64,000 nucleotides of DNA from Azospirillum ramasamyi (GTDB taxonomy: Bacteria > Pseudomonadota > Alphaproteobacteria > Azospirillales > Azospirillaceae). Both the position numbers and the translations under genes were made by a program. Positions 1-64,000 of this stretch are shown in pieces (position 1 is the first letter of the stretch; each line of letters opens with the position of its first letter). Below the pieces are notes generated by a model that had not been told where the DNA came from, made no database searches, and saw nothing but the letters and a program-made list of their open reading frames with translations. The stretch spans positions 401,001 to 465,000 of the forward strand of contig NZ_CP029829.1 of the NCBI RefSeq assembly GCF_003233655.1. The letters are read 5' to 3'.

Positions 1-1
1 C

Positions 2-91
2 CCGCGTGCCGATGCCAAGGCCCATCTCGGCGATCTGGTCGCGCAGGCGGAGGCGGGGCTCGCGCTGGGTGTCGAAACGCTTTCGCCTTGA
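2..91 (+). CDS. C-terminal fragment of an unidentified protein
   Basis: An open frame enters from the left edge and ends at a TGA at 89-91, leaving 29 residues ending in GVETLSP. Nearly every codon ends in G or C, as in the genes that follow, so it looks like a real coding tail. The position just before waaA suggests another envelope gene, but the fragment is too short to identify. About 170 bases without a clear gene separate it from the waaA start. Confidence 0.45.
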   Translation, partial: PRADAKAHLGDLVAQAEAGLALGVETLSP

Positions 92-263
92 CGGCCGACG
101 GTTCCGCCGAGCCCTGACCGATGCGCCGCGCCCGCCCGTCGCACCGGCCACTGTTACGGAATGCGTACCGCGTGCTAAGGTGCCGCCGGGCGCGCTGCCG
201 GTATTCCGTATCAGGGGGGCCGGCAACGCGCCCGTTGTCGTCCGCCTCCTGTTCCGGGCCTTG

Positions 264-1550
264 ATGCTGCAATCTCTTTACCGTGGCCTGACGACCGTTG
301 CCGGGCCGGCGGTGCGCCTCTATCTCGACCGCCGCCGCGCCGCGGGCAAGGAAGACCCCGTGCGTCAGGCGGAGCGCTTCGGCATGCCCTCGCGCCCGCG
401 GCCCGACGGACCGCTGGTGTGGATCCATGCGGCCAGCGTGGGCGAGGCGAATTCGGTCCTGGTCCTGATCGGCCGGCTTCTGGACGACGCGCCCGACCTG
501 ACCGTGCTGATGACCACCGGCACCGTCACCTCGGCCGAACTGATGGCGCGGCGGCTGCCCGAGCGGGCGATCCACCAGTATGTGCCGGTCGATCTGCCGG
601 GCGCCGTCGACCGTTTTCTCGACCATTGGCGCCCCGACGCGGTGCTGTGGACGGAATCGGAGATCTGGCCGAACCTGCTGGCCGGCATCCGCGCCCGTTC
701 CATCCCCGCCGCCCTGGTCAACGCCCGCATGTCGGAGCGCAGCTTCGCCCGCTGGCGCAACGTGCCGGGCTTCGTCGGCGGCCTGCTGTCGACCTTCCAG
801 ATCACGCTGGCCCAGACCGAGGGCGATGCGGAGCGGCTGCGCCGGCTGGGCGCCGCGGGCGTCGCCAGCGTCGGCAACCTGAAATTCTCCGCCGAGCCGC
901 CGCCCGCCGCCGCCGATGCGATGGAGCCGCTGCGCGCCGCACTGGACGGGCGGCCGGTCTGGCTGCTCGCCAGCTCCCATCCGGGGGAGGAGGAGATCGC
1001 GGCGGCGGTCCACGCGGCGCTGGCTCCGGCTCTTCCCGGCCTGCTGACAATCATCGTCCCCCGCCATGCCCATCGCGGCGAGGCGGTTGCCGAGCTGATG
1101 CGGGCGCGCGGGCTGCCGGTTCTGCGGCGGACGGACCGCCATCTGCTGCCGGGGCCGGAGCATGCCGTCTATGTCGCGGACACGATGGGCGAGCTGGGGC
1201 TGTTCTACCGCGCGGCGCCGGTGGTGTGCATGGGCGGCTCCTTCATCCCCCATGGCGGACAGAACCCGGTGGAGCCGGCGCAGCTGGGATGCGCGGTGCT
1301 CTATGGCCCGCACATGTTCAATTTCGCCGAGATCACCCACATGCTTGAGGCCGCCGGCGGCGCCCTGCCGGTCGCGGACGGCGAGGCGCTGACCCGCGAG
1401 ATCCGGCGGCTGCTGACCGACGGCCGCGCGCGCGACCGCATCGTCGCGGGTGCCGCGCGCGTGACGGCGGACAACCGGCGGATCATCGACCGCGCGATGG
1501 CGGCGCTGTCCCCGCTGCTGGGCACCGCCGGCATCCCGACCGCCGCCTGA
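264..1550 (+). CDS. waaA: 3-deoxy-D-manno-octulosonic acid (Kdo) transferase
   Basis: The product (428 aa) transfers Kdo from CMP-Kdo to the lipid A precursor at the inner membrane, the step linking lipid A to the LPS core. The ASVGE motif near residues 57-61 holds the family's catalytic glutamate. WTESEIWPN follows near residue 130, and the C-terminal GT-B half has the GQNPVEPA signature. The ATG at 264 (MLQSLYRG) was chosen because it gives the usual family length of about 425 residues. The same frame is open further left, but that stretch is Arg-rich and overlaps the tail of the previous gene. The gene is followed after 28 bases by lpxK and then lpxL, so it is probably co-transcribed with lipid A genes. 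Confidence 0.93.
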   Translation: MLQSLYRGLTTVAGPAVRLYLDRRRAAGKEDPVRQAERFGMPSRPRPDGPLVWIHAASVGEANSVLVLIGRLLDDAPDLTVLMTTGTVTSAELMARRLPERAIHQYVPVDLPGAVDRFLDHWRPDAVLWTESEIWPNLLAGIRARSIPAALVNARMSERSFARWRNVPGFVGGLLSTFQITLAQTEGDAERLRRLGAAGVASVGNLKFSAEPPPAAADAMEPLRAALDGRPVWLLASSHPGEEEIAAAVHAALAPALPGLLTIIVPRHAHRGEAVAELMRARGLPVLRRTDRHLLPGPEHAVYVADTMGELGLFYRAAPVVCMGGSFIPHGGQNPVEPAQLGCAVLYGPHMFNFAEITHMLEAAGGALPVADGEALTREIRRLLTDGRARDRIVAGAARVTADNRRIIDRAMAALSPLLGTAGIPTAA

Positions 1551-1578
1551 GGGATGAGCTTGAGGGGATGATCGGCCC

Positions 1579-2577
1579 GTGAAGACCCCCGCCTTCTGGT
1601 ACAGGCCGCCCGGCCTGGCCTCCACTCTGCTGGCGCCGCTGGGCGCGCTCTATGGGCTGGCCGGACGGCGGCGCATCGCCGGGACCGTTCCGCGCCGGGT
1701 CGCGGCGCCGGTGGTCTGCGTCGGCAATCTGGTGGCGGGCGGCGCCGGCAAGACGCCGGTCGGGCTGGCGCTGATTGCCGCCTTGCGCGGCCACGGCATT
1801 TCCGCCCATGCGCTGACCCGCGGCCATGGCGGACGGGAGGCCGGGCCGCTGCGGGTCGATCCCGCCCGCCACAGCGCGGCCGATGTCGGTGACGAGGCGC
1901 TGCTGCTGGCCGGCGCCGCTCCCTGCTGGGTGGCGCGCGACCGGGTGGCGGGGGCGCAGCGCGCGGTCGCCGCCGGGGCAGGGGCCATCGTCATGGATGA
2001 CGGGTTCCAGAACCCGGCCCTTCACAAGGATCTGGCGCTGATCGTCGCCGACGGCGCGGTCGGCTTCGGCAACGGGCGGCTGGTGCCGGCGGGGCCGCTG
2101 CGCGAACGGGTGGCCGACGGCCTCGCCCGTGCCGATGCGCTGGTGATCCTGGGGGAGGACCGCCATGGCGTCGCGGCGCTGGCCGGCCGGCGCCCCGTGC
2201 TGAAGGCGTGGCTGGAGCCCGATCCCGATGCCGCCGCCCGGCTCGCCGGCCGCGACGTCCTGGCCTTCGCCGGCATCGGCCGCCCGGAGAAGTTCTTCGC
2301 CACGCTGGAGGCGCTCGGCGCCCGCGTGATGGAGCGTGCGCCCTTCGCCGACCACCATCCCTACCGCCCCGCCGAGGTCGCGGCCCTGATCGGACGCGCC
2401 GCGGCGATGGGCGCCTTGCCCGTCACCACCGCCAAGGACGCCGTGCGCCTGCCGCCGGAGCTTCGGGGCAGGGTGGAGGTGCTGCCCGTCGCGGTGCGCT
2501 GGGAGGATGAAGGGGCGCTCGCCGCGCTGCTGTACCCTATGCTGTTGAAAGGAAGCCCCGATGGCCAAGCCGCGTAG
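1579..2577 (+). CDS. lpxK: tetraacyldisaccharide 4'-kinase
   Basis: The product (332 aa) phosphorylates the 4' position of the tetraacyl disaccharide to make lipid IVA at the inner membrane. A P-loop of the LpxK type (GNLVAGGAGKT) lies at residues 49-59, and the VMDDGFQN signature near residue 138 is typical of the family. The start is GTG at 1579. The gene overlaps lpxL by 17 bases, suggesting translational coupling, and follows waaA, so three consecutive steps of lipid A/Kdo assembly are encoded together. Confidence 0.95.
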   Translation: MKTPAFWYRPPGLASTLLAPLGALYGLAGRRRIAGTVPRRVAAPVVCVGNLVAGGAGKTPVGLALIAALRGHGISAHALTRGHGGREAGPLRVDPARHSAADVGDEALLLAGAAPCWVARDRVAGAQRAVAAGAGAIVMDDGFQNPALHKDLALIVADGAVGFGNGRLVPAGPLRERVADGLARADALVILGEDRHGVAALAGRRPVLKAWLEPDPDAAARLAGRDVLAFAGIGRPEKFFATLEALGARVMERAPFADHHPYRPAEVAALIGRAAAMGALPVTTAKDAVRLPPELRGRVEVLPVAVRWEDEGALAALLYPMLLKGSPDGQAA

Positions 2578-3457
2578 CCCGCTGCAGCAATGGCTGACGC
2601 GCAATGTCGGCTACAAGCTGGAGGCGGCGCTGGTCCATGGCGTCTGCGCATTGTTCCGGGCGCTGCCGCTCGACCGCGCGTCGGCGCTCGGCGGCTGGAT
2701 CGGACGGACGGCCGGGCCGTTGCTGCCCAAGAATGCCCGCGCCCGCCGCAACCTGACCCGCGCCTTCCCCGAGAAGAGCAGGGCGGAGATCGACGCGATC
2801 CTGCGGGATATGTGGGACAATCTTGGCCGCACCATCGCCGAGTTTCCGCATCTGGAGCAGATCGGCCGCGAACGGGTGGAGGTGGTGGGCGTCGAGCATG
2901 TCGACGCCCTGCGCGACGACGGCAAGGCCGGCCTCATGGTCTCCGGTCATCTCGCGAACTGGGAGGTGCAGTCGGTCGTCGCCCGGATGCGCGGGCTGGA
3001 GTTGGGGCTGGTCTATCGCGCGCCCAACAACCCGATCGTCGGCGAGTTGCTGGTGAAGCTGCGCGGCGCGGCGACCGGCATGCAGATCCCCAAGGGGCCG
3101 GACGGTGCGCGGATTCTGCTGCGCCACCTGACCAGAGGCGGCCATGCCGGCATGCTGATCGATCAGAAGATGAACGACGGCATCCCGGTTCCCTTCTTCG
3201 GCCGCGACGCCATGACCGCGCCGGCCGCCGCCGTCCTCGGCATGAAAATGAAGCTGCCGCTTTGCCCGGCGCGGACCGAGCGGCTGGAGGGCGCGCATTT
3301 CCGCATCACCGTCCTGCCGCCGGAGGAATACCCGACCAGCGGCGACCGCAATGCGGATGCGCGAATTCTGATGGAACGGCTGAACCGGCTGTTGGAGGAT
3401 TGGATCCGCGACAAGCCGGCGCAATGGCTGTGGATCCACCGCCGCTGGCCCGACTGA
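2561..3457 (+). CDS. lpxL: lipid A lauroyl/myristoyl acyltransferase (LpxL/HtrB family)
   Basis: The product (298 aa) belongs to the LPLAT superfamily and should add a secondary acyl chain to Kdo2-lipid IVA. The catalytic H-X4-(D/E) motif appears as HLANWE at residues 130-135, and a hydrophobic helix near residues 24-36 fits membrane association. The ATG at 2561 lies inside the end of lpxK. Which secondary acyl chain is added (LpxL or LpxM role) cannot be told from sequence. In the waaA-lpxK-lpxL context it would act directly after Kdo addition. Confidence 0.9.
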   Translation: MAKPRSPLQQWLTRNVGYKLEAALVHGVCALFRALPLDRASALGGWIGRTAGPLLPKNARARRNLTRAFPEKSRAEIDAILRDMWDNLGRTIAEFPHLEQIGRERVEVVGVEHVDALRDDGKAGLMVSGHLANWEVQSVVARMRGLELGLVYRAPNNPIVGELLVKLRGAATGMQIPKGPDGARILLRHLTRGGHAGMLIDQKMNDGIPVPFFGRDAMTAPAAAVLGMKMKLPLCPARTERLEGAHFRITVLPPEEYPTSGDRNADARILMERLNRLLEDWIRDKPAQWLWIHRRWPD

Positions 3458-3488
3458 CCGCTCCCCTACCGTGCCAAGGCCCGCCGCC

Positions 3489-4151
3489 ATGACCCTGCCG
3501 CTCGACCCCCATCTGCTGCAACTCTACATGATCGCCGTCTGTGTCCTGGTCCTGGCGCCGGGGCCGGATTCGCTGCTGGTGCTGACCCGCAGCATCGCCG
3601 ACGGCCGTCAGGCCGGGGTGGTGGCGACGCTGGGCATCTGTGTCGGCAACATGGTGCATGCGCTGCTGGCCGCCGCCGGCATCTCCGCCCTGATCGCGGC
3701 CTCGACCACGCTGTTCGACATGCTGCGCTATGCCGGCGGCGCCTATCTGGCGTGGATCGGCCTGCGGTCGCTGTGGAACGTCTGGACCAGCCGGGGCGCC
3801 GAGCCCGCCCCCGCGGTGGAGACGCCGGCCTCCGCCCGCGCCGGCCGTGTGTTCGTCCAGGCGCTGCTGACGAACCTGCTGAACCCGAAGGTCATCCTGT
3901 TCCAGCTGGCCTTCGTCCCGCAATTCATCGCCCCCGCCCTGGGCCATGTGGCGCTGCAGACCTTCATCCTCGGCAGCATCATCTCGGTGCTGGGCGGCAT
4001 CTATCTGGCCGGCATCGCCGCGCTCAGCGCCGGCGCCGCCCGCCGCGTGCTGTCCAGCCCGCGGGTGCGCGCGGCGCTGGACGGCATCGCCGGGGTGCTG
4101 TTCCTGGGCTTCGCGCTGCGCCTGCTGCTGACGGACCGGAAGTTCGCGTGA
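3489..4151 (+). CDS. LysE/RhtB family amino-acid exporter
   Basis: The product (220 aa) is a small inner-membrane protein with about six hydrophobic segments. Near the N-terminus it has the family hallmark LAPGPDSLLVLTRS, and a TNLLNPK segment sits around residue 135, as in RhtB/LeuE-type exporters of amino acids and homoserine lactones. Substrate cannot be assigned. The ATG at 3489 was preferred over a GTG 18 bases upstream because it yields the usual short N-terminus before the first helix. It starts 31 bases after lpxL and may be read through from the lipid A operon, though its function is unrelated. Confidence 0.85.
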   Translation: MTLPLDPHLLQLYMIAVCVLVLAPGPDSLLVLTRSIADGRQAGVVATLGICVGNMVHALLAAAGISALIAASTTLFDMLRYAGGAYLAWIGLRSLWNVWTSRGAEPAPAVETPASARAGRVFVQALLTNLLNPKVILFQLAFVPQFIAPALGHVALQTFILGSIISVLGGIYLAGIAALSAGAARRVLSSPRVRAALDGIAGVLFLGFALRLLLTDRKFA

Positions 4152-4175
4152 GGGGCGCGGCAGCCGCCCCTCACG
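4147..4175. terminator. possible two-way terminator hairpin
   Basis: A perfect 10-bp stem (GTGAGGGGCG paired with CGCCCCTCAC) with a 7-base loop lies between convergent genes and overlaps the lysE-family stop codon. There is no T-run on either strand, so intrinsic termination is uncertain. Confidence 0.3.
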
Positions 4176-4196
4176 CTGTCCCTCTCGCCGCCCCGC

Positions 4197-5042
4197 TTAC
4201 CAAAGATCGTCCTCGTCCTCCGCCCCGGTATCGACATCGAAGGTCGCCGCCTGGCGGACGACGGGGTGGCTGTCCTTCCATTCCTCGAAATCCGACACCA
4301 CCGCCGGGCGGATGCCGAGAGCCAGCACCGGGCAGCCGCCGCCGCGGCCGGCGTCCAGCCGGTAGAGCAGCTTCTTCATCCAGGTGGTGCTGGCGCCGTA
4401 CTTGTTCTGGAAATTCTTCATCTCCACGCGCCGCGCCACCTCGGTGAACAGCGGGATCAGCTCGGCGCTGCGGGTCAGCAGCACGCCGGCGTTGATGATG
4501 CCGCATTCGTAAAAGGTGCGGGCGGCGTAGAGATCGCGGTCGAAGGTCTGGTCCTTGCTGTTCCATTCCAGATCGAACGATACCCGCCCCTTCACGAAGT
4601 CGATCTTGTGACCGTCGATGAAGCCGTTGACCTTGTACAGCTCCTCGCGCTGGCGCTGCTCGGTCACGGTCTGGCCGCGGTTCTTGCCGGCGACGCGGCG
4701 CTTTTCCTCGTGCGTCACGATCATCTTGGTGATGAACAGGTCGCCGCGGATGCGCGTCTCGTTCCAGCCCAGCGGGTTCAGCATCCGCTCCATCGTCTTG
4801 GCGATCTGCGACTTGTTGCCGCCGGACGCCACGATGTCCTCGGTGCGGATGCGGAACTCCATCAGCCGCTCGGTGATCTCGCGGAACTCGGGCGTGCAGG
4901 CATAGGCCAGGATGCGGGCCGCGTTGCGGTAGCTGTGCACCTCGTACAGGTCGAGGAAGCCCGGCGGGAACAGGTCGCCCAGGTCGGGATCCCGCGCCTC
5001 GATCAGCGGGGCCTTGTCGTGGATGCAGGCAAGCAGGTTCAT
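4197..5042 (-). CDS. BglII/BstYI-family type II restriction endonuclease-like protein
   Basis: This 281-aa protein resembles what I know of the BglII/BstYI family of PD-(D/E)XK endonucleases: an N-terminal part with YEVHSYRNAARILAYAC (about residues 33-49) and a central block around D148, E159, N161 and K163 (DLEWNSKD) that would hold the metal-binding catalytic residues. A further block, YGASTTWMKKLLYRLDAG, lies near residues 215-232, and the tail is acidic. Expected activity is cleavage of a short palindromic site, probably GATC-cored, but specificity is inference. The start at 5042 (MNLLACIHDK) was preferred over an in-frame extension to 5102. No DNA methyltransferase is encoded anywhere in the window. 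It could instead be a domesticated nuclease. Confidence 0.7.
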   Translation of the reverse strand: MNLLACIHDKAPLIEARDPDLGDLFPPGFLDLYEVHSYRNAARILAYACTPEFREITERLMEFRIRTEDIVASGGNKSQIAKTMERMLNPLGWNETRIRGDLFITKMIVTHEEKRRVAGKNRGQTVTEQRQREELYKVNGFIDGHKIDFVKGRVSFDLEWNSKDQTFDRDLYAARTFYECGIINAGVLLTRSAELIPLFTEVARRVEMKNFQNKYGASTTWMKKLLYRLDAGRGGGCPVLALGIRPAVVSDFEEWKDSHPVVRQAATFDVDTGAEDEDDLW

Positions 5043-5230
5043 GACGGCACATGCGCGATGGAAAACGGCGCCACCATGGCGGCTGCGGCCGGCCAAATCC
5101 ACCCTTTCCGCCCGACGGCACCGCCTCGCGGCGCCGGCCGGGGCCGAACTGGCGACTATTCCCGCAGCTATGGTAAGGTCGCCCGCGCGCCGGGGTGGAA
5201 AATGCGCGGCAAGTTCGCCGGGGGACCGTG

Positions 5231-8350
<3,120 letters not shown>

Positions 8351-8368
8351 TCGTCCAACCGCGCCGGC

Positions 8369-8384
8369 TGTAACGAACCCGACA
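8369..8384 (+). promoter_or_regulatory. NifA-type upstream activator site (distal)
   Basis: TGT-N10-ACA (TGTAACGAACCCGACA) matches the NifA consensus exactly. It lies 28 bases upstream of a second site and about 97 bases upstream of the -24 element of the fixA promoter, where NifA sites usually lie. Confidence 0.65.
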
Positions 8385-8396
8385 TGGCAGCCCCCT

Positions 8397-8412
8397 TGTC
8401 GCCTTTGCGACA
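8397..8412 (+). promoter_or_regulatory. NifA-type upstream activator site (proximal)
   Basis: TGTCGCCTTTGCGACA fits TGT-N10-ACA and has extra dyad symmetry (TGTCGC/GCGACA). The same 16 bases occur at 18775-18790 upstream of the iscA-like/nifU operon, which supports a shared regulator. Confidence 0.8.
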
Positions 8413-8480
8413 AGGTCATGTTGCATCGCAGCTTCGGAAAACTCTGAACATTTCCCGTGGCTTGGCCGGTATCCTCCGGC

Positions 8481-8495
8481 TGGCACGCCGCTTGC
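8481..8495 (+). promoter_or_regulatory. sigma-54 promoter of fixABCX
   Basis: TGGCACGCCGCTTGC is a perfect -24/-12 sigma-54 (RpoN) element (TGGCAC-N5-TTGC). Transcription should start about 12 bases downstream, leaving a leader of about 70 bases before the fixA ATG. With the two upstream TGT-N10-ACA sites it forms a standard NifA/RpoN-dependent nitrogen-fixation promoter. Confidence 0.9.
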
Positions 8496-8577
8496 TGTCA
8501 TGGGGGTATCCCGGCCCCGTGCCGGCCCCAAAACCCACATGCGCGTCACAGCGAGAGCGGAAGCCAAGGAGAACGGG

Positions 8578-9429
8578 ATGCACATCGTCGTCTGTATCAA
8601 ACAGGTGCCCGACAGCGCCCAGATCCGCATCCATCCCGTCACCAACACCATCATGCGGCAGGGCGTGCCCGCCATCATCAACCCCTTCGACCTGTTCTCG
8701 CTGGAAGAGGCGCTGCGGCTGAAGGACAAGGTGGGCGCCCGCGTCACCGTGCTGACCATGGGGCCGCCGATGGCGGAAACCTCGCTGCGCAAGGCCCTGT
8801 CCCTGGGCGCCGACGACGCGGTGCTGCTGACCGACCGCAAATTCGCGGGCTCCGACACGCTGGCGACCTCCTACGCCCTGACCTCCGCCATCCAGAAGCT
8901 GGCGGAGGAGGAGCCGGTCGACATCGTCTTCTGCGGCAAGCAGACCGTCGACGGCGACACCGCCCAGGTCGGCCCCGGCATCGCCACCCGGCTCGGCTTC
9001 GAGCAGCTGACCTACATCACCAAGATCGAAGACCTGAACATCGCCTCCAAGGAGATCGTGGTGCAGCGCCGCTCCGAAGGCGGCGTGCAGGTGCTGAAGA
9101 CCAAGCTTCCCTGCATGATCACCATGCTGGAAGGCACCAACACCATCCGCTTCGGCAAGATGGACGATCTGTTCCGCGCCGCCCGCTACGACCTGAAGAC
9201 CTGGAGCCGCGACTACACCGGCGCCGAAGAGGGCCGCGTCGGCCTGAAGGGCTCGCCGACCGTGGTGTCGAAGGTGTTCGTGCCGAAGCCGCGCGCCGAG
9301 AAGGCCAAGATGATCGAGGCCGCATCCGATACGCCCGACGCGATGGCCGCCGCCGCCATCGACGCCATTTTCGCCGCCCAGCCCAAGCTGGCCGACGACC
9401 TGCTCGCCCGCGCCGCGGCCGGGCTCTGA
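8578..9429 (+). CDS. fixA: FixA, electron-transfer flavoprotein beta-type subunit
   Basis: The product (283 aa) is an ETF-beta homologue. With FixB it forms the flavoprotein core of the FixABCX complex, which bifurcates electrons from NADH to quinone and to ferredoxin/flavodoxin for nitrogenase. The N-terminus [13 protein letters not shown] is the ETF-beta hallmark. The ATG at 8578 has AAGGAG 6 bases upstream; an in-frame extension to 8500 would overlap the sigma-54 promoter's start region and is unlikely. First gene of fixABCX, expressed from the sigma-54 promoter at 8481-8495. Confidence 0.96.
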
Positions 9430-9454
9430 CGATCAATCCGCGGGAGACCCGACG

Positions 9455-10534
9455 ATGAGCGAACCGAGCAAGCCCCAGGGCCGCAAGTTCCAGCTTCCCG
9501 AACACCTGAAGGTTTACAAGAACGTCTGGGTGATCGTGGAGCAGGAGCGCGGCATCGTCCATTCCGTGTCGCTGGAACTGCTGGGCGAGGCACGCAAGCT
9601 GGCCGACAAGCTGGGGGTGGAGGTCGGTGCCGTGGTCCTGGGTGCCGAAAGCCCCGACCTGAACCGCATCTGCGGCGAAGCCATCAGCTATGGCGCCGAC
9701 ATCGTCTACAAGGTGACCGACCCGGCGCTGGCCGACTACCGCACCGATCCCTATTGCCGCGTGATGACCGACGTGGTGAACGCCCACAAGCCGGAGATCG
9801 TGCTGCTGGGCGCCACCACGCTGGGCCGCGATCTGGCCGGCGCCATCGCCACCACGCTGGCGACCGGCCTGACCGCCGACTGCACCGAGCTGGACATCTA
9901 CGCCGACAACCGCTCGCTGGCCGCCACCCGGCCCACCTTCGGCGGCACGCTGCTCTGCACCATCCAGACGCTGGCCTACCGGCCGCAGATGGCCACCGTC
10001 CGCCCGCGCGTCATGGCGATGCCGGAATGCGACGATGCCCGCACCGGCCGCGTCGTCGAAATCCGGCCCGATCTGCGGGAAGAGGACATCGTCACCAAGG
10101 TTCTGAACTTCATCGCCGACCGCGAGCAGAACGAGGCGCAGCTGGCTTTCGCCGACATCATCGTGTCGGCCGGCAAGGGGTTGGGCAAGGTCGAGAACAT
10201 GAAGCTGGCCTTCGATCTCGCCCGGGTGCTGGGCGCCGAGGTCGGCGTGACCCGGCCGCTGGTCCAGGCCGGCTGGGCCGGCAATGACCGTCAGGTCGGG
10301 CAGACCGGCAAGACGGTGCGGCCGAAGCTCTACATCGCCGCCGGCATCTCCGGCGCCATCCAGCATCGGGTCGGCATGGAGAAGTCGGACCTGATCCTGG
10401 CGATCAACACCGATCCCAACGCGACGATCTTCGACTTCGCCCATCTGGGGCTGGTCGGCGACGCGCTGAAGATCCTGCCGGCGCTGACCGATGCCTTCGG
10501 CCGCCGCCTGTCCGTCAACCGCATGGCCGGCTGA
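9455..10534 (+). CDS. fixB: FixB, electron-transfer flavoprotein alpha-type subunit
   Basis: The product (359 aa) is an ETF-alpha homologue and partner of FixA; it binds FAD at its C-terminal domain. The C-terminal block with [31 protein letters not shown] and [14 protein letters not shown] is the conserved ETF-alpha FAD-binding signature (about residues 265-340). The gene lies 25 bases after fixA and 28 before fixC. The N-terminal extension of about 20 charged residues before NVWVIVE is usual for FixB. Its length and gene order match nitrogen-fixing alphaproteobacteria. Confidence 0.96.
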
Positions 10535-10562
10535 CCGCCGGACGAGAAAGGAGCCTGTCGAC

Positions 10563-11864
10563 ATGGTCGAAAAGTTCGACGCCATCGTCATCGGTGCCGG
10601 CCCGTCCGGCAACGCCGCCACCTACACGCTGGCCAAGCAGGGGCTGAAGGTGCTCCAGCTCGAGCGCGGCGAATATCCCGGCGCCAAGAACGTCCAGGGC
10701 GGCATCATGTACGCCCATGAGCTTGAGAGGATCATCCCGGACTTCCGGGACGATTGCCCGACGGAGCGCCACATCATCGAACAGCGCGTCTGGCTGCTGG
10801 GCGACGACAGCTATCTCGGCACCAACTACCGGTCGGAGTCCTTCAACAGCGACAAGCCGAACCGCTACACCATCATCCGCGCCAACATCGACAAATGGTG
10901 GGGCGAGCAGATCCGCAAGGTCGGCGGCCTGCAGATCTGCGAGACGACGGTGACGGAGCTGATCCGCGATGCGTCCGGCAAGGTGATCGGCGTGCGCACC
11001 GACCGCGAGGGCGGGGAGATCCATGCCGATGTCGTCATCCTGGCCGACGGCGTGAATGCCCTTCTGGCCAAGCGTGCCGGGCTTCAGACCGAAGCGGCAC
11101 CGGAGAATGTGGCGCTGGCGGTGAAGGAGATCCTCTTCATCGATCCCGAACTGATCCAGCAGCGCTTCGGCGTCAAGGAGGATGAAGGCGTCGTCATCGA
11201 GATCATGGGCAAGGTGACCAAGGGGATGGTCGGCACCGCCTTCCTCTACACCAACAAGGAATCGCTGACGATCGGCATCGGCTGCCTGATCTCCGACTTC
11301 AAGAACGGCGATTGCCCGCCTTACCGGATGCTGGAGGACCTGAAGAACCACCCCGTCATCAAGCCGCTGATCGAAGGGGCGGAGATGAAGGAATATGCCG
11401 CCCACATGATCCCCGAGGGCGGCTACAAGGCGGTTCCGCAGCTCTACGGGGACGGCTGGATGGTGGTCGGCGACGCCGCCCACTTCAACAACGCCGCCCA
11501 CCGCGAGGGCTCCAACCTCGCCATGGCTTCGGGCCGGATGGCGGCGGAGACGGTGATCGAGCTGAAGGCCGCCGGCAAGGGTTATTCCGCGTCGAACCTG
11601 GCCGCCTACAAGAAGAAGCTGGACGACAGCTTCATCATGAAGGACCTGAAGAAGTATCGCGATCTGCCCGGCATCATGCATGGCAACAAGCAGTTCTTCG
11701 GCGCCTATCCCGACGAAATCACCGCGGCGGCCCACAGCTGGTTCACCGTGGACAGCGTCGACAAGAAGTCGAAGGAAAAGCAGATCATGAAGTCCTTCAT
11801 CAAGCGCCGCTCGGTGATGGGACTGGTCGGTGACGCAATCAAGCTGGTGAGGGCCGTGCGATGA
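10563..11864 (+). CDS. fixC: FixC, flavoprotein-quinone oxidoreductase subunit
   Basis: The product (433 aa) is homologous to ETF-quinone oxidoreductase. It starts with a dinucleotide-binding motif GAGPSGNAA (about residues 12-20) for FAD, and carries VVGDAAHFNNAAHREGSN near residue 300, the second FAD contact. It would pass the high-potential electrons to quinone in the FixABCX complex. The ATG at 10563 follows AAAGGAG; an upstream in-frame extension overlaps fixB and is rejected. Its stop overlaps the fixX start (ATGA), indicating coupled translation. Confidence 0.95.
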   Translation: MVEKFDAIVIGAGPSGNAATYTLAKQGLKVLQLERGEYPGAKNVQGGIMYAHELERIIPDFRDDCPTERHIIEQRVWLLGDDSYLGTNYRSESFNSDKPNRYTIIRANIDKWWGEQIRKVGGLQICETTVTELIRDASGKVIGVRTDREGGEIHADVVILADGVNALLAKRAGLQTEAAPENVALAVKEILFIDPELIQQRFGVKEDEGVVIEIMGKVTKGMVGTAFLYTNKESLTIGIGCLISDFKNGDCPPYRMLEDLKNHPVIKPLIEGAEMKEYAAHMIPEGGYKAVPQLYGDGWMVVGDAAHFNNAAHREGSNLAMASGRMAAETVIELKAAGKGYSASNLAAYKKKLDDSFIMKDLKKYRDLPGIMHGNKQFFGAYPDEITAAAHSWFTVDSVDKKSKEKQIMKSFIKRRSVMGLVGDAIKLVRAVR

Positions 11865-12154
11865 ACATGATGGTCAAGGTCGAAGAGAAGCTCTATCAGA
11901 ACCGCTATATCGTCGACGAGAGCCGGCCGCATATCCAGATCAAGAGCGAGGAAGCCTGCAAGAGCTGCGAAAAGCAGGCCTGCACCTTCTGCTGCCCGGC
12001 CGCCTGCTACAGCAAGAACGAGACCGGCGGCGTGACGCTGGTGACCGACGGCTGCCTGGAATGCGGCACCTGCCGCGTCGTCTGCCAGGACAAGGGCAAC
12101 ATTGCCTGGGACTATCCGCGCGGCGGTTACGGCATCAGCTACAAGTTCGGCTGA
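11861..12154 (+). CDS. fixX: FixX, ferredoxin-like subunit
   Basis: This 97-aa ferredoxin-like protein has two cysteine clusters: C33, C36, C41, C44 and neighbours in the first, and C65-X2-C68-X2-C71-X3-C75 in the second. It is the iron-sulfur subunit of FixABCX and works with FixC. It overlaps fixC by 4 bases and is followed by a terminator hairpin at 12191, which closes the fixABCX operon. Confidence 0.95.
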   Translation: MNMMVKVEEKLYQNRYIVDESRPHIQIKSEEACKSCEKQACTFCCPAACYSKNETGGVTLVTDGCLECGTCRVVCQDKGNIAWDYPRGGYGISYKFG

Positions 12155-12190
12155 CCGGCCCGCGTCCGCTGTCTTCCCCCGAAGTCGAAT

Positions 12191-12227
12191 GGCCCCCGCG
12201 CGGCGACGTGCGGGGGCCGGTTTCTTT
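12191..12227 (+). terminator. rho-independent terminator after fixX
   Basis: A 9-bp stem (GGCCCCCGC with GCGGGGGCC) and a 10-base loop are followed by GGTTTCTTT. The hairpin lies 37 bases after the fixX stop and could also slow transcription from the convergent response-regulator gene. Confidence 0.7.
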
Positions 12228-12268
12228 GGCGGGGAGCGGTTGCCGGGGGATCTCCCGCCGGCACTGTT

Positions 12269-12676
12269 CTAAACGGTACCCCGCAACACCCCCGCCGCGT
12301 GGTCCAGCGCCCGCTGCAGTTCCGCCGGGAAATAGGGCTTGCGGACGAATCCGAAGGGCTCGCAATCGGCGGCGCGGTGCCGGGTCTCCGCATCGGCGAA
12401 AGCGGAGGTGAAGATGCAGCGGATGCCGGTGCGGGCGCGAATGGCCGTGGCGGCTTCGATCCCATCGCGGGGGCCGAGCAGGCGGATGTCCATCATCACG
12501 ATGTCGGGGCGCAGCCGGTCGGCCGCGTCGATCGCGGCGTCGGCATTGTCCTCCATACCGATGACGGTGAAGCCCAGCATGCCCAGGATCTCTTCCAGAG
12601 CCATGGCGGCAAGGCTTTCGTCCTCGACGACGAGGATGCGGAGGGGAAGGTCGGAGGCAGGCGTAAGATCTGTCAT
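12269..12676 (-). CDS. single-domain response regulator
   Basis: This 135-aa protein is a lone receiver domain: acidic pair in ILVVEDES (about 16-22), phospho-acceptor Asp in IVMMDIRLLGPRDG (about 62), conserved Thr/Ser in FTSAF, and Lys in RKPYF. No output domain is present, so it probably acts as a phosphate shuttle, sink or protein-interaction switch. The MMDIRL...GPRDG wording resembles receivers that partner HWE/HisKA2 kinases, but none is adjacent. It is convergent with fixX and has its own short upstream region; no nif-type promoter was found for it. Confidence 0.85.
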   Translation of the reverse strand: MTDLTPASDLPLRILVVEDESLAAMALEEILGMLGFTVIGMEDNADAAIDAADRLRPDIVMMDIRLLGPRDGIEAATAIRARTGIRCIFTSAFADAETRHRAADCEPFGFVRKPYFPAELQRALDHAAGVLRGTV

Positions 12677-12971
12677 CGTGCTCGCGCAGGTGCTGTCACA
12701 AGAATTCTACAGGAGCCGCGCAGTCGGCGAACCCAAAAATCGCAGGGTTATGACCAATGGTGCGGTCTGCGCCCGATGCATGGCGCAATGGACAGGTATG
12801 GCCGCAGCTCGGGCGCGGCTGATTGGGGAAGGACCGTATGCCCCTGTTTTTCACCCCGTCGGCGTACCATCTCTATCTTATGGCTGTTTTCAGGACCGAA
12901 CATCGCGGCCCTGCGCGCGTCCCTTGCGGATCATTGGCGGGGCCGCGCATTATTCCATGAGGAGAACGGCG

Positions 12972-13274
12972 ATGGACCTGCGTGTCTGTTTCGAGAACAT
13001 GGAGAGCGTCAACGTCAACGACGCGGCGATGATGAAGCACTACGCCAAGAGCTATCTGGCGGATTTCGACCCGGAATGGGCCGGCTTCATCATGCTGCCC
13101 CATGACGAGACCATGCGTGCGACGATGGAGCCCGCCTGGCAGGTCCTGATCCGCGACGCCACGCCGCGGACGGAGCAGGAGCTGCTGCGCTACATCGACG
13201 AAAACCCGATGGCCGCCTATCACGTCCATGTCTATCGGCGCGATGACGGCCCCAACGAGAGCAAGATCCACTGA
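12972..13274 (+). CDS. uncharacterised 100-aa protein within the nitrogen-fixation block
   Basis: The product begins MDLRVCFENMESVNVNDAAM and is acidic, with no signal peptide, membrane segment or recognisable motif; it looks like a small soluble globular protein. The ATG at 12972 has GAGGAG about 8 bases upstream. An in-frame extension exists far upstream but is antisense to the response-regulator gene and has poor composition. It lies between fixABCX and the convergent nif operon and is followed by a hairpin-rich repeat. No clear sigma-54 element was found upstream, so a nitrogen-fixation role is suggested by position only. Confidence 0.65.
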   Translation: MDLRVCFENMESVNVNDAAMMKHYAKSYLADFDPEWAGFIMLPHDETMRATMEPAWQVLIRDATPRTEQELLRYIDENPMAAYHVHVYRRDDGPNESKIH

Positions 13275-13320
13275 CGGCAAAGGGAGCGCGACCGGCGCCC
13301 CCCTTTCATTCCGCCTCGTT

Positions 13321-13494
13321 TCATATTATCGGGCCTAACGTCTGACGCATCAGACTTTAGGCTCGCCCTCAAGCGGCGGGCGCGGCCGTCCGGCCGCTTG
13401 CCTTCGCAGGCACGGGCCTGCGGAGCCGCAGTCGCGGCCCTTGCCCCCGAGCGTAAGTCAGTGCTTACGCTCGGGGGTATCACATCATCGGGCT
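13321..13494. repeat. hairpin-rich interspersed repeat, copy 1
   Basis: This is one of three related copies (others at 28424-28510 and 43183-43310). It starts TCATATTATCGGGC and contains an arm pair around GTCTGA...TCAGAC, then the shared core with GCAGGC-ACGG-GCCTGC and GGCCGCAGTCGCGGCC. It ends with a perfect 14-bp stem (CCCCCGAGCGTAAG and its complement, 13446-13479). It lies between the convergent 12972-13274 gene and nifW. Confidence 0.8.
13446..13479. terminator. perfect 14-bp hairpin before the nifW stop side
   Basis: CCCCCGAGCGTAAG and its exact reverse complement flank the 6-base loop TCAGTG. The hairpin is symmetric and lies between converging genes, so it could terminate both transcripts. 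A long T-run is absent. Confidence 0.5.
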
Positions 13495-13506
13495 GCTGCC
13501 GGCGGT

Positions 13507-13842
13507 TCAGCCGGCCGGCGACCCCAGCAGGCTGTCCAGCGGGACGAAGCGGTCGGCCATCTTGCGCGCCTCTTCCTTGTGGACCTTGAAGGTCTTCTCC
13601 GCGATGGCGTTGGACACCAGGAAATCCTGGTAGGCGCGTTCCAGATGGAAGCGGTAGCGCGCCGACATGCCGTCGTCGTCCAGCCCCTCCATCCCATGGT
13701 CCGCCGACAGGTAGTCGTGAAAGCGCTGCAGGATATGCAGGCGGTTCACGTTGACCACGCGCTGGTCGTAGGTGACGTGGAAGAAGCGCAGGAAGTCTTC
13801 CGCGGTTTCCAGATCGTCGAGTTCGTCGGTGAAATCGCTCAT
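13507..13842 (-). CDS. nifW: NifW, nitrogenase-stabilising/protective protein
   Basis: The product (111 aa) matches the NifW family in length and in conserved blocks: LETAEDFLRFF (about 10-20), VNRLHILQRFHDYL, and a C-terminal DRFVPLDSLL. NifW interacts with the MoFe protein and helps protect or mature it under oxygen stress. The start at 13842 has GAGGAG upstream (read on this strand), 14 bases after the cysE stop, so it is the last gene of the iscA-like-nifUSV-cysE-nifW operon. Confidence 0.93.
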   Translation of the reverse strand: MSDFTDELDDLETAEDFLRFFHVTYDQRVVNVNRLHILQRFHDYLSADHGMEGLDDDGMSARYRFHLERAYQDFLVSNAIAEKTFKVHKEEARKMADRFVPLDSLLGSPAG

Positions 13843-13855
13843 CGTCGAAGGCTCC

Positions 13856-14695
13856 TCACGCGTGCTGCTGGGTGGAAGGGGAGGGGCCGCACCCCTCTTG
13901 GTCGCAGATGTTGCCACAAGAGCTGCAGGCCACACCGTCCAAACGTATATCGCTAAGCCGAAATTCCGAAAGACGGATATTCCTGGCGGAAAGCTCAGAC
14001 GTTTCGGTTGCGGTGTGGGCTTCCAGCCGGGCTTCGATGCGGTTGATGTGGTCGATCAGGCAGGCGATGGCTTTGCCGACCGGGTCCGGCATCAGGTGAT
14101 GCTCCAGGTCGATGCCGTGATCCGGGATCTGGCTGCCGGACGGATGGCGTTGAGTTTCCGGCCGCACCACCCGGCCGGGGATGCCGACCACGGTCATTCC
14201 CGGCGGTACCGGCTTGGTCACAACGGAATTGGCGCCGACCCGCGCGTTGGCGCCGACGGTGATCGGCCCCAGGATCTTGGCGCCGGCACCGATCAGCACG
14301 CCGTCCGCCAGCGTCGGGTGCCGCTTGCCCTTGGTCCAGGAGGTGCCGCCCAGCGTCACCCCGTGATAGAGCGTCACGTCGTCGCCGACCTCCGCGGTCT
14401 CGCCGATCACCACGCCGGCGCCGTGATCGATGAAGAAGCGGCGGCCGATGGCGGCGCCGGGATGGATGTCGATGTTGGTCACCGCGCGCGCCACATAGGA
14501 CAGGAAACGCGCCGGCCAGCGCAGCCCCCGCCGCCAGGCCGCGTTGGCGAAGCGGTAGATCACCAGCGCATGGATGCCGGGGTAGCAGGTCAGCACGTCG
14601 AAGACGTTGCGCGCCGCCGGATCGCGGTCGAACACGCAGGCGACGTCCTCGCGCAGCAGGGCCAGAATGCCCGGAGAGCTTGCTGGCCCGGTCAT
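13856..14695 (-). CDS. cysE: nif-linked serine O-acetyltransferase with cysteine-rich tail
   Basis: The product (279 aa) acetylates serine to O-acetylserine, the cysteine precursor; a nif-linked copy can raise cysteine supply for NifS. Hexapeptide repeats run from about residue 85 to 180 and include [28 protein letters not shown] and [18 protein letters not shown]. The C-terminal part (about 200-279) goes beyond the usual fold and carries Cys257, Cys260, Cys264 and Cys269 (C-X2-C-X3-C-X4-C). Its start overlaps the nifV stop (ATGA). Its place in the operon equals that of nifP/cysE in other diazotrophs. Confidence 0.93.
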
Positions 14696-15813
14696 GTCGC
14701 CGCCTCCAGGAAGGCATGCAGTTCCTCGGCGGTCGGCGGCCGCTTGGCGCGGGTGGCCAGCGCGCGGACGCGCGGCAGCACCGCCTGCGCCGTGGCGTCG
14801 TCGCAGGCGATGCCGAGCCGTTCATAGGCGAGCTTCACCGCCGCGGTTCCCGAATGCTTGCCCAGCACGATGCGGTGCTCGCGCCCGACCTCGGCCGGGT
14901 CGAAATTCTGGTAGGTGGCGCGGTCGCGCAGCAGCCCGTCGACATGGATGCCGGCCTCGTGGGTGAAGACGGCGGCGCCGACGATCGACTTGTTGACCGC
15001 CACCGGCCGGTTGGACGCCCGCTCCACCAGATCGCTGATGACGCCGAGCGACCGCGTCTCCACGCCGGTGCCGATGTGGTAGAGGTGCTTGAGCGACACC
15101 ACCACCTCCTCCAGCGGGGCGTTGCCGGCGCGCTCGCCCAGGCCGTTCACCGTGGTGTTGACATGGGTGGCGCCGCCCAGCACCGCGGCCAGCGAATTGG
15201 CGTTGGCGAGGCCGAGGTCGTCATGGGCGTGGATTTCGATCTCTAGGTCGGTCGCCCGGCGCAGCCGTTCGATGCAGGCGCGCGTCTGGAAGGGGTCGAG
15301 CACGCCCAGCGTGTCGGCGAAGCGGAAGCGGCGGGCGCCGGCGGCCTGCGCCACCGTGGCGGCGGCGATCAGGAAATCCATGTCGGCGCGGGAGGAATCC
15401 TCGCCGCCGACGCTGACCTCCAGCCCATGGTCGCGCGCCTGTTTCACCCGGCGCTCGATCTCGGCCAGCGCCCAGGGGCGGCTGCGCTTCAGCTTCCGCG
15501 TGATGTGGATGTCGGACACCGGCATCGACAGGTTGACGAAGCCGACATTGCAGGACAGCGCCGCCTTCAGGTCGGCGTCGTGCATGCGGCACCACACCAT
15601 CAGCCGGCCCTTCAGCCCCAGCGCCGCCACGGCGCGGATGCCCTCGCGCTCCTCCTCGCCCATGGCGGGGATGCCGATCTCCTGCTCCGGCACGCCGGCG
15701 GCGTCGAGCGCCTTGGCGATGGCGATCTTCTCATCGAGCGTGAAGGCGACGCCGGCGGTCTGCTCGCCGTCGCGCAGCGTGGTGTCGTTGATGGTGGCGA
15801 AGGTGGTGGGCAT
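14692..15813 (-). CDS. nifV: homocitrate synthase
   Basis: The product (373 aa) condenses acetyl-CoA with 2-oxoglutarate to homocitrate, the organic ligand of FeMo-cofactor. It has the DRE-TIM metallolyase signatures: [13 protein letters not shown] near the N-terminus, [12 protein letters not shown] in the middle, and [27 protein letters not shown] and LGKHSG complete the pattern. The ATG at 15813 has GAGGTG upstream. A gap of about 149 bases separates it from nifS, and it overlaps cysE by 4 bases. Leucine-pathway LeuA enzymes are longer, with a regulatory domain absent here, which supports NifV. Confidence 0.94.
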
Positions 15814-15962
15814 GGAGGCACCTCGCACGCGGGGGCGGCGATTGCCCCCCAAGTAAGTGTCGCAGGCCGGGCCGGGGATCCGCCCCGACGGGGTGTCGTC
15901 GGGCGGGGTGCCGGGACGGGCCATCGACCCGGCCTGCGATTCCGGTGTAACGAACTGAGCCG

Positions 15963-17213
15963 TTACGAATAAACGGGCGCGAATTCCTTGGGCTTGCCGG
16001 CTTCCTGCTGCCAGTAGGGCGACAGGCTGCGCAGCTTGGCGATGATGCCCGGCACCACGGCGATGACCCGGTCGATCTCCTCCTCCGTCGTGTCGCGTGA
16101 CAGCGAGAAGCGGGTGGCGCCATGGGCCGCGGTGTAGGGCACGCCCATGGCGCGCATGACGTGGCTGGGCTCCAGCGAGCCCGAGGTGCAGGCGGAGCCG
16201 GAGGAGGCCGCGATTCCCGCCTCGTTCAGCAGGAGGAGGATCGCCTCGCCCTCGATATACTCGAAGGCGATGTTGCAGGTGTTGGGCAGGCGGTTGTCGG
16301 GGTTGCCGGTGACGAAGCAGCTCGGCACCGCGGCCAGGATCGCCTGTTCCAGCTTGTCGCGCAGCGCCTTCACCCGCGTGTTCTCGTCGCCCATATGGAG
16401 GAGCGCCAGCTGGGCGGCGGCGCCCAGCCCGACGATGCCGGGCGCGTTCTCGGTGCCGGCGCGGCGCGAGCGTTCCTGATGGCCGCCGCGCAGCATCGGG
16501 CGGTAGCGCAGGCCGCGCTTGACGTAGAGCGCGCCGATGCCCTTGGGGGCGTGCAGCTTGTGGCCGGACAGCGACAGCATGTCGATGGCGCTGTCGGCCA
16601 GCTTCATCGGGATCTTGCCGACCGACTGCACCGCGTCGGTGTGGAAGAGGGCGCCGACCTCCTTGGCCATGCGCGCCAGTTCCTCCACCGGGAAGATCGT
16701 CCCGGTCTCGTTGTTGGCCCACATCATGGAGACGATGGCGACCCGGTCGGACAGGGCGGCGCGGTAGGCCTCCATGTCGAGGTTGCCCTTGCCGTCCACC
16801 GGGATGCGGTGGACCGTGAAACCGCGCTTCTTCTCCAGATATTCGCAGAGCGCCAGCACGCCGGGGTGCTCGACCACGCTGGTGACGATCTCGCGCTTCT
16901 TCGGATAGGCTTCCAGCGCCGACAGGATGGCGGTGTTGTCGCTTTCCGTCCCGCCGGAGGTGAAGACGATCTCGCTGTCATGGGCGGCCCCCAGCAGGGC
17001 CTGGACTTGGCAGCGCGCCCATTCGATCTTGCCGCCCACCGCGGCGCCGAAGCCGTGCATCGAGGACGGGTTGCCGAAATGGTCGGTGAAGAGCGGCAGC
17101 ATCTCCTGCAGCACTTCCGGGTCGACGCGGGTGGTGGCGTTGTTGTCGAGATAGATGCCCTGACTCATGGTTTGGCGACTCATGGTTTGGCGACTCATGG
17201 TTTGGCGGCTCAT
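15963..17213 (-). CDS. nifS: NifS cysteine desulfurase
   Basis: The product (416 aa from the outermost start) is a PLP enzyme that releases sulfur from cysteine for nitrogenase Fe-S clusters, handing it to Nif[15 protein letters not shown] opens the fold; the PLP lysine is Lys219 in SLSGHK, and the active-site cysteine is Cys342 in SSGSACTSG. The N-terminus is odd: a 15-base repeat gives four in-frame ATGs (17213, 17198, 17183, 17168), so the protein could begin with MSRQT three times or directly with [10 protein letters not shown]. The outermost ATG has AAGGGGAG at good spacing. It lies 15 bases after nifU. Confidence 0.95.
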
Positions 17214-17225
17214 GGCTTGGCGCTC
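17166..17225 (-). repeat. 15-base tandem repeat carrying four nifS start codons
   Basis: Four units of about 15 bases (CATGGTTTGGCGACT on the + strand and close variants) begin at 17166, 17181, 17196 and 17211. Each supplies an in-frame ATG for nifS on the - strand, encoding MSRQT units. Only the outermost ATG is well placed for the Shine-Dalgarno AAGGGGAG at 17223-17230. Confidence 0.9.
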
Positions 17226-17228
17226 CCC

Positions 17229-18152
17229 TTAGCCCGCATGGGCCGGCATGAGGGACGCGGGCTTGACCCGCACGAACTCGCCGAGCCTCTCGACCAGCTT
17301 CATCTGCACGCCCATCATCGTGCCGGCCGACTGCGAACAGCCGGAGCAGGCGCCGGAGAGCCGCACATAGATGTCCTTGCCGTCGATGTCGACCAGTTCC
17401 ACGTCGCCGCCGTCGCGCTGGATTTGCGGGCGCATCTCCTCGATGGCGCTCATGATGGCCTGCATGCGCTGGACATTCGTCAGCTTGGGCGCCGCGGCCG
17501 TTTCCGCCTTGGGCTCCAGCGGCTTGATGGCGTCGAGGCCGACGGTGCCGGGGGCATGCTTCTTGGCGGGCGTCAGGGCGCCGGTCTTCGCCAGCACCTC
17601 TTCCAGCACCTCCTCGATCTTCTCGTGGCAGGTCTGGCAGGAGCCGCCGGCCTTGGTGTAGTGGGTGACTTCCTCAAGCGTGGTCAGGCCGTTGACGCTC
17701 ACCGCGCGCTCGATCATCGCGGCGTCGATGCCGAAGCATTTGCAGACCAGTTCGCCTTCCTCGTGGTCGTCTTCCCACGCTTCGCCCTTGTAGTTGGCGA
17801 TGGCGGCGCGCAGCGCCTCGGCGCCCATGACGGAACAGTGCATCTTCTCCGGCGGCAGGCCGCCGAGATACTCGGCGATGTCGCGGTTGGTCAGGGTCAG
17901 CGCCTCGTCCACCGTCTTGCCGATGATCATCTCGGTCAGCGCCGAGGAGGAGGCGATGGCCGAGCCGCAGCCGAAGGTCTGGAACTTAGCGTCCTGGATG
18001 ATCTGGGTGTCGGGATCGACCTTCAGCATCAGACGCAGCGCGTCGCCGCAGGTGATGGAGCCGACCTCGCCGACCGCGTTGGCGCTGTCCAGGACACCGG
18101 AGTTCTTCGGGTTGAAGAAGTGTTCCTTGACCTTGTCGGTGTAGTTCCACAT
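17229..18152 (-). CDS. nifU: NifU Fe-S cluster scaffold protein
   Basis: The product (307 aa) has the full three-part NifU design. An N-terminal IscU-like domain carries Cys35, Cys62 and Cys106; a central [2Fe-2S] region carries C137-X-C139 and C172-X2-C175; a C-terminal Nfu domain carries C269-X2-C272. It assembles Fe-S clusters with NifS-derived sulfur and delivers them to nitrogenase components. The gene lies between the iscA-like gene (57 bases upstream) and nifS (15 bases downstream). All expected cysteines are present. Confidence 0.97.
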
Positions 18153-18209
18153 GTCGCTGCTGCCTTTCCGTGGGTGCGCGCCTAGGGGAAGAGCTGTCCG
18201 GGGGCGGGA

Positions 18210-18602
18210 TCAGTGCGTCGAATAGGGGGCCGACGAGCCGCAGTCGGACGAGGAGGTGGAACAGGAGCTTCCGCCTTCACCGGCCGAGAAGGACTTGCCG
18301 CAGCCGCAGTTGCTGGTCGCGTTCGGGTTGTCGAACTTGAAGCCGGAGCCTTCGATGCCCTCGACGAAATCGACGACGACGCCGGACAGGAAGGGCTGGC
18401 TGTTGGCGTCGACGAAGATGGTGACCGGGCCGAAGCTGAGCACCGCGTCGTCGTCGCCGGCCGCCGCCTCGAGGCCCATCTGGTATTTCAGGCCGGCGCA
18501 GCCGCCGTCGGTCACCGCGATCCGCAAACCGGCGGCGCCGCCGCCCGACTTCGCCAGGACCCGTTCCAGGGTGGAAACCGCCGCATCTGTCAGAGTCACC
18601 AT
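18210..18602 (-). CDS. IscA/HesB-type Fe-S assembly protein, nif-linked
   Basis: The product (130 aa) is an A-type Fe-S carrier: Cys35 in DGGCAGLKY and the C-terminal Cys99-X-Cys101 pair (NCGCGKSF) are the cluster/iron ligands. Nif-linked copies at this position are known as iscA-nif, hesB or iscN. Beyond the usual end (about residue 106) it has a Ser/Gly-rich tail with two more cysteines (C114, C121). The start at 18602 has GAGGAGG upstream. It is the first gene of the nif operon, about 46 bases from the predicted sigma-54 start site. Confidence 0.92.
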   Translation of the reverse strand: MVTLTDAAVSTLERVLAKSGGGAAGLRIAVTDGGCAGLKYQMGLEAAAGDDDAVLSFGPVTIFVDANSQPFLSGVVVDFVEGIEGSGFKFDNPNATSNCGCGKSFSAGEGGSSCSTSSSDCGSSAPYSTH

Positions 18603-18659
18603 GTCCCGCCTCCTCAAGCCGCGTTGCCGGGGATGCCGGCCGATCTGACGGGGAATAAA

Positions 18660-18674
18660 GCAAGCGGTGTGCCA
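18660..18674 (-). promoter_or_regulatory. sigma-54 promoter of the iscA-like/nifUSV-cysE-nifW operon
   Basis: On the - strand TGGCACACCGCTTGC is a perfect TGGCAC-N5-TTGC element. The predicted start site is near 18648, just upstream of the iscA-like ATG at 18602. A TGT-N10-ACA site lies about 100 bases further upstream. Confidence 0.9.
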
Positions 18675-18774
18675 ATGGGGCAAAGCATTGATATGAAAGG
18701 ATTGTCAGGCTGGGCGGGCGTGGCGAAAGTCCGACAAAGTTCCGCAAGCGAACCATTTTGTCGGGTTTGGCGCG

Positions 18775-18790
18775 TGTCGCCTTTGCGACA
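18775..18790. promoter_or_regulatory. NifA-type upstream activator site
   Basis: TGTCGCCTTTGCGACA is identical to the proximal fixA site at 8397-8412 and fits TGT-N10-ACA. It is palindromic and lies between the leftward nif operon and the rightward 18925 gene, so it could serve both. Confidence 0.8.
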
Positions 18791-18852
18791 GCCGCGACAC
18801 TTCGCCGCACAAAAATATTATGGTCTTTCCCCGCTCCTGCGCGCGTACCATG

Positions 18853-18867
18853 TGGTGTCGTCGGTGC
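18853..18867 (+). promoter_or_regulatory. possible weak sigma-54 promoter for the 18925 gene
   Basis: TGGTGTCGTCGGTGC keeps the essential GG and GC doublets at the right 10-base spacing but departs from TGGCAC/TTGC elsewhere. It lies about 58 bases before the ATG and 63 bases after the NifA-type site. Confidence 0.35.
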
Positions 18868-18924
18868 GTCGGATGGTTGATTTTCTCAACGGAAAATCCA
18901 GGCAGCGGAAAGGCGAGGGAAGCG

Positions 18925-19437
18925 ATGGGCGACGAACCGATCGAACTCAGGATGTCGAACGGCCGCATGGCCTTCGGTGATGTGCCGGAACGGATCGACG
19001 AACTGTTGCAGGAGGCGGTGAAGGCCCGCGACATGCCGGACAGCTGCGAGGCGCTGTTGTGGGAGGCCCATCGCATGGGGCCCCGGGTGCTGCCGGTCTT
19101 CTATGCGCTCTACAAATTCTACTTCAACCGCAAGAAGCTGGGTGAGGCGGAGCGGGTCGCCCGCATCGGGCTTGATGCCGCCGCACTCCAGGGCGGCTTT
19201 CCCGCCGACTGGTCGCAGCTGACGGCGGTTTCCACCGACTGGACGGCGGCCGGGCCGGCGCGCTTCTTCCTGTTCACCATGAAGGCGTTGGCCTTCATCG
19301 AACTGCGCCGCCACAACCGGGACAAGGCGCTGGCGATCCTCGCCAGGATGGCGGAGATCGACCCGGCCGATCAGGTCGGCTACGGCACCATCGCGGCCCT
19401 CGCCCGCGGGCTGGACGGAGAGGGCGGGGCGGCGTAA
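18925..19437 (+). CDS. uncharacterised helical-repeat protein divergent from the nif operon
   Basis: The product (170 aa) begins MGDEPIELRMSNGRMAFGD. The middle (about 30-150) is all-alpha, with ALLWEAHRMGPRVLPVFYALYKFYF and later DKALAILARMAEIDPADQ. This reads like two to three tetratricopeptide-like units, so a protein-binding role is plausible. No catalytic motif or signal peptide is seen. The ATG at 18925 follows GAGGGAAGCG. It shares the control region with the nif operon. A role in nitrogenase assembly is inferred from position only. Confidence 0.7.
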   Translation: MGDEPIELRMSNGRMAFGDVPERIDELLQEAVKARDMPDSCEALLWEAHRMGPRVLPVFYALYKFYFNRKKLGEAERVARIGLDAAALQGGFPADWSQLTAVSTDWTAAGPARFFLFTMKALAFIELRRHNRDKALAILARMAEIDPADQVGYGTIAALARGLDGEGGAA

Positions 19438-19448
19438 CGGCATCCCCC

Positions 19449-19488
19449 AAAAAAAATCCCCCGGCCCAGGGGGGAACCGGGCCGGGGG
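19449..19488 (-). terminator. strong terminator downstream of the ene-reductase gene
   Basis: A 10-bp GC stem (CCCCCGGCCC with GGGCCGGGGG, loop about 11 bases) lies next to a run of eight A at 19449-19456, which is a U-run for leftward transcripts. It ends the 19582-20697 gene and separates it from the 18925 gene. Confidence 0.8.
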
Positions 19489-19581
19489 CAGCGGGGATTT
19501 GCGTCTCGCGACGCTCTCACGACGTGCTCTCACGTCGGGAGGAATTGCGGCCCCTTTGGGGAATTCGGGGCCGCAAACCTG

Positions 19582-20697
19582 TCAGGCCGCGACGGATTCC
19601 AGGGCCGGATAGTCGGTGTAGCCCTTGGCGTCGCCGCCGTAATAGGTGGCGCGGTCCGGCTCGGCCAGCGGCGCATCCGCACGGAAGCGCACGGGCAGGT
19701 CCGGGTTGGAGATGAAGGCCTCGCCGAAGCTGACCGCGTCGGCCTCGCCCTTGGCGAGCGCGGCGTCCGCGTCGCTGCGGCTGTAGCCGCCATTCAGGAT
19801 GAACGGACCTTTGAAGGCCGCGCGCAGGACGGACGCCACATGCGGCGCCCCGTCCGGCGGGGCCATGTGGTGGCCGGGCCGGCCCTCGATCACATGCAGA
19901 TAGGCGAGGTTGAAGGGGTTCAGCGCCTTGGTGATCGCCAGGAAATGCGGCAGCGGGTCACTGTCGCTCATGTCGTTGAACACGCCGGTCGGCGACAGGC
20001 GGACACCGATGCGTCCGGCACCGACGGCATGGGCCGTGGCCTCCAGAATCTCCAGCAGGAAGCGGCAGCGGTTCTCCACCGTCCCGCCATACTGGTCGGT
20101 GCGGGTGTTGGTGCTGTCGCGCAGGAACTGGTCGATCAGATAGCCGTTGGCCGCATGGATCTCGACGCCGTCCAGGCCGGCATCGAACACCGCGCGCTTG
20201 GCGGCATCGGCGAAATGGCGGACCAGGCCGGGGATCTCGGACGTGTCCAGGGCGCGCGGCACCGGGAAGGGCTCCATGCCCGCGCCGGTGTAGAGCTGGC
20301 CCTTCGCCGCGATGGCCGACGGGGCGACCGGCGCGGCGCCGTTCGGCTGGAAGCGCGGGTGGGAGATGCGGCCGACATGCCAGAGCTGGGCAACGATCCG
20401 CCCGCCGGCGCCGTGCACGGCCTCGGCCACCGCGCGCCAGCCCAGCGTCTGCGCGTCGGTATGGATGCCCGGCGTGTTGGGATAGCCCTGGCCGGTGTCG
20501 CAGACCTGGGTCGCCTCGGTGATGATCAGCCCGGCGGAGGCGCGCTGCGCATAGTATTCGGCGGTGAGCGCGGTCGGGCAGTTGCCCTCGCCGGCGCGGC
20601 TGCGGGTCATCGGCGCCATGACGACGCGGTTCGGCAGTTCGATCGCGCCGAGGCGGAGCGGGGTGAACAGGTCAGGCTTTGCAGTGCTTTGCGTCAT
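19582..20697 (-). CDS. Old Yellow Enzyme-type alkene reductase (NemA/XenA-like)
   Basis: The product (371 aa) is an FMN-dependent NAD(P)H ene-reductase of the OYE family. Features: LFTPLRLGAIELPNRVVMAPMTR at the start of the barrel (about 10-32), AQLWHVGRISHP near 100, EIHAANGYLIDQFLRD (His/Asn substrate pair) near 180, and NGGYS and FGEAFISNPDL at the FMN-phosphate end. Such enzymes reduce electrophilic alkenes, quinones and nitro compounds. The ATG at 20697 was chosen because the upstream extension would cross an operator palindrome. It is divergent from a TetR gene, as in nemR-nemA, and probably repressed by it. Confidence 0.9.
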   Translation of the reverse strand: MTQSTAKPDLFTPLRLGAIELPNRVVMAPMTRSRAGEGNCPTALTAEYYAQRASAGLIITEATQVCDTGQGYPNTPGIHTDAQTLGWRAVAEAVHGAGGRIVAQLWHVGRISHPRFQPNGAAPVAPSAIAAKGQLYTGAGMEPFPVPRALDTSEIPGLVRHFADAAKRAVFDAGLDGVEIHAANGYLIDQFLRDSTNTRTDQYGGTVENRCRFLLEILEATAHAVGAGRIGVRLSPTGVFNDMSDSDPLPHFLAITKALNPFNLAYLHVIEGRPGHHMAPPDGAPHVASVLRAAFKGPFILNGGYSRSDADAALAKGEADAVSFGEAFISNPDLPVRFRADAPLAEPDRATYYGGDAKGYTDYPALESVAA

Positions 20698-20730
20698 GGC
20701 GGGACTACCCCCTGTTGGGCAAATCGGCTT

Positions 20731-20750
20731 GTATGTATGTGAGTACATAC
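20731..20750. promoter_or_regulatory. palindromic operator 1
   Basis: GTATGTATGTGAGTACATAC is an inverted repeat (GTATGTA-N6-TACATAC) next to the probable -10 region of the leftward ene-reductase gene. A related palindrome lies 44 bases away, so both are likely sites for the divergent TetR protein. Confidence 0.7.
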
Positions 20751-20774
20751 TTGAACCGGAGCCCGCCGCTTGTC

Positions 20775-20794
20775 AAGTATGTATCCGCATACTT
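20775..20794. promoter_or_regulatory. palindromic operator 2
   Basis: AAGTATGTATCCGCATACTT is an inverted repeat (AAGTATG-N6-CATACTT) with the same GTATG half-site as operator 1. It abuts a leftward -35-like TTGACA (complement of 20771-20776) and lies near the -10 region expected for tetR, whose -35-like TTGAAC is at 20751-20756. Confidence 0.7.
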
Positions 20795-20832
20795 ATTATC
20801 GGGCCGACGGCAGCAGGTGAGAGGGACGGGTT

Positions 20833-21498
20833 TTGGACGCAAGCAGGGACGCGGAGGGCTGTTGCCCCGGCAACGGCGCCACCGACGCAGCATGCGAGGG
20901 CGGGGTGCGCAAGCGCGACCGTGCCGCGACGGAAGGCGCGCTGCTCGACGCCGCCAAGCTGGTTTTCGCCGAACGCGGCTTCGACGCGGCGACGACGCGC
21001 GAGATCGCCGGGCGGGCCGGGGTCAACGAACAGCTGATCCAGCGCTATTTCTCGGGCAAGAGCGGGCTGCTGCTGGCGGTGGTGGAACGCTATTGGCGCG
21101 AGGAATCGGGCGGCTGCCAGCTGCCGCCGCCGGACGAGGATCTGGAGACCGACCTTGCCCGCTTCCTGCACGCGCAGTTGAAGCACAGCTGGGAATGCCG
21201 TGACTTCACCCGCGTCGTGCTGGCCCGCGCCCTGGTCGACCAGGCGGTGGCGGACGAGATGGCCCGCACCCTGTCGCAGAGCCGCATTCCCTGCCTGCTG
21301 AAGCGACTGGAAGGGTTTCGCGACCGCGGCGCCATCGCCGCCGACGCCGACCTCGGCAATGTGGCGGCCGGCATCGCGACGCTCAGCTTCGGGCTGGGCT
21401 TCCTCGATCAGGTGGTGTTCGGCCGCGACGACGCCGGCATCTGCGCCATGGTCGGCACGCTGGCCCACACCATCGCCCACGGCCTGACGCCGCGGTAA
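20833..21498 (+). CDS. TetR/AcrR family transcriptional repressor
   Basis: The product (221 aa from TTG 20833) has an N-terminal TetR helix-turn-helix: ALLDAAKLVFAERGFDAATT, then EIAGRAGVNEQLIQRYFSGKSGLL (about residues 35-80). The C-terminal ligand domain is divergent. The TTG start follows GTGAGAGGG; a GTG at 20905 (RKRDRAA) is an alternative giving a more typical N-terminus. Divergent placement from the ene-reductase with two palindromes between predicts that it represses both genes and is relieved by a reactive electrophile, as in NemR. Confidence 0.88.
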   Translation: MDASRDAEGCCPGNGATDAACEGGVRKRDRAATEGALLDAAKLVFAERGFDAATTREIAGRAGVNEQLIQRYFSGKSGLLLAVVERYWREESGGCQLPPPDEDLETDLARFLHAQLKHSWECRDFTRVVLARALVDQAVADEMARTLSQSRIPCLLKRLEGFRDRGAIAADADLGNVAAGIATLSFGLGFLDQVVFGRDDAGICAMVGTLAHTIAHGLTPR

Positions 21499-21501
21499 CG
21501 G

Positions 21502-22428
21502 TCACTCCGCGACGGTCGCGGTACGGGCGGCGGTTCGGTGGCTGTACACCGCGTCGGCGGTGAAGACGGCCAGCGCCACCCAGATGCAGGCGAAGGTGAT
21601 GGCATGGCTGCGGGTGAAGGCCTCGCCATAGACCAGCACGCCCAGCAGAAGCTGTCCGGTCGGCCCGACATATTGCAGCAGGCCGAGCGTGGTCATGGTC
21701 AACCGGGTCGCGCCGATCATGAACAGCACCAGCGGCACCGCGGTCATCGGCCCGGCCAGCACCAGCAGGGCGCTCTCGCCCCATTCATGGCCGAAGGCCC
21801 CGCTTTCGCCCAGCCACAGCAGATAGCCGAGAGCGGCCGGCAGCAGCAGCGCGGTTTCCACGAGCAGGCCGGCCACCGGATCGACAGCCGCCTTCTTGCG
21901 CACCAGCGCATAGAAACCGAAGGACAGCGCCAGCGACAGGGCGACCCAGGGCACGGCGCCGTAGCTGACGACGAGGCTGCCGACACCGGCCGCGGCGATG
22001 ACGACCGCCAGCATCCGCCCGCGGCTGAGCCGTTCGTTCAGGAACAGCACGCCCAGCAGCACATTGACCAGCGGGTTGATGAAGTATCCCAGGCTGGCCT
22101 CGACCAGGCGGCTGTTGACCACCGCCCAGATGAAGACGGTCCAGTTGGTGGTCACCAGCAGCGTGGTGACCAGGAACACGCCCAGCCGGCGCCAGCTTCC
22201 CACCGCCGCCACGATCGCCGCCGGCCCGCGGGTGGCCAGCACGCCGATGCCGACCAGCACCACAGTCCACACCACGCGGTGCGCCACGATCTCCACCGCG
22301 CCGACATCGCCCAGCGATTTGAAGAAGACCGGGTTGACCAGCCCCCAGATCAGGTAGGAGGCCAGCGCCGCGACGAACGCCGCGGTTGTGGAGGTCGGGG
22401 CCTTGGCGGGGGGCGGGGTCTGAACCAT
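21502..22428 (-). CDS. rarD: RarD-type EamA family transporter
   Basis: The product (308 aa) is a ten-helix inner-membrane protein of the drug/metabolite transporter superfamily. The RarD pattern is clear: YLIWGLVNPVFFK in the first helix, EIVAHRVVWT in the second, and GYFINPLVNVLLG and FLNERLSRG in the middle. The substrate of RarD proteins is not firmly known. Its stop is 3 bases from the convergent TetR stop. A shared terminator lies upstream on its 5' side at 22533. Confidence 0.87.
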   Translation of the reverse strand: MVQTPPPAKAPTSTTAAFVAALASYLIWGLVNPVFFKSLGDVGAVEIVAHRVVWTVVLVGIGVLATRGPAAIVAAVGSWRRLGVFLVTTLLVTTNWTVFIWAVVNSRLVEASLGYFINPLVNVLLGVLFLNERLSRGRMLAVVIAAAGVGSLVVSYGAVPWVALSLALSFGFYALVRKKAAVDPVAGLLVETALLLPAALGYLLWLGESGAFGHEWGESALLVLAGPMTAVPLVLFMIGATRLTMTTLGLLQYVGPTGQLLLGVLVYGEAFTRSHAITFACIWVALAVFTADAVYSHRTAARTATVAE

Positions 22429-22532
22429 ACCGTCCGTTTAGCACATTGTTTGCGCAGTCCGGCAGCGGGCGGACGAACATGGCCGGGCTGCGCAACCGGC
22501 ATCACTCCCGCCCCGCGCCCTCTTCCCCCAAC

Positions 22533-22560
22533 AAAAAACCCCGCCGAAGCGGGGCTTTTC
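22533..22560. terminator. bidirectional rho-independent terminator
   Basis: AAAAAACCCCGC-CGAA-GCGGGGCTTTT: a 6-7 bp GC stem with a tetraloop, A-run on one side and T-run on the other. It lies 29-56 bases beyond the glutaredoxin stop and ends the leftward bolA-grx transcript before rarD. Confidence 0.85.
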
Positions 22561-22588
22561 GCTGTGGTCCCTGAAGAACCCGGCCGTA

Positions 22589-22924
22589 TCAGGCGGCGGT
22601 GGCGACGCCCTTGTCGGCCATCAGGGTCTGCAGTTCGCCCGACTCGTACATTTCGCGGACGATGTCGCAGCCGCCGACCAGCTCGCCCTTGACGTAGAGC
22701 TGCGGGAAGGTCGGCCAGTTCGAGTATTCCTTCAGTCCCTGGCGCAGGCCCGGATCCTCCAGGATGTTGACGCCCTTGAACTTGACGCCGGTGTGGCTCA
22801 GCACCTGGACGACGGCGGCGGAGAAGCCGCACTGCGGGAACACCGGGGTGCCCTTCATGTACAGCACGACATCGTTGTTCTTGATGTCCTGCTCGATGCG
22901 CTCGACGACGTTCTGATCGACCAT
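22589..22924 (-). CDS. grxD: monothiol glutaredoxin (Grx4/GrxD type)
   Basis: The product (111 aa) has the CGFS active site at residues 32-35, the signature of monothiol glutaredoxins that bind a [2Fe-2S] cluster with glutathione. WPTFPQLYVKGELVGGCDI (about 69-87) is the conserved glutathione-binding part. It works in Fe-S trafficking and iron sensing, usually with a BolA partner; bolA lies just upstream, separated by 113 bases. The start at 22924 gives the normal length. Confidence 0.95.
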   Translation of the reverse strand: MVDQNVVERIEQDIKNNDVVLYMKGTPVFPQCGFSAAVVQVLSHTGVKFKGVNILEDPGLRQGLKEYSNWPTFPQLYVKGELVGGCDIVREMYESGELQTLMADKGVATAA

Positions 22925-23037
22925 GACTCGATAACCCTTCCGATTCGGTCCGGCTGTGCCGGAACCATGTCCGTTACGACTTGTCTTCAGGCGCCTTCGG
23001 GCGGCTTTGACTTTCAGGCGCCTTCCGGCATCCGTCC

Positions 23038-23277
23038 TCAGGCGCCTTCCGGCACCGCGGTGGTCAGCGCCAGGGCGTGCAGTTCGCCGCCCATCTTGCC
23101 CTGCAGGGACGCGTAGACCATCTGGTGCTGCTGCACCCGGCTCTTGCCCTTGAAGGCGGCGGAGGTTACGAGGGCGGCATAGTGGTCGCCGTCGCCCCGC
23201 AGATCCGCGATCTCGACGACCGCGTCCGGGATGCCCTCCTTGATGAGCTTTTCGATCGTGGCGGCTTCCATCGCCAT
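23038..23277 (-). CDS. BolA family protein
   Basis: The product (79 aa) has the BolA/YrbA fold signature: IEKLIKEGIPDAVVEIADLRGDGDHYAALV, then FKGKSRVQQHQMVYASLQ with the conserved histidine. BolA proteins pair with CGFS glutaredoxins to form [2Fe-2S] complexes in Fe-S delivery; the grxD gene follows directly. The start at 23277 (MAMEAATIE) has GAGGA at good distance; ATG 23271 is also possible. The nif-region Fe-S machinery is separate from this housekeeping pair. Confidence 0.92.
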   Translation of the reverse strand: MAMEAATIEKLIKEGIPDAVVEIADLRGDGDHYAALVTSAAFKGKSRVQQHQMVYASLQGKMGGELHALALTTAVPEGA

Positions 23278-23435
23278 GGGTCCAATCCTCGTTCTGTTCA
23301 GGGCTCTGTTCAGGATTGCCCCGCCCGGGCACATGCTTTTCAAGATAGAGTAGGCGCGGGCGCGCCGTTTGTCATCCACCGGCAAATATTTGCCGGAATG
23401 CGGAAGACGCCGGGACGGCCCGCGCCATCAGAAGG

Positions 23436-24731
23436 TCACTCGCCGAAAACGCGCTTGAACACCGTGTCGACATGCTTGGTGTGATAGGACATGTCGAACA
23501 TCGGCTCCAGCTGGTCGCGGCTGATGTGCTTGGCGATGTCGGGGTCGGCCGACAGCAGATCCAGATAGTTGCCGCCCTTCTCCCACACCTGCATGGCGTT
23601 GCGCTGCACCGCCTTGTAGCTGTCCTCGCGGCTCATCCCGGCCTGGGTCAGCGCCAGCAGGACGCGCTGCGAGAAGACCAGACCGCCCAGATCGTCCAGG
23701 TTCTTCTGCATGCGCTCCGGATAGACCACCAGCTTTTCCATCATGCCGGTCAGGCGCGCCAGGGCGAAGTCCAGCGTGACGGTGGCGTCGGGGCCGATCA
23801 TGCGCTCGACCGAGCTGTGGGAGATGTCGCGCTCGTGCCAAAGCGCCACGTTCTCCAGCGCCGGGACCACGGCGGAGCGCACGATGCGGGCAAGACCGGT
23901 CAGGTTCTCCGACAGGACCGGGTTGCGCTTGTGCGGCATCGCCGACGAGCCCTTCTGGCCGGGGTGGAAATACTCCTCGGCCTCGCGCACTTCGGTGCGC
24001 TGCAGATGGCGGATTTCCGTCGCCAGGTTCTCGATGCTCGACGCGATCACGCCCAGGACGGAGAAGTAGAAGGCGTGGCGGTCGCGCGGGATGACCTGGG
24101 TCGACACCGGCTCCACCGACAGGCCCAGCTTGGCGGCGACATGCTCCTCCACCCGCGGGTCGATGTTGGCGAAGGTGCCGACGGCGCCGGAGATGGCGCA
24201 GGTGGCGATGTCGTGGCGCGCCTGGACCAGACGCTCGCGCCCGCGGGCGAAGGCGGCGTAATGGCCGGCCAGCTTCAGGCCGAAGGTCGTCGGCTCGGCA
24301 TGGATGCCGTGGCTGCGGCCGATGGTGACGGTGTCCTTGTACTCGTAGGCCCGGCGCTTCAGCGCCGCCAGCAGCGCGTCCATGTCGGCCAGCAGCAGGT
24401 CGGCGGCCTGGGTCAGCTGGACGGCGAGGCAGGTGTCGAGCACGTCCGACGAGGTCATGCCCTGGTGGACGAAGCGGGCCTCGGGGCCGACATATTCGGC
24501 GAGGTTGGTCAGGAAGGCGATGACGTCGTGGCGGGTCTCCCGCTCGATCTCGTCGATGCGGTCGATCTCCCACTTGCCGCGCTCCCACACCGCCTTGGCG
24601 GCCTCCTTCGGGATCACGCCCAGCTCGGCCTGCGCGTCGCAGGCGTGCGCCTCGATCTCGAACCAGATGCGGAAGCGGTTTTCCGGCTCCCAGATGCGGG
24701 CCATTTCGGGGCGGGTATAGCGGGGGATCAT
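23436..24731 (-). CDS. purB: adenylosuccinate lyase
   Basis: The product (431 aa) cleaves SAICAR and adenylosuccinate, releasing fumarate in purine synthesis. The fumarase/aspartase superfamily signature SSAMPHKRNP lies near residues 261-270. THE-type and catalytic segments appear as HQGMTSSDVLDT (about 90) and GRSHGIHAEPTTFG (about 140). The ATG at 24731 gives MIPRYTRPEM, the usual start. It stands alone, upstream of bolA-grxD. Confidence 0.96.
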   Translation of the reverse strand: MIPRYTRPEMARIWEPENRFRIWFEIEAHACDAQAELGVIPKEAAKAVWERGKWEIDRIDEIERETRHDVIAFLTNLAEYVGPEARFVHQGMTSSDVLDTCLAVQLTQAADLLLADMDALLAALKRRAYEYKDTVTIGRSHGIHAEPTTFGLKLAGHYAAFARGRERLVQARHDIATCAISGAVGTFANIDPRVEEHVAAKLGLSVEPVSTQVIPRDRHAFYFSVLGVIASSIENLATEIRHLQRTEVREAEEYFHPGQKGSSAMPHKRNPVLSENLTGLARIVRSAVVPALENVALWHERDISHSSVERMIGPDATVTLDFALARLTGMMEKLVVYPERMQKNLDDLGGLVFSQRVLLALTQAGMSREDSYKAVQRNAMQVWEKGGNYLDLLSADPDIAKHISRDQLEPMFDMSYHTKHVDTVFKRVFGE

Positions 24732-25155
24732 CGGCACTCTCCGGAGGATGCGGGCGCTGGATTGAGGGTGGCTTGCGGGTCTCATAGCACGCGCGCGCGA
24801 CCATAGCGGTGCCCGGGTGCGTTTTAAAGCCTCGCGATGCCCCGGGCCGTGCCCGTCCGGGCCGGGCCGTCCTCGGGTGCATTAATGTTAGCGGTCGAAC
24901 CGTTGCCGGCCTAAGGGAATCCGCGCCTAAGGCCCGGCCGGCGAAGTTTCCGCTGTTTCCCTATGGACTTGCCGCTGCGCCGCGACGGCGATCAGGAGGA
25001 GAGGAAAACAGTCAAAGAGTCGCGCCCCGGTGGGCGCGCTTCGCTTGCGGTTGAATCCGTGCGAGCATTAAGCAACACTTGCACAGCGCATCGGGGCCGG
25101 GCCCAGCCGGTTTCCGGGAGTTTCATCAGATCAGGCCATCCGAAAGGAGCCCTTC
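24732..25155. other. intergenic region between divergent purB and the GGDEF-EAL gene
   Basis: About 424 bases without a convincing gene. An ATG at 24963 opens a frame running into the next gene in a different frame with poor codon choice, so it was not called. A GC hairpin (GCGCCCC-GGT-GGGCGC-like, near 25023-25040) and the Shine-Dalgarno GAAAGGAG before 25156 are the only clear structures. Confidence 0.5.
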
Positions 25156-28100
25156 TTGTCCGACCCCGTCGCCGAGCTGGTCCGTGCGCCGTCGCGCTCG
25201 TCGGACGAGGCCCGGCTCTACCGCCTGCAATTCCTGGCGTCGATGGCGCTGGTGTCGGCGCTCGTCCTCGGGCTCGGCTTCTATTTCGTCTGGCAGCATT
25301 GGGCCGATCTCGAGCACGATCTGCAGCAGAGCGAGGCGCGCTATGTCCAGGAACAGCATCAGGCTCTGGTGCAGGAGGTCGAGAACGCCCGATCCTATCT
25401 GGCCTACATGCGCTCGCGCGTCGAACCGCTTCTGAGGGAGCATCTGCGCGCCCAGGTGTCCGAGGCCCATGCCATCGCCCGCAGCATCCACGACCGGGAA
25501 AAGGACATCCTGCCCGACGCGGCGGTGAAGGAATCCATCAAGGAGACGCTGCGGCCGCTGCGCTTCTCCGGCGGGCGCGGCTACTACTTCATCAACGACC
25601 TGGACGGCCGGTCGGTGCTGATGCCGATCGAACCGGCGCGGGAGGGAACGTTGCCCCTCGCGGCCACCGATCCCCAGGGTGCCGTGGCGGTGCGCGAGTT
25701 GATGCGGGCGGTCCAGGATCCCAACCTGCGCGGTTTCGCCCGCTACCGCTGGCGCATGCCCGACGACCCGGAGCGGATGGTGGAGAAGCTGGCCTTCGTC
25801 CGCCGCTTCGAACCCTTCGACTGGCTGATCGGCGCCAGCGATTCGCTGGAGGCGGCGGAGGCGCAGCTTCAGCGCGAATCTCTGGAACGGCTGCGGGCCT
25901 TCCGCTTCGGAGAGACCGGCTACATCGGCGTGCTGCGCCAGGACGGGCAGGTTCTGCTGTCGCCCACCGCGCCTGCATCGGAGGGAATGAACGCGCGCGA
26001 CCTGCCGTGGAAGACCGAACGCGATCTCGTCACCCGACTGCTGGAGCAGGGACGCCAGGGCGGCGGGGAGGTGCGTTACGACTGGGTCCATCCGGTTACC
26101 GCGCGGCCGACGCCGAAGATGGCCTATGTCTCCGCCCCCACGGTGTGGGGCTGGATCCTGGTCGCCGGCTTCTACATCGATGATGTCGGCAAGGAGATGG
26201 AGATCCGCCGGGCGGAAATCAGCCGCGGCGTCAACCAGCGGGTCTGGACCACGGTCGCGGTGCTGGGCGTGGCGCTGGCCGCGTCGGTCGGCGTGTCCTG
26301 GCTGGTCACCGGCTGGATCCGGCGCATCGTCGGCAGCTACCAGCTGCGGGTCCGGCACAGCGACAGCATGCTGCGCGAACGGGCGCGGCAGCTCTACCTC
26401 GCCAACTTCTTCGTCGACCATGTATCGGAGATCGTCGTCCTGGCCGATGCCGATCTGCGCATCGCCTACATAAACCCCTTCGGCTGCAAGGCGCTGGGCG
26501 GGACGCCGGAAGATCTGGCGATGGGGCAGGCCGATCTGCTGAAACGCTTCGCCGCGGAGGGCGAGGACGCGGCCAGCCATTACGAGACGGTCTACCACGC
26601 CCCGGACGGCCGCAGGCTGGACCTGGAGGTCACGGCCAGCCGCATCACCTATGAAGGCGACGTCTACTACTCCGCCATCGCCCGCGACATCACCGAGCGC
26701 AAGCGGTCGGAATGGCAGCTGCGGCTGTCGGCCAAGGTGTTCGACAACGCGGCGGAGGGGATGTTCGTCGCCAACGAGGACAAGCAGATCGTCGCCGCCA
26801 ACGACGCCTTCTCCCGCATCACCGGCTATGACCGGGAGGAGGTACTGGGCCGCGGTCCCGAATTCCTGCGCTCCGACCACAACCCGCCGGGCTTCTACGA
26901 GGAGCTGTGGACGCAACTGCGCGAGAACGGCCATTGGGCCGGCGAGATCTGGAGCACCCGCAAGAACGGCGAGGCGTTCCCGGAATGGCTGAGCGTCAAG
27001 CTGGTGCGGAACGAGAATGGGGTGGTCGTCAATTACATCGCCGCCTTCACCGACATCACCGCGACCAGGGCGCAGGAGGAGCGCATCCGCCATCTGGCTC
27101 AGTTCGATTTCCTGACCGACCTGCCCAACCGCTTCCTGCTGCGCGACCGGCTGGAGCGCGCCCTGCTGGCCGCCGGGCGGCACGGCACCAGGGTGGGGCT
27201 GCTGTTCGTCGATCTCGACCGTTTCAAGACCATCAACGACAGCCTGGGCCATCAGGTCGGCGACGGGCTGCTGCGCGAGGTGGCGGTGCGGCTGCTCGGC
27301 ACCGTGCGGGCCAGCGACACGGTCAGCCGCCAGGGCGGCGACGAGTTCATCATCCTGATCAGTGACATGGACAACCCCGATGCGGCCGGCATCGTGGCGC
27401 GCAAGGTGCTGCACGCCCTGTCCGAGCCCTATCTGATCGACGGGCACGAACTGCAGGTCACGCCCTCCATCGGCATCGCCGTCTATCCAGACGACGGCAC
27501 CGGCATCGACGGGTTGCTGAAGAGCGCCGACATGGCGATGTACGCCGCCAAGGAGGCCGGGCGCGCCACCTACCAGTTCTTCACGCCGGAACTGAACCAG
27601 CGCGCCTCGGACCGGATGTGGACGGAAAACAACCTGCGCCGCGCGCTGGCCAACAACGAGCTGGAGCTGCATTTCCAACCGCAGTTCTCGCTGGACGGCC
27701 GTCGGCTTGTCGGGGCGGAGGCGCTGGTGCGCTGGCGCCAGCCCGACGGCACGCTGATCATGCCCGGCCAGTTCATTCCGGTGGCCGAGGATACCGGCCT
27801 GATCCTGCCGCTGGGCGACTGGGTGCTGGGGGAGGCCTGCCGCCGCGCGGCGGAACTGCTGCGGCACCGGGATCTGCTGATCGCCATCAACCTGTCGGCG
27901 GTGCAGGTGCGCCGCCCCGGGCTGGCGGAGCGGGTGGCCGGCTGGCTGTCGGCCTACGGCATTCCGCCCTCGGCACTGGAACTTGAGGTGACGGAAAGCG
28001 TCCTGATGGACGATTCCGACGTGGTGTCGGAAACCTTCTCGCAGCTGCGCGAGATGGGGGTGCCGCTCGCCATCGACGATTTCGGCACCGGCTATTCCTC

Positions 28101-28413
28101 GCTGGCCTATCTGAAGCGCTTCCGTGTGGACAAGCTGAAGATCGACCGCAGCTTCGTCAGCGGCCTGCGCGCCGGCAACCCGGACAGCGGCGCGATTGCG
28201 GAGGCGATCATCGGCATGGCGCGGTCCCTGCGCATGCAGACGCTGGCCGAGGGGGTGGAGACGGAGGAGCAGTATCACTGCCTCGCCGCCATGGGCTGCG
28301 ACCAGTGCCAGGGCTATCTGCTGGGCCGTCCCATGCCCTTCGAGGACTTCCTGGACTTCGTCCGGCGCGATGCCGAAGCCGCGCGGGCGCAGATGGCGGA
28401 GACGGTGAAGTAG
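25156..28413 (+). CDS. membrane Cache-PAS-PAS-GGDEF-EAL protein (c-di-GMP turnover)
   Basis: The product (1085 aa) is a membrane sensor controlling cyclic di-GMP. After a short N-tail come TM1 (about 24-46), a periplasmic Cache region (about 50-355, with GYYFINDLDGRSVLM and GYIGVLRQDGQVLLS), TM2 (about 362-384), two PAS domains (about 410-640), GGDEF (about 650-810; intact GGDEF at 727-731) and EAL (about 825-1075; intact EAL at 855-857, DDFGTGYSSL further on). Both enzyme motifs are complete, so cyclase and phosphodiesterase activity are possible. The TTG start follows GAAAGGAG. Monocistronic; a hairpin-rich repeat follows. Confidence 0.92.
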   Translation: MSDPVAELVRAPSRSSDEARLYRLQFLASMALVSALVLGLGFYFVWQHWADLEHDLQQSEARYVQEQHQALVQEVENARSYLAYMRSRVEPLLREHLRAQVSEAHAIARSIHDREKDILPDAAVKESIKETLRPLRFSGGRGYYFINDLDGRSVLMPIEPAREGTLPLAATDPQGAVAVRELMRAVQDPNLRGFARYRWRMPDDPERMVEKLAFVRRFEPFDWLIGASDSLEAAEAQLQRESLERLRAFRFGETGYIGVLRQDGQVLLSPTAPASEGMNARDLPWKTERDLVTRLLEQGRQGGGEVRYDWVHPVTARPTPKMAYVSAPTVWGWILVAGFYIDDVGKEMEIRRAEISRGVNQRVWTTVAVLGVALAASVGVSWLVTGWIRRIVGSYQLRVRHSDSMLRERARQLYLANFFVDHVSEIVVLADADLRIAYINPFGCKALGGTPEDLAMGQADLLKRFAAEGEDAASHYETVYHAPDGRRLDLEVTASRITYEGDVYYSAIARDITERKRSEWQLRLSAKVFDNAAEGMFVANEDKQIVAANDAFSRITGYDREEVLGRGPEFLRSDHNPPGFYEELWTQLRENGHWAGEIWSTRKNGEAFPEWLSVKLVRNENGVVVNYIAAFTDITATRAQEERIRHLAQFDFLTDLPNRFLLRDRLERALLAAGRHGTRVGLLFVDLDRFKTINDSLGHQVGDGLLREVAVRLLGTVRASDTVSRQGGDEFIILISDMDNPDAAGIVARKVLHALSEPYLIDGHELQVTPSIGIAVYPDDGTGIDGLLKSADMAMYAAKEAGRATYQFFTPELNQRASDRMWTENNLRRALANNELELHFQPQFSLDGRRLVGAEALVRWRQPDGTLIMPGQFIPVAEDTGLILPLGDWVLGEACRRAAELLRHRDLLIAINLSAVQVRRPGLAERVAGWLSAYGIPPSALELEVTESVLMDDSDVVSETFSQLREMGVPLAIDDFGTGYSSLAYLKRFRVDKLKIDRSFVSGLRAGNPDSGAIAEAIIGMARSLRMQTLAEGVETEEQYHCLAAMGCDQCQGYLLGRPMPFEDFLDFVRRDAEAARAQMAETVK

Positions 28414-28423
28414 GGGGCGCGGG

Positions 28424-28510
28424 CCGCTTGCCGTCGCAGGCACGGGCCTGCGGGGCCGCAGTCGCGGCCCTTACCGCCGCGCGCAAGCCGGAACTTTCGC
28501 CCGGCGGTAT
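28424..28510. repeat. hairpin-rich interspersed repeat, copy 2
   Basis: The core CCGCTTGCC...GCAGGCACGGGCCTGC...GGCCGCAGTCGCGGCCCTTACCGCC matches copies at 13321 and 43183, but this copy is shorter and lacks the outer GTCTGA/TCAGAC arm pair. It fills the gap between the convergent GGDEF-EAL gene and the YgjP-type gene, whose stop codon begins at its edge. Confidence 0.8.
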
Positions 28511-29277
28511 TATCCGTAGCGCAGCAGCCGCGTTCCGTTGGCCTTCAGCCAGGCCCGAGGCAGTTCGACGTTCTGCCCGGCGGTCAGGCTGGCGCACAGC
28601 GCCCAGAAGCGCGGCGAGTGGTTCATCTCGCGCAGGTGCGCCACCTCATGCCCGACGACATAGTCCAGCACCGGTTCCGGCGTGAGGATCAGCCGCCAGG
28701 AGAAGGACAGCCGGCCGGTGGACGAGCAACTGCCCCAGCGGCTCCTGGTGTCCCGGATGGTGACGGCGGCGACGCGGGCGCCGATGGACGCGGCCTTGAC
28801 GCGGGCGCGGGTCGCCAGTTCGCGCTTCGCCTCGGCGGTCAGGAAATCGCGGACGCGGCGGGCCACATGTTCCGGCTGGCCGCCGACCAGCAGGGCGCCC
28901 TCCTCGATCCGGGTCGGGCCGCGCAGGGCGGGGTCGTGGCGGATGACATGCTCGACGCCGAGGTAAGGCACGCTGGCGCCGTCGGCGAAGGGCAGGGACG
29001 GCGGCATGGCGGCGAGCCGCGCCCGCAGCCAGCCGTCATGCCGGCCGACGAACTGGCGGGCGTCGGTTTCCGACACGCCGACCGGCACGACAACCTGCAC
29101 CAGTCCGCGCCCGGCATCGACGCGCAGGGTCATGCGGGTGGCCCGCGCGCTCTCCCGCAGCTCCAGCGGAATCGGCAGGCCGGAAATCTCCAGCGCACGC
29201 GGCGGCTGGGGCGGCCGGGCGGCGGGTCGCTTGCGCTTGCGCAAGAGGGCGGGGAGGGAAGGGCGGCGCTGCACCAT
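28510..29277 (-). CDS. YgjP/DUF45-type M48-like zinc metallopeptidase
   Basis: The product (255 aa) has zinc-site residues His210, Glu211, His214 and His220 (HEVAHLREMNH), matching the YgjP family (DUF45, distantly related to SprT). TIRDTRSRWGSCSS near residue 180 is a second family hallmark. The N-terminus is basic and proline-rich. The start at 29277 (MVQRRPSLPALL) is the first plausible one. The biological substrate of YgjP proteins is not established; a neighbouring role cannot be inferred. Convergent with the GGDEF-EAL gene. Confidence 0.87.
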   Translation of the reverse strand: MVQRRPSLPALLRKRKRPAARPPQPPRALEISGLPIPLELRESARATRMTLRVDAGRGLVQVVVPVGVSETDARQFVGRHDGWLRARLAAMPPSLPFADGASVPYLGVEHVIRHDPALRGPTRIEEGALLVGGQPEHVARRVRDFLTAEAKRELATRARVKAASIGARVAAVTIRDTRSRWGSCSSTGRLSFSWRLILTPEPVLDYVVGHEVAHLREMNHSPRFWALCASLTAGQNVELPRAWLKANGTRLLRYG

Positions 29278-29542
29278 GCCGTCTTATAGCGCGGCTTCGG
29301 CTGCATGCGAAAGCGTCCTCCCGCCTTGACGGCGAAGGGGCTACGGCGCAGCCTCGGCTTAAAGCATTAGTGCCTTTGAACGAACCATAGGATATGGAAT
29401 CGACTGAGGTCGCATTTGACACGATCGATCGGAGCACAAGATAAAGCAGAGGTAACGCGGTGGTCCCAAGACTCCCGTTCGCCCGGACTTCAAAGCGCCT
29501 GTTTCCCGTATCGTCAGTCTTCCCCGCAGATTCGCCGAGTAC

Positions 29543-31150
29543 ATGCCGATGCCTCTCATCCAAGTACAGACGCCGACCCGCGCGGACTGGTTCGACGCGC
29601 TTATTTCAACCAACGACGCCCCCCATGCGTTGCTTGGCGAAGACGGGCGCGTGCTGGTGGCGAACCGTGCCTTCGCCGAGGCGCTCGGCCTCGCCCGGGA
29701 TGCGGTGGAGGGGCGGACCCTGGCGGAGGGCGGGCTGGCGGCGGAGGTGGCCGAGGCGATCGACGGGCTGCGGCGCCAAGTGATGGCGACGGGCATGCCG
29801 GTGAGCGGTACCGGACTGTTTCCCGGACCGGGGCAGGCCGTGGCGCTGAACCCGGTGCGGGATGCCGGCGGCGCCGTCCGCGCGGTGGCGCTGATCGCCG
29901 ATGCCGGTGCCGCCGCCCTGGCCGAGGCGCGGGCGGAGGCTGCGCAGGCGCGGGCCGACGCGGAGCGCGCCCGCACCGCGAAGGGCAAGTTCCTGTCGGC
30001 GGCGAGCCATGATCTGCGCCAGCCCTTCCAGGCGATGCACCTGTTCCACCATCTGCTGATGGGCCAGCTCACCGATCCGGCCTCCATCGAACTGGCGAAC
30101 AAGCTGGAGCAGGCGATCGTCGGCGGCGAGACCCTGCTGCGCGCCCTGCTGGAGGTGTCGGCGCTGGAGGCCGGGCTGGTCACCGCCAATCCGCAGACCT
30201 TCCCGGTCGATGAACTGCTCGCCAAGATGCTGGAGGAGTTCGGGCCGGAGGCGGAGGCCAAGGGGCTGCGCTTCAACGTCCGTCCGCTCGACGCCCAGGT
30301 CACCAGCGACCCTGCGCTGATGGAGCGGCTGCTGCGGCCGATCCTGGCGAACGCCCTGCGCTACACCCTGAAGGGCGGCATCCTGCTGGCGGCGCGGCGG
30401 CGCGGCGACAGCCTGCGCATCGAGGTATGGGACACCGGCGTCGGCATCGACCCGGCCAACCATGCCGTGATCTTCGAGGACTTCCACCAGCTCGGCAATC
30501 CCGGCCGCGACCGCAAGCAGGGGCTGGGGCTGGGGCTGGCCATCGTGCGCCGGCTGGGGCAGGTGCTGGGGCATCCGGTGACGGTGCGCTCCAGGCTCGG
30601 CAAGGGTTCGGTCTTCGCGGTGGAGGTGCCGCTGGCCGGCCCGGACGGCGACCGGTCGGGCGAGGATTCCGCCGACAGCGAACCCGAGCCGGCGGTCGGA
30701 ACGCCCGCTTCCGCCGCTCCGGCGAAGGCCGGCACGGTGCTGGTGATCGAGGACGACGCCATGCAGTTGGAGGGTATCGGCATGCTGCTGCGCGGTTGGG
30801 GCTATGCCGTCATCCCCGCCCGCGGCATCGTCGAGGCCTGCGCCGAGCTGGACAGCGCCGCCGCCGCCCCGGATCTCGTGTTGTCCGACCTGCGCCTGTC
30901 GGGGCTGGAGACCGGCATCGACGCCATCCACGCGGTGCGCGCCCGTTGCGGCCGGCGCGTGCCGGGCGTGATCGTGACCGGCGACACCGACCCCGACCGC
31001 CTGCGCAGCGTCGACCGCAGCGGCCTGTCGCTGGTCCACAAGCCCTGCGACCCCGTGGCCCTGCGCCGCCTGCTCAGTCACAGTCTGCAGGCGGGGGCGG
31101 CTGCTCTTCCGGCGGGTGCATGGCGGTCGGGCATCCCCTGTTCGCGTTAG
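29543..31150 (+). CDS. PAS hybrid histidine kinase with C-terminal receiver
   Basis: The product (535 aa) has a PAS-like domain (about 10-110), a coiled coil, HisKA with ASHDLRQPFQAMH (phospho-acceptor His156), HATPase (about 255-370; GIDPANHAVIFEDFHQLGNPGRD, GLGLGLAIVRRLG), a short acidic linker and a receiver (VLVIEDDAM; Asp449 in LSDLRLSG). There is no membrane segment. The SHDLRQP form of the H-box is typical of a group of cytoplasmic hybrid kinases that signal through a separate LuxR-type regulator; none is adjacent. ATG 29543 was taken. It sits before ugpBAEC, with a 300-base gap. Confidence 0.88.
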   Translation: MPMPLIQVQTPTRADWFDALISTNDAPHALLGEDGRVLVANRAFAEALGLARDAVEGRTLAEGGLAAEVAEAIDGLRRQVMATGMPVSGTGLFPGPGQAVALNPVRDAGGAVRAVALIADAGAAALAEARAEAAQARADAERARTAKGKFLSAASHDLRQPFQAMHLFHHLLMGQLTDPASIELANKLEQAIVGGETLLRALLEVSALEAGLVTANPQTFPVDELLAKMLEEFGPEAEAKGLRFNVRPLDAQVTSDPALMERLLRPILANALRYTLKGGILLAARRRGDSLRIEVWDTGVGIDPANHAVIFEDFHQLGNPGRDRKQGLGLGLAIVRRLGQVLGHPVTVRSRLGKGSVFAVEVPLAGPDGDRSGEDSADSEPEPAVGTPASAAPAKAGTVLVIEDDAMQLEGIGMLLRGWGYAVIPARGIVEACAELDSAAAAPDLVLSDLRLSGLETGIDAIHAVRARCGRRVPGVIVTGDTDPDRLRSVDRSGLSLVHKPCDPVALRRLLSHSLQAGAAALPAGAWRSGIPCSR

Positions 31151-31449
31151 CCTTTACGCGCCTGGGCGTTTTCGCTCCGCAACATCCCGGCCGGCGGCCA
31201 TTCCACGTCACAAGACTGTAATGCCGCGTCTTGACAGAGCCAGCCCTGCGTGGGCAGTGTGACGCTTAGAGCAACCAAACAATTTCGAAAGCGATCATCA
31301 GGTTATCGGCACTTTTCGAAAGCGCAAACGGATGGCCGGACAGAAGGCCGCATGCGTCTGCCACCAAAACTTCACGAAAGCGTCGCGGGACGGCAACCCA
31401 TTGCCCTCATGACAACCGCGCACCTTACCGGGACAGGGAGACCCACTGC
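31151..31449. promoter_or_regulatory. ugp control region with phased direct repeats
   Basis: About 300 bases without a gene. TTTCGAAAGCG occurs at 31283-31293 and again at 31314-31324, exactly 31 bases (three helical turns) apart, with a partial copy (ACGAAAGCG) ending at 31382. The arrangement suggests a multi-site operator, perhaps for a DeoR/GlpR-type or PhoB-like regulator of ugpBAEC. A TTGACA at 31231-31236 lacks a convincing -10. Confidence 0.5.
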
Positions 31450-32802
31450 ATGTTGACCCGCCGCAAGCTTGCCCTCCTGACGGGCGCCGCCACCACCACC
31501 GCACTGCTGCTCGCCGCCCTTCCGGGGTCCGCGCTGGCGCAATCGAAGACGGTGATCGATTTCTGGCACGGCCTGCCGCAGCCGCTGGGCGGCCAGTTGG
31601 AGCAGGTCGTCAAGGACTTCAACGACAGCCAGCAGGCGGTCCAGGTCAACCCCTCCTACAAGGGGGCCTATCCCGAGACGATGCAGGCGGCCATCGCCGC
31701 CTTCCGCGCCGGCAACGCGCCGCATGTCGTCCAGATGTTCGAGGTCGGAACGGCAACGATGATGGCCGCCGGCCCGGCGATCAAGCCGGTCTACCAGCTG
31801 ATGCAGGAGACGGGGGCGTCCTTCGACGCCGACGCCTACATCCCGGCGGTGAAGGGCTATTACTCGTCCAAGGACGGCAAGATGATGGCGCTGCCGTTCA
31901 ACAGCTCCAGCACCATCATGTTCTACAACAAGGACGCCTTCCAGAAGGCCGGCCTCGACCCGAACAAGCCGCCGGCGACCTGGCCGGAGATGATCGAGGC
32001 GGCGAAGAAGCTGAAGGCGTCGGGCTCCACCTGCCCGATGACCACCTCATGGCCGGTGTGGGCGCAGTTCGAACAGCTGGGCGCCATCCACAACACCCCC
32101 TTCGCCAGCCAGTCCAACGGCTTCGGCGGGCTGAACGCCGAGCTGAAGATCGACGCCCCGCTCTTCGTCAAGCATGTGCAGACGCTGATCGACATGCAGA
32201 AGGAGGGGCTGTTCAAGTATGGCGGCCGCGACAACAAGCCGGACGCCCTGTTCCCGTCGGGCGAATGCGCGATGATCCACGGCTCGTCCGGCCTGCGCAG
32301 CCGCACCAGCAAGGAGGCGAATTTCGCCTGGGGCGCCGCCCCGCTGCCCTATTGGCCGGAATTCGCCAAGGACGGCCCGAAGAACAGCATCATCGGCGGC
32401 GCCGCCTTCTGGGTCATGACCTCGCCCAAGCGCACGCCGGCCGAGTACAAGGCGGTGTCGGAGTTCTTCAGCTATCTCGCCCGGCCGGAGGTCGATGCGA
32501 AGTGGCACATGGACACCGGCTATGTCCCGGTGACGATGAAGGGCTTCGAACTGGCCAAGGCCCAGGGCTATTACGAGAAGAACCCCGGCGCCGACGTGCC
32601 GGCCACCCAGCTGACCCGCACGCCCACCACCGAGAACAGCATGGGCCTGCGGCTGGGCAACCTGCCGGAAATCCGCAACATCATCCAGGAAGAGCTGGAG
32701 AAGGCCTTCCAGGGCCAGCAGGACGCCCGCCAGGCGCTGGACTCCGCGGTGAAGCGCGGCAACGCCGTGCTGCGCAACTTCGAGCGCGCCAACAAGGGCT
32801 GA
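31450..32802 (+). CDS. ugpB: sn-glycerol-3-phosphate ABC transporter substrate-binding protein
   Basis: The product (450 aa) is a periplasmic solute-binding protein. A signal peptide [10 protein letters not shown]...ALPGSALAQ (cleavage near residue 31) is followed by [19 protein letters not shown], a UgpB hallmark. [14 protein letters not shown] and the [10 protein letters not shown] region fit glycerol-3-phosphate binding. It would deliver glycerol-3-phosphate or glycerophosphodiesters to UgpAE. It heads ugpBAEC; a 97-base gap to ugpA may hold a structure lowering downstream expression relative to the binding protein. Confidence 0.93.
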
Positions 32803-32899
32803 GGCAGGTTGTAACCTCGCCGGGATCCCCTCTTCCCGCCCTCCGGGGGAGAGGGGGAAATCCTCCAAGCGCTCCGCACAATCCACGAAAGACCAAGCT

Positions 32900-33784
32900 T
32901 TGCAGCGTCGCGTGACATTCGACAACCGGCTGCTGCCCTACCTGCTGCTTGCGCCTCAGGTGGTGGTGACGCTGGTGTTCTTCATCTGGCCGGCGGCCCA
33001 GGCCGTCTGGCAGTCGGTGCATCTGCAGGACGCCTTCGGCATCCGCAGCGAGTTCGTCTGGTTCGAGAATTTCGAGCATGTGCTGACCGATCCGAACTAT
33101 CTCGACACGCTGAAAGTCACGGTGATCTTCAGCGTCGCGGTCACCGTGCTGTCGATGGGCACGGCGCTGCTGCTGGCTGTGCTCGCCGATTCCAGGATCA
33201 AGGGGGCGCACGCCTACAAGACGCTGCTGATCTGGCCCTATGCCCTGGCGCCGGCGGTCGCGGCGGTGCTGTGGATGTTCATCTTCAACCCCGACATCGG
33301 GTCGTTCGGCCGGGCGCTGAGGGCGCTCGGCTATGATTGGGACTACCGGCTGAACGGCGGGCAGGCGCTGTGGATGGTCATCATGGCCGCCAGTTGGAAA
33401 CAGGTGGCCTACAACTTCATCTTCTTCCTGGCCGGCCTGCAGGCGATCCCGCGCTCGGTGATCGAGGCGGCCAGCATCGACGGCGCCGGCCCGGTCCGGC
33501 GTTTCTGGACCATCACCTTCCCGCTGCTGTCGCCGACCACCTTCTTCCTGCTGGTGGTCGACATGGTCTACGCCTTCTTCGAGACCTTCGGCACCATCCA
33601 TGCCCTGACCCAGGGCGGGCCCGGCAAGGCGACGGAGACGCTGATCTTCCGCGTCTACCATGACGGCGTGGTCAACAACGACCTCGGCGGATCGTCGGCC
33701 CAGTCGGTGATCCTGATGGTGATCGTCATCGCCCTGACCGCGGTGCAGTTCCGGTACATCGAGCGCAAGGTCCATTACGCATGA
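32900..33784 (+). CDS. ugpA: sn-glycerol-3-phosphate ABC transporter permease UgpA
   Basis: The product (294 aa) is an inner-membrane permease with six helices and the EAA motif ([23 protein letters not shown], about 195-217) that contacts the ATPase UgpC. The opening [18 protein letters not shown] is typical of UgpA. The start is TTG at 32900. The gene overlaps ugpE by 4 bases (ATGA), indicating coupled synthesis of the permease heterodimer. Confidence 0.92.
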
Positions 33785-34629
33785 AGCCGACGCGATTCAT
33801 CGACCTCGTGCCGCACATCGTCCTGATCGCCGGCGTCCTCATCTTCGCCTATCCGATCTATGTGACGCTGATCGGCTCCACCTGGGATTCCGGCACCATC
33901 GGCCGCGGCGGGCTGCCGCTGTGGCCGGGCGGGCAGGGAGTGGACAACTACGCCCAGGCCTGGGCCGGCGAGGCGGGCGCACGCGCCACATACACGCCCG
34001 TCCGCACCATGATGCTGAACAGCCTCGTCATGGCGCTGGCCATCGCGCTGGGGAAGATCGCCATCTCGATCCTGTCGGCCTATGCGGTGGCCTTCTTCCG
34101 CTTCCCGCTGCGCATGGCCTTCTTCTGGCTGATCTTCATCACCCTGATGCTGCCGGTCGAGGTGCGCATCATCCCGACCTACAAGGTCGTCGCCGATCTC
34201 GGCCTGATCAACACCTATGCCGGTCTGGCCATCCCGCTGATCGCGTCGGCCACGGCGACGCTTCTGTTCCGCCAGTTCTTCCTGACCATTCCGGACGAGT
34301 TGCTGGAGGCCGCCAAGATCGACGGCGCCGGGCCGGTGCGCTTCTTCATCGACGTGGTCCTGCCGCTGTCGCGCACCAACATCGCCGCGCTCTTCGTCAT
34401 CCTCTTCATCTATGGCTGGAACCAGTATCTCTGGCCGCTTCTGGTCACCAGCAGCGGCGACATGGAAACCATCGTGACCGGCATCACCAAGATGATCGGC
34501 ACCGGTGAATCGGCCAACGACTGGAACCTCATCATGGCGACCACGGTGCTGGCGATGCTGCCGCCGGTGGCGGTAGTGGTGCTGATGCAGCGCTGGTTCG
34601 TCAAGGGCCTGGTGGACAGCGAAAAGTAA
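33781..34629 (+). CDS. ugpE: sn-glycerol-3-phosphate ABC transporter permease UgpE
   Basis: The product (282 aa) is the second inner-membrane permease of the transporter. The EAA loop ([22 protein letters not shown], about 176-197) marks contact with Ugp[20 protein letters not shown] is the conserved region before it. It starts within the ugpA stop and is followed 25 bases later by ugpC. Confidence 0.92.
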
Positions 34630-34654
34630 GACGCGGACGAAGGAAAGAAGAACA

Positions 34655-35731
34655 ATGGCAACCGTTGAAATCCGCGACGTCCGCAAATCCTACGGGCCGG
34701 TCGAAGCGATCAAGGGCATCGACATCGCGATCCGGGACGGCGAGTTCCTCGTCCTGCTGGGGCCGTCCGGCTGCGGCAAGTCCACCCTGCTGCGCATGGT
34801 CGCCGGGCTGGAGGGCATCACCGGCGGCGAGATCGCCATCGGCGGGCGCGTGGTCAACCATCTGGAACCCAAGGACCGCGACATCGCTATGGTGTTCCAG
34901 AACTACGCGCTCTACCCGCACATGACGGTCTTCGACAACATGGCCTATGGCCTGAAGATCCGCGGCATTCCCCAGGCGGAGATCCGGGCGCGGGTCGACA
35001 AGGCGGCGGAGATCCTGGAACTGGAGCGCTTCCTCGACCGCCGGCCGAGCCAGCTGTCGGGCGGCCAGCGCCAGCGCGTCGCCATGGGCCGCGCCATCGT
35101 GCGCGAGCCCGCCGCCTTCCTGTTCGACGAGCCGCTGTCCAACCTGGACGCCAAGCTGCGCACCCAGATGCGGGTGGAGATCAAGCGGCTGCAGGACCGG
35201 CTGCGCATCACCAGCCTCTACGTCACCCACGACCAGGTGGAGGCGATGACGCTGGCCGACCGCATCCTGGTGATGAACCATGGCGTCGCCGAGCAGATCG
35301 GCACGCCGCTGGAGGTCTATCAGCGCCCGGCGAGCCTGTTCGTCGCCGGCTTCATCGGCTCGCCGCCGATGAATGTTCTGGACGGCCGCATCGACGACCG
35401 TGGCGAGGCGGTGCTGCTGCGGGGCGGCCAACCCGGCACCCTGCGTCTTCCGCTGCCGCTGCCGCGCCCGACCGACGCCGGCCGGCCGGTGAAGCTGGGC
35501 ATCCGGCCGGAGCATCTGGCCGCCGCGGCGGAAGGCTTCTCCATCGAGGTGGAACTGGTCGAGGCGCTGGGGGCCGACACGGTGGTCTATGGCCGATTGC
35601 CGGGCGGCGAGACGCTGCTGGTCCGCATGGCCGGTCTGCCGAGCTGCCACATCGGCGACCGGCTGACCGTCGCCCCGCCGGCCGACGCCCTGCACCTGTT
35701 CGACGCGGTGACCGGGCGCCGGATCGACTGA
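34655..35731 (+). CDS. ugpC: sn-glycerol-3-phosphate ABC transporter ATPase UgpC
   Basis: The product (358 aa) is a MalK/UgpC-type ATPase: Walker [10 protein letters not shown] (36-44), Q-loop [13 protein letters not shown], signature LSGGQRQR, Walker [16 protein letters not shown], and a C-terminal OB/TOBE regulatory domain (about 240-358, GIRPEHL). It drives glycerol-3-phosphate uptake with UgpBAE. A Shine-Dalgarno GAAGGAAAG lies before the ATG. It completes the ugpBAEC operon. Confidence 0.93.
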
Positions 35732-35754
35732 CTCCGGCGCTCGGAAACCGGCGA

Positions 35755-35958
35755 TCAGAAATCGGAACAGCGCCCCTTGAATTCCCAGTCGCCATAGCGG
35801 GTCGGCTCCGGCCCCTTCGGGCCGCCGATCTCGCCCGGCTTCTGCTCGGGGCCCTTGGTTTCCGTGGCCTCGGCGTTGTCGGCAATCGCGCCGGTGGTGT
35901 CGGCGATCGCCTCGGCGGCGTCCTTCTGCGGCTTGGTCGGTTCGGTCATCATATCCAT
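35755..35958 (-). CDS. DUF1674/SdhAF4-like small protein
   Basis: The product (67 aa) ends with GPEPTRYGDWEFKGRCSDF, the conserved C-terminal motif of DUF1674, the bacterial relatives of mitochondrial SDHAF4. Those proteins bind flavinylated SdhA during succinate dehydrogenase assembly. The N-terminal half is low-complexity (Ala/Glu/Lys). Three in-frame ATGs (35958, 35952, 35949) are possible, none with a strong Shine-Dalgarno. It converges on ugpC and is divergent from htpX. Confidence 0.85.
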   Translation of the reverse strand: MDMMTEPTKPQKDAAEAIADTTGAIADNAEATETKGPEQKPGEIGGPKGPEPTRYGDWEFKGRCSDF

Positions 35959-36081
35959 CGCGATAATGCGGGTATTCCGGCGGGCATCTTGAACGAGGGT
36001 CCGGACAAAACCCATATCCTGGTCATTCCGGGAGCGCGGCGTTTCAACCCGCCGACCCGCTCCTGCCCATCCTGAACCGAT

Positions 36082-37110
36082 ATGGCGATCATGACCAGCT
36101 ATCTGAAGACCACCATTCTCCTTGCCGGCCTGACGGCGATCTTCATGGCGGTCGGCTTCCTGCTGGGCGGCAAGACCGGCCTGATCATCGCCTTCGTCGT
36201 CGCGCTGGGCATGAACCTGTTCAGCTATTGGAATTCCGGCGACATGGTGCTGTCGATGTACGGCGCCCGCGAGGTCGACGCCTATTCGGCGCCGGAGTTC
36301 TACGGCATCGTCGCCCGGCTGGCGGAGCGCGCCGGCCTGCCGATGCCGCGCGTCTACATCATCGAGAACGACCAGCCCAACGCCTTCGCCACCGGCCGCG
36401 ATCCGGAACATGCGGCGGTCGCCGCCACCACCGGCCTGCTGTACCGCCTGACGCCGGAGCAGATCGCCGGCGTGATGGCGCATGAGCTGGCCCATGTGAA
36501 GAACCGCGACACGCTGATCATGACGATCACCGCGACCATCGCCGGTGCGGTGTCGATGCTCGCCAATTTCGGCCTGTTCTTCGGCGCCTCCAGCAGCGAC
36601 GAGCGCGGCGGCAACCCGCTGGGCATGGTCGGAGCCATCCTGGCCGCCATCCTCGCCCCCATCGCCGCCACGCTGGTGCAGATGGCGATCAGCCGCACCC
36701 GCGAGTTCGAGGCCGACCGCATCGGCGCCGAGATCTGCGGCCGTCCCAACTGGCTGGCTGACGCGCTGACCAACATCCACAACAGCGCCAGCCACATTCC
36801 CAACCATCAGGCGGAGGCGCATCCGGCGACCGCCCACCTGTTCATCGCCAACCCCCTCAGCGGCGCCAGCATGGCCAGCCTGTTCTCCACCCACCCCGAC
36901 ATGGGCGAGCGGGTGGCGCGGCTGCGCGCGATGGCGGCCCAGAGCGGCGGCTTCGGCACTGGGTTTGGAGGCGGCTTTGGCAACGGTTTTGGTGGCGGCT
37001 TCCGGGGCAACCAGACCCCGCCGCGCGACGGCCGCTCGCCCTGGGGCGCACCGCCGCAGGGCGGCCAGGGCGGCTTCATGCCGCAGAACCGCCGCGGTCC
37101 CTGGGGCTGA
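36082..37110 (+). CDS. htpX: HtpX membrane zinc metalloprotease
   Basis: The product (342 aa) is an M48 membrane protease for quality control of damaged membrane proteins. Two helices lie at the N-terminus (about 10-48), the zinc site HELAH is at 134-138, two more helices follow (about 145-165, 180-200), and [10 protein letters not shown] provides the third zinc ligand. The C-terminal tail (about 295-342) is unusual in being Gly/Phe/Pro-rich with repeated GFG units, and is probably disordered. ATG 36082 or 36091 could be the start. Confidence 0.93.
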
Positions 37111-37209
37111 TCTCCGAAGCGGCCGCTGCTAAAGGATTGCGCGCCGGACGGGTGCATGACTACCCTTCCGGCCAGCGCTCAACCAAGACGGCCGCCAGGG
37201 GAAGCTTGC

Positions 37210-38142
37210 ATGTCCGAAGTCGCGAAATACCGCCTCGTCACCCGCTCCGATTTCGATGGGCTCGTCTGCGCCGTCCTGCTGAAGGATCTGGGCATCCTCG
37301 ACGAGATCAAGTTCGTCCATCCCAAGGACATGCAGGACGGCAAGATCGAGATCACCGGCCGCGACATCACCACCAACCTGCCTTACGTCGAGGGCGCCCA
37401 TCTGGTGTTCGACCATCACCTGTCGGAGACCATGCGCGTCGGCGGGAAGGCGAACCACATCATCGATCCCAAGGCGCCCTCCGCCGCCCGCGTCGTCTAT
37501 GATTATTACGGCGGCAAGGAGCGCTTCCCGACCATCTCCGAGGAGATGATGGCGGCGGTCGATCAGGCCGACTCGGCCCAATACCAGCGCGAGGACATCC
37601 TCAACCCCACCGGCTGGACCCTGCTGAACTTCATCATGGACGCGCGCACCGGCCTCGGCCGCTTCCGCGAGTTCCGGGTGTCGAACTACCAGCTGATGAT
37701 GGACCTGATCGATTACTGCCGCAGCCATTCCATCGAGCAGATCCTGGAACTGCCCGACGTGAAGGAGCGGGTGGATCTCTACACCCAGCATGCCGAACTG
37801 TTCGTCGACCAGTTGAAGCGCTGCGCCACTGTGCGCGGCAACGTCGTCGTGCTCGACCTCCGCCGGGAGGAGACGATCTATGCCGGCAACCGCTTCATGA
37901 TCTACGCGCTGTTCCCCGACACCAACGTGTCGATCCATGTGCTGTGGGGCCTGAAGCAGCAGAACACCGTGCTGGCCTGCGGCAAATCGATCCTGAACCG
38001 CAGTTCGAAGACGGACATCGGCCCGCTGATGCTGCAATATGGCGGCGGCGGCCATCAGGCGGCCGGCACCTGCCAGGTCGACAACGACCGGGCGGAAGAG
38101 GTGCTGGAGGCCATCGTCGCCCGTATGCGGGCGGACGGCTGA
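37210..38142 (+). CDS. DHH/DHHA1 family phosphoesterase (exopolyphosphatase-like)
   Basis: The product (310 aa) has the DHH family layout: RSDFDGLVCAVLL (motif I, about 11-23), VFDHHLSE (DHH motif, about 75) and a C-terminal DHHA1 domain with GGGGHQAAGTC. Related proteins cleave short polyphosphates, oligoribonucleotides (NrnA) or cyclic dinucleotides. Annotation often reads exopolyphosphatase, but the substrate cannot be fixed here. The ATG at 37210 was preferred over an in-frame ATG 54 bases upstream. The next gene starts 37 bases later, so the two may be co-transcribed. Confidence 0.83.
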   Translation: MSEVAKYRLVTRSDFDGLVCAVLLKDLGILDEIKFVHPKDMQDGKIEITGRDITTNLPYVEGAHLVFDHHLSETMRVGGKANHIIDPKAPSAARVVYDYYGGKERFPTISEEMMAAVDQADSAQYQREDILNPTGWTLLNFIMDARTGLGRFREFRVSNYQLMMDLIDYCRSHSIEQILELPDVKERVDLYTQHAELFVDQLKRCATVRGNVVVLDLRREETIYAGNRFMIYALFPDTNVSIHVLWGLKQQNTVLACGKSILNRSSKTDIGPLMLQYGGGGHQAAGTCQVDNDRAEEVLEAIVARMRADG

Positions 38143-38179
38143 CCTCAACCAAGCGGTTTCCAGCGCGGGTTTCAAGCGA

Positions 38180-38914
38180 TTGAGCGGACTTCCTCTTTTC
38201 CCCGACGACGCCCTGTTCGACGCCGGCTGGCTGTCCGCCCTGTCAGACGAGGTGCCGCGGGCCGAGGCGCTCGACCGCGCCCGCCCGGTGGTGGCCGACG
38301 CCATCGCCCGCACCGATGCCGCCGGAGCGGCGGCGCTGGCCCGCATCGACGCGCTGGTGACGGGGGCGGCGCTCGACGCCATCCCGGGGCTGCTGGCGGC
38401 CGAGACGTTGGAGTTGCCGGAGGCCGCGGCGACGGCCGAACGCTCCATCCACGACCTGATGAGCCGCGTCGCCTACAAGCGGCGGGAGTTGATGCCGCTG
38501 TTCCCCGACCTGATCGAACGGGTCGCCGTCATCCATGCCGCGGCGGTGGAGGCCTGCGGCACGGCGCGCTGGCGACTGATGGCGGCGCGGGCGCGGCTGC
38601 AGCCGGGCCGGCCCTCCAGCCCGATCCAGGGCTCCGGCACCCGCTATGTGAAGAGCGACCGTTTCGACATCCGCGCCGCCGAAAGCCTGCCCGCCATCGA
38701 CCGCACCCGTGCCGACCGCATCCTGAAGCGGCTGGGCGAGGCCCCGGTGCCGGACGAGCTGGAGCTTCGGCCGCTGGATGACGGCGGCGACCTGTGGACC
38801 ATAAAGGCCGGCGGGATCAGCCGCTTCATCCTGCGGGTCGTGCGCGACCGGCGCGGGCCGTTCTACATGGTGGAGGATGTCGGGCCGTGGAGGGAGATGT
38901 TGATTTACTATTAA
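38180..38914 (+). CDS. uncharacterised 244-aa protein
   Basis: From the TTG at 38180 the product reads MSGLPLFPDDALFDAGW. The N-terminal two thirds are alpha-helical and Ala-rich. The last 50 residues (GDLWTIKAGGISRFILRVV, then FYMVEDVG) form predicted beta strands that resemble the RelE/ParE-type toxin fold, but this likeness is weak and there is no antitoxin-like partner. The frame is open further upstream, overlapping the DHH gene in another frame; third-position bias suggests coding begins near 38180. It may belong to the same transcript as the DHH gene. Function unknown. Confidence 0.6.
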   Translation: MSGLPLFPDDALFDAGWLSALSDEVPRAEALDRARPVVADAIARTDAAGAAALARIDALVTGAALDAIPGLLAAETLELPEAAATAERSIHDLMSRVAYKRRELMPLFPDLIERVAVIHAAAVEACGTARWRLMAARARLQPGRPSSPIQGSGTRYVKSDRFDIRAAESLPAIDRTRADRILKRLGEAPVPDELELRPLDDGGDLWTIKAGGISRFILRVVRDRRGPFYMVEDVGPWREMLIYY

Positions 38915-38946
38915 TGTTCTGAAGTTCGATAGATATTTAGCGAGCT

Positions 38947-39351
38947 CTACTTCTTATCATTTTTTGTGTGGTCAGATATTCTAAATATATGATCCCAGCC
39001 GGGGAGCGATGGAGGTCCAGGCGGCCTTGTGTAGTTCTTCACAATTTCGAAGAATGTTTTTATAGCTGCGGTAAAGATATCGAGGGCGCGGTTAAGAGTG
39101 GTATTCCTTCTCTCTAGAATTGACGCTTCAAGTTTTGAATAATTTCTCATTATAGAGCTAATATAATCCATGTATTTTTCTATTTTAATATCATTATAGC
39201 TTGCGAACTGAGTAATTTCTTTAATATTCTGCGAGTATTGTGCTAGTTTTTCTTCGAGGGTCCGAACTGATAGTTTGGAAGAAGAAGAAACGATCTCGGC
39301 TAGATTGGCGTCAAGACCAACGAGTAAAATCGTAAAAGGTGCATGCGTCAT
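38947..39351 (-). CDS. uncharacterised low-GC gene next to an IS630 element
   Basis: The product (134 aa, from 39351) is helical and Lys/Asn/Ile-rich, starting MTHAPFTILLVGLDANLAE and ending HTKNDKK. Its base composition is clearly lower in GC than the neighbours, a sign of transfer. The IS630 end lies 8 bases upstream of the ATG, so the native promoter has been displaced. Rejoining the flanks across the element gives only a short in-frame extension (a GTG about 30 bases upstream) before a stop, so the insertion hit the 5' end or leader. No family recognised. It may be silent, or expressed from the element. Confidence 0.5.
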   Translation of the reverse strand: MTHAPFTILLVGLDANLAEIVSSSSKLSVRTLEEKLAQYSQNIKEITQFASYNDIKIEKYMDYISSIMRNYSKLEASILERRNTTLNRALDIFTAAIKTFFEIVKNYTRPPGPPSLPGWDHIFRISDHTKNDKK

Positions 39352-39358
39352 TCTACTA

Positions 39359-39380
39359 GAGTTTCGAGCGTTTAATCTGA
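39359..39380. repeat. terminal inverted repeat of IS630 element (left)
   Basis: GAGTTTCGAGCGTTTAATCT followed by GA. It pairs imperfectly with the complement of 40384-40405 and abuts TA at 39357-39358. Confidence 0.7.
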
Positions 39381-39977
39381 CGCATATCCTGCATGTTTGA
39401 GGTAGTTCCAGCATTCGTCTGGTGTGTAGAGGTCGCAGATAGAGCCGACAGCCCTCCACAACTCCTCGATGGTACGGGCGCCGATGCGGCGGAGATGAGC
39501 TTTGAGCTTGGCGAACGCCATTTCGATAGGGTTGAGGTCGGGACTGTAGGGCGGCAGGAAGAGGAACCAAGCGCCACGTTCCTTGAGGATGGCCTTGGCC
39601 TTTTCACTCTTATGGCTGGATAGGTTGTCGAGGATGACGACATCGCCCGGCCGCAGGGTCGGGGCGAGTTGTGTCTCGACATAGGTCTCGAAGAGCGTCC
39701 GGTTCATCGCGCCCTTGATGATCCACGGGGCGGTCAGCCCGTCGCAGCGCAGGGCAGCGATGAAGGTCTGGGTGCCCCAATGGCCAAACGGCGCCGTGGC
39801 CTTGAACCGCTGGCCGCGCTTGGCCCGTCCGCGCAGTCGGGTCATCTTCGTGGTGGTTGCGGTCTCGTCGAGAAACACCAGCCGATCCGGCTCCTCGCGC
39901 ATCCGGGGCTGACGGTGGCTGCGCCAACTCCGGCGGTCCTCAGCAACGTCAGCGCGACCGGCCTCGCTCGCCAGCAC
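39372..39977 (-). CDS. IS630 transposase, C-terminal DDE part
   Basis: This frame (201 aa if started at 39977) holds the catalytic triad: LVFLDETATTTK (first Asp), DVVILDNLSSHKS (second Asp) and SPDLNPIEMAFAKLK (Glu). It lacks the N-terminal DNA-binding part, which is in the upstream frame at 39949-40329. Joining needs a +1 shift, or loss of one A, at the run of eight A (complement of 39980-39987); the fused reading FTVKKTVLASEAGRADVAED is the normal IS630 sequence. Either slippage makes the active enzyme or the copy is frameshifted. Confidence 0.85.
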   Translation of the reverse strand: MLASEAGRADVAEDRRSWRSHRQPRMREEPDRLVFLDETATTTKMTRLRGRAKRGQRFKATAPFGHWGTQTFIAALRCDGLTAPWIIKGAMNRTLFETYVETQLAPTLRPGDVVILDNLSSHKSEKAKAILKERGAWFLFLPPYSPDLNPIEMAFAKLKAHLRRIGARTIEELWRAVGSICDLYTPDECWNYLKHAGYASD

Positions 39978-40329
39978 CGTTTTTTTTGACAGTGAAGCCG
40001 CGGGCGAGCAGGAAGCGCGACAGCGAGGCGGGGTGGACCGTGACCCCGCGCTCGGCCTTCAGCTTGGCCGCCAGTTCGGGCATGGTGATGTCGCCTTGCT
40101 TCTCCACCCAGCCGATCAGAAGTTCGGCATGCGGGGCCAGCTTGCCACCGCCCGGTGGGCGCCCCTGCCGGGCCGGGTCCAGCGAGCCCGTTGCCGCCAT
40201 GCGCTGAGCAAGCCGCACGCCCGTGCTCGCGCTCACATCGAACCGGCGCGCCGCCGCCCGACGCGAACCGCCTTTCTCGACCTCTCCGTAAATCCGAACC
40301 CGAAGGTCCGACGAATAGCTGCGCCCCAT
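39949..40329 (-). CDS. IS630 transposase, N-terminal DNA-binding part
   Basis: This frame (126 aa) starts MGRSYSSDLRVRIYGEVEKG, the usual IS630 opening, with a helix-turn-helix (about 10-60) and a second winged-helix segment (ITMPELAAKLKAERG, about 85-115). It runs over the A8 tract and stops shortly after in KKNGAGERGRSR. The ATG at 40329 has GGAGGTG upstream. See the downstream frame for the catalytic part. Confidence 0.82.
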   Translation of the reverse strand: MGRSYSSDLRVRIYGEVEKGGSRRAAARRFDVSASTGVRLAQRMAATGSLDPARQGRPPGGGKLAPHAELLIGWVEKQGDITMPELAAKLKAERGVTVHPASLSRFLLARGFTVKKNGAGERGRSR

Positions 40330-40383
40330 GATCCACCTCCAACAACGGTGAATCACGTCAACGGCCCAAGCGCAACTGTCGAT

Positions 40384-40405
40384 TCAGATTTCAGGCGCGA
40401 TGCTC
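40384..40405. repeat. terminal inverted repeat of IS630 element (right)
   Basis: TCAGATTTCAGGCGCGATGC followed by TC, abutting TA at 40406-40407. It is the imperfect partner of 39359-39380. The 160 bases beyond it, up to cobD, are low in GC and hold no gene. Confidence 0.7.
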
Positions 40406-40568
40406 TAATCCATGCGCTGAGGTTTCTCACAAAGGTTCAAAAAGCACCGCCAACCTTTAAATTTTATCACATAGAGAATATCACATCAACCCTTCCACGC
40501 TAGAGGGTCGTGATCTCGTTCATGCATCCTTCTGGCTTTGAAACGACAGGGGAGGAGCTATCCATGGT

Positions 40569-41552
40569 TTAAATCCCCACCATTCCCCACAGCAGCAGCG
40601 CCACCAGCCCGACCAGCAGAAGGGCGGCGACGGCGGAGAGAGCGAGCGCTCGCCCTATGTCGGCGGAGGTGACGCGGGCGCGGCCGTCGCCGATCCAGCT
40701 TTCGCTGATGACCACGCCGCCGTCGCGGTGCGGACCGCCCAGCGCGAGGCCCAGCGCGCCGGCCATCGCCGCGATCGGCCAGCCCATGTTCAGCGACGGG
40801 TGCTTGCGCGCGTCGCTCCGCAACGTGCGGAAGGCGCTGCCGGCATTGGCGGTGCCGATGAAGGGGGCGGCGAGCGCCAGCAGCAGGCCGGCCAGCCGGG
40901 CGGGCAGGGCGTTCAGCGCGTCGTCCAAGGTTGCCGCGGTCGATCCGAAGCGGCCATGGCGGACGCCGGGGCTGCCCAGCGCGGCGTCGGCGCCGTCCAT
41001 GACGGTCCAGACGAACAGGCCCGGCACGCCGAGCAGGGCATAGCCGAAGACCGGCGCCACCAGCTTGCGGTCGAAGGCGCGGGCCGCGGCCTCCACCGCC
41101 GCGCGGGCGATGCCGTGCTCGTCCAGCCCATAGACGTGGCGGCGGGTCAGCGACTGGATCGCCTCCTGGCCGGGTACCACGCCGCCGCTCTCCAGCGCGC
41201 GGCGCACCGCCCGCACGCGGGTCCAGGCCGCCCGCCCGCGCAGGCCGCAGAGCAGGGCCAGCAACTCCAGCATCCAGCCGCGCCCGATGGAGCCGACCCA
41301 TTCGACCGCCAGCCCGGCCGCCACGGCGATCACCAGCAGCGCCAGCACCACCAGCGCCCCTCGGAACACCTGCGCCGTGGCGCCGCGTTCCGCCCGGTTC
41401 AGCCGGGCGTCGGCAGCGTTGCAGAAACGCCGCGCCAGCCCGGCGGGATCGGGGAGGATACGGTCCAGCCAGTCGCCGAACAGCGCGTCGATCCCCAGCG
41501 CCAGCAGCAGAAGCAGCAGCGGGCCGGGACCGCCGAAGGCCGAACCGAACAT
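40569..41552 (-). CDS. cobD: CobD/CbiB family adenosylcobinamide-phosphate synthase
   Basis: The product (327 aa) is an inner-membrane protein that attaches aminopropanol (or its phosphate) to adenosylcobyric acid in vitamin B12 synthesis. Family marks are the opening ALGIDALFGD, VAPVFGYALLGVPGLFVWTVMDGADAALG in the middle, and NAGSAFRTLRSDARKHPS with GWPIAAMAGALGL near residue 250. There are about five hydrophobic segments. No other cobalamin gene or B12 riboswitch is in view, so the gene is separated from its pathway here. It ends in the low-GC islet, 160 bases from the IS630 element. Confidence 0.85.
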   Translation of the reverse strand: MFGSAFGGPGPLLLLLLALGIDALFGDWLDRILPDPAGLARRFCNAADARLNRAERGATAQVFRGALVVLALLVIAVAAGLAVEWVGSIGRGWMLELLALLCGLRGRAAWTRVRAVRRALESGGVVPGQEAIQSLTRRHVYGLDEHGIARAAVEAAARAFDRKLVAPVFGYALLGVPGLFVWTVMDGADAALGSPGVRHGRFGSTAATLDDALNALPARLAGLLLALAAPFIGTANAGSAFRTLRSDARKHPSLNMGWPIAAMAGALGLALGGPHRDGGVVISESWIGDGRARVTSADIGRALALSAVAALLLVGLVALLLWGMVGI

Positions 41553-41593
41553 GGCGTCTCCGCAACTAGAGGATATGCATCAGCGGGGGCCGG

Positions 41594-42157
41594 TCAGCGG
41601 GCGCCGGCCTGGCGCAGCAGGGTGCCGACGCGGGCGTTGCGGCTTTCCTGCGCCCAGTGCAGCGCGGTACGGCCGGTGAAGTCGGAGCGGTCGACCTTGG
41701 CGCCGGCCTTCAGCAGCCGCTCCACCACGTCGGCGCGGCCGGCGCGGGCGGCGACCATCAGCGGGGTCATGCCCTCGCGGTTCTCCATGTCGACCTTGGC
41801 GCCCTTCTTCAGCAGCAGGTCGATCAGATCCGGGTTGCCGTTCTCGGCGGCGGCCAGCAGCGGGGTGTTGCCGGACTTGTCGGCGCGGTTGACGTTGGCG
41901 CCGCTGTCCAGCAGCAGGCCGGCCATCGCCGGGTTGGCCCGGTCCACCGCCGCCAACAGGGCGGTCTTGCCGTGGATGTCGGCCTGATTCGGATTCTCAC
42001 CCCGCAACAGGGCGCCCTTCACCTTGGCGACGTCGCCTTCGTTGATCGCCTGCATCAGCCCGGTGTCCTGGAACAGGCTGATCTGGGCGAGGGCCGGGGC
42101 GGCGGAGCCGGCCGACAGGCCGGCGGCGAGGAGGGTGGCGAGCAGGAGCCGCTTCAT
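41594..42157 (-). CDS. secreted ankyrin-repeat protein
   Basis: The product (187 aa) has a signal peptide (MKRLLLATLLAAGLSAGSA, cleavage near APALAQ, residue 25) and four to five ankyrin repeats from about 35 to 185 with the usual G-(K/N/M)-T-(A/P)-L and LL..GA.V units (GKTALLAAV, GNTPLLAAA, GMTPLMVAA, GRTALHWA). Such proteins are periplasmic binding partners, for example near catalases; no partner gene is evident here. The start at 42157 has AAGGAT upstream. It lies 41 bases from the cobD start. Confidence 0.87.
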   Translation of the reverse strand: MKRLLLATLLAAGLSAGSAAPALAQISLFQDTGLMQAINEGDVAKVKGALLRGENPNQADIHGKTALLAAVDRANPAMAGLLLDSGANVNRADKSGNTPLLAAAENGNPDLIDLLLKKGAKVDMENREGMTPLMVAARAGRADVVERLLKAGAKVDRSDFTGRTALHWAQESRNARVGTLLRQAGAR

Positions 42158-42272
42158 GGCGGGTATCCTTCCTTGACAGCAGAGGTGCCGGATACTAGCC
42201 AAAAGTTGGGCGCCTTTGCCAGATCGGCCTTGCCGGTTCGGTGCGCGCGCCGCATTCGTCCAGGGGGCCGCC

Positions 42273-42431
42273 TTGCTTCGTACCGCGCTGAGCAACCCGC
42301 TCGCCCGCCACATCGCCCTGTTCCTGCTGGTGAAGGCCGTGCTGATCGGGTTCGGCCTCTGGTGGTTCCTGGGCGCCATGCCGGAACCGCGCGGCGTCCT
42401 GCCCCCGCCCGCGGCGGCTGCCCGCACCTGA
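42273..42431 (+). CDS. 52-aa single-span membrane protein (CydP-like)
   Basis: The product (TTG start at 42273, after CAGGGGG) reads MLRTALSNPLARHIALFLLV and has one hydrophobic segment (about 12-34) with a short periplasmic or cytoplasmic Pro/Ala tail. The LARHIAL..VKAVLI pattern recalls the small cytochrome-oxidase-associated protein CydP, but there are no cyd genes nearby, so the name is tentative. It is divergent from the ankyrin gene. Small size and codon bias favour a real gene. Confidence 0.5.
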   Translation: MLRTALSNPLARHIALFLLVKAVLIGFGLWWFLGAMPEPRGVLPPPAAAART

Positions 42432-42539
42432 GCGGGCGCCTAATCGGAAGTCTCGGCAAAAGCATGGGCGGAACCTTGGCCCCGCTTTGCGGTTGGATCC
42501 GGATTGTACGGACATCCTGCGAAGCGAAGGGGTGGAGGC

Positions 42540-43169
42540 ATGATCGAGAGCCGCGACCAGAACCCGACCACAATCGATTCCAGCGCCTGGACCGGAGACA
42601 CCGGAGGATCCGCGGACGCCACGGTGCGCGAGGCGGTGGCGATCTTCGACAGCCGCGAATCCCTGCAGAACGCCATCGACGATTTGACGCTGGCCGGTTT
42701 CCAGCGCCATGAGCTGAGCCTGCTGGCGAACGACGAGACGATCCGCGACCGGCTGGGCAGCGTGCCCGGCGATGTCGGCAGCCTCGCCCACGATCCCGAC
42801 GCCCCGCGGCAGTCCTACATCTCGCCGGAGGACATCGGCAGCGGCCAGGGCGCCGCCGTCGGCTTCCCCGCCTATGTCGGCGCCATCATCGCCACCGGCG
42901 CCGTGCTGGCCACCGGCGGGACGGCGCTCGCCGCCGCCGCCGCCGCCGCGGCAGCCGGTGTGGGCAGCGGGGCCGCCGGTTCCTTCCTGTCGCAATGGAT
43001 CACCGACAAGCGCAACGAGCCGATGCTGCAGCATCTCGACAAGGGCGGCATCCTGCTGTGGGTCAATGTCGGGGACGCCGCCCGCGAAAGCATCGCGCTG
43101 GAGGTGCTGAACCGCCACGCCACCCAGCCGGCCGAGGTCCACGACGTGCGGCAGACCGGGTCGATGTAG
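42540..43169 (+). CDS. uncharacterised glycine/alanine-rich protein
   Basis: The product (209 aa) has an N-terminal alpha/beta part (REAVAIFDSRESLQNAIDDL, about 34-53) like the ferredoxin-like regions of the general-stress YdfG/17M group. A hydrophobic Gly/Ala stretch (about 105-150, GAIIATGAVLATGGTALAAA) could form a membrane hairpin. A C-terminal KGGILLWVNV...AARESIALEVL segment completes a second half. The ATG at 42540 has GGTGGAGG upstream. A repeat follows, and the converging gene is the DUF1329 protein. No enzyme motif is seen; a stress-related role is only a guess. Confidence 0.65.
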   Translation: MIESRDQNPTTIDSSAWTGDTGGSADATVREAVAIFDSRESLQNAIDDLTLAGFQRHELSLLANDETIRDRLGSVPGDVGSLAHDPDAPRQSYISPEDIGSGQGAAVGFPAYVGAIIATGAVLATGGTALAAAAAAAAAGVGSGAAGSFLSQWITDKRNEPMLQHLDKGGILLWVNVGDAARESIALEVLNRHATQPAEVHDVRQTGSM

Positions 43170-43182
43170 GCGGCGGAGCGTC

Positions 43183-43310
43183 TCATATCATCGAGCGTAA
43201 AGTCTGACACATCAGGCTTTACGCTCGCCCTCGAACGGCGGGCGCGGCCGTCCGGCCGCTTGCCCTCGCAGGCACGGGCCTGCGGGGCCGCGGTCGCGGC
43301 CCTTACCGCC
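43183..43310. repeat. hairpin-rich interspersed repeat, copy 3
   Basis: The copy starts TCATATCATCGAGCG and has an excellent outer hairpin (AGCGTAAAGTCTGA-CACA-TCAGGCTTTACGCT) at 43194-43225. The common core with CGGCCG, GCAGGC-ACGG-GCCTGC and GGCCGCGGTCGCGGCC follows. It ends in CCTTACCGCC, where the tta is the stop codon of the leftward DUF1329 gene. It lies between convergent genes, as do copies 1 and 2. Confidence 0.85.
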
Positions 43311-44694
43311 GGCCCCGGCGGACCAGGGCCTCGGGGGTGAAGTCCGCCGGCTTGAGCGGCGCGTCGAACTGCGGCGGCGGCAGGCCGTTGTCCACGCCGC
43401 GGGCGACATAGCGGTCGGCGGTCAGGTCGAAGGCGAACTCCACCGTCGGGACCAGGGCGGGAACCTGCCAGTGCGGGATCGGATGCGCCTCGGCGTAGCG
43501 CAGCAGCTCGCCCTTGCCGTCGTAATGCTCCGACGCCAGGATCTGCCAGCTGTCCTCGTCCAGATAATAGGTGCGGTCGGGCAGGGCGTGCCGGAAGTTC
43601 GACTTCAACCGGGCATCCACCACCCAGACCCGGTGCATCTCGTAGCGCAGGAACTGCGGGTTGGGATGCCCCGGCCACAGGATGTCCCGCACCGTCAGGC
43701 CGGGGTTGGTCAGCCGGTGGGCGTTGTAGGGCATGTACATCTCGCGCCGCGTCACCAGCGTGAAGTCGAAGCGGTCGAGCGCGCCGCTGAACATGTCCAG
43801 CATATCGGCGGTGCAGATGCCGCCCGTCACCGGGTCCGGCGTGTCATAGGAGAAGTCGGGCGCCGGCACCACCCGGCCGCGTTCGCCCTCCCGCGCCCAG
43901 GCGCGGGTCCGCGCGGCGATGGGGTCGAGCGTCGACTGGACCACAAGGCTGCTGCCCGCCTGTTCCCGCGGTTCGAGAATTGCGCGGCGGTAGAGCAGCG
44001 GCGGGGCCGCCGTGTCCCCGGCGGCGTAGGGAGAGAGGAAATCCTCGCGCAGGCGGGTCTGGGACCGCGACCCGTCGCCGGACTGGACGATGGTCAGGCT
44101 GGTGCGCGACATCCGCTCGCCGCGCCAGCGCAGCTTGTGGTTCCACATCGCCTGCAGCCCGTTGGCCGGGATGGGGAAGGGCACGCCGACCGCGGCGTCG
44201 CGCAGGATCAGTCCGTTCGCTCCCAGCGCCGCCCGATCGGCATTCGCCATCGACGCGTCATAGATGCGCTGCGGGGCGGCGGCGCTGCGCCGGCAGGGGA
44301 ACAGCGCCAGTTCGAAGCTCTCCGGGTGTTTCTCCAGCAGCGCCTGTTGCCCGGCGGTCAGCCGCACCCTGTAGCGCTCCACATCCGCGGCGCCGACGGT
44401 GAACCAGCGGACATCCTCGATGTAGGGATCGGGGGAGGGGCGGCCGGGTACATAGCCGCGCGGCGCCCGCGTCAGCCCGCCGGTCCAGGCGGGGATCGCC
44501 CGCGTGCGGTTGTCGGCGCGCACCGCCCCGAAGGGCGTCAGTTCCTCGCCGAGCCGCGGCACGCCGACCTCGGATTCATCCGGGGGCGGCGCGTTCTGGG
44601 CCGGCAACGGCGATGCCGTCGTCGCCACGGCGGCGCCCAGCAGAAGGCCCAGCGCCTCCCGCCGGTTGGGGGGGTGGATCGACGGACCGCTCAT
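43303..44694 (-). CDS. DUF1329 protein, exported
   Basis: The product (463 aa) has a twin-arginine-like leader ([24 protein letters not shown], about 10-33) and the DUF1329 body (LolA/outer-membrane lipoprotein-sorting-like). Recognisable parts are [47 protein letters not shown] and [14 protein letters not shown]1329 proteins are periplasmic and often lie with RND-type lipid exporters; here the neighbours are signalling proteins. The start overlaps the stop of the upstream histidine kinase (ATGA). It thus ends a three-gene leftward operon. Confidence 0.83.
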
Positions 44695-47447
44695 CCTGCC
44701 GGCCTTTCCGCTTCGGCCAACTCCGTGCCGATGGCCTCGCAGGTCGCCGCGAAGCTGCCGCGCAGCCGGTCGGCCGCTTCCGCGAGCCGGGAAAGCGGCG
44801 CCCCCTCGGTGGCGGCCAGTTCCAGCACGCGGGCCGCCTCCGCCAGCGGCTTGGCGCCGGCATTGCGAGAGGAGCCTTTCAGGTTATGGGCGCAGGCCCG
44901 CATCCAGTCGCGGTCGCCGTTGCCGAGCGCCGTGTCGAGATCGGCGACGATCCCACGGCCGATGGTGACGAAATCGTCGAGCAGTTCCGCCACCATCGCC
45001 GCATCGCCGCCGCACAGCGCGCGCAGGTTGCCGAGTTCGATCAGCGCATCGCCGCCGGCCGGCGGGGCGGATGGCCGCGGAGCGCACTCCGGCACATCGG
45101 CCGAAGCCGGCGGCATCCAGCGGGCGAGGGCGACGGCCAGTTGCGACAGCTCCAGCGGCTTGCTCAGCACATCGTCCATGCCGGCGGCGCGGTAGCTCTC
45201 GATGTCGGCGGGGGCGGCGTTGGCGGTGATCGCGACGATCGGCAGGCGGCTGCCGATGCCCGGCTCGCCGCTACCCGATTCGGCGGCGCGGATGCGGCGG
45301 GTCAGCTCGAAGCCGTCGATCTCCGGCATCTGGACGTCGGTCAGCAGCAGGGCGTAGCGGCGCCCGCCCCGGCGCATGGCATCCAATGCGGACAGTGCCT
45401 CCGCCCCGCCCGCGGCCATCTCCGCGGCATAGCCCAGCGCCTGCAACTGCATCAGCAGAACCTTGCGGTTCACCGGATTGTCTTCCGCCACCAGGATCAG
45501 GCGCCCCTGCGCCATCGCCTCCTCCATGCCGGGCGCGGCGGGCGCGGACGGTTGCGTGGTGCCGGCGGTACGGTCGGCGGCGGGCATGCAGGAAGCGCTG
45601 TCCAGAGCGGCGTCATGGACGCAGGCATGAGGGAAGGCATGGGGACAGGCATGGGCGGCGGGCGGTGGAACCAGCCGCCCCGCGGCGACCGCCACCGCGC
45701 GCAGCAGCACCTGCCGGCGTATCGGGCGGCATAGCACCACGGTGCCGGGCTCCGCGCCCCGCGTGCCGGGACGGGAGGTGGCGGACGCCTCTCCCCCCGT
45801 CTCGTGGCAGAGCAGGACCACCGGCGGCCGGGGCTCGCCGCTGCGGCGGCCGAACTCGTCGGGCGCACGGGCCGCGGCGGGAACATGCAGCGCCTCGTCG
45901 ATGGTGACGACGGCGACGACGCATCCGGCCTCCCGCGCGACGCGGGCCTGGGTCGCCAGCTCGGGCGGGGAGGCGGCTGGCAGCACGCGGGCGCCGGCCT
46001 GTTCCAGATAGCGGGCGAGGAACCCGCGCTCGGTATCGTCGGGCACGCCCAGCAGCACCGTCAGACCGTCCAGGCCGATGGCGTCGCCGCCGTCCCTCGC
46101 CGGGGCGGCTGCCGCCGTGCGGTCCAGCGGCAGGCGAAGCCAGAAGGTGGAGCCGGCGCCGGGCCGGCTTTCCACCCCGATCTCTCCCCCCATCAGCGCG
46201 GCAAGCCGCCGGCTGATCGACAATCCCAGCCCGGTGCCGCCGAACCGGCGGGTGGTCGAGCTTTCCGCCTGGGTGAAGGGCTGGAACAGGCGCCGGCAGG
46301 TGGATTCGGCGATGCCGATCCCGGTGTCGCAGACGGCGATGCGCAGCAGCGGCTCCGCGCCATCATCCTCATTGTCAGCCGCCCCATTGTCACTTGCGGC
46401 TGCGGGCTCGAACTCCGCGCGCAGGACGACGCGGCCGGCCTCGGTGAATTTGATGGCGTTGCCGGCGAGGTTGAACAGGATCTGGCGCAGCCGCACCGGA
46501 TCGCCCAGCAGGGCCGGCGGAATCGCGGGGTCCACATAGGTCAGCAGCACCAGCCCCTTCGCCCCGGCGGCGGGGGCCAGCGTTTCCGCCACCCCTTCGA
46601 CCAATGCCGGGACCGACAGCGGCACCCGTTCCAGATCCATCTTCCCGGCTTCGATCTTGGAGAAATCCAGGATGTCGTCGATGATCCGCAACAGCGCGCC
46701 GGCCGATTCGCGCATGGTGGCGACGGTGTCGCGCTGGTGTTCGTCCAGCTCGGTCCGTTCCAGCAGGCCGAGCATGCCCAACACCCCGTTCATCGGCGTG
46801 CGGATCTCGTGGCTCATGGTGGCGAGGAAGGCCGACTTGGCCCTGGTCGCCTCCTCCGCCTGCTCGCGGCTTTCGCGCAGTTCGCGCGTGCGTTCCGCCA
46901 CGCGGGTCTCGATCGACTGGATCTGGTCGAAGGCGCGCAACGCCGCGATCACGGCGGTGAACAGGCTTTCCGCCGACAGGTCGGCCTTCGGCTTGTAGTC
47001 GTTGATGTCGTAATCGACGATCACGTCGCGCTGCGGCGCCTGTCCCGGCTGGCCGGTGCGCAGGATGATGCGGACGTCGCGGTTCCCCAGATCGTCCCTG
47101 ATCCAGCGGACCAGCTTCAGGCCGGAGTCATCCTCCTCCATCACCACGTCGAGCAGGATCACGGCGATGTCGCGGCGGAGTTCCAGCACCGCGCGGGCGT
47201 CCGCCGCGGTGAGGCAGCTGACGAGTTCCAGCCGGCGCCGCTGGAAGGCGACGTCGGCCAGCAGCAGTCCGGTCATGGCATGGACGTCCGCTTCATCGTC
47301 CACCACCAGGATGGTCCAGGGCGGGGCGGCCGGGTCATGCGCGGGCACCCGCTGGACCGCCGTGGCGCCGGTGCGGTCCGCCGCGCCTTCCGCCTCCTCG
47401 TCGGCGAACAGGATCTCGTCGTCGTCAAAGGCGGCGCCGGTGCTCAT
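44691..47447 (-). CDS. REC-hybrid histidine kinase with C-terminal REC and HPt
   Basis: The product (918 aa) has an N-terminal receiver (about 44-170; Asp100 in [11 protein letters not shown]), a short linker helix, HisKA with [11 protein letters not shown] (His213), HATPase (about 320-450), a variable region, a full receiver ([11 protein letters not shown], about 690) and HPt ([12 protein letters not shown], about 855). The N-terminal receiver closely resembles that of the 5231-8350 kinase ([19 protein letters not shown] shared), but the DUF3369-type part is shorter or missing. Start and stop overlap both neighbours by 4 bases. It should receive phosphate from, or cooperate with, the membrane kinase upstream. 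Confidence 0.88.
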
Positions 47448-49873
47448 GCGGGGTCGGTCTCCAGCGGGACGGGCGTCGGAAGATGAAGCGGCTGCGGTTG
47501 CGTCTGCGACAGGGGTTGCGGGGCCGTCTGCGGGTTGGCGGCGGTCCGTGGGATGCGCAGGGTGAAGGTAGTTCCATCGCCGGCAACGCTGTCAACCGAG
47601 ATCCGCCCGCCCAGCGACTGGGTGACCAGGTTGAAGACGATGTGCAGCCCCAGCCCGCTGCCGCCCGCCCCGCGCCGGGTGGTGAAGAAGGGTTCGAACA
47701 CCTTGGGCAGATTTTCCGCCGGAATGCCGACGCCGTCGTCGGCGAAGCGGATCCTCACCTCGTCGTCCGGCATCTCGTCCACGTCGATCACCATGTGCCC
47801 CTTGCTGTCGGGCGGGAAGGCATGGGTCAGCGCATTCATCACCAGATTGGTCACCACCTGGCTGAGCGCGCCGGGAAAGCTGTCCATCACGATGCCGGGC
47901 GAACAGGCGATGGCGACGCGGTGGCGGCTCTTGCGCAGGGTGGGGCCGAGCGAGGTCACCACCTCGTCCAGATAGGCCAGCAGGTCGAAGCGGCGCCGCT
48001 CCTCGCTGGTCTGGTCGACGGCGACGCGCTTGAAGCTCTGGATCAGCTCGGCGGCGCGGGTCAGGTTCTGTTCGATCAGGCGCGAGGATTCGCCGGCGGC
48101 GGCGACATACGCGGCAAGCTCGGACTTCTTCATCGTCCCGCGCTCGAACGCTTCGGCCAGGGCGCCGGTGCGGCCCGACAAATGGGTGGCGCAGCCGAAG
48201 GCGATGCCGATGGGCGTGTTGATCTCGTGCGCCACGCCGGCGACCAGCAGGGCGAGCGAGGCCATCTTCTCCGCCTGGATCAGATTGGCCTGGGTTTCCT
48301 TCAAATCGGCATAAGCCCGCTCCAACTCCTGCATCGCGTTGAAGATTTCCTCGGCCGACCGCGCCTCCACCGTCACGTCGGTCAGGGTGCGGACGAAACC
48401 GCCCTCCGGCAGCGGGTTAGTGCGCACCTCCACGATGCGGCCGTCGGGGCGGCGGCGCTTGAAGGTGAAGGGCTGGTCGATGGTGCCGGCCGGCTCCCCA
48501 AGCCCGCCGCCCATTCCACTGCCCAGTCCGTCCCCCAGCCTATCGCCAATCCCGCCGATCCCGTAGCTCAGATACAGGTCGGGGTCGTCGCCCATCTCGC
48601 CGAACTCGCCCCGGCGGCGCTGAAGGGCGACCATGTCGGCGAAGCGCGGGCCGCGGGCCAGCATGTCCGGCGGGATGTTCAGCAGTTCCGCCGCACGCCT
48701 GTTCGCCATCACCACGCGGCCGTCGCCGTCGACCTTGATGATGCCCTGGTCGGTGTTGTCCAGCGTGACCTGCAGCACGTTGCGCTCATGCGCCAGATCC
48801 AGTTCAGCCCGCACCCGTTCGGTGACGTCGGACATGGTGCCGGTCAGCCGCCGGGCGCGGCCGTCGGGGTCGCGCTGGGCGGTGGCGCGATCCTCGATCC
48901 AGGCCCAGCGGCCATCGCGGCGGCGCATGCGGTAGACCGCGGTGTAGGCCATGGCCCGGTCGCGCAGCCGCCGCCGCGACTCGGCCATCACCCGGTCCGC
49001 TTCGTCCGGGTGCAGCAGCGAGGCCCAGGTCTCCGCCGTCATCGCCAGCTCGTTCGGCCCATAGCCGAGCAGGGCGGGGAACTCCTTCGACCACCAATAC
49101 TGCCCGGTCCGCAGGTCGTAATCCCACACCGAGGAGCGGGTGGCGGTGATGGCCAGCGCCAGCCGCTGCTCGCTCTTGCGCAGGGCGGCCTTCTCCTGCC
49201 CCAGCCGGGCGAGCATGGCGTTGTGGGCCTGGATCACCCGGCCGAGTTCGTCGGAGGCGCGCCAATCCACCGGCTGGAGCCCGCCGCCGTGTTCCGATTC
49301 CAGGATGGAGGCGATCAGCCGCCGCAGCGGCCTTCCCACCGTCAGCCGAAGCGCCGCCAGCGCCGCGGCGATGGTGCCGGCCAGCATCAGCAGAAGCAGG
49401 ACCGCGGTGTTCACCACCTCCTGCCGCAACTGTTCACGCGCGACCTTGTGGTCGTAATGCAGGGTGATGGTGCCGACCTGCAGGTTCTGCACCCGGATGG
49501 CGCGCCGTTCGGTGCTGGCGTCGCCGCTCACGCCGCCCGGGGGGCAGACCGGCCCCGGCCAGGCGAACAGCCCGCCTGCCAGAGCGTCGGTGACCTCGAC
49601 GCAGACCAGCTCGCGGTTGGCGCCGATGGCCTGGATCACGTTGCGGATCGCCGGGGCGTCGAAGGTCCACAGGTTGTTGGACAGCACCGCCGCATTGATG
49701 TCGGCGATGGTCGCCACCTTGTCCCGCAGGGCCGCCTGCAGTTCCTGGTAGCGGTCGTGGAAGAACAGGGCGGAGAACAGCGAGACGGTGACCACCAGGC
49801 TTGGGACCAGGATCAGCAGGAATTTTGCCGATACCGCCGGCACGCGTCGCCACGCCTCAGCGATCCTGGTCAT
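47444..49873 (-). CDS. membrane PAS histidine kinase
   Basis: The product (809 aa) has TM1 (about 15-38), a periplasmic sensor (about 40-180), TM2 (about 190-213), a HAMP-like region, two PAS domains (about 260-540, including [17 protein letters not shown] and a PAS-containing segment with [10 protein letters not shown]), a kinase core with [13 protein letters not shown] (His549), and HATPase with [30 protein letters not shown] ends it. No receiver is present. The ATG at 49873 was chosen over an in-frame extension (to 50098) that overlaps the STAS promoter region. It heads the leftward kinase operon. Confidence 0.88.
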
Positions 49874-50157
49874 GCACTGCCGTTCCGGACGTTCGTTGGT
49901 GCGGCACGCGGTGCGCGTGCACCCGTAAGGAGGTTCTACCCGGTTGCGGACGGCGCGTCCATGGGGCCGATTCCGGGGCGGCGATCGGAGAAAAATGTCT
50001 CGCAGAGGTGATTGTTGGTTTCGTTGTGGCGTCCTGTCTTGAGGCTTGTCCACTGCTTGCGCTACTGTCGGTAAGGGAATGCCGGATGTTTCGCACAAAT
50101 CCGCATGAGGATCGTCTGGAGCGCATGGCCGGCCGACGATGGATGGGTGAGGGAAGT

Positions 50158-50463
50158 ATGGAATTCAAGACGATCAGAGCCAATGGGGTTGCCGAGATCC
50201 GGCTGTCGGGACGGATGGAGTTCACCGACCATGACCGTTTGCCCAGAATCGTGACCGAGTTGGAGCAATTGCCGGACAGCCGGGTCGTGCTCGACCTGTC
50301 GGAGCTTCAGTTCATCGACTCCGCCGGTCTCGGCATGCTGCTGATCCTGCAGGAGGAGGCGGAGTCCCTGAACAAGAAGCTGATCGTGCGTGGGGCGGGC
50401 GGCGACGTGAAGCGGTCGATCGAGCTTGCCCGCCTGTCCGAGATCATCACCATCGAATATTGA
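50158..50463 (+). CDS. STAS-domain anti-sigma factor antagonist
   Basis: The product (101 aa) is a stand-alone STAS domain like SpoIIAA/RsbV, with the phosphorylatable serine at Ser55 in LQFIDSAGLGML. It would bind and inhibit the HATPase protein encoded next and be reset by the PP2C phosphatase after that. The ATG at 50158 has GAGGGAAG upstream. It is the first gene of the rightward set, divergent from the kinase operon. Confidence 0.92.
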   Translation: MEFKTIRANGVAEIRLSGRMEFTDHDRLPRIVTELEQLPDSRVVLDLSELQFIDSAGLGMLLILQEEAESLNKKLIVRGAGGDVKRSIELARLSEIITIEY

Positions 50464-50527
50464 ACACCCGGCGGCCGGCCTTCCGCGGCCGGCAGCACAG
50501 GTCCCTTTCACTGGGGAGATTGCCGCC

Positions 50528-51325
50528 ATGGACGCCGCCCTTTCCGACGGTCCGGCCGAACCGGCGCTCCGTAGCTTCAGCGTGCTGCGCGACTGTGTGC
50601 CGGCGGACATGGCCGCCCGGATCCTGTCCCGCTTCGACGGCACCGGCGTCGGTACGGACGGGCTGTCCGACACCGCGGAGGCCGTCCATCCGGCGGTGGA
50701 GGCCCAGTTGCTGGAGCGGGCGGACCGCGACCGGCTGCGCGCGGCCTTCGACCGCAGCCCCTTCCTGACGGTCGAGCTGGGGGAGGGAACCGACGAGTGC
50801 GCCGTGCTCCTGGACGACTGGTCGGGCGCGCCGGCGGCGGAGCATCCGCGACTGCCGGGATTCTACCTGTCGCTGACCACCGGCAGCGCCTATGGCCTGC
50901 AATGCCCGGTCCTGGTCTGCGACGAGCTGGTGCGGCGCGGGGCGCTGGACCCGCAGCGCCGGTCCAATGTGGAGCTTTGCCTGCACGAGGCGGTCGCCAA
51001 CGCCATCGTCCACGGCAATCTCGGCCTGTCGAGCGCGGTCAAGGGCGAGTCCGGCGGCTATCGCCGCTTCAGCGAAATGATGCGCGACCGGCTGGGCGAC
51101 CCGGCGGTGGTCCGGCGGCGGCTGGACATCTTCTGCCGCTGGAACGAGCGCAGCATCGCCATCGCCGTGGTGGATCAGGGCGGCGGCTTCGACACCGAAC
51201 TGGCGCCGACGACCGCCGGCAGCAGGGCGCTGTCGGGACGCGGCTTCGTCTTCATGCGCAGTCTGGCCTCCCGCGTGACGGTGACCGACGGCGGGCGCTG
51301 CACCGTCCTGCAGTTCGACCGCTGA
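50528..51325 (+). CDS. RsbW/SpoIIAB-like HATPase protein (anti-sigma regulatory kinase)
   Basis: The product (265 aa) has a GHKL ATPase C-terminal half (about 140-265): N-box ELCLHEAVANAIVHGNLG with the key Asn, then VVDQGGGFDTE and SGRGFVFMRSLASRV. The N-terminal 130 residues are unlike RsbW and may be a regulatory domain. It probably phosphorylates the STAS serine and/or restrains a sigma-factor-like or other partner. It begins 65 bases after the STAS gene and ends 10 bases before the phosphatase. Confidence 0.87.
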   Translation: MDAALSDGPAEPALRSFSVLRDCVPADMAARILSRFDGTGVGTDGLSDTAEAVHPAVEAQLLERADRDRLRAAFDRSPFLTVELGEGTDECAVLLDDWSGAPAAEHPRLPGFYLSLTTGSAYGLQCPVLVCDELVRRGALDPQRRSNVELCLHEAVANAIVHGNLGLSSAVKGESGGYRRFSEMMRDRLGDPAVVRRRLDIFCRWNERSIAIAVVDQGGGFDTELAPTTAGSRALSGRGFVFMRSLASRVTVTDGGRCTVLQFDR

Positions 51326-51335
51326 CGGAGCCTTC

Positions 51336-52523
51336 ATGCCGCTTCCCGCCCTGCCGCTGTCGGATTGCCGTGTCCTGATTGTCGACGACAACGAGTTCAA
51401 CCGCAAATCCCTGGCCCTGGTGATCCGCCGCGCCGGCATCACCGACATCGCCTTCGCCGAGAATGGCCGTGAAGGGTTGGCGGCCGTCGACCGCTTCCGC
51501 CCCGACCTCGTCCTGCTCGACGTCGACATGCCGGTGATGAACGGCTGGGAGATGTGCGAGGCGTTGCGTCGCAACGCGACGCATGAGGAGTTGCCGGTCC
51601 TGTTCCAGACCGCGCTGGACAGCGACGAGGAGCAGGTGCGCTGTTTCGAGGCCGGCGGCAGCGATTTCATCTCCAAGCCGATCAAGCCCGGCGAATGCGT
51701 CGCCCGCGTCCGGCACCAGTTGGAAAAGCGCAAGCTGTTCGGCGATCTCGCCGCCTTCCGCGAGCGGGTCCAGCGCGAGCTGTCGCACGCCCGCGCCATG
51801 CAGACCTCGCTTCTGCCGGAAAAGCGCCGGTTGGCGGATGTGGCCGCCCGCTACGGCCTGACATTGGACGCCCATTTCGAGACATCCTCGGAGCTGGGCG
51901 GCGATTTCTGGGGGCTCTACCCGCTGGGCGACCGCCGGCTCGGGGTTCTGATGGTCGATTTCGCCGGGCACGGCATCACCGCGGCTATCAACACTTTTCG
52001 CCTGCACACGCTGATCGACCGCTTTCCCATGCACCATGTGGCGCCGTCGCAATGGCTGGCGCAACTGAACGCCGCGTTGAAGGACGTGCTGCCGACGGGA
52101 CAGTTCGCCACCGCCTTCTTCGGCATCCTCGACCTTGCCATCGACACGCTGACCTTCGCCGCGGCGGGATCGCCCAACCCGGTTCTGGGCACCCCGGCCG
52201 GCACGAAGGGCGATGGGCCGGAGATCCGGCTGCTCGATTCGGCCGGGCTCGTGCTGGGCGCCTCGCGGCGGGCGCAGTATGTCGACCACAGCTTTCGCCT
52301 GCCGCGCGGCGGCTTCCTGTTTCTCTACAGCGATGCGCTGATCGAATGCGGCGGCGACGAACTTGGTCCGCTGGGTCAGGACGCCGTGCCCGACTTCGTC
52401 CGCGACGCGCTGGCCAAGGATCGGCTACACCCGCTCGGCCCGATGATGGACAGCTTCTATGCCCGGGCCCGCCTGCCCCTGCGCGACGACCTGACCGCCG
52501 TCTGGGTCGCGAGACGGGCATGA
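51336..52523 (+). CDS. receiver-PP2C phosphatase (RsbU/SpoIIE-like)
   Basis: The product (395 aa) joins an N-terminal receiver (about 10-125; Asp62 in LLDVDMPVMNGW, Lys in SKPIKPGE) through a helical linker to a SpoIIE/PP2C phosphatase (about 175-395; ELGGDFWG, VDFAGHGITAA and LYSDALIE metal-ligand motifs). Phosphorylation by a kinase such as the two encoded divergently would control the phosphatase, which dephosphorylates the STAS protein. Together the five proteins fit a two-component-driven partner-switching pathway. No sigma factor is next to it. Confidence 0.9.
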   Translation: MPLPALPLSDCRVLIVDDNEFNRKSLALVIRRAGITDIAFAENGREGLAAVDRFRPDLVLLDVDMPVMNGWEMCEALRRNATHEELPVLFQTALDSDEEQVRCFEAGGSDFISKPIKPGECVARVRHQLEKRKLFGDLAAFRERVQRELSHARAMQTSLLPEKRRLADVAARYGLTLDAHFETSSELGGDFWGLYPLGDRRLGVLMVDFAGHGITAAINTFRLHTLIDRFPMHHVAPSQWLAQLNAALKDVLPTGQFATAFFGILDLAIDTLTFAAAGSPNPVLGTPAGTKGDGPEIRLLDSAGLVLGASRRAQYVDHSFRLPRGGFLFLYSDALIECGGDELGPLGQDAVPDFVRDALAKDRLHPLGPMMDSFYARARLPLRDDLTAVWVARRA

Positions 52524-52557
52524 ATGGGGCGGGCTTGAAAGGGGCGGCGGGCAGGGG

Positions 52558-53409
52558 TCAGGGTGCGAACTGCTCCTTCAGGATGCGTTCCTCGAAATTC
52601 AGCTCGGGGTCGAACAGCAGGGTCAGGCCGATCTCGCGGCATTCCTGAACCTCCACCTGCAGAACCTCGCGCACCTCGGTGAAGTCGGCGACGGCGCTGA
52701 CCGGACGCTTCGACTCCTCCAGAACGTCGAAGGTGATCCGGGCGGCGTGGGGCAGCAGGGCGCCGCGCCAGCGCCGCGGGCGGAAGGCGCTGATCGGGGT
52801 CAGAGCCAGAACCCCGGCGTTCAGCGGCACGATGGGGCCATGGGCCGACAGGTTATAGGCGGTACTGCCGGCCGGCGTCGCCACCAGGGCGCCGTCGCAG
52901 ATCAGTTCCGGCAGCCGGACCACACCGTCGATGGTGATGCGCAGCTTGGCCGCCTGCCGCGTCTCGCGCAGGAGCGACACCTCGTTGATGCCGAGCGCCT
53001 CCACCCGTTCGCCGTTCACCCTGGTGGCGGTCATGCGAAGCGGGTGCAGGCGGACATGCTGGGAGGCCACGATGCGTTCCGCCAGATCCTCCTCGCGGTA
53101 GGCGTTCAGCAGGAAGCCGACCGACCCGCGGTTCATGCCATAGACCGGCGTCGGCCGTTCGCGATGGCGGGTCAGCGCCCGGTGCAGCGTTTCCAGCAGG
53201 AAGCCGTCGCCGCCCAGCGCCACGATCACGTCCGCCTCGTCCAAGGTCGCGTTGCCGTAGCGGTGAACCAGCCGCGTGCGGGCGGCGCGCGCCTCCTCCG
53301 TGTCGGCGCATGCGAAGGCGATGCGCAGCGCGTCGGGCGCGGGCAGCAAGGGCGCCTGCGCATCTGCGGACTGCAAGAGGGCGGGCTGCATGGCGGCGGG
53401 ATCGGTCAT
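52558..53409 (-). CDS. nadK: NAD kinase
   Basis: The product (283 aa) phosphorylates NAD to [14 protein letters not shown] has the GGDG motif at residues 66-69; [13 protein letters not shown] and [10 protein letters not shown] follow, then [22 protein letters not shown] with the conserved NAD-contact site. The ATG at 53409 (MTDPAAMQP) was chosen; 53421 (MVGAMTDP) is possible, with no clear Shine-Dalgarno to decide. The gene converges on the phosphatase gene, with 34 bases between the stops. Confidence 0.94.
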
Positions 53410-53500
53410 GGCGCCGACCATAGCGCAGTCCGGCCTTCGCGCAAAAGTATCGCGCGGAGACGGGGCGATGCAAAAGAGCGCATCCGCCGGGGAAAAACGG

Positions 53501-53530
53501 AAAGGGGGGCCGCGGACGGCCCCCCTTTTT
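53501..53530. terminator. bidirectional terminator between nadK and clpA
   Basis: AAAGGGGGGCCG-CGGA-CGGCCCCCCTTTTT has a 9-bp GC stem, tetraloop and T-run. It lies just beyond the clpA stop (53556) and would end the leftward clpSA transcript before nadK. Confidence 0.85.
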
Positions 53531-53555
53531 CACGATATGGAACGGATTGGCCGGG

Positions 53556-55871
53556 TTACTCGACCATCTCCGAAACCATTTCCTCGTCGTCGTCGCCGGA
53601 GGTGCGCTTCGGCCGGTTGCCCTCGGCATATTCGAAGGCCGGCTTGTCGTCCTGCACGGTGACCTTGACCAGACCGCCCTTGCTGAGCTTGCCGAACAGC
53701 AACTCTTCCGCCAGCGGCTTCTTGATGTACTCCTGGATCACGCGGCCAAGCGGACGGGCGCCGTAGAGCGGGTCATAACCCTTCTTGCCCAGCCACTCGC
53801 GCGCCTCTTCGTTCAGCTCGATGGACACGCCGCGGTCTTCCAGCTGCGCTTCCATCTGCATGATGAACTTGTCGACGACGCGGTTGATGACCTCCTGCGT
53901 CAGCGGCGCGAACGGGATGATCGCGTCGAGACGGTTGCGGAACTCCGGCGTGAAGGTGCGTTCCACCGCCTCGACATCCTCGCCGACCCGGCGGTCGCGC
54001 TCGAAGCCGATGGCGGGCTTGGCCATGTCGGCGGCACCGGCGTTCGAGGTCATGATCAGGATGACGTTGCGGAAATCGACGATCTTGCCGTTGTGGTCGG
54101 TCAGCTTGCCGTGGTCCATGATCTGCAACAGGATGTTGAACAGATCCGGGTGGGCCTTCTCGATCTCGTCCAGCAGCAGGACGCAGTGCGGGTGCTGGTC
54201 GATGGCGTCGGTCAGCATGCCGCCCTGGTCGAAGCCGACATAGCCCGGAGGGGCGCCGATCAGGCGCGACACCGTGTGCCGCTCCATATACTCCGACATG
54301 TCGAAGCGGGTCAGCTCGATGCCCAGCGTCATGGCGAGCTGGCGGGCCACCTCGGTCTTGCCGACACCGGTCGGGCCGGTGAACAGGTAGTTGCCGATGG
54401 GCTTCTCCGGCTCGCGCAGGCCGGCACGGGCCAGCTTGATGGCGGAGACCAGCGCGTCGATCGCCTTGTTCTGGCCGAAGACCATGGTCTTCAGGTCGCG
54501 CTCCAGGTTCAGCAGCGTTTCCTTGTCGTCGCGGCTGACCGACTTCGGCGGGATGCGGGCGATCTTGGCGACCACCGCCTCCACGTCCTTCACGCCGATC
54601 TTCTTGCGGCGCTTGTTCTCCGGCAGCAGCATCTGCGCCGCACCGACCTCGTCGATGATGTCGATGGCTTTGTCGGGCAGCTTGCGGTCGCCGATGTACT
54701 TGGCCGACAGCTCCACCGCGACGCGGATGGCGTCGTTGGTGTAGGTGACCTTGTGGTGCTTCTCGTAATAGGGCTTCAGGCCCTGCAGGATCTTGATCGC
54801 ATCCTCGACCGACGGCTCGTTGACGTCGATCTTCTGGAAGCGGCGCACCAGCGCCCGGTCCTTCTCGAAGTAGCTGCGGTATTCCTTGTAGGTGGTCGAG
54901 CCGATGCAGCGCAGCGAACCGGAGGCCAGCGCCGGCTTCAGCAGGTTCGAGGCATCCATCGCGCCGCCCGAGGTGGCGCCGGCGCCGATCACCGTGTGGA
55001 TCTCGTCGATGAAGAGGATGGCCCCCTCCGTCGCCTCGAGTTCGGACACGACGGCCTTCAGCCGCTCCTCGAAGTCGCCGCGGTAGCGCGTGCCGGCCAG
55101 CAGCGAGCCCATGTCGAGCGCGAAGATGGTGGCGTTGCGCAGCACCTCCGGCACTTCCTGCTGGACGATGCGCCGGGCCAGGCCCTCGGCGATGGCGGTC
55201 TTGCCGACACCGGGGTCGCCGACATACAGCGGATTGTTCTTCGACCGCCGGCACAGGATCTGGATGGTCCGTTCGACCTCCTGCTCCCGGCCGATCAGCG
55301 GATCGATCTTCCCGCCGGACGCCTTCTTGTTCAGGTTGACACAGTAAGCCTCGAGCGCTTCGCTGCCTTTTTTCACGACCTTCTCCGCCGCCGCCTCGTC
55401 GTCAGCGCCCGAGACACGCTTTATTTCCGAGCGGCCCGGAGCCTTCGCGATTCCGTGAGAGATGTAGTTGACCGCGTCGAACCGGGTCATCTCCTGCTCC
55501 TGCAGGAAGTAGACCGCGTGGCTCTCGCGTTCAGAGAACAAGGCGACGAGCACATTTGCTCCCGTCACCTCCTCACGTCCCGACGACTGGACGTGGATGG
55601 CCGCACGCTGCAGAACCCGTTGGAATCCAGCCGTCGGCTTGGCGTCATCGGGCCTGTTCGTGATAAGGTTCGCAAGTTCGTTGTCGAGGTAATCCGACAG
55701 TTCCGCGCGCAGTCGGTCGAGGTCGATCCCGCAAGCGCGCAAGACGGCGGTAGCATCGGAGTCTTCGGTCAACGCGAGAAGCAAATGTTCGAGCGTCGCG
55801 TATTCATGCCTGCGCTCGTTCGCGTGGGCCAGGGCTCGGTGCAGCGTCTGTTCCAGGTTACGCGACAGCAT
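53556..55871 (-). CDS. clpA: ClpA, ATP-dependent Clp protease ATPase subunit
   Basis: The product (771 aa) is a two-ring AAA+ unfoldase feeding ClpP. Features: N-domain starting [18 protein letters not shown] with the Clp_N repeat; D1 Walker [13 protein letters not shown] (about 218-229) and Walker [13 protein letters not shown]2 Walker [10 protein letters not shown] (about 498-506), Walker [15 protein letters not shown]; and the C-terminal D2-small domain. ATG 55871 gives the standard length. clpS lies 8 bases upstream and binds its N-domain, so the pair is an operon. Confidence 0.96.
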
Positions 55872-55879
55872 GTGTGGGT

Positions 55880-56206
55880 CTAATCCTTTTCTAACGTGCA
55901 TTGCAGCGGATGCTGGTGCTGGCGCGCAAAGTCCATCACCTGCGTGACTTTCGTCTCCGCCACCTCGTAGGTGAACACGCCGCACAACCCCACACCCCGC
56001 CGGTGCACATGCAGCATGATCTGTGTCGCTTCCTCCCGCGATTTGCTGAAGAAGCGTTCGAGAACGAGAACGACGAACTCCATGGGAGTGTAATCGTCGT
56101 TCAGCATCAAGACCTTGTACATCGACGGCTTTTTGGTCTTTGGCTTGGCCTTTACGACCACGCCGCTGTTCGTGCCGTCGTTGCCCTGCTTGTCAGAGTC
56201 GGCCAT
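55880..56206 (-). CDS. clpS: ClpS, ClpA adaptor protein
   Basis: The product (108 aa) has the ClpS core: [24 protein letters not shown] (about 30-53) and [24 protein letters not shown], including the N-degron-binding pocket. It delivers N-end-rule substrates to ClpA, whose gene follows. The N-terminal 28 residues are disordered and Lys/Pro-rich. About 205 bases of upstream DNA, holding its promoter, separate it from the IS66 end. Confidence 0.95.
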
Positions 56207-56435
56207 GGTCCCAGTCGAATGTCATCGCGATGCACTGTCTATGTGAATGATATGGTCATTTCGGTCGCGGTGGGAAGGGGCCGTTTTCAGTAACCCTCCA
56301 TTTGGCAGACCCTCCTTTGGTCCGCCGGCCCTCGCGCTACCCCATAATAGGAGACATCGCTTTCGGCCGGGCCGCAATCGGCGGAAAACCCTAGCCCCCT
56401 GTCCCCGGACCGTACGCATCCGGTGAGTGCCGCAG

Positions 56436-58058
56436 TCAGATTGCCTTCCAGTTCCAGGGCAGCAGTTCGGGCAGGCGGTTCTGCGGCAGGTCGGCGATGC
56501 GGGCCAGCACGTCGGCCAGCCACGCCTGCGGGTCAACTTCGTTGAGCTTGGCGGTGGTGATCAGGCCGTACATGATCGCCGCCCGCTGCCCGCCGCGATC
56601 GGAGCCGCAGAACAGCCACGCCTTTCTGCCCAGGGCGATCCCGCGCAGGCCGCGTTCGGCGGCGTTGTTCGTGAGACACAGCCGGCCGTCGCCGAGGAAG
56701 CGCGTGAAGCCGTCCCAGCGCGTCAGCATGTAGTCCATCGCCTTGGCCACGGGGGCATGGCGGGAGAGCCGGGCGCGCTCCGTCCGCATCCAGTTCTCCA
56801 GCGTGGCCACCAGGGCGACGCCGTGCTCCTGGCGGGCCGCCAGCCGCTCGGCCGCGGGCTTGCCGTTCAGGGCGCGCTCGAGATCGAAGAGGGCGTCGAT
56901 GTGGGTCACGGCCTCCAGCGCCAGCGGTGAGATCGGCGGGGCATCCTTGCCGCGTCTGGTGTTCGCGGCGATGTCGGCCAGCTTGAAGAAGCCGCGCCGG
57001 GCATGCGCCCAGCACAGTGCGGCGCTGATCGGCCCCGGTCGGCGCTCAGGTTCGTACAGCCGGTTATAGCCGGCGAACGCATCGGCCTGCAGCCAGCCCG
57101 TGAAGCCGGCCAGGTGCCGTTCGGGATGCTCGCCCTTGCGGTCTCGCGAATAGTGGAACAGCGCTGCCGGTGGGGCTTGGCCGGCAAACGGCCGGTCATC
57201 ACGCACATACACCCACAGCCGCCCGGTGTCGGTCTTGCCTTTGGCCAGCACGGGCACGGGCGTGTCGTCTCCATGCAGCCGATCCGCCGCCATCACATGC
57301 GAAGCGATCAGGTCGTGCAGCGGCTTCAGCACCGCGGCGGCGGCGCCCACCTGGTCGGCCAGGGTGGACAGGCTGAGCGGCACGCCCTCGCGCGCAAAGC
57401 GTTCGGCCTGCCGGTTCAGCGGCTGATGCTGGCCGAACTTCTCGAACAGGAGGGTGGCCAGCAGGTTGGGGCCGGCCCAGCCCCGTGGGGTGGCGTGGAA
57501 CGGCGCCGGCGGCTGGCTGATCGTCTCGCAGGCCCGGCAGGAGAACCGTTCCCGCACCGTCTGGATCACCTTCCACTGGCGCGGGATCACCTCCAGCGTC
57601 TCGGTGATCGTCTCGCCCAGCTTGCACAGCTTGTCCGAGCCGCAGCACGGGCAGCTCGCCGGTGCCGGCACAACGACGCGCTCGCGCGGCAGGTGGTCGG
57701 GGAAGGGTTGGCGTGATGGCCGTTTGCGGGTAAAGGCCGCCACCGCGGTGGTTTTGGCAGCGGCCTGCTCGGCCGCCAGTTCGTCCTCGCTGGCCGTCGC
57801 TTCCAGCTCTTCGAGCTGGAACTCCAACTGGTCCAGCAGACGCGCCTTGCGCTCGGAGCGCGTGCCGTAGAGCTCGCGCCGGAGTTTCTCGATTTCCAGC
57901 TTCAGGCCGGCGATCAGCGCCTCGGTGTTGGAGGCCATTGCCCTGGCCTGGGCCGCGTCGGCTTCCGCGGCGTCCGCCCGCGCCTCGGCCTGCGCCAAGG
58001 CAGCGCGCAAGTTGGCGACGTCGTCGGCCGAGGTGGAGGGGAGCGGGGCGGCGGTCAT
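56436..58058 (-). CDS. tnpC: IS66 transposase TnpC
   Basis: The product (540 aa) is the IS66 DDE transposase. It has an N-terminal coiled-coil region (about 10-70), then a zinc-finger-like part (CPCCGSDKLCKLGE and FSCRACETISQPP near 140-185) and the core with LHGDDTPVPVL, AFAGYNRLYE, CWAHARRGFFKLAD and LTNNAAERGLRG (catalytic Asp, Asp, Glu). Full length, no stops or frameshifts. Encoded after tnpB with a 79-base gap. Confidence 0.94.
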   Translation of the reverse strand: MTAAPLPSTSADDVANLRAALAQAEARADAAEADAAQARAMASNTEALIAGLKLEIEKLRRELYGTRSERKARLLDQLEFQLEELEATASEDELAAEQAAAKTTAVAAFTRKRPSRQPFPDHLPRERVVVPAPASCPCCGSDKLCKLGETITETLEVIPRQWKVIQTVRERFSCRACETISQPPAPFHATPRGWAGPNLLATLLFEKFGQHQPLNRQAERFAREGVPLSLSTLADQVGAAAAVLKPLHDLIASHVMAADRLHGDDTPVPVLAKGKTDTGRLWVYVRDDRPFAGQAPPAALFHYSRDRKGEHPERHLAGFTGWLQADAFAGYNRLYEPERRPGPISAALCWAHARRGFFKLADIAANTRRGKDAPPISPLALEAVTHIDALFDLERALNGKPAAERLAARQEHGVALVATLENWMRTERARLSRHAPVAKAMDYMLTRWDGFTRFLGDGRLCLTNNAAERGLRGIALGRKAWLFCGSDRGGQRAAIMYGLITTAKLNEVDPQAWLADVLARIADLPQNRLPELLPWNWKAI

Positions 58059-58137
58059 GGCGCCAGTTTACCTGGGAACGCGCCGTTGAGCCGCCACAAT
58101 CACCCCTGAACCGGTGCGTCGATTCACCGTGTCGCAG

Positions 58138-58485
58138 TCACCCCGCGGCCTCGGGGCGCCAAGTCTTCTGCGGGTTGCGCCAGTCGATGCCCTCGAGCAG
58201 ATAGCCCATCTGCCCAACCGAGATCGACACCGCGCCGTCCGCCGGCGTGGGCCAGATGAAGCGGCCCCGCTCCAGCCTCTTCATGAACAGGCAACTGCCC
58301 TGGCCGTCATACCAGATGATCTTCACCAGATCGCCGCGGCGCCCGCGGAAGATGAAGAGATGGCCGCTGTGCGGGTCTTGGGCGAAGCGTTCCTGCACCA
58401 GCAGCGCCAAACTCGCCCAGCCTTTGCGCATGTCGGTGTGTCCGCTGGCCAGCCACACCCGCACGCCACTCGGCACCGGGATCAT
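58138..58485 (-). CDS. tnpB: IS66 accessory protein TnpB
   Basis: The product (115 aa) has the IS66 Orf2 signature: MIPVPSGVRVWLASGHTDMR at the start, HLFIFRGRRGDLVKIIWYDG in the middle, and RFIWPTPADG. It is needed for transposition of IS66 elements. It overlaps tnpA by 4 bases (ATGA). Confidence 0.94.
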   Translation of the reverse strand: MIPVPSGVRVWLASGHTDMRKGWASLALLVQERFAQDPHSGHLFIFRGRRGDLVKIIWYDGQGSCLFMKRLERGRFIWPTPADGAVSISVGQMGYLLEGIDWRNPQKTWRPEAAG

Positions 58486-58892
58486 GCCAGGGCACCGACG
58501 ACGGCCGCCGCCAGAGCCGGATCGACCGGCCCTTCCAGACGCAGGCGTGCCCCGCCGGGCAGGATGACCTCGAGGATCGCCGGGCTCGTGGTCGGACCCG
58601 CTGGAGGCGGCAATGGTTCAGGGGGCTCCAAGACCGGCGGTTCTGTTACGGTCGGCTCCGGCGTGATGGTCACTGCGACGAAGCTGGACGGTTCGGCCAC
58701 CGCGCTCCCGCTCGCCTGCATCAGCCCTCGCCAGCGGTATAGCAGACTTTCGTGCACGCCCAGCCGGCGGGCCGCTTCCGTCACCACCACGCCGGGGCGG
58801 AACGCCTCCTCGACCATTCGGACCTTCTCCGCCGGCGTGTAATTCCGCCGCCGCTCCGTTCCCGTCAGAACCTCGACCCGCTGGTAAGCCAT
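58482..58892 (-). CDS. tnpA: IS66 accessory protein TnpA
   Basis: The product (136 aa) is the first IS66 gene. It holds a helix-turn-helix (RRNYTPAEKVRMVEEAFRPG, ARRLGVHESLLYRWR, about 12-55) and a Pro/Glu-rich middle followed by a short conserved end (LPGGARLRLEGPVD). The start at 58892 (MAYQRVEVL) was preferred over an in-frame extension at 58937. It overlaps tnpB by 4 bases. Confidence 0.88.
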   Translation of the reverse strand: MAYQRVEVLTGTERRRNYTPAEKVRMVEEAFRPGVVVTEAARRLGVHESLLYRWRGLMQASGSAVAEPSSFVAVTITPEPTVTEPPVLEPPEPLPPPAGPTTSPAILEVILPGGARLRLEGPVDPALAAAVVGALA

Positions 58893-59028
58893 GACGTTTG
58901 CAACTCGTTTGCGTCCGCGCAATGACGCGCCACGCAAATCTCAGACGTCGCCCCCTGCTTTGCCAAGGCGGCGCTCACCGGAGGCGTACCCCGGAACCGC
59001 GGGGATGGGGTGGGCCGCGAACGCAAAA

Positions 59029-59061
59029 CGGCCCGGCACCCCTGTCCGGGGTGCCGGGCCG
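59029..59061 (-). terminator. rho-independent terminator after phasin gene 1
   Basis: A perfect 14-bp stem (CGGCCCGGCACCCC with its complement) and 5-base loop, followed on the leftward strand by TTTTGC. It lies 64 bases past the stop of the 59125 phasin gene. Confidence 0.85.
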
Positions 59062-59124
59062 CTGCGATGCGGGCGATCAGGTGGGCATGGGCTGCCCGCG
59101 GGGGCTGCCCACCGATCAAGCCGG

Positions 59125-59604
59125 TCAGGCGGCGACCTGCTTCTTCGACAGGACCTCGACCGTGGCGTTGACGCGGGCGCTCAGCGGAGCCAGCGCCTCG
59201 TTGGCGATCTTGACGGTCAGCTCCTGCATCTTGGTGCTTTCCGACACCAGCGCGTCGATGCTCGCCTTGGCGTAGGCGTTCTGCAGTTCGACCAGTTCCT
59301 GGATCGTCTTCACCGCCAGCAGGGCCTTGGCGTTCGACACGCTCTTCTCCAGCGAGGACTGGGTGAAGGCGGTGACCTGCTTGCCGGCCTCTTCCGCGCC
59401 CTTGGCGACGACGGTGCCGGACTTCACGAAGGCATCGACGTTCTGCTTGGTCAGCACGGTCAGATCGTCATAGCCCTTCAGCACCTGGGCCGAGGCCTTT
59501 TCGATCTGCTCCTGCTGGGCCTTCACGAGGCCTTCCAGGTTCTGCTTGGCGGTGGCGATGGCGTCTTCGACGGACTTGGTGACGGCGGCGATCTGGTCGG
59601 ACAT
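59125..59604 (-). CDS. phasin family protein 1
   Basis: The product (159 aa) is a helical phasin that coats polyhydroxyalkanoate granules. The phasin_2-type segment has KSVSNAKALLAVKTIQELVELQNAYAK (about 87-113) and KIANEALAPLSARVNATVEV near the end. About 40% of residues are Ala, Lys, Glu or Val and the whole chain can form amphipathic helices. A second phasin (59920-60432) shares these motifs. Its promoter and a TGC-N3-GCA element lie at 59721-59768. Confidence 0.92.
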   Translation of the reverse strand: MSDQIAAVTKSVEDAIATAKQNLEGLVKAQQEQIEKASAQVLKGYDDLTVLTKQNVDAFVKSGTVVAKGAEEAGKQVTAFTQSSLEKSVSNAKALLAVKTIQELVELQNAYAKASIDALVSESTKMQELTVKIANEALAPLSARVNATVEVLSKKQVAA

Positions 59605-59720
59605 GGCTATGCTCCTCGCGCTTTCTCAGGGGTCAACCGCGCGGCCCCGACGATGCGGCGACCGGGTGCGGAGTGGGTTGAAACCCTCGGACCCCGTCAG
59701 GGCGGGCGCCCGAGATATGC

Positions 59721-59768
59721 TGCACTGCAACATGAGCGGAATGTAAGGGAGCCCGGGGGTGGTGTCAA
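59721..59768 (-). promoter_or_regulatory. phasin 1 promoter with TGC-N3-GCA operator
   Basis: Read leftward: -35 TTGACA (59768-59763), 17-base spacer, -10 TACATT (59745-59740), then 10 bases and TGCAGTGCA (59729-59721). The palindrome fits TGC-N3-GCA sites reported for the PHA regulators PhbF/PhaR. Its place just after -10 would allow repression. Confidence 0.7.
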
Positions 59769-59824
59769 TGGTTATTGTGCACCGCACAAAAATCCTGGCG
59801 TGCAAACCGGGCCCCTTCATACGC

Positions 59825-59863
59825 AAAAGGCCCGGCAACCGCGTGGAGGTTGCCGGGCCTTTT
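59825..59863. terminator. bidirectional terminator between the phasin genes
   Basis: AAAAGGCCCGGCAACC and its complement form a 16-bp stem with a 7-base loop, ending in TTTT in both directions. It terminates the leftward phasin 2 transcript, keeping the two genes as separate units. Confidence 0.88.
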
Positions 59864-59919
59864 GCGAAGCCGGGGTCCATGCCGAACCCCGGCCGTCATG
59901 TGCCGTCGGATCGGGCCGA

Positions 59920-60432
59920 TCAGGCGGCGATCGGCTTGGAGAGGGTTTCCACCGTCGCGGTGACGCGGGCGTTCAGCGGGGCCAGCGCCTCGTTGGTGAC
60001 CTTGGTGGTCAGCTCCTGCAGCCGGCTGGTCTCGGCCAGCATCGCGTCGAAGCTCGACTTCAGGAAATCGTTCTGCAGCTCGACGACTTCCTGCAGGGTC
60101 TTGGCGGCCAGCAGGGCCTTGCCGGTGGTGATCGACTTGTCCAGCGCCGACTGGCCGTAGGCGACGACCTCCCGGCCCAGATCCTCGGCGCCCTTGGCGG
60201 CGATGGTGCTGCTGGCGATCAGCGCCTCGACATTGGCCTTGCCGGTGGCCTGCAGGTCCTCGTAGCTCTTCAGCAGCTGGGCGGCGGTCTTCTCGAACTG
60301 CTCCTTGGCGACGGTCGCGGTCTGTTCGAACTGCTTGACCGTCTGCTCCTGGCCGGCCTTCACCAGACCCTCATACTGCTCCTTGGCCTGGGCGGCGACG
60401 GTTTCGAGCGACTTCGGCGTGAACTGGTTCAT
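59920..60432 (-). CDS. phasin family protein 2
   Basis: The product (170 aa) resembles phasin 1 through KSITTGKALLAAKTLQEVVELQNDFLK (about 95-121) and KVTNEALAPLNARVTATVET. The N-terminal half is Gln/Glu/Lys-rich and helical (EQYEGLVKAGQEQTVKQFEQ). Two closely related phasins in tandem suggest a duplication; each has its own promoter and terminator. PHA synthase genes are not in the window. Confidence 0.92.
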   Translation of the reverse strand: MNQFTPKSLETVAAQAKEQYEGLVKAGQEQTVKQFEQTATVAKEQFEKTAAQLLKSYEDLQATGKANVEALIASSTIAAKGAEDLGREVVAYGQSALDKSITTGKALLAAKTLQEVVELQNDFLKSSFDAMLAETSRLQELTTKVTNEALAPLNARVTATVETLSKPIAA

Positions 60433-60591
60433 GACGCGCGTTCCTTCCTGGCTGATGCCGACGTTTGGGCGAAGGGCCCTGCCGCCGCGGTGCGGGGGCG
60501 CGAAGCTTGCCGGCAGCGGTTTGCGTTGCGTTTATACGTTGTGCATCCGGCCCGGCCGGTCCCCGGAACCGCGATACGGCCCCGGAAATGC

Positions 60592-60639
60592 TGCACTGCA
60601 ATATGAGGATTTTATGGGCTACGCAGGGGGCGCTGTCAA
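60592..60639 (-). promoter_or_regulatory. phasin 2 promoter with TGC-N3-GCA operator
   Basis: Read leftward: -35 TTGACA (60639-60634), 17-base spacer, -10 CATAAA (60616-60611), then 10 bases and TGCAGTGCA (60600-60592). The geometry equals that of phasin 1 to the base, while the spacers differ in sequence. The rest of the 60433-60942 gap (about 510 bases) holds no gene I can support. Confidence 0.7.
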
Positions 60640-60942
60640 CAGTCCGTTCGGTAGGTACCCATATGGGCTGTTGCGCCGCATCATGCTCCGACCGCGCGAA
60701 ATTCCGATGAGCGCGGTATCGCGGACGTTGCCGGCGGGTTTCGTTGTCGCCGAACCGGCGGCAACCCCTCGATGAAGCAACTCCTTAACGAAGGATTTAC
60801 CGGCGATGGGACAAGTGTAGCGTGGCCGTGGGCGTGAATCGCCTCGGCCATTGGTCAGGTGCGGCGCTTGGACGCGGCGCTCCCGGCCCCCGCACTCCAG
60901 GCCGTCCGCACTCCAGGCCGCATCTTCGGGACGTTTTCGATC

Positions 60943-61704
60943 ATGACCTATTGCCTTGGCATCAAGACACGCGACGGCCTGATCGGTCTGTCGGACGGTC
61001 GCATCACCAGCGGGTCGCAGCTTTCGTCGGCCCGCAAGGTGACGATGATCGGCAGCGGCGGCGACCGCTTCTTCATCATGAATTCCGGCCTGCGCAGCGT
61101 GCGGGACAAGACGCTGGCCTATCTCCGCCGCGACATGCAGAAGCGCCGGGGTGAATCCTATTCGACCATGCTGGACGCCGTGTCGGCCTTCACCGCCTGC
61201 CTGCGGCAAGTCGCCGCGGAGGATAAGGAGTCGCTGGAGGCGTCGAAGCTCCACTTCAACCTGCACGCCATCATCGGCGGCCAGCTGGCCGAGGACCGGG
61301 AACCCTACATGTTCCTGGTCTATCCGGAAGGCAACTGGATCGAGGTGGACGAGCGCACGCCCTACCTGTCGATCGGCGCCACCGCCTACGGCAAGCCGAT
61401 CCTGGACCGGGCGCTGACCTACGGCACCGACATGCAGACGGCGCTGAAGCTGGCCTACCTGTCCTTCGACAGCACCCGCTTTTCCAGCAATGACGTCGGC
61501 TTTCCCATCGACATGGTGTCCTACCACGCGGAATCGCGGAGCTGGCGCCAGTCGAACTTCGACTACGACGACCTCAGCGAACAGCGCCAGTGGTGGAACC
61601 GCAACCTGACGGAACTGGCGCGCCGCATGCCGGACGGCCCGTGGGTCGAGACGCTGGTGCCGGAAGGGATGCGTCCGCTCCGGCCCGCCGAAGAGGCCGT
61701 CTGA
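60943..61704 (+). CDS. proteasome-like peptidase (Anbu/BPH type)
   Basis: The product (253 aa) starts MTYCLGIKTRDGLIGLSDGR. Removal of Met would expose Thr as the N-terminal nucleophile; Asp18, Arg20 and Lys32 fit the conserved Asp17/Lys33 places of beta-type proteasome subunits. AIIGGQ, YPEGNWIEVDE and SIGATAYGKPILDRAL continue the Anbu-like body. Such proteins form ring- or helix-shaped Ntn-hydrolases with unknown substrates. The usual Anbu neighbours (transglutaminase, alpha-E, ATP-grasp) are absent here. ATG 60943 is required by the Thr placement. Confidence 0.8.
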   Translation: MTYCLGIKTRDGLIGLSDGRITSGSQLSSARKVTMIGSGGDRFFIMNSGLRSVRDKTLAYLRRDMQKRRGESYSTMLDAVSAFTACLRQVAAEDKESLEASKLHFNLHAIIGGQLAEDREPYMFLVYPEGNWIEVDERTPYLSIGATAYGKPILDRALTYGTDMQTALKLAYLSFDSTRFSSNDVGFPIDMVSYHAESRSWRQSNFDYDDLSEQRQWWNRNLTELARRMPDGPWVETLVPEGMRPLRPAEEAV

Positions 61705-61711
61705 CCTCCGC

Positions 61712-62554
61712 TCAGTTCTCCGGGAGGGTGCTCAGCAGAAGCGCCCCGAAGGGGCCGGTCCGACCCGCCAGGCCATGGGGTCCGGCCTGGAGCTCGAAGA
61801 CCACGCCGCCATCCGCCGATTGGCCGGAAGAGGGCAGGTCGCGCGGCGCCTCCTCCGGCTCCGGCGGGGCGGCGAAGGCGGCGCCCGTCGGGTCGATTCC
61901 GCGCAGCAGGTCTGGGAAACCGGCATCGATGAAGCGGTTGGACGGGTAGGGGAAGGCGGTGAAGAACCACTGCCCGGACCGGCACCCGCTGATCAGCCAA
62001 TAGAAGCCGTTCGACCGCAACCGCAGCCCGTGCGGCGGCGGGTCGAAGGCCCCGTCCTCGCGCAGGCGGCCGATGAAGCTGTCATACTGCGCGGCGCTCA
62101 GCTGCAGCGTCGCCTTGCGGCCGCGGGCGGCGGAGAATGGATCGGCCGGGGTGATGCGGGCGAGGTCCGTCGCCTCGATCACATGCGCCTCGACCGCCGC
62201 ACCGCCGCGCTCGGGGTCGCCGACGACGTCGTATGTCCGCACATGACGGTTGTAATCGGCGTTGAAGATCAGGCGAAAGCGGTCGGTCCCGTCCTTGCCG
62301 CAGCTCGTCCTCAGGTCGTCGCCGTTGAGATAGCTGAACCAGGTCAGCTTGCGCGCCGCCGGATTGTCGGTCGGCCCGGCGGAGGTGCAGCCGGCGAGCG
62401 CCAGCAGGGATGCCGCCAAGGAAGCCGCCAGTCGGGCCGAGGGTACGCGGCGGATGAGGGCGCGGCGAAGGCGGCCGGGTGGAGGGGCGTCGGCCGGAAC
62501 GGTTTTTCCCGGTGCGCTTGTGCCCGGGAAGCTTCTTTGATGACCACGGCTCAT
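61712..62554 (-). CDS. uncharacterised lipoprotein
   Basis: The product (280 aa from 62554) has a basic N-region of about 40 residues, a hydrophobic stretch and the lipobox LAGC (Cys56). The remaining 225 residues show GFYWLISGCRSGQWFFTAFPYP and end in a Pro/Glu linker and LQAGPHGLAG. No known family. The N-region is long for a lipoprotein, but no nearer start codon was found; GAGG lies before the chosen ATG. It converges on the proteasome-like gene with 7 bases between the stops. Confidence 0.68.
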   Translation of the reverse strand: MSRGHQRSFPGTSAPGKTVPADAPPPGRLRRALIRRVPSARLAASLAASLLALAGCTSAGPTDNPAARKLTWFSYLNGDDLRTSCGKDGTDRFRLIFNADYNRHVRTYDVVGDPERGGAAVEAHVIEATDLARITPADPFSAARGRKATLQLSAAQYDSFIGRLREDGAFDPPPHGLRLRSNGFYWLISGCRSGQWFFTAFPYPSNRFIDAGFPDLLRGIDPTGAAFAAPPEPEEAPRDLPSSGQSADGGVVFELQAGPHGLAGRTGPFGALLLSTLPEN

Positions 62555-62862
62555 TGTCGCTTGCCTCGCGTCAGCGGCCCCTGGTAGGTGGAAAGCGCAG
62601 GTCGCGGCGGCAAGCCCGATCACCGGGTTCCGGCCGATCGGAGGGCGCCGGTAATCCGTCTGCCCCCATGCCGTAACCCCTCCGCTTGCGTGCCGTCCTC
62701 CGCAGTCCTTCCCGTCATCCTCAGTCAGCCAGGACCCGCCATTTTGGTCACAAGCACCGGCGAAAGCCAAAGCAAGAAATTAACGAATTCCTGCTAGACA
62801 CTGATTTCTCACGAATTTACCATTGAACCAAGCACCAGAATCTAGCGGTTGGCGGGGCCATC
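62555..62862. other. intergenic region before the D,D-carboxypeptidase gene
   Basis: About 308 bases between divergent genes. The last 100 bases are richer in A/T than the surroundings and likely hold the promoter for 62863, but no single -35/-10 pair stands out. No gene or RNA is supported. Confidence 0.4.
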
Positions 62863-64000
62863 ATGAGTGTAACGCGCAACACCGTTCGTAACGGATTGTT
62901 TCCGTTCGCCTTTCGCGCAACGGAGACGGCCGGCGGGCGGAGTTCGGCGGGTGTGGGGCGCCATCTGCTCGCGGCGGCCGCGCTGCTTGGCATGGCGGCG
63001 GTAGGCTCCGGCCTCTCGGCGGCCGAAGCGCTGGCGGCCAAGGCGGCGGCCATCGTGGTCGATGCCCGTACCGGGCAGGTGCTGATCGACCAGGACGCCG
63101 ACGCCATCGTCCATCCGGCGTCGCTGACCAAGATGATGACGCTGTATCTCGCCTTCGACGCGCTGGAGGACGGCCGCCTGTCCCTCGGCCAGCAGTTGCC
63201 GGTTTCCGCCTTCGCGCAGAGCATGTCGCCGACCAAGCTCGGCCTGCGCGCCGGCCAGACGCTGAAGGTCGAAACCGCGATCCTCGGCCTCGTCACCAAA
63301 TCGGCCAACGACGCCGCGGTCGTCCTGGCGGAGGCGCTCGGCGGCACCGAGGCCCGCTTTGCCGAGATGATGACGCGCAAGGCGCGCGAACTGGGCATGC
63401 GCCGCACCGTCTACCGCAACGCGTCGGGCCTGCCGAACATGGAACAGGTGACGACCGCCCGCGACTATGCCGTGCTGTCCCGCGCCCTGATGCGCGACCA
63501 CGCCAAATACTACCCCTATTTCAGCCGCCGCAATTTCGTCTATGGCGGTCGCACGATGGCCAACCACAACAATCTCATGTCCCGCTACGAGGGCATGGAC
63601 GGCATCAAGACCGGCTACACCATCGCATCGGGCTTCAACCTCGCCGCGTCGGCGGTGCGGGACGGGCGCCGGCTGGTCGGCGTGGTGATGGGCGGCAAGT
63701 CCGCGGGATCGCGCGACAACAAGATGGCGGCGCTGCTCGACCAGGCCTTCAGCCGCGCCAGCCAGGGCCGCGACGAAGGGCCGGTGATGGCCAGCCTCGA
63801 CACGCGCTCCGACGCCGTCGCCGGCGAGGTGGGCGACGTGAAGGCCAAGCCGGTGCGCGCCGCCGTGCAGATGGCAGCGATTCCCGCCGCCCCGGCGCGT
63901 GAGAGCAAGCCCGCCCGCGAAACCGGTTCGCATTGGGGGGTCCAGGTCGGCGCCTTCTCCAGCCGTGCGGCCGGCAACAAGGCGGTCACCCAGGCGGTCA
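62863..64000 (+). CDS. D-alanyl-D-alanine carboxypeptidase with SPOR domain (partial)
   Basis: The first 379 codons are present and the gene runs off the window. After a signal segment (about 28-55, GRHLLAAAALLGMAAVGSGL) comes a serine D,D-peptidase of the DacA/DacF class: SLTK (nucleophile Ser87, Lys90), SAN (147-149), KTG (249-251). From about residue 350 (SHWGVQVGAFSSRAAGNKAV) a SPOR peptidoglycan-binding domain begins. It trims the terminal D-Ala of stem peptides in the periplasm, probably at the septum. The ATG at 62863 (MSVTRNTVRN) was chosen on frame and leader. Confidence 0.9.
   Translation, partial: MSVTRNTVRNGLFPFAFRATETAGGRSSAGVGRHLLAAAALLGMAAVGSGLSAAEALAAKAAAIVVDARTGQVLIDQDADAIVHPASLTKMMTLYLAFDALEDGRLSLGQQLPVSAFAQSMSPTKLGLRAGQTLKVETAILGLVTKSANDAAVVLAEALGGTEARFAEMMTRKARELGMRRTVYRNASGLPNMEQVTTARDYAVLSRALMRDHAKYYPYFSRRNFVYGGRTMANHNNLMSRYEGMDGIKTGYTIASGFNLAASAVRDGRRLVGVVMGGKSAGSRDNKMAALLDQAFSRASQGRDEGPVMASLDTRSDAVAGEVGDVKAKPVRAAVQMAAIPAAPARESKPARETGSHWGVQVGAFSSRAAGNKAVTQAV

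Follow-up and report, generated by a model that had tools for sequence, protein, structure and literature searches.

PhaR-type operator sites at the twin phasin promoters of Azospirillum ramasamyi, a probable case of a known control system

Why should two neighboring phasin genes carry promoters that agree in spacing to the base, and which regulator would read them? The question was raised by a preliminary description of the Azospirillum ramasamyi DNA analyzed here (a stretch of 64 kb, “the window” in what follows), which proposed a repressor of the PhaR/PhbF type. Our answer is that the twin promoters are a well-supported, ordinary example of the known PhaR control system, and that their sites, judged from sequence, are very probably PhaR operators. 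PhaR represses phasin genes and senses PHB, and granule formation would release it from the DNA. The sites, their consensus fit, their conservation, the presence of a phaR gene, and a phasin-specific layout in an alphaproteobacterial sample were observed directly. The two genes, here called P1 and P2, are neighbors, head to tail, both on the minus strand.

59125..59604, minus strand: P1, phasin gene, 159 aa (Phasin_2 PF09361, E 6.4e-24)
59920..60432, minus strand: P2, phasin gene, 170 aa (Phasin_2 PF09361, E 2.4e-24)
59823..59865, no strand assigned: long inverted repeat, terminator-like, between P1 and P2 (read from sequence)
59029..59061, no strand assigned: inverted repeat, terminator-like, 3' of P1 (14-nt perfect arms)

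The terminator-like repeat at 59823..59865 would divide P1 and P2 into two transcription units; a terminator scan made no call at this repeat or at the one 3' of P1. The surroundings hold two further features. An IS66-family element with 22-nt terminal inverted repeats and three transposition genes occupies 56412-58989, between P1 and clpS, and its flanks have 7 of 8 bases in common, resembling a target-site repeat; the distance from clpS to P1 is a few hundred bases in all 13 named relatives. At 60943-61704 there is a gene with a Proteasome-family match (PF00227), divergent from the phasin genes.

The promoter elements are as follows.

59763..59768 (59768-59763), minus strand: -35 of P1, TTGACA (sequence, consensus scan)
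59740..59745, minus strand: -10 of P1, TACATT, four of six (sequence, consensus scan)
59729-59721, minus strand: TGCAGTGCA of the P1 promoter (read directly; pattern search)
60634..60639, minus strand: -35 of P2, TTGACA (sequence)
60611..60616, minus strand: -10 of P2 as first read, CATAAA, four of six (sequence)
60600-60592, minus strand: TGCAGTGCA of the P2 promoter (read directly; pattern search)

Direct reading and pattern search bear out the geometry given in the preliminary description: both promoters consist of TTGACA, 17 bases, a four-of-six -10, 10 bases, and TGCAGTGCA, in base-for-base agreement. When TTGACA-N33-TGCAGTGCA is searched for with up to two mismatches, the window yields two matches, both exact, a count that none of 100 shuffles reached. 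The genome search that had been proposed alongside this geometry, here with TTGACA-N{30,37}-TGCANTGCA, returned two matches in the 6.3-Mb genome, which are the P1 and P2 promoters, and none in the reversed control. A consensus promoter scan recognized the P1 promoter and not that of P2, for which there is an alternative -10, TAAAAT at 60614-60609, with a 19-base spacer.

The 9-base element turns out to be the center of something larger, and it has company.

59715..59735, minus strand: O1 of P1, predicted 21-bp palindromic operator centered on TGCAGTGCA, overlapping the predicted start site (S. meliloti PhaR consensus match)
60586..60606, minus strand: O1 of P2, predicted 21-bp operator centered on TGCAGTGCA (consensus match)
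59772..59792, minus strand: O2 of P1, predicted second operator TTGTGC-N3-GCACAA, which is TTTTTGTGCGGTGCACAATAA on the minus strand (S. meliloti consensus match)
60668..60684, minus strand: weak upstream operator of P2, displaced or decaying, ATGATGCGGCGCAACAG, 80 bp from O1 (R. eutropha motif with one mismatch; PhbF consensus)

The element had been described as a 9-mer, one to each promoter. It is present in both, but its real extent is a 21-bp palindrome, and the count of one intact site stands for P2 only; P1 has two, O2 at 59772-59792 having been overlooked. O2 lies three bases upstream of the P1 -35, and the centers of O1 and O2 are 57 bp apart. Both genes have a TGC-N3-GCA palindrome that fits a published PhaR consensus and that overlaps or adjoins the phasin core promoter, taking the start site as predicted.

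Several published consensus sequences lead to the same places. That of S. meliloti PhaR, WNWD2NYGCRNYGCRNH2WNW (PMC12542648), hits three places within the window's 64 kb, none of them outside the P1 and P2 promoters; 200 shuffles averaged 0.2 and never exceeded 2. The B. diazoefficiens PhaR consensus TGCRNYGCASMA (PMC6201568) has four matches in the window, all at these same three sites. The PhbF consensus of Herbaspirillum seropedicae, TG[N]TGC[N]3GCAA (PMC3206438), is exact in both O1 sites, on the opposite strand, with three matches in the window (shuffles mean 0.65, maximum 3). The R. eutropha motif, applied with a cut-off of two mismatches where the original authors allowed three, gave 12 window matches against 7.8 expected; its list includes both P1 operators and the weak one of P2, and O1 of P2 is absent from it, differing at more than two positions.

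How do these layouts compare with those already studied? P1 is arranged like phaP1 in Ralstonia eutropha (Cupriavidus necator), where PhaR has a site just 5' of the -35 and another around the start; steric hindrance and a lac-like arrangement have been proposed for that promoter (PMC12849132). R. eutropha phaP1 has a further predicted site inside the reading frame, whereas neither P1 nor P2 has one there by the R. eutropha motif (up to two mismatches) or the S. meliloti consensus. P2 is unlike R. eutropha phaP1 in having a single intact site, its O1 lying outside the R. eutropha motif at up to two mismatches, and shows no two-operator layout of that type save for the weak site at 60668-60684. 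It is much like SMa1961 of S. meliloti, where a single site lies between the -10 and the start site (PMC12542648). The phasin and depolymerase promoters of S. meliloti PhaR (AniA) carry the same 21-bp degenerate palindrome, and at phaP1 and phaP2 two sites flank the -35, 18 and 28 bp apart by table coordinates, closer than in P1 (PMC12542648). In B. diazoefficiens, the 12-mer listed for phaZ3, TGCAGTGCAGCA, is identical to O1; footprinting places the phaP1 sites on both sides of the -35 at a distance of 6 bp, while at phaP4 the site overlaps the -35, and none is at the start site, unlike O1. PhaR binding is better at phaP1, with two sites, than at phaP4, with one (PMC6201568). PhbF of H. seropedicae lowers expression from the phaP1 promoter; in the passages of that paper available to us, the footprint was made on the phbF promoter (PMC3206438).

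A repressor of this kind needs a gene, and the genome encodes PhaR: its one PHB_acc_N gene, at C1:1890374, has a product that carries PF07879 and PF05233 (PHB_acc_N and PHB_acc); PF07879 is present in all 45 genus genomes. There are six Phasin_2 genes in the genome, five of them with a PhaR-like palindrome upstream. By a weight matrix trained on O1 sites, the window's own included (its scores are thus evidence for the other phasin genes only), the sites outside the window score 17.3 bits at C1:1169198, 23.7 bits at C1:1363734, and 28.7 bits at C1:155355, and 8 Mb of random sequence of assumed base make-up gave no score of at least 17 bits. The phasin gene at C1:903331 has no credible upstream site, the best reaching 6.5 bits. 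At C1:1169198 the distance from TTGACT to the operator core is 37 bases, longer than in P1 and P2, so promoter-operator spacing is not fixed across the regulon.

PhaR autoregulation has been reported in some species. In the 3.2 kb of the phaR locus examined here there was no consensus match and no weight-matrix score of at least 6 bits that would mark an autoregulatory site; the S. meliloti phaR region likewise falls below the motif threshold and is bound only at high protein (PMC12542648). Please note that the S. meliloti consensus alone is unspecific genome-wide, where it hits 18 places and its reversed control 13, and we rejected it as a regulon finder because it is too loose in this genome; 4 of the 18 places are upstream of phasin genes, namely the three in the window and C1:155840. 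A patatin-like phospholipase gene (L019:1498-1518, C1:1276579) has an O1-like palindrome at its start, a one-mismatch site with no clear -35, and is a possible further PhaR target.

Conservation within Azospirillum was read from the loci of 13 named relatives, all with both genes, aligned with the window (14 sequences). For P1, pairwise identity is 41% upstream of O2, 84% in O2, 94% in the -35, 54% in the spacer, 67% in the -10, and 94% in the O1 core; for P2, it is 88% in the -35, 55% in the spacer, 86% in the -10, and 97% in the O1 core. The earlier view that geometry was kept while the rest drifted was right in kind, spacers standing at 54-55% against operator cores at 94-97%. Its term “base-exact” fits the two twins and is a local property, as gaps vary across genus and class. 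A pattern of TTGACN{31,38}TGCANTGCARCA has 78 matches in 42 of the 45 genus genomes and none in the reversed control; the other three genomes lack this strict pattern. From hexamer to operator core, the 78 gaps are 33 bases in 32 matches, 32 in 34, 31 in 7, 34 in 2, and 36-37 in 3, so that 75 of 78 fall at 31-34, within a search that admitted gaps of 30-37 only and to which wider ones are invisible.

The second operator has a history of its own. Among the promoters in hand, typed as P1 or P2 by best BLAST score and non-random as to O1, because many loci were fetched by the O1 pattern, every one of the 36 distinct P1-type promoters has an O2-type core with a TTGTGC arm, 57-60 bp from O1, and a core at 56-59 bp is present in 23 of 39 distinct P2-type promoters (four from outside the genus). 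The window's P2 is among the 16 P2-type promoters that have no O2 at this distance; seven of them keep an intact core 78-81 bp from O1, and in some others that core is degraded. On the simplest view, both twins go back to a promoter with two operators, and the O2 of P2 has been displaced or is decaying in the window's clade. Directly upstream of the P2 -35, at the position that O2 would take, lies CCGAACGGACTG (60640-60651), nearly invariant in the 16 promoters without the usual O2; it is possibly another element.

A separate observation concerns the 5' leader of P1 (59605-59717), which is strikingly conserved: two stretches of it, 33 and 62 alignment columns long, reach 84% pairwise identity, whereas the P2 leader shows 37% over its first 41 columns. 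It holds one predicted feature.

59687..59713, minus strand: predicted hairpin in the conserved P1 leader (fold; 8-pair core 59689-59711)

Of the 36 leaders found, 33 were aligned, L125, L128, and L134 being dropped as unlike the rest, and the distinct rows number 32. In these 32 rows the 8-pair core is paired in 256 of 256 cells, and one pair is changed on both sides (covarying). Two of five shuffle measures for the hairpin were not above chance (500/500 for pairs changed on both sides, 257/500 for further pair types), and an RNA family search of the region gave three weak matches, all far below gathering scores. The leader as a stable RNA was rejected, its folding energy being no better than that of shuffles. 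A leader peptide, from an ATG at 59733-59731 in a 35-codon frame through the leader, was rejected as well, since frame, stop, and length vary among relatives.

Is the two-operator layout peculiar to Azospirillum? A DNA-only pattern, TTGTGC-N3-GCACA-N{4,16}-TTGAC-N{28,38}-TGC-N3-GCA, was run against a class sample of 385 Alphaproteobacteria genomes and matched in 27 of them, from 17 genera, with a control of zero. The downstream gene, taken as the longest reading frame starting within 260 bases of the match, was Phasin_2 in all 27, the window's own P1 included; at L167 the longest frame had no match and a second frame gave Phasin_2. PhaR is encoded in 27 of 27 matching genomes versus 231 of 385 overall (compared by eye), which would have a probability of 5e-7 if the genomes were independent, which they are not, given their shared ancestry. 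The strict layout is found in only 27 of the 231 PhaR-bearing genomes of the sample. Across the 27 matches the O1/O2 center distance is 54-61 bp and the promoter-operator gap is 30-35, neither fixed at one value. The TTGTGC-type O2 is imposed by the search pattern, and O1 has a TTGTGC arm in 3 of the 27, so the difference in arm type between O1 and O2 is a tendency, not a rule.

What, then, does the matched spacing of the twins mean? It may merely have been inherited: a tandem duplication would have copied gene and promoter together, and short time or later exchange would have kept the spacing, leaving the PhaR sites real and the exact spacing without functional message. We consider this an even call. 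P1 and P2 are adjacent, and the window's P1 protein shares about 51% identity with P2-type proteins of relatives; a duplication has been suggested for phaP2 and phaP3 of A. brasilense, which may be the same pair. Among the close pairs of the genus (<1.5 kb), the gaps of the two twins agree in 27 of 31 (33 in 13 pairs, 32 in 14), and the gap is able to vary, from 31 to 34 in the named relatives and the window (P2 of L063 left unread in the alignment) and across the wider range of the class matches. Equal spacing may have been inherited in part from tandem gene duplication, and for that reason is not independent evidence of constraint. However, the spacer has drifted to little more than half identity while the length of the gap holds within about two bases, and 20 of the 27 class matches (17 genera) have gaps of 32-33; the drifted spacer with a steady gap, together with these class-wide gaps, points to a positional constraint that is real but tolerant.

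The identity of the regulator is a different matter. Some other protein with a TGC-N3-GCA-like site might bind the palindromes instead of PhaR, and the literature leaves room for it: no binding data for Azospirillum PhaR, and no title or abstract opening on PhaR operators in this genus, came up in the open-licence literature searched, and a 2025 paper, in the part available, calls the A. brasilense phaR homolog functionally unstudied. We nevertheless think this very unlikely, given the match to the PhaR consensus of three different genera, the 12-mer shared with the B. diazoefficiens phaZ3 site, and the fact that every one of the class-wide matches stands at a phasin gene in a genome encoding PhaR. 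Chance resemblance without function is harder still to credit, and we treat its probability as close to negligible. Short elements do occur at chance frequency, as the TGCAGTGCA 9-mer with one mismatch shows no enrichment in the window (14 vs. 14.5 expected), nor does the 13-mer TTGCAGTGCAGCA with up to two mismatches in the genome (250 vs. 256 in the reversed control). The composite pattern, on the other hand, is found twice in the genome and nowhere else, nearly all genus genomes carry the promoter pattern, and the operator cores are conserved in the alignments. Exact copies of TTGCAGTGCAGCA number four in the genome; two of these (L004:1501-1513 and L032:1501-1513) lie away from all six phasin genes and lack the TTGACA geometry.

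We therefore return to PhaR. The preliminary reading of a PhaR/PhbF-type repressor is supported by the consensus fits in three genera, the PhaR gene in the genome, and operator conservation. In the model that we favor, PhaR without polymer would cover O1, and with it the predicted start site, in P1 as well as P2, and in P1 it would also occupy O2 just upstream of the -35. Bound PhaR would block RNA polymerase at TTGACA/-10 promoters presumably read by the housekeeping sigma factor. As PHB granules form, they would pull PhaR off the DNA, by analogy with PhaR in other bacteria; for R. eutropha, titration of PhaR by PHB is the stated model, and for S. meliloti it is said to be confirmed (PMC12542648). 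Once PhaR is released, both P1 and P2 would be expressed, and the phasins would coat the granules. Binding by PhaR, start sites, repression, and release by PHB are all predictions for P1 and P2. P1, with two intact sites, is probably under tighter PhaR control than P2, with one, because PhaR of B. diazoefficiens binds better to phaP1, with its two sites, than to the single site of phaP4.

A broader reading can be offered tentatively, and we give it somewhat less than an even chance. The two-operator, lac-like layout, with a TTGTGC-type O2 upstream of the -35, a mostly TG(T/C)TGC-type O1 at the start, and centers 54-61 bp apart, may be an old default of alphaproteobacterial phasin promoters, common to R. 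eutropha, which, like H. seropedicae, is a betaproteobacterium. The operator types would differ by position, and a locus whose twins keep or lose O2 would let a single PHB sensor act at two repression thresholds.

Azospirillum stores PHB, and base-level operator predictions are now available for its PhaR. The analysis adds the predicted second operator O2 and a DNA pattern whose 27 matches in 385 genomes all precede phasin genes. It is now a testable question whether the number of operators sets the PHB threshold of each phasin gene.
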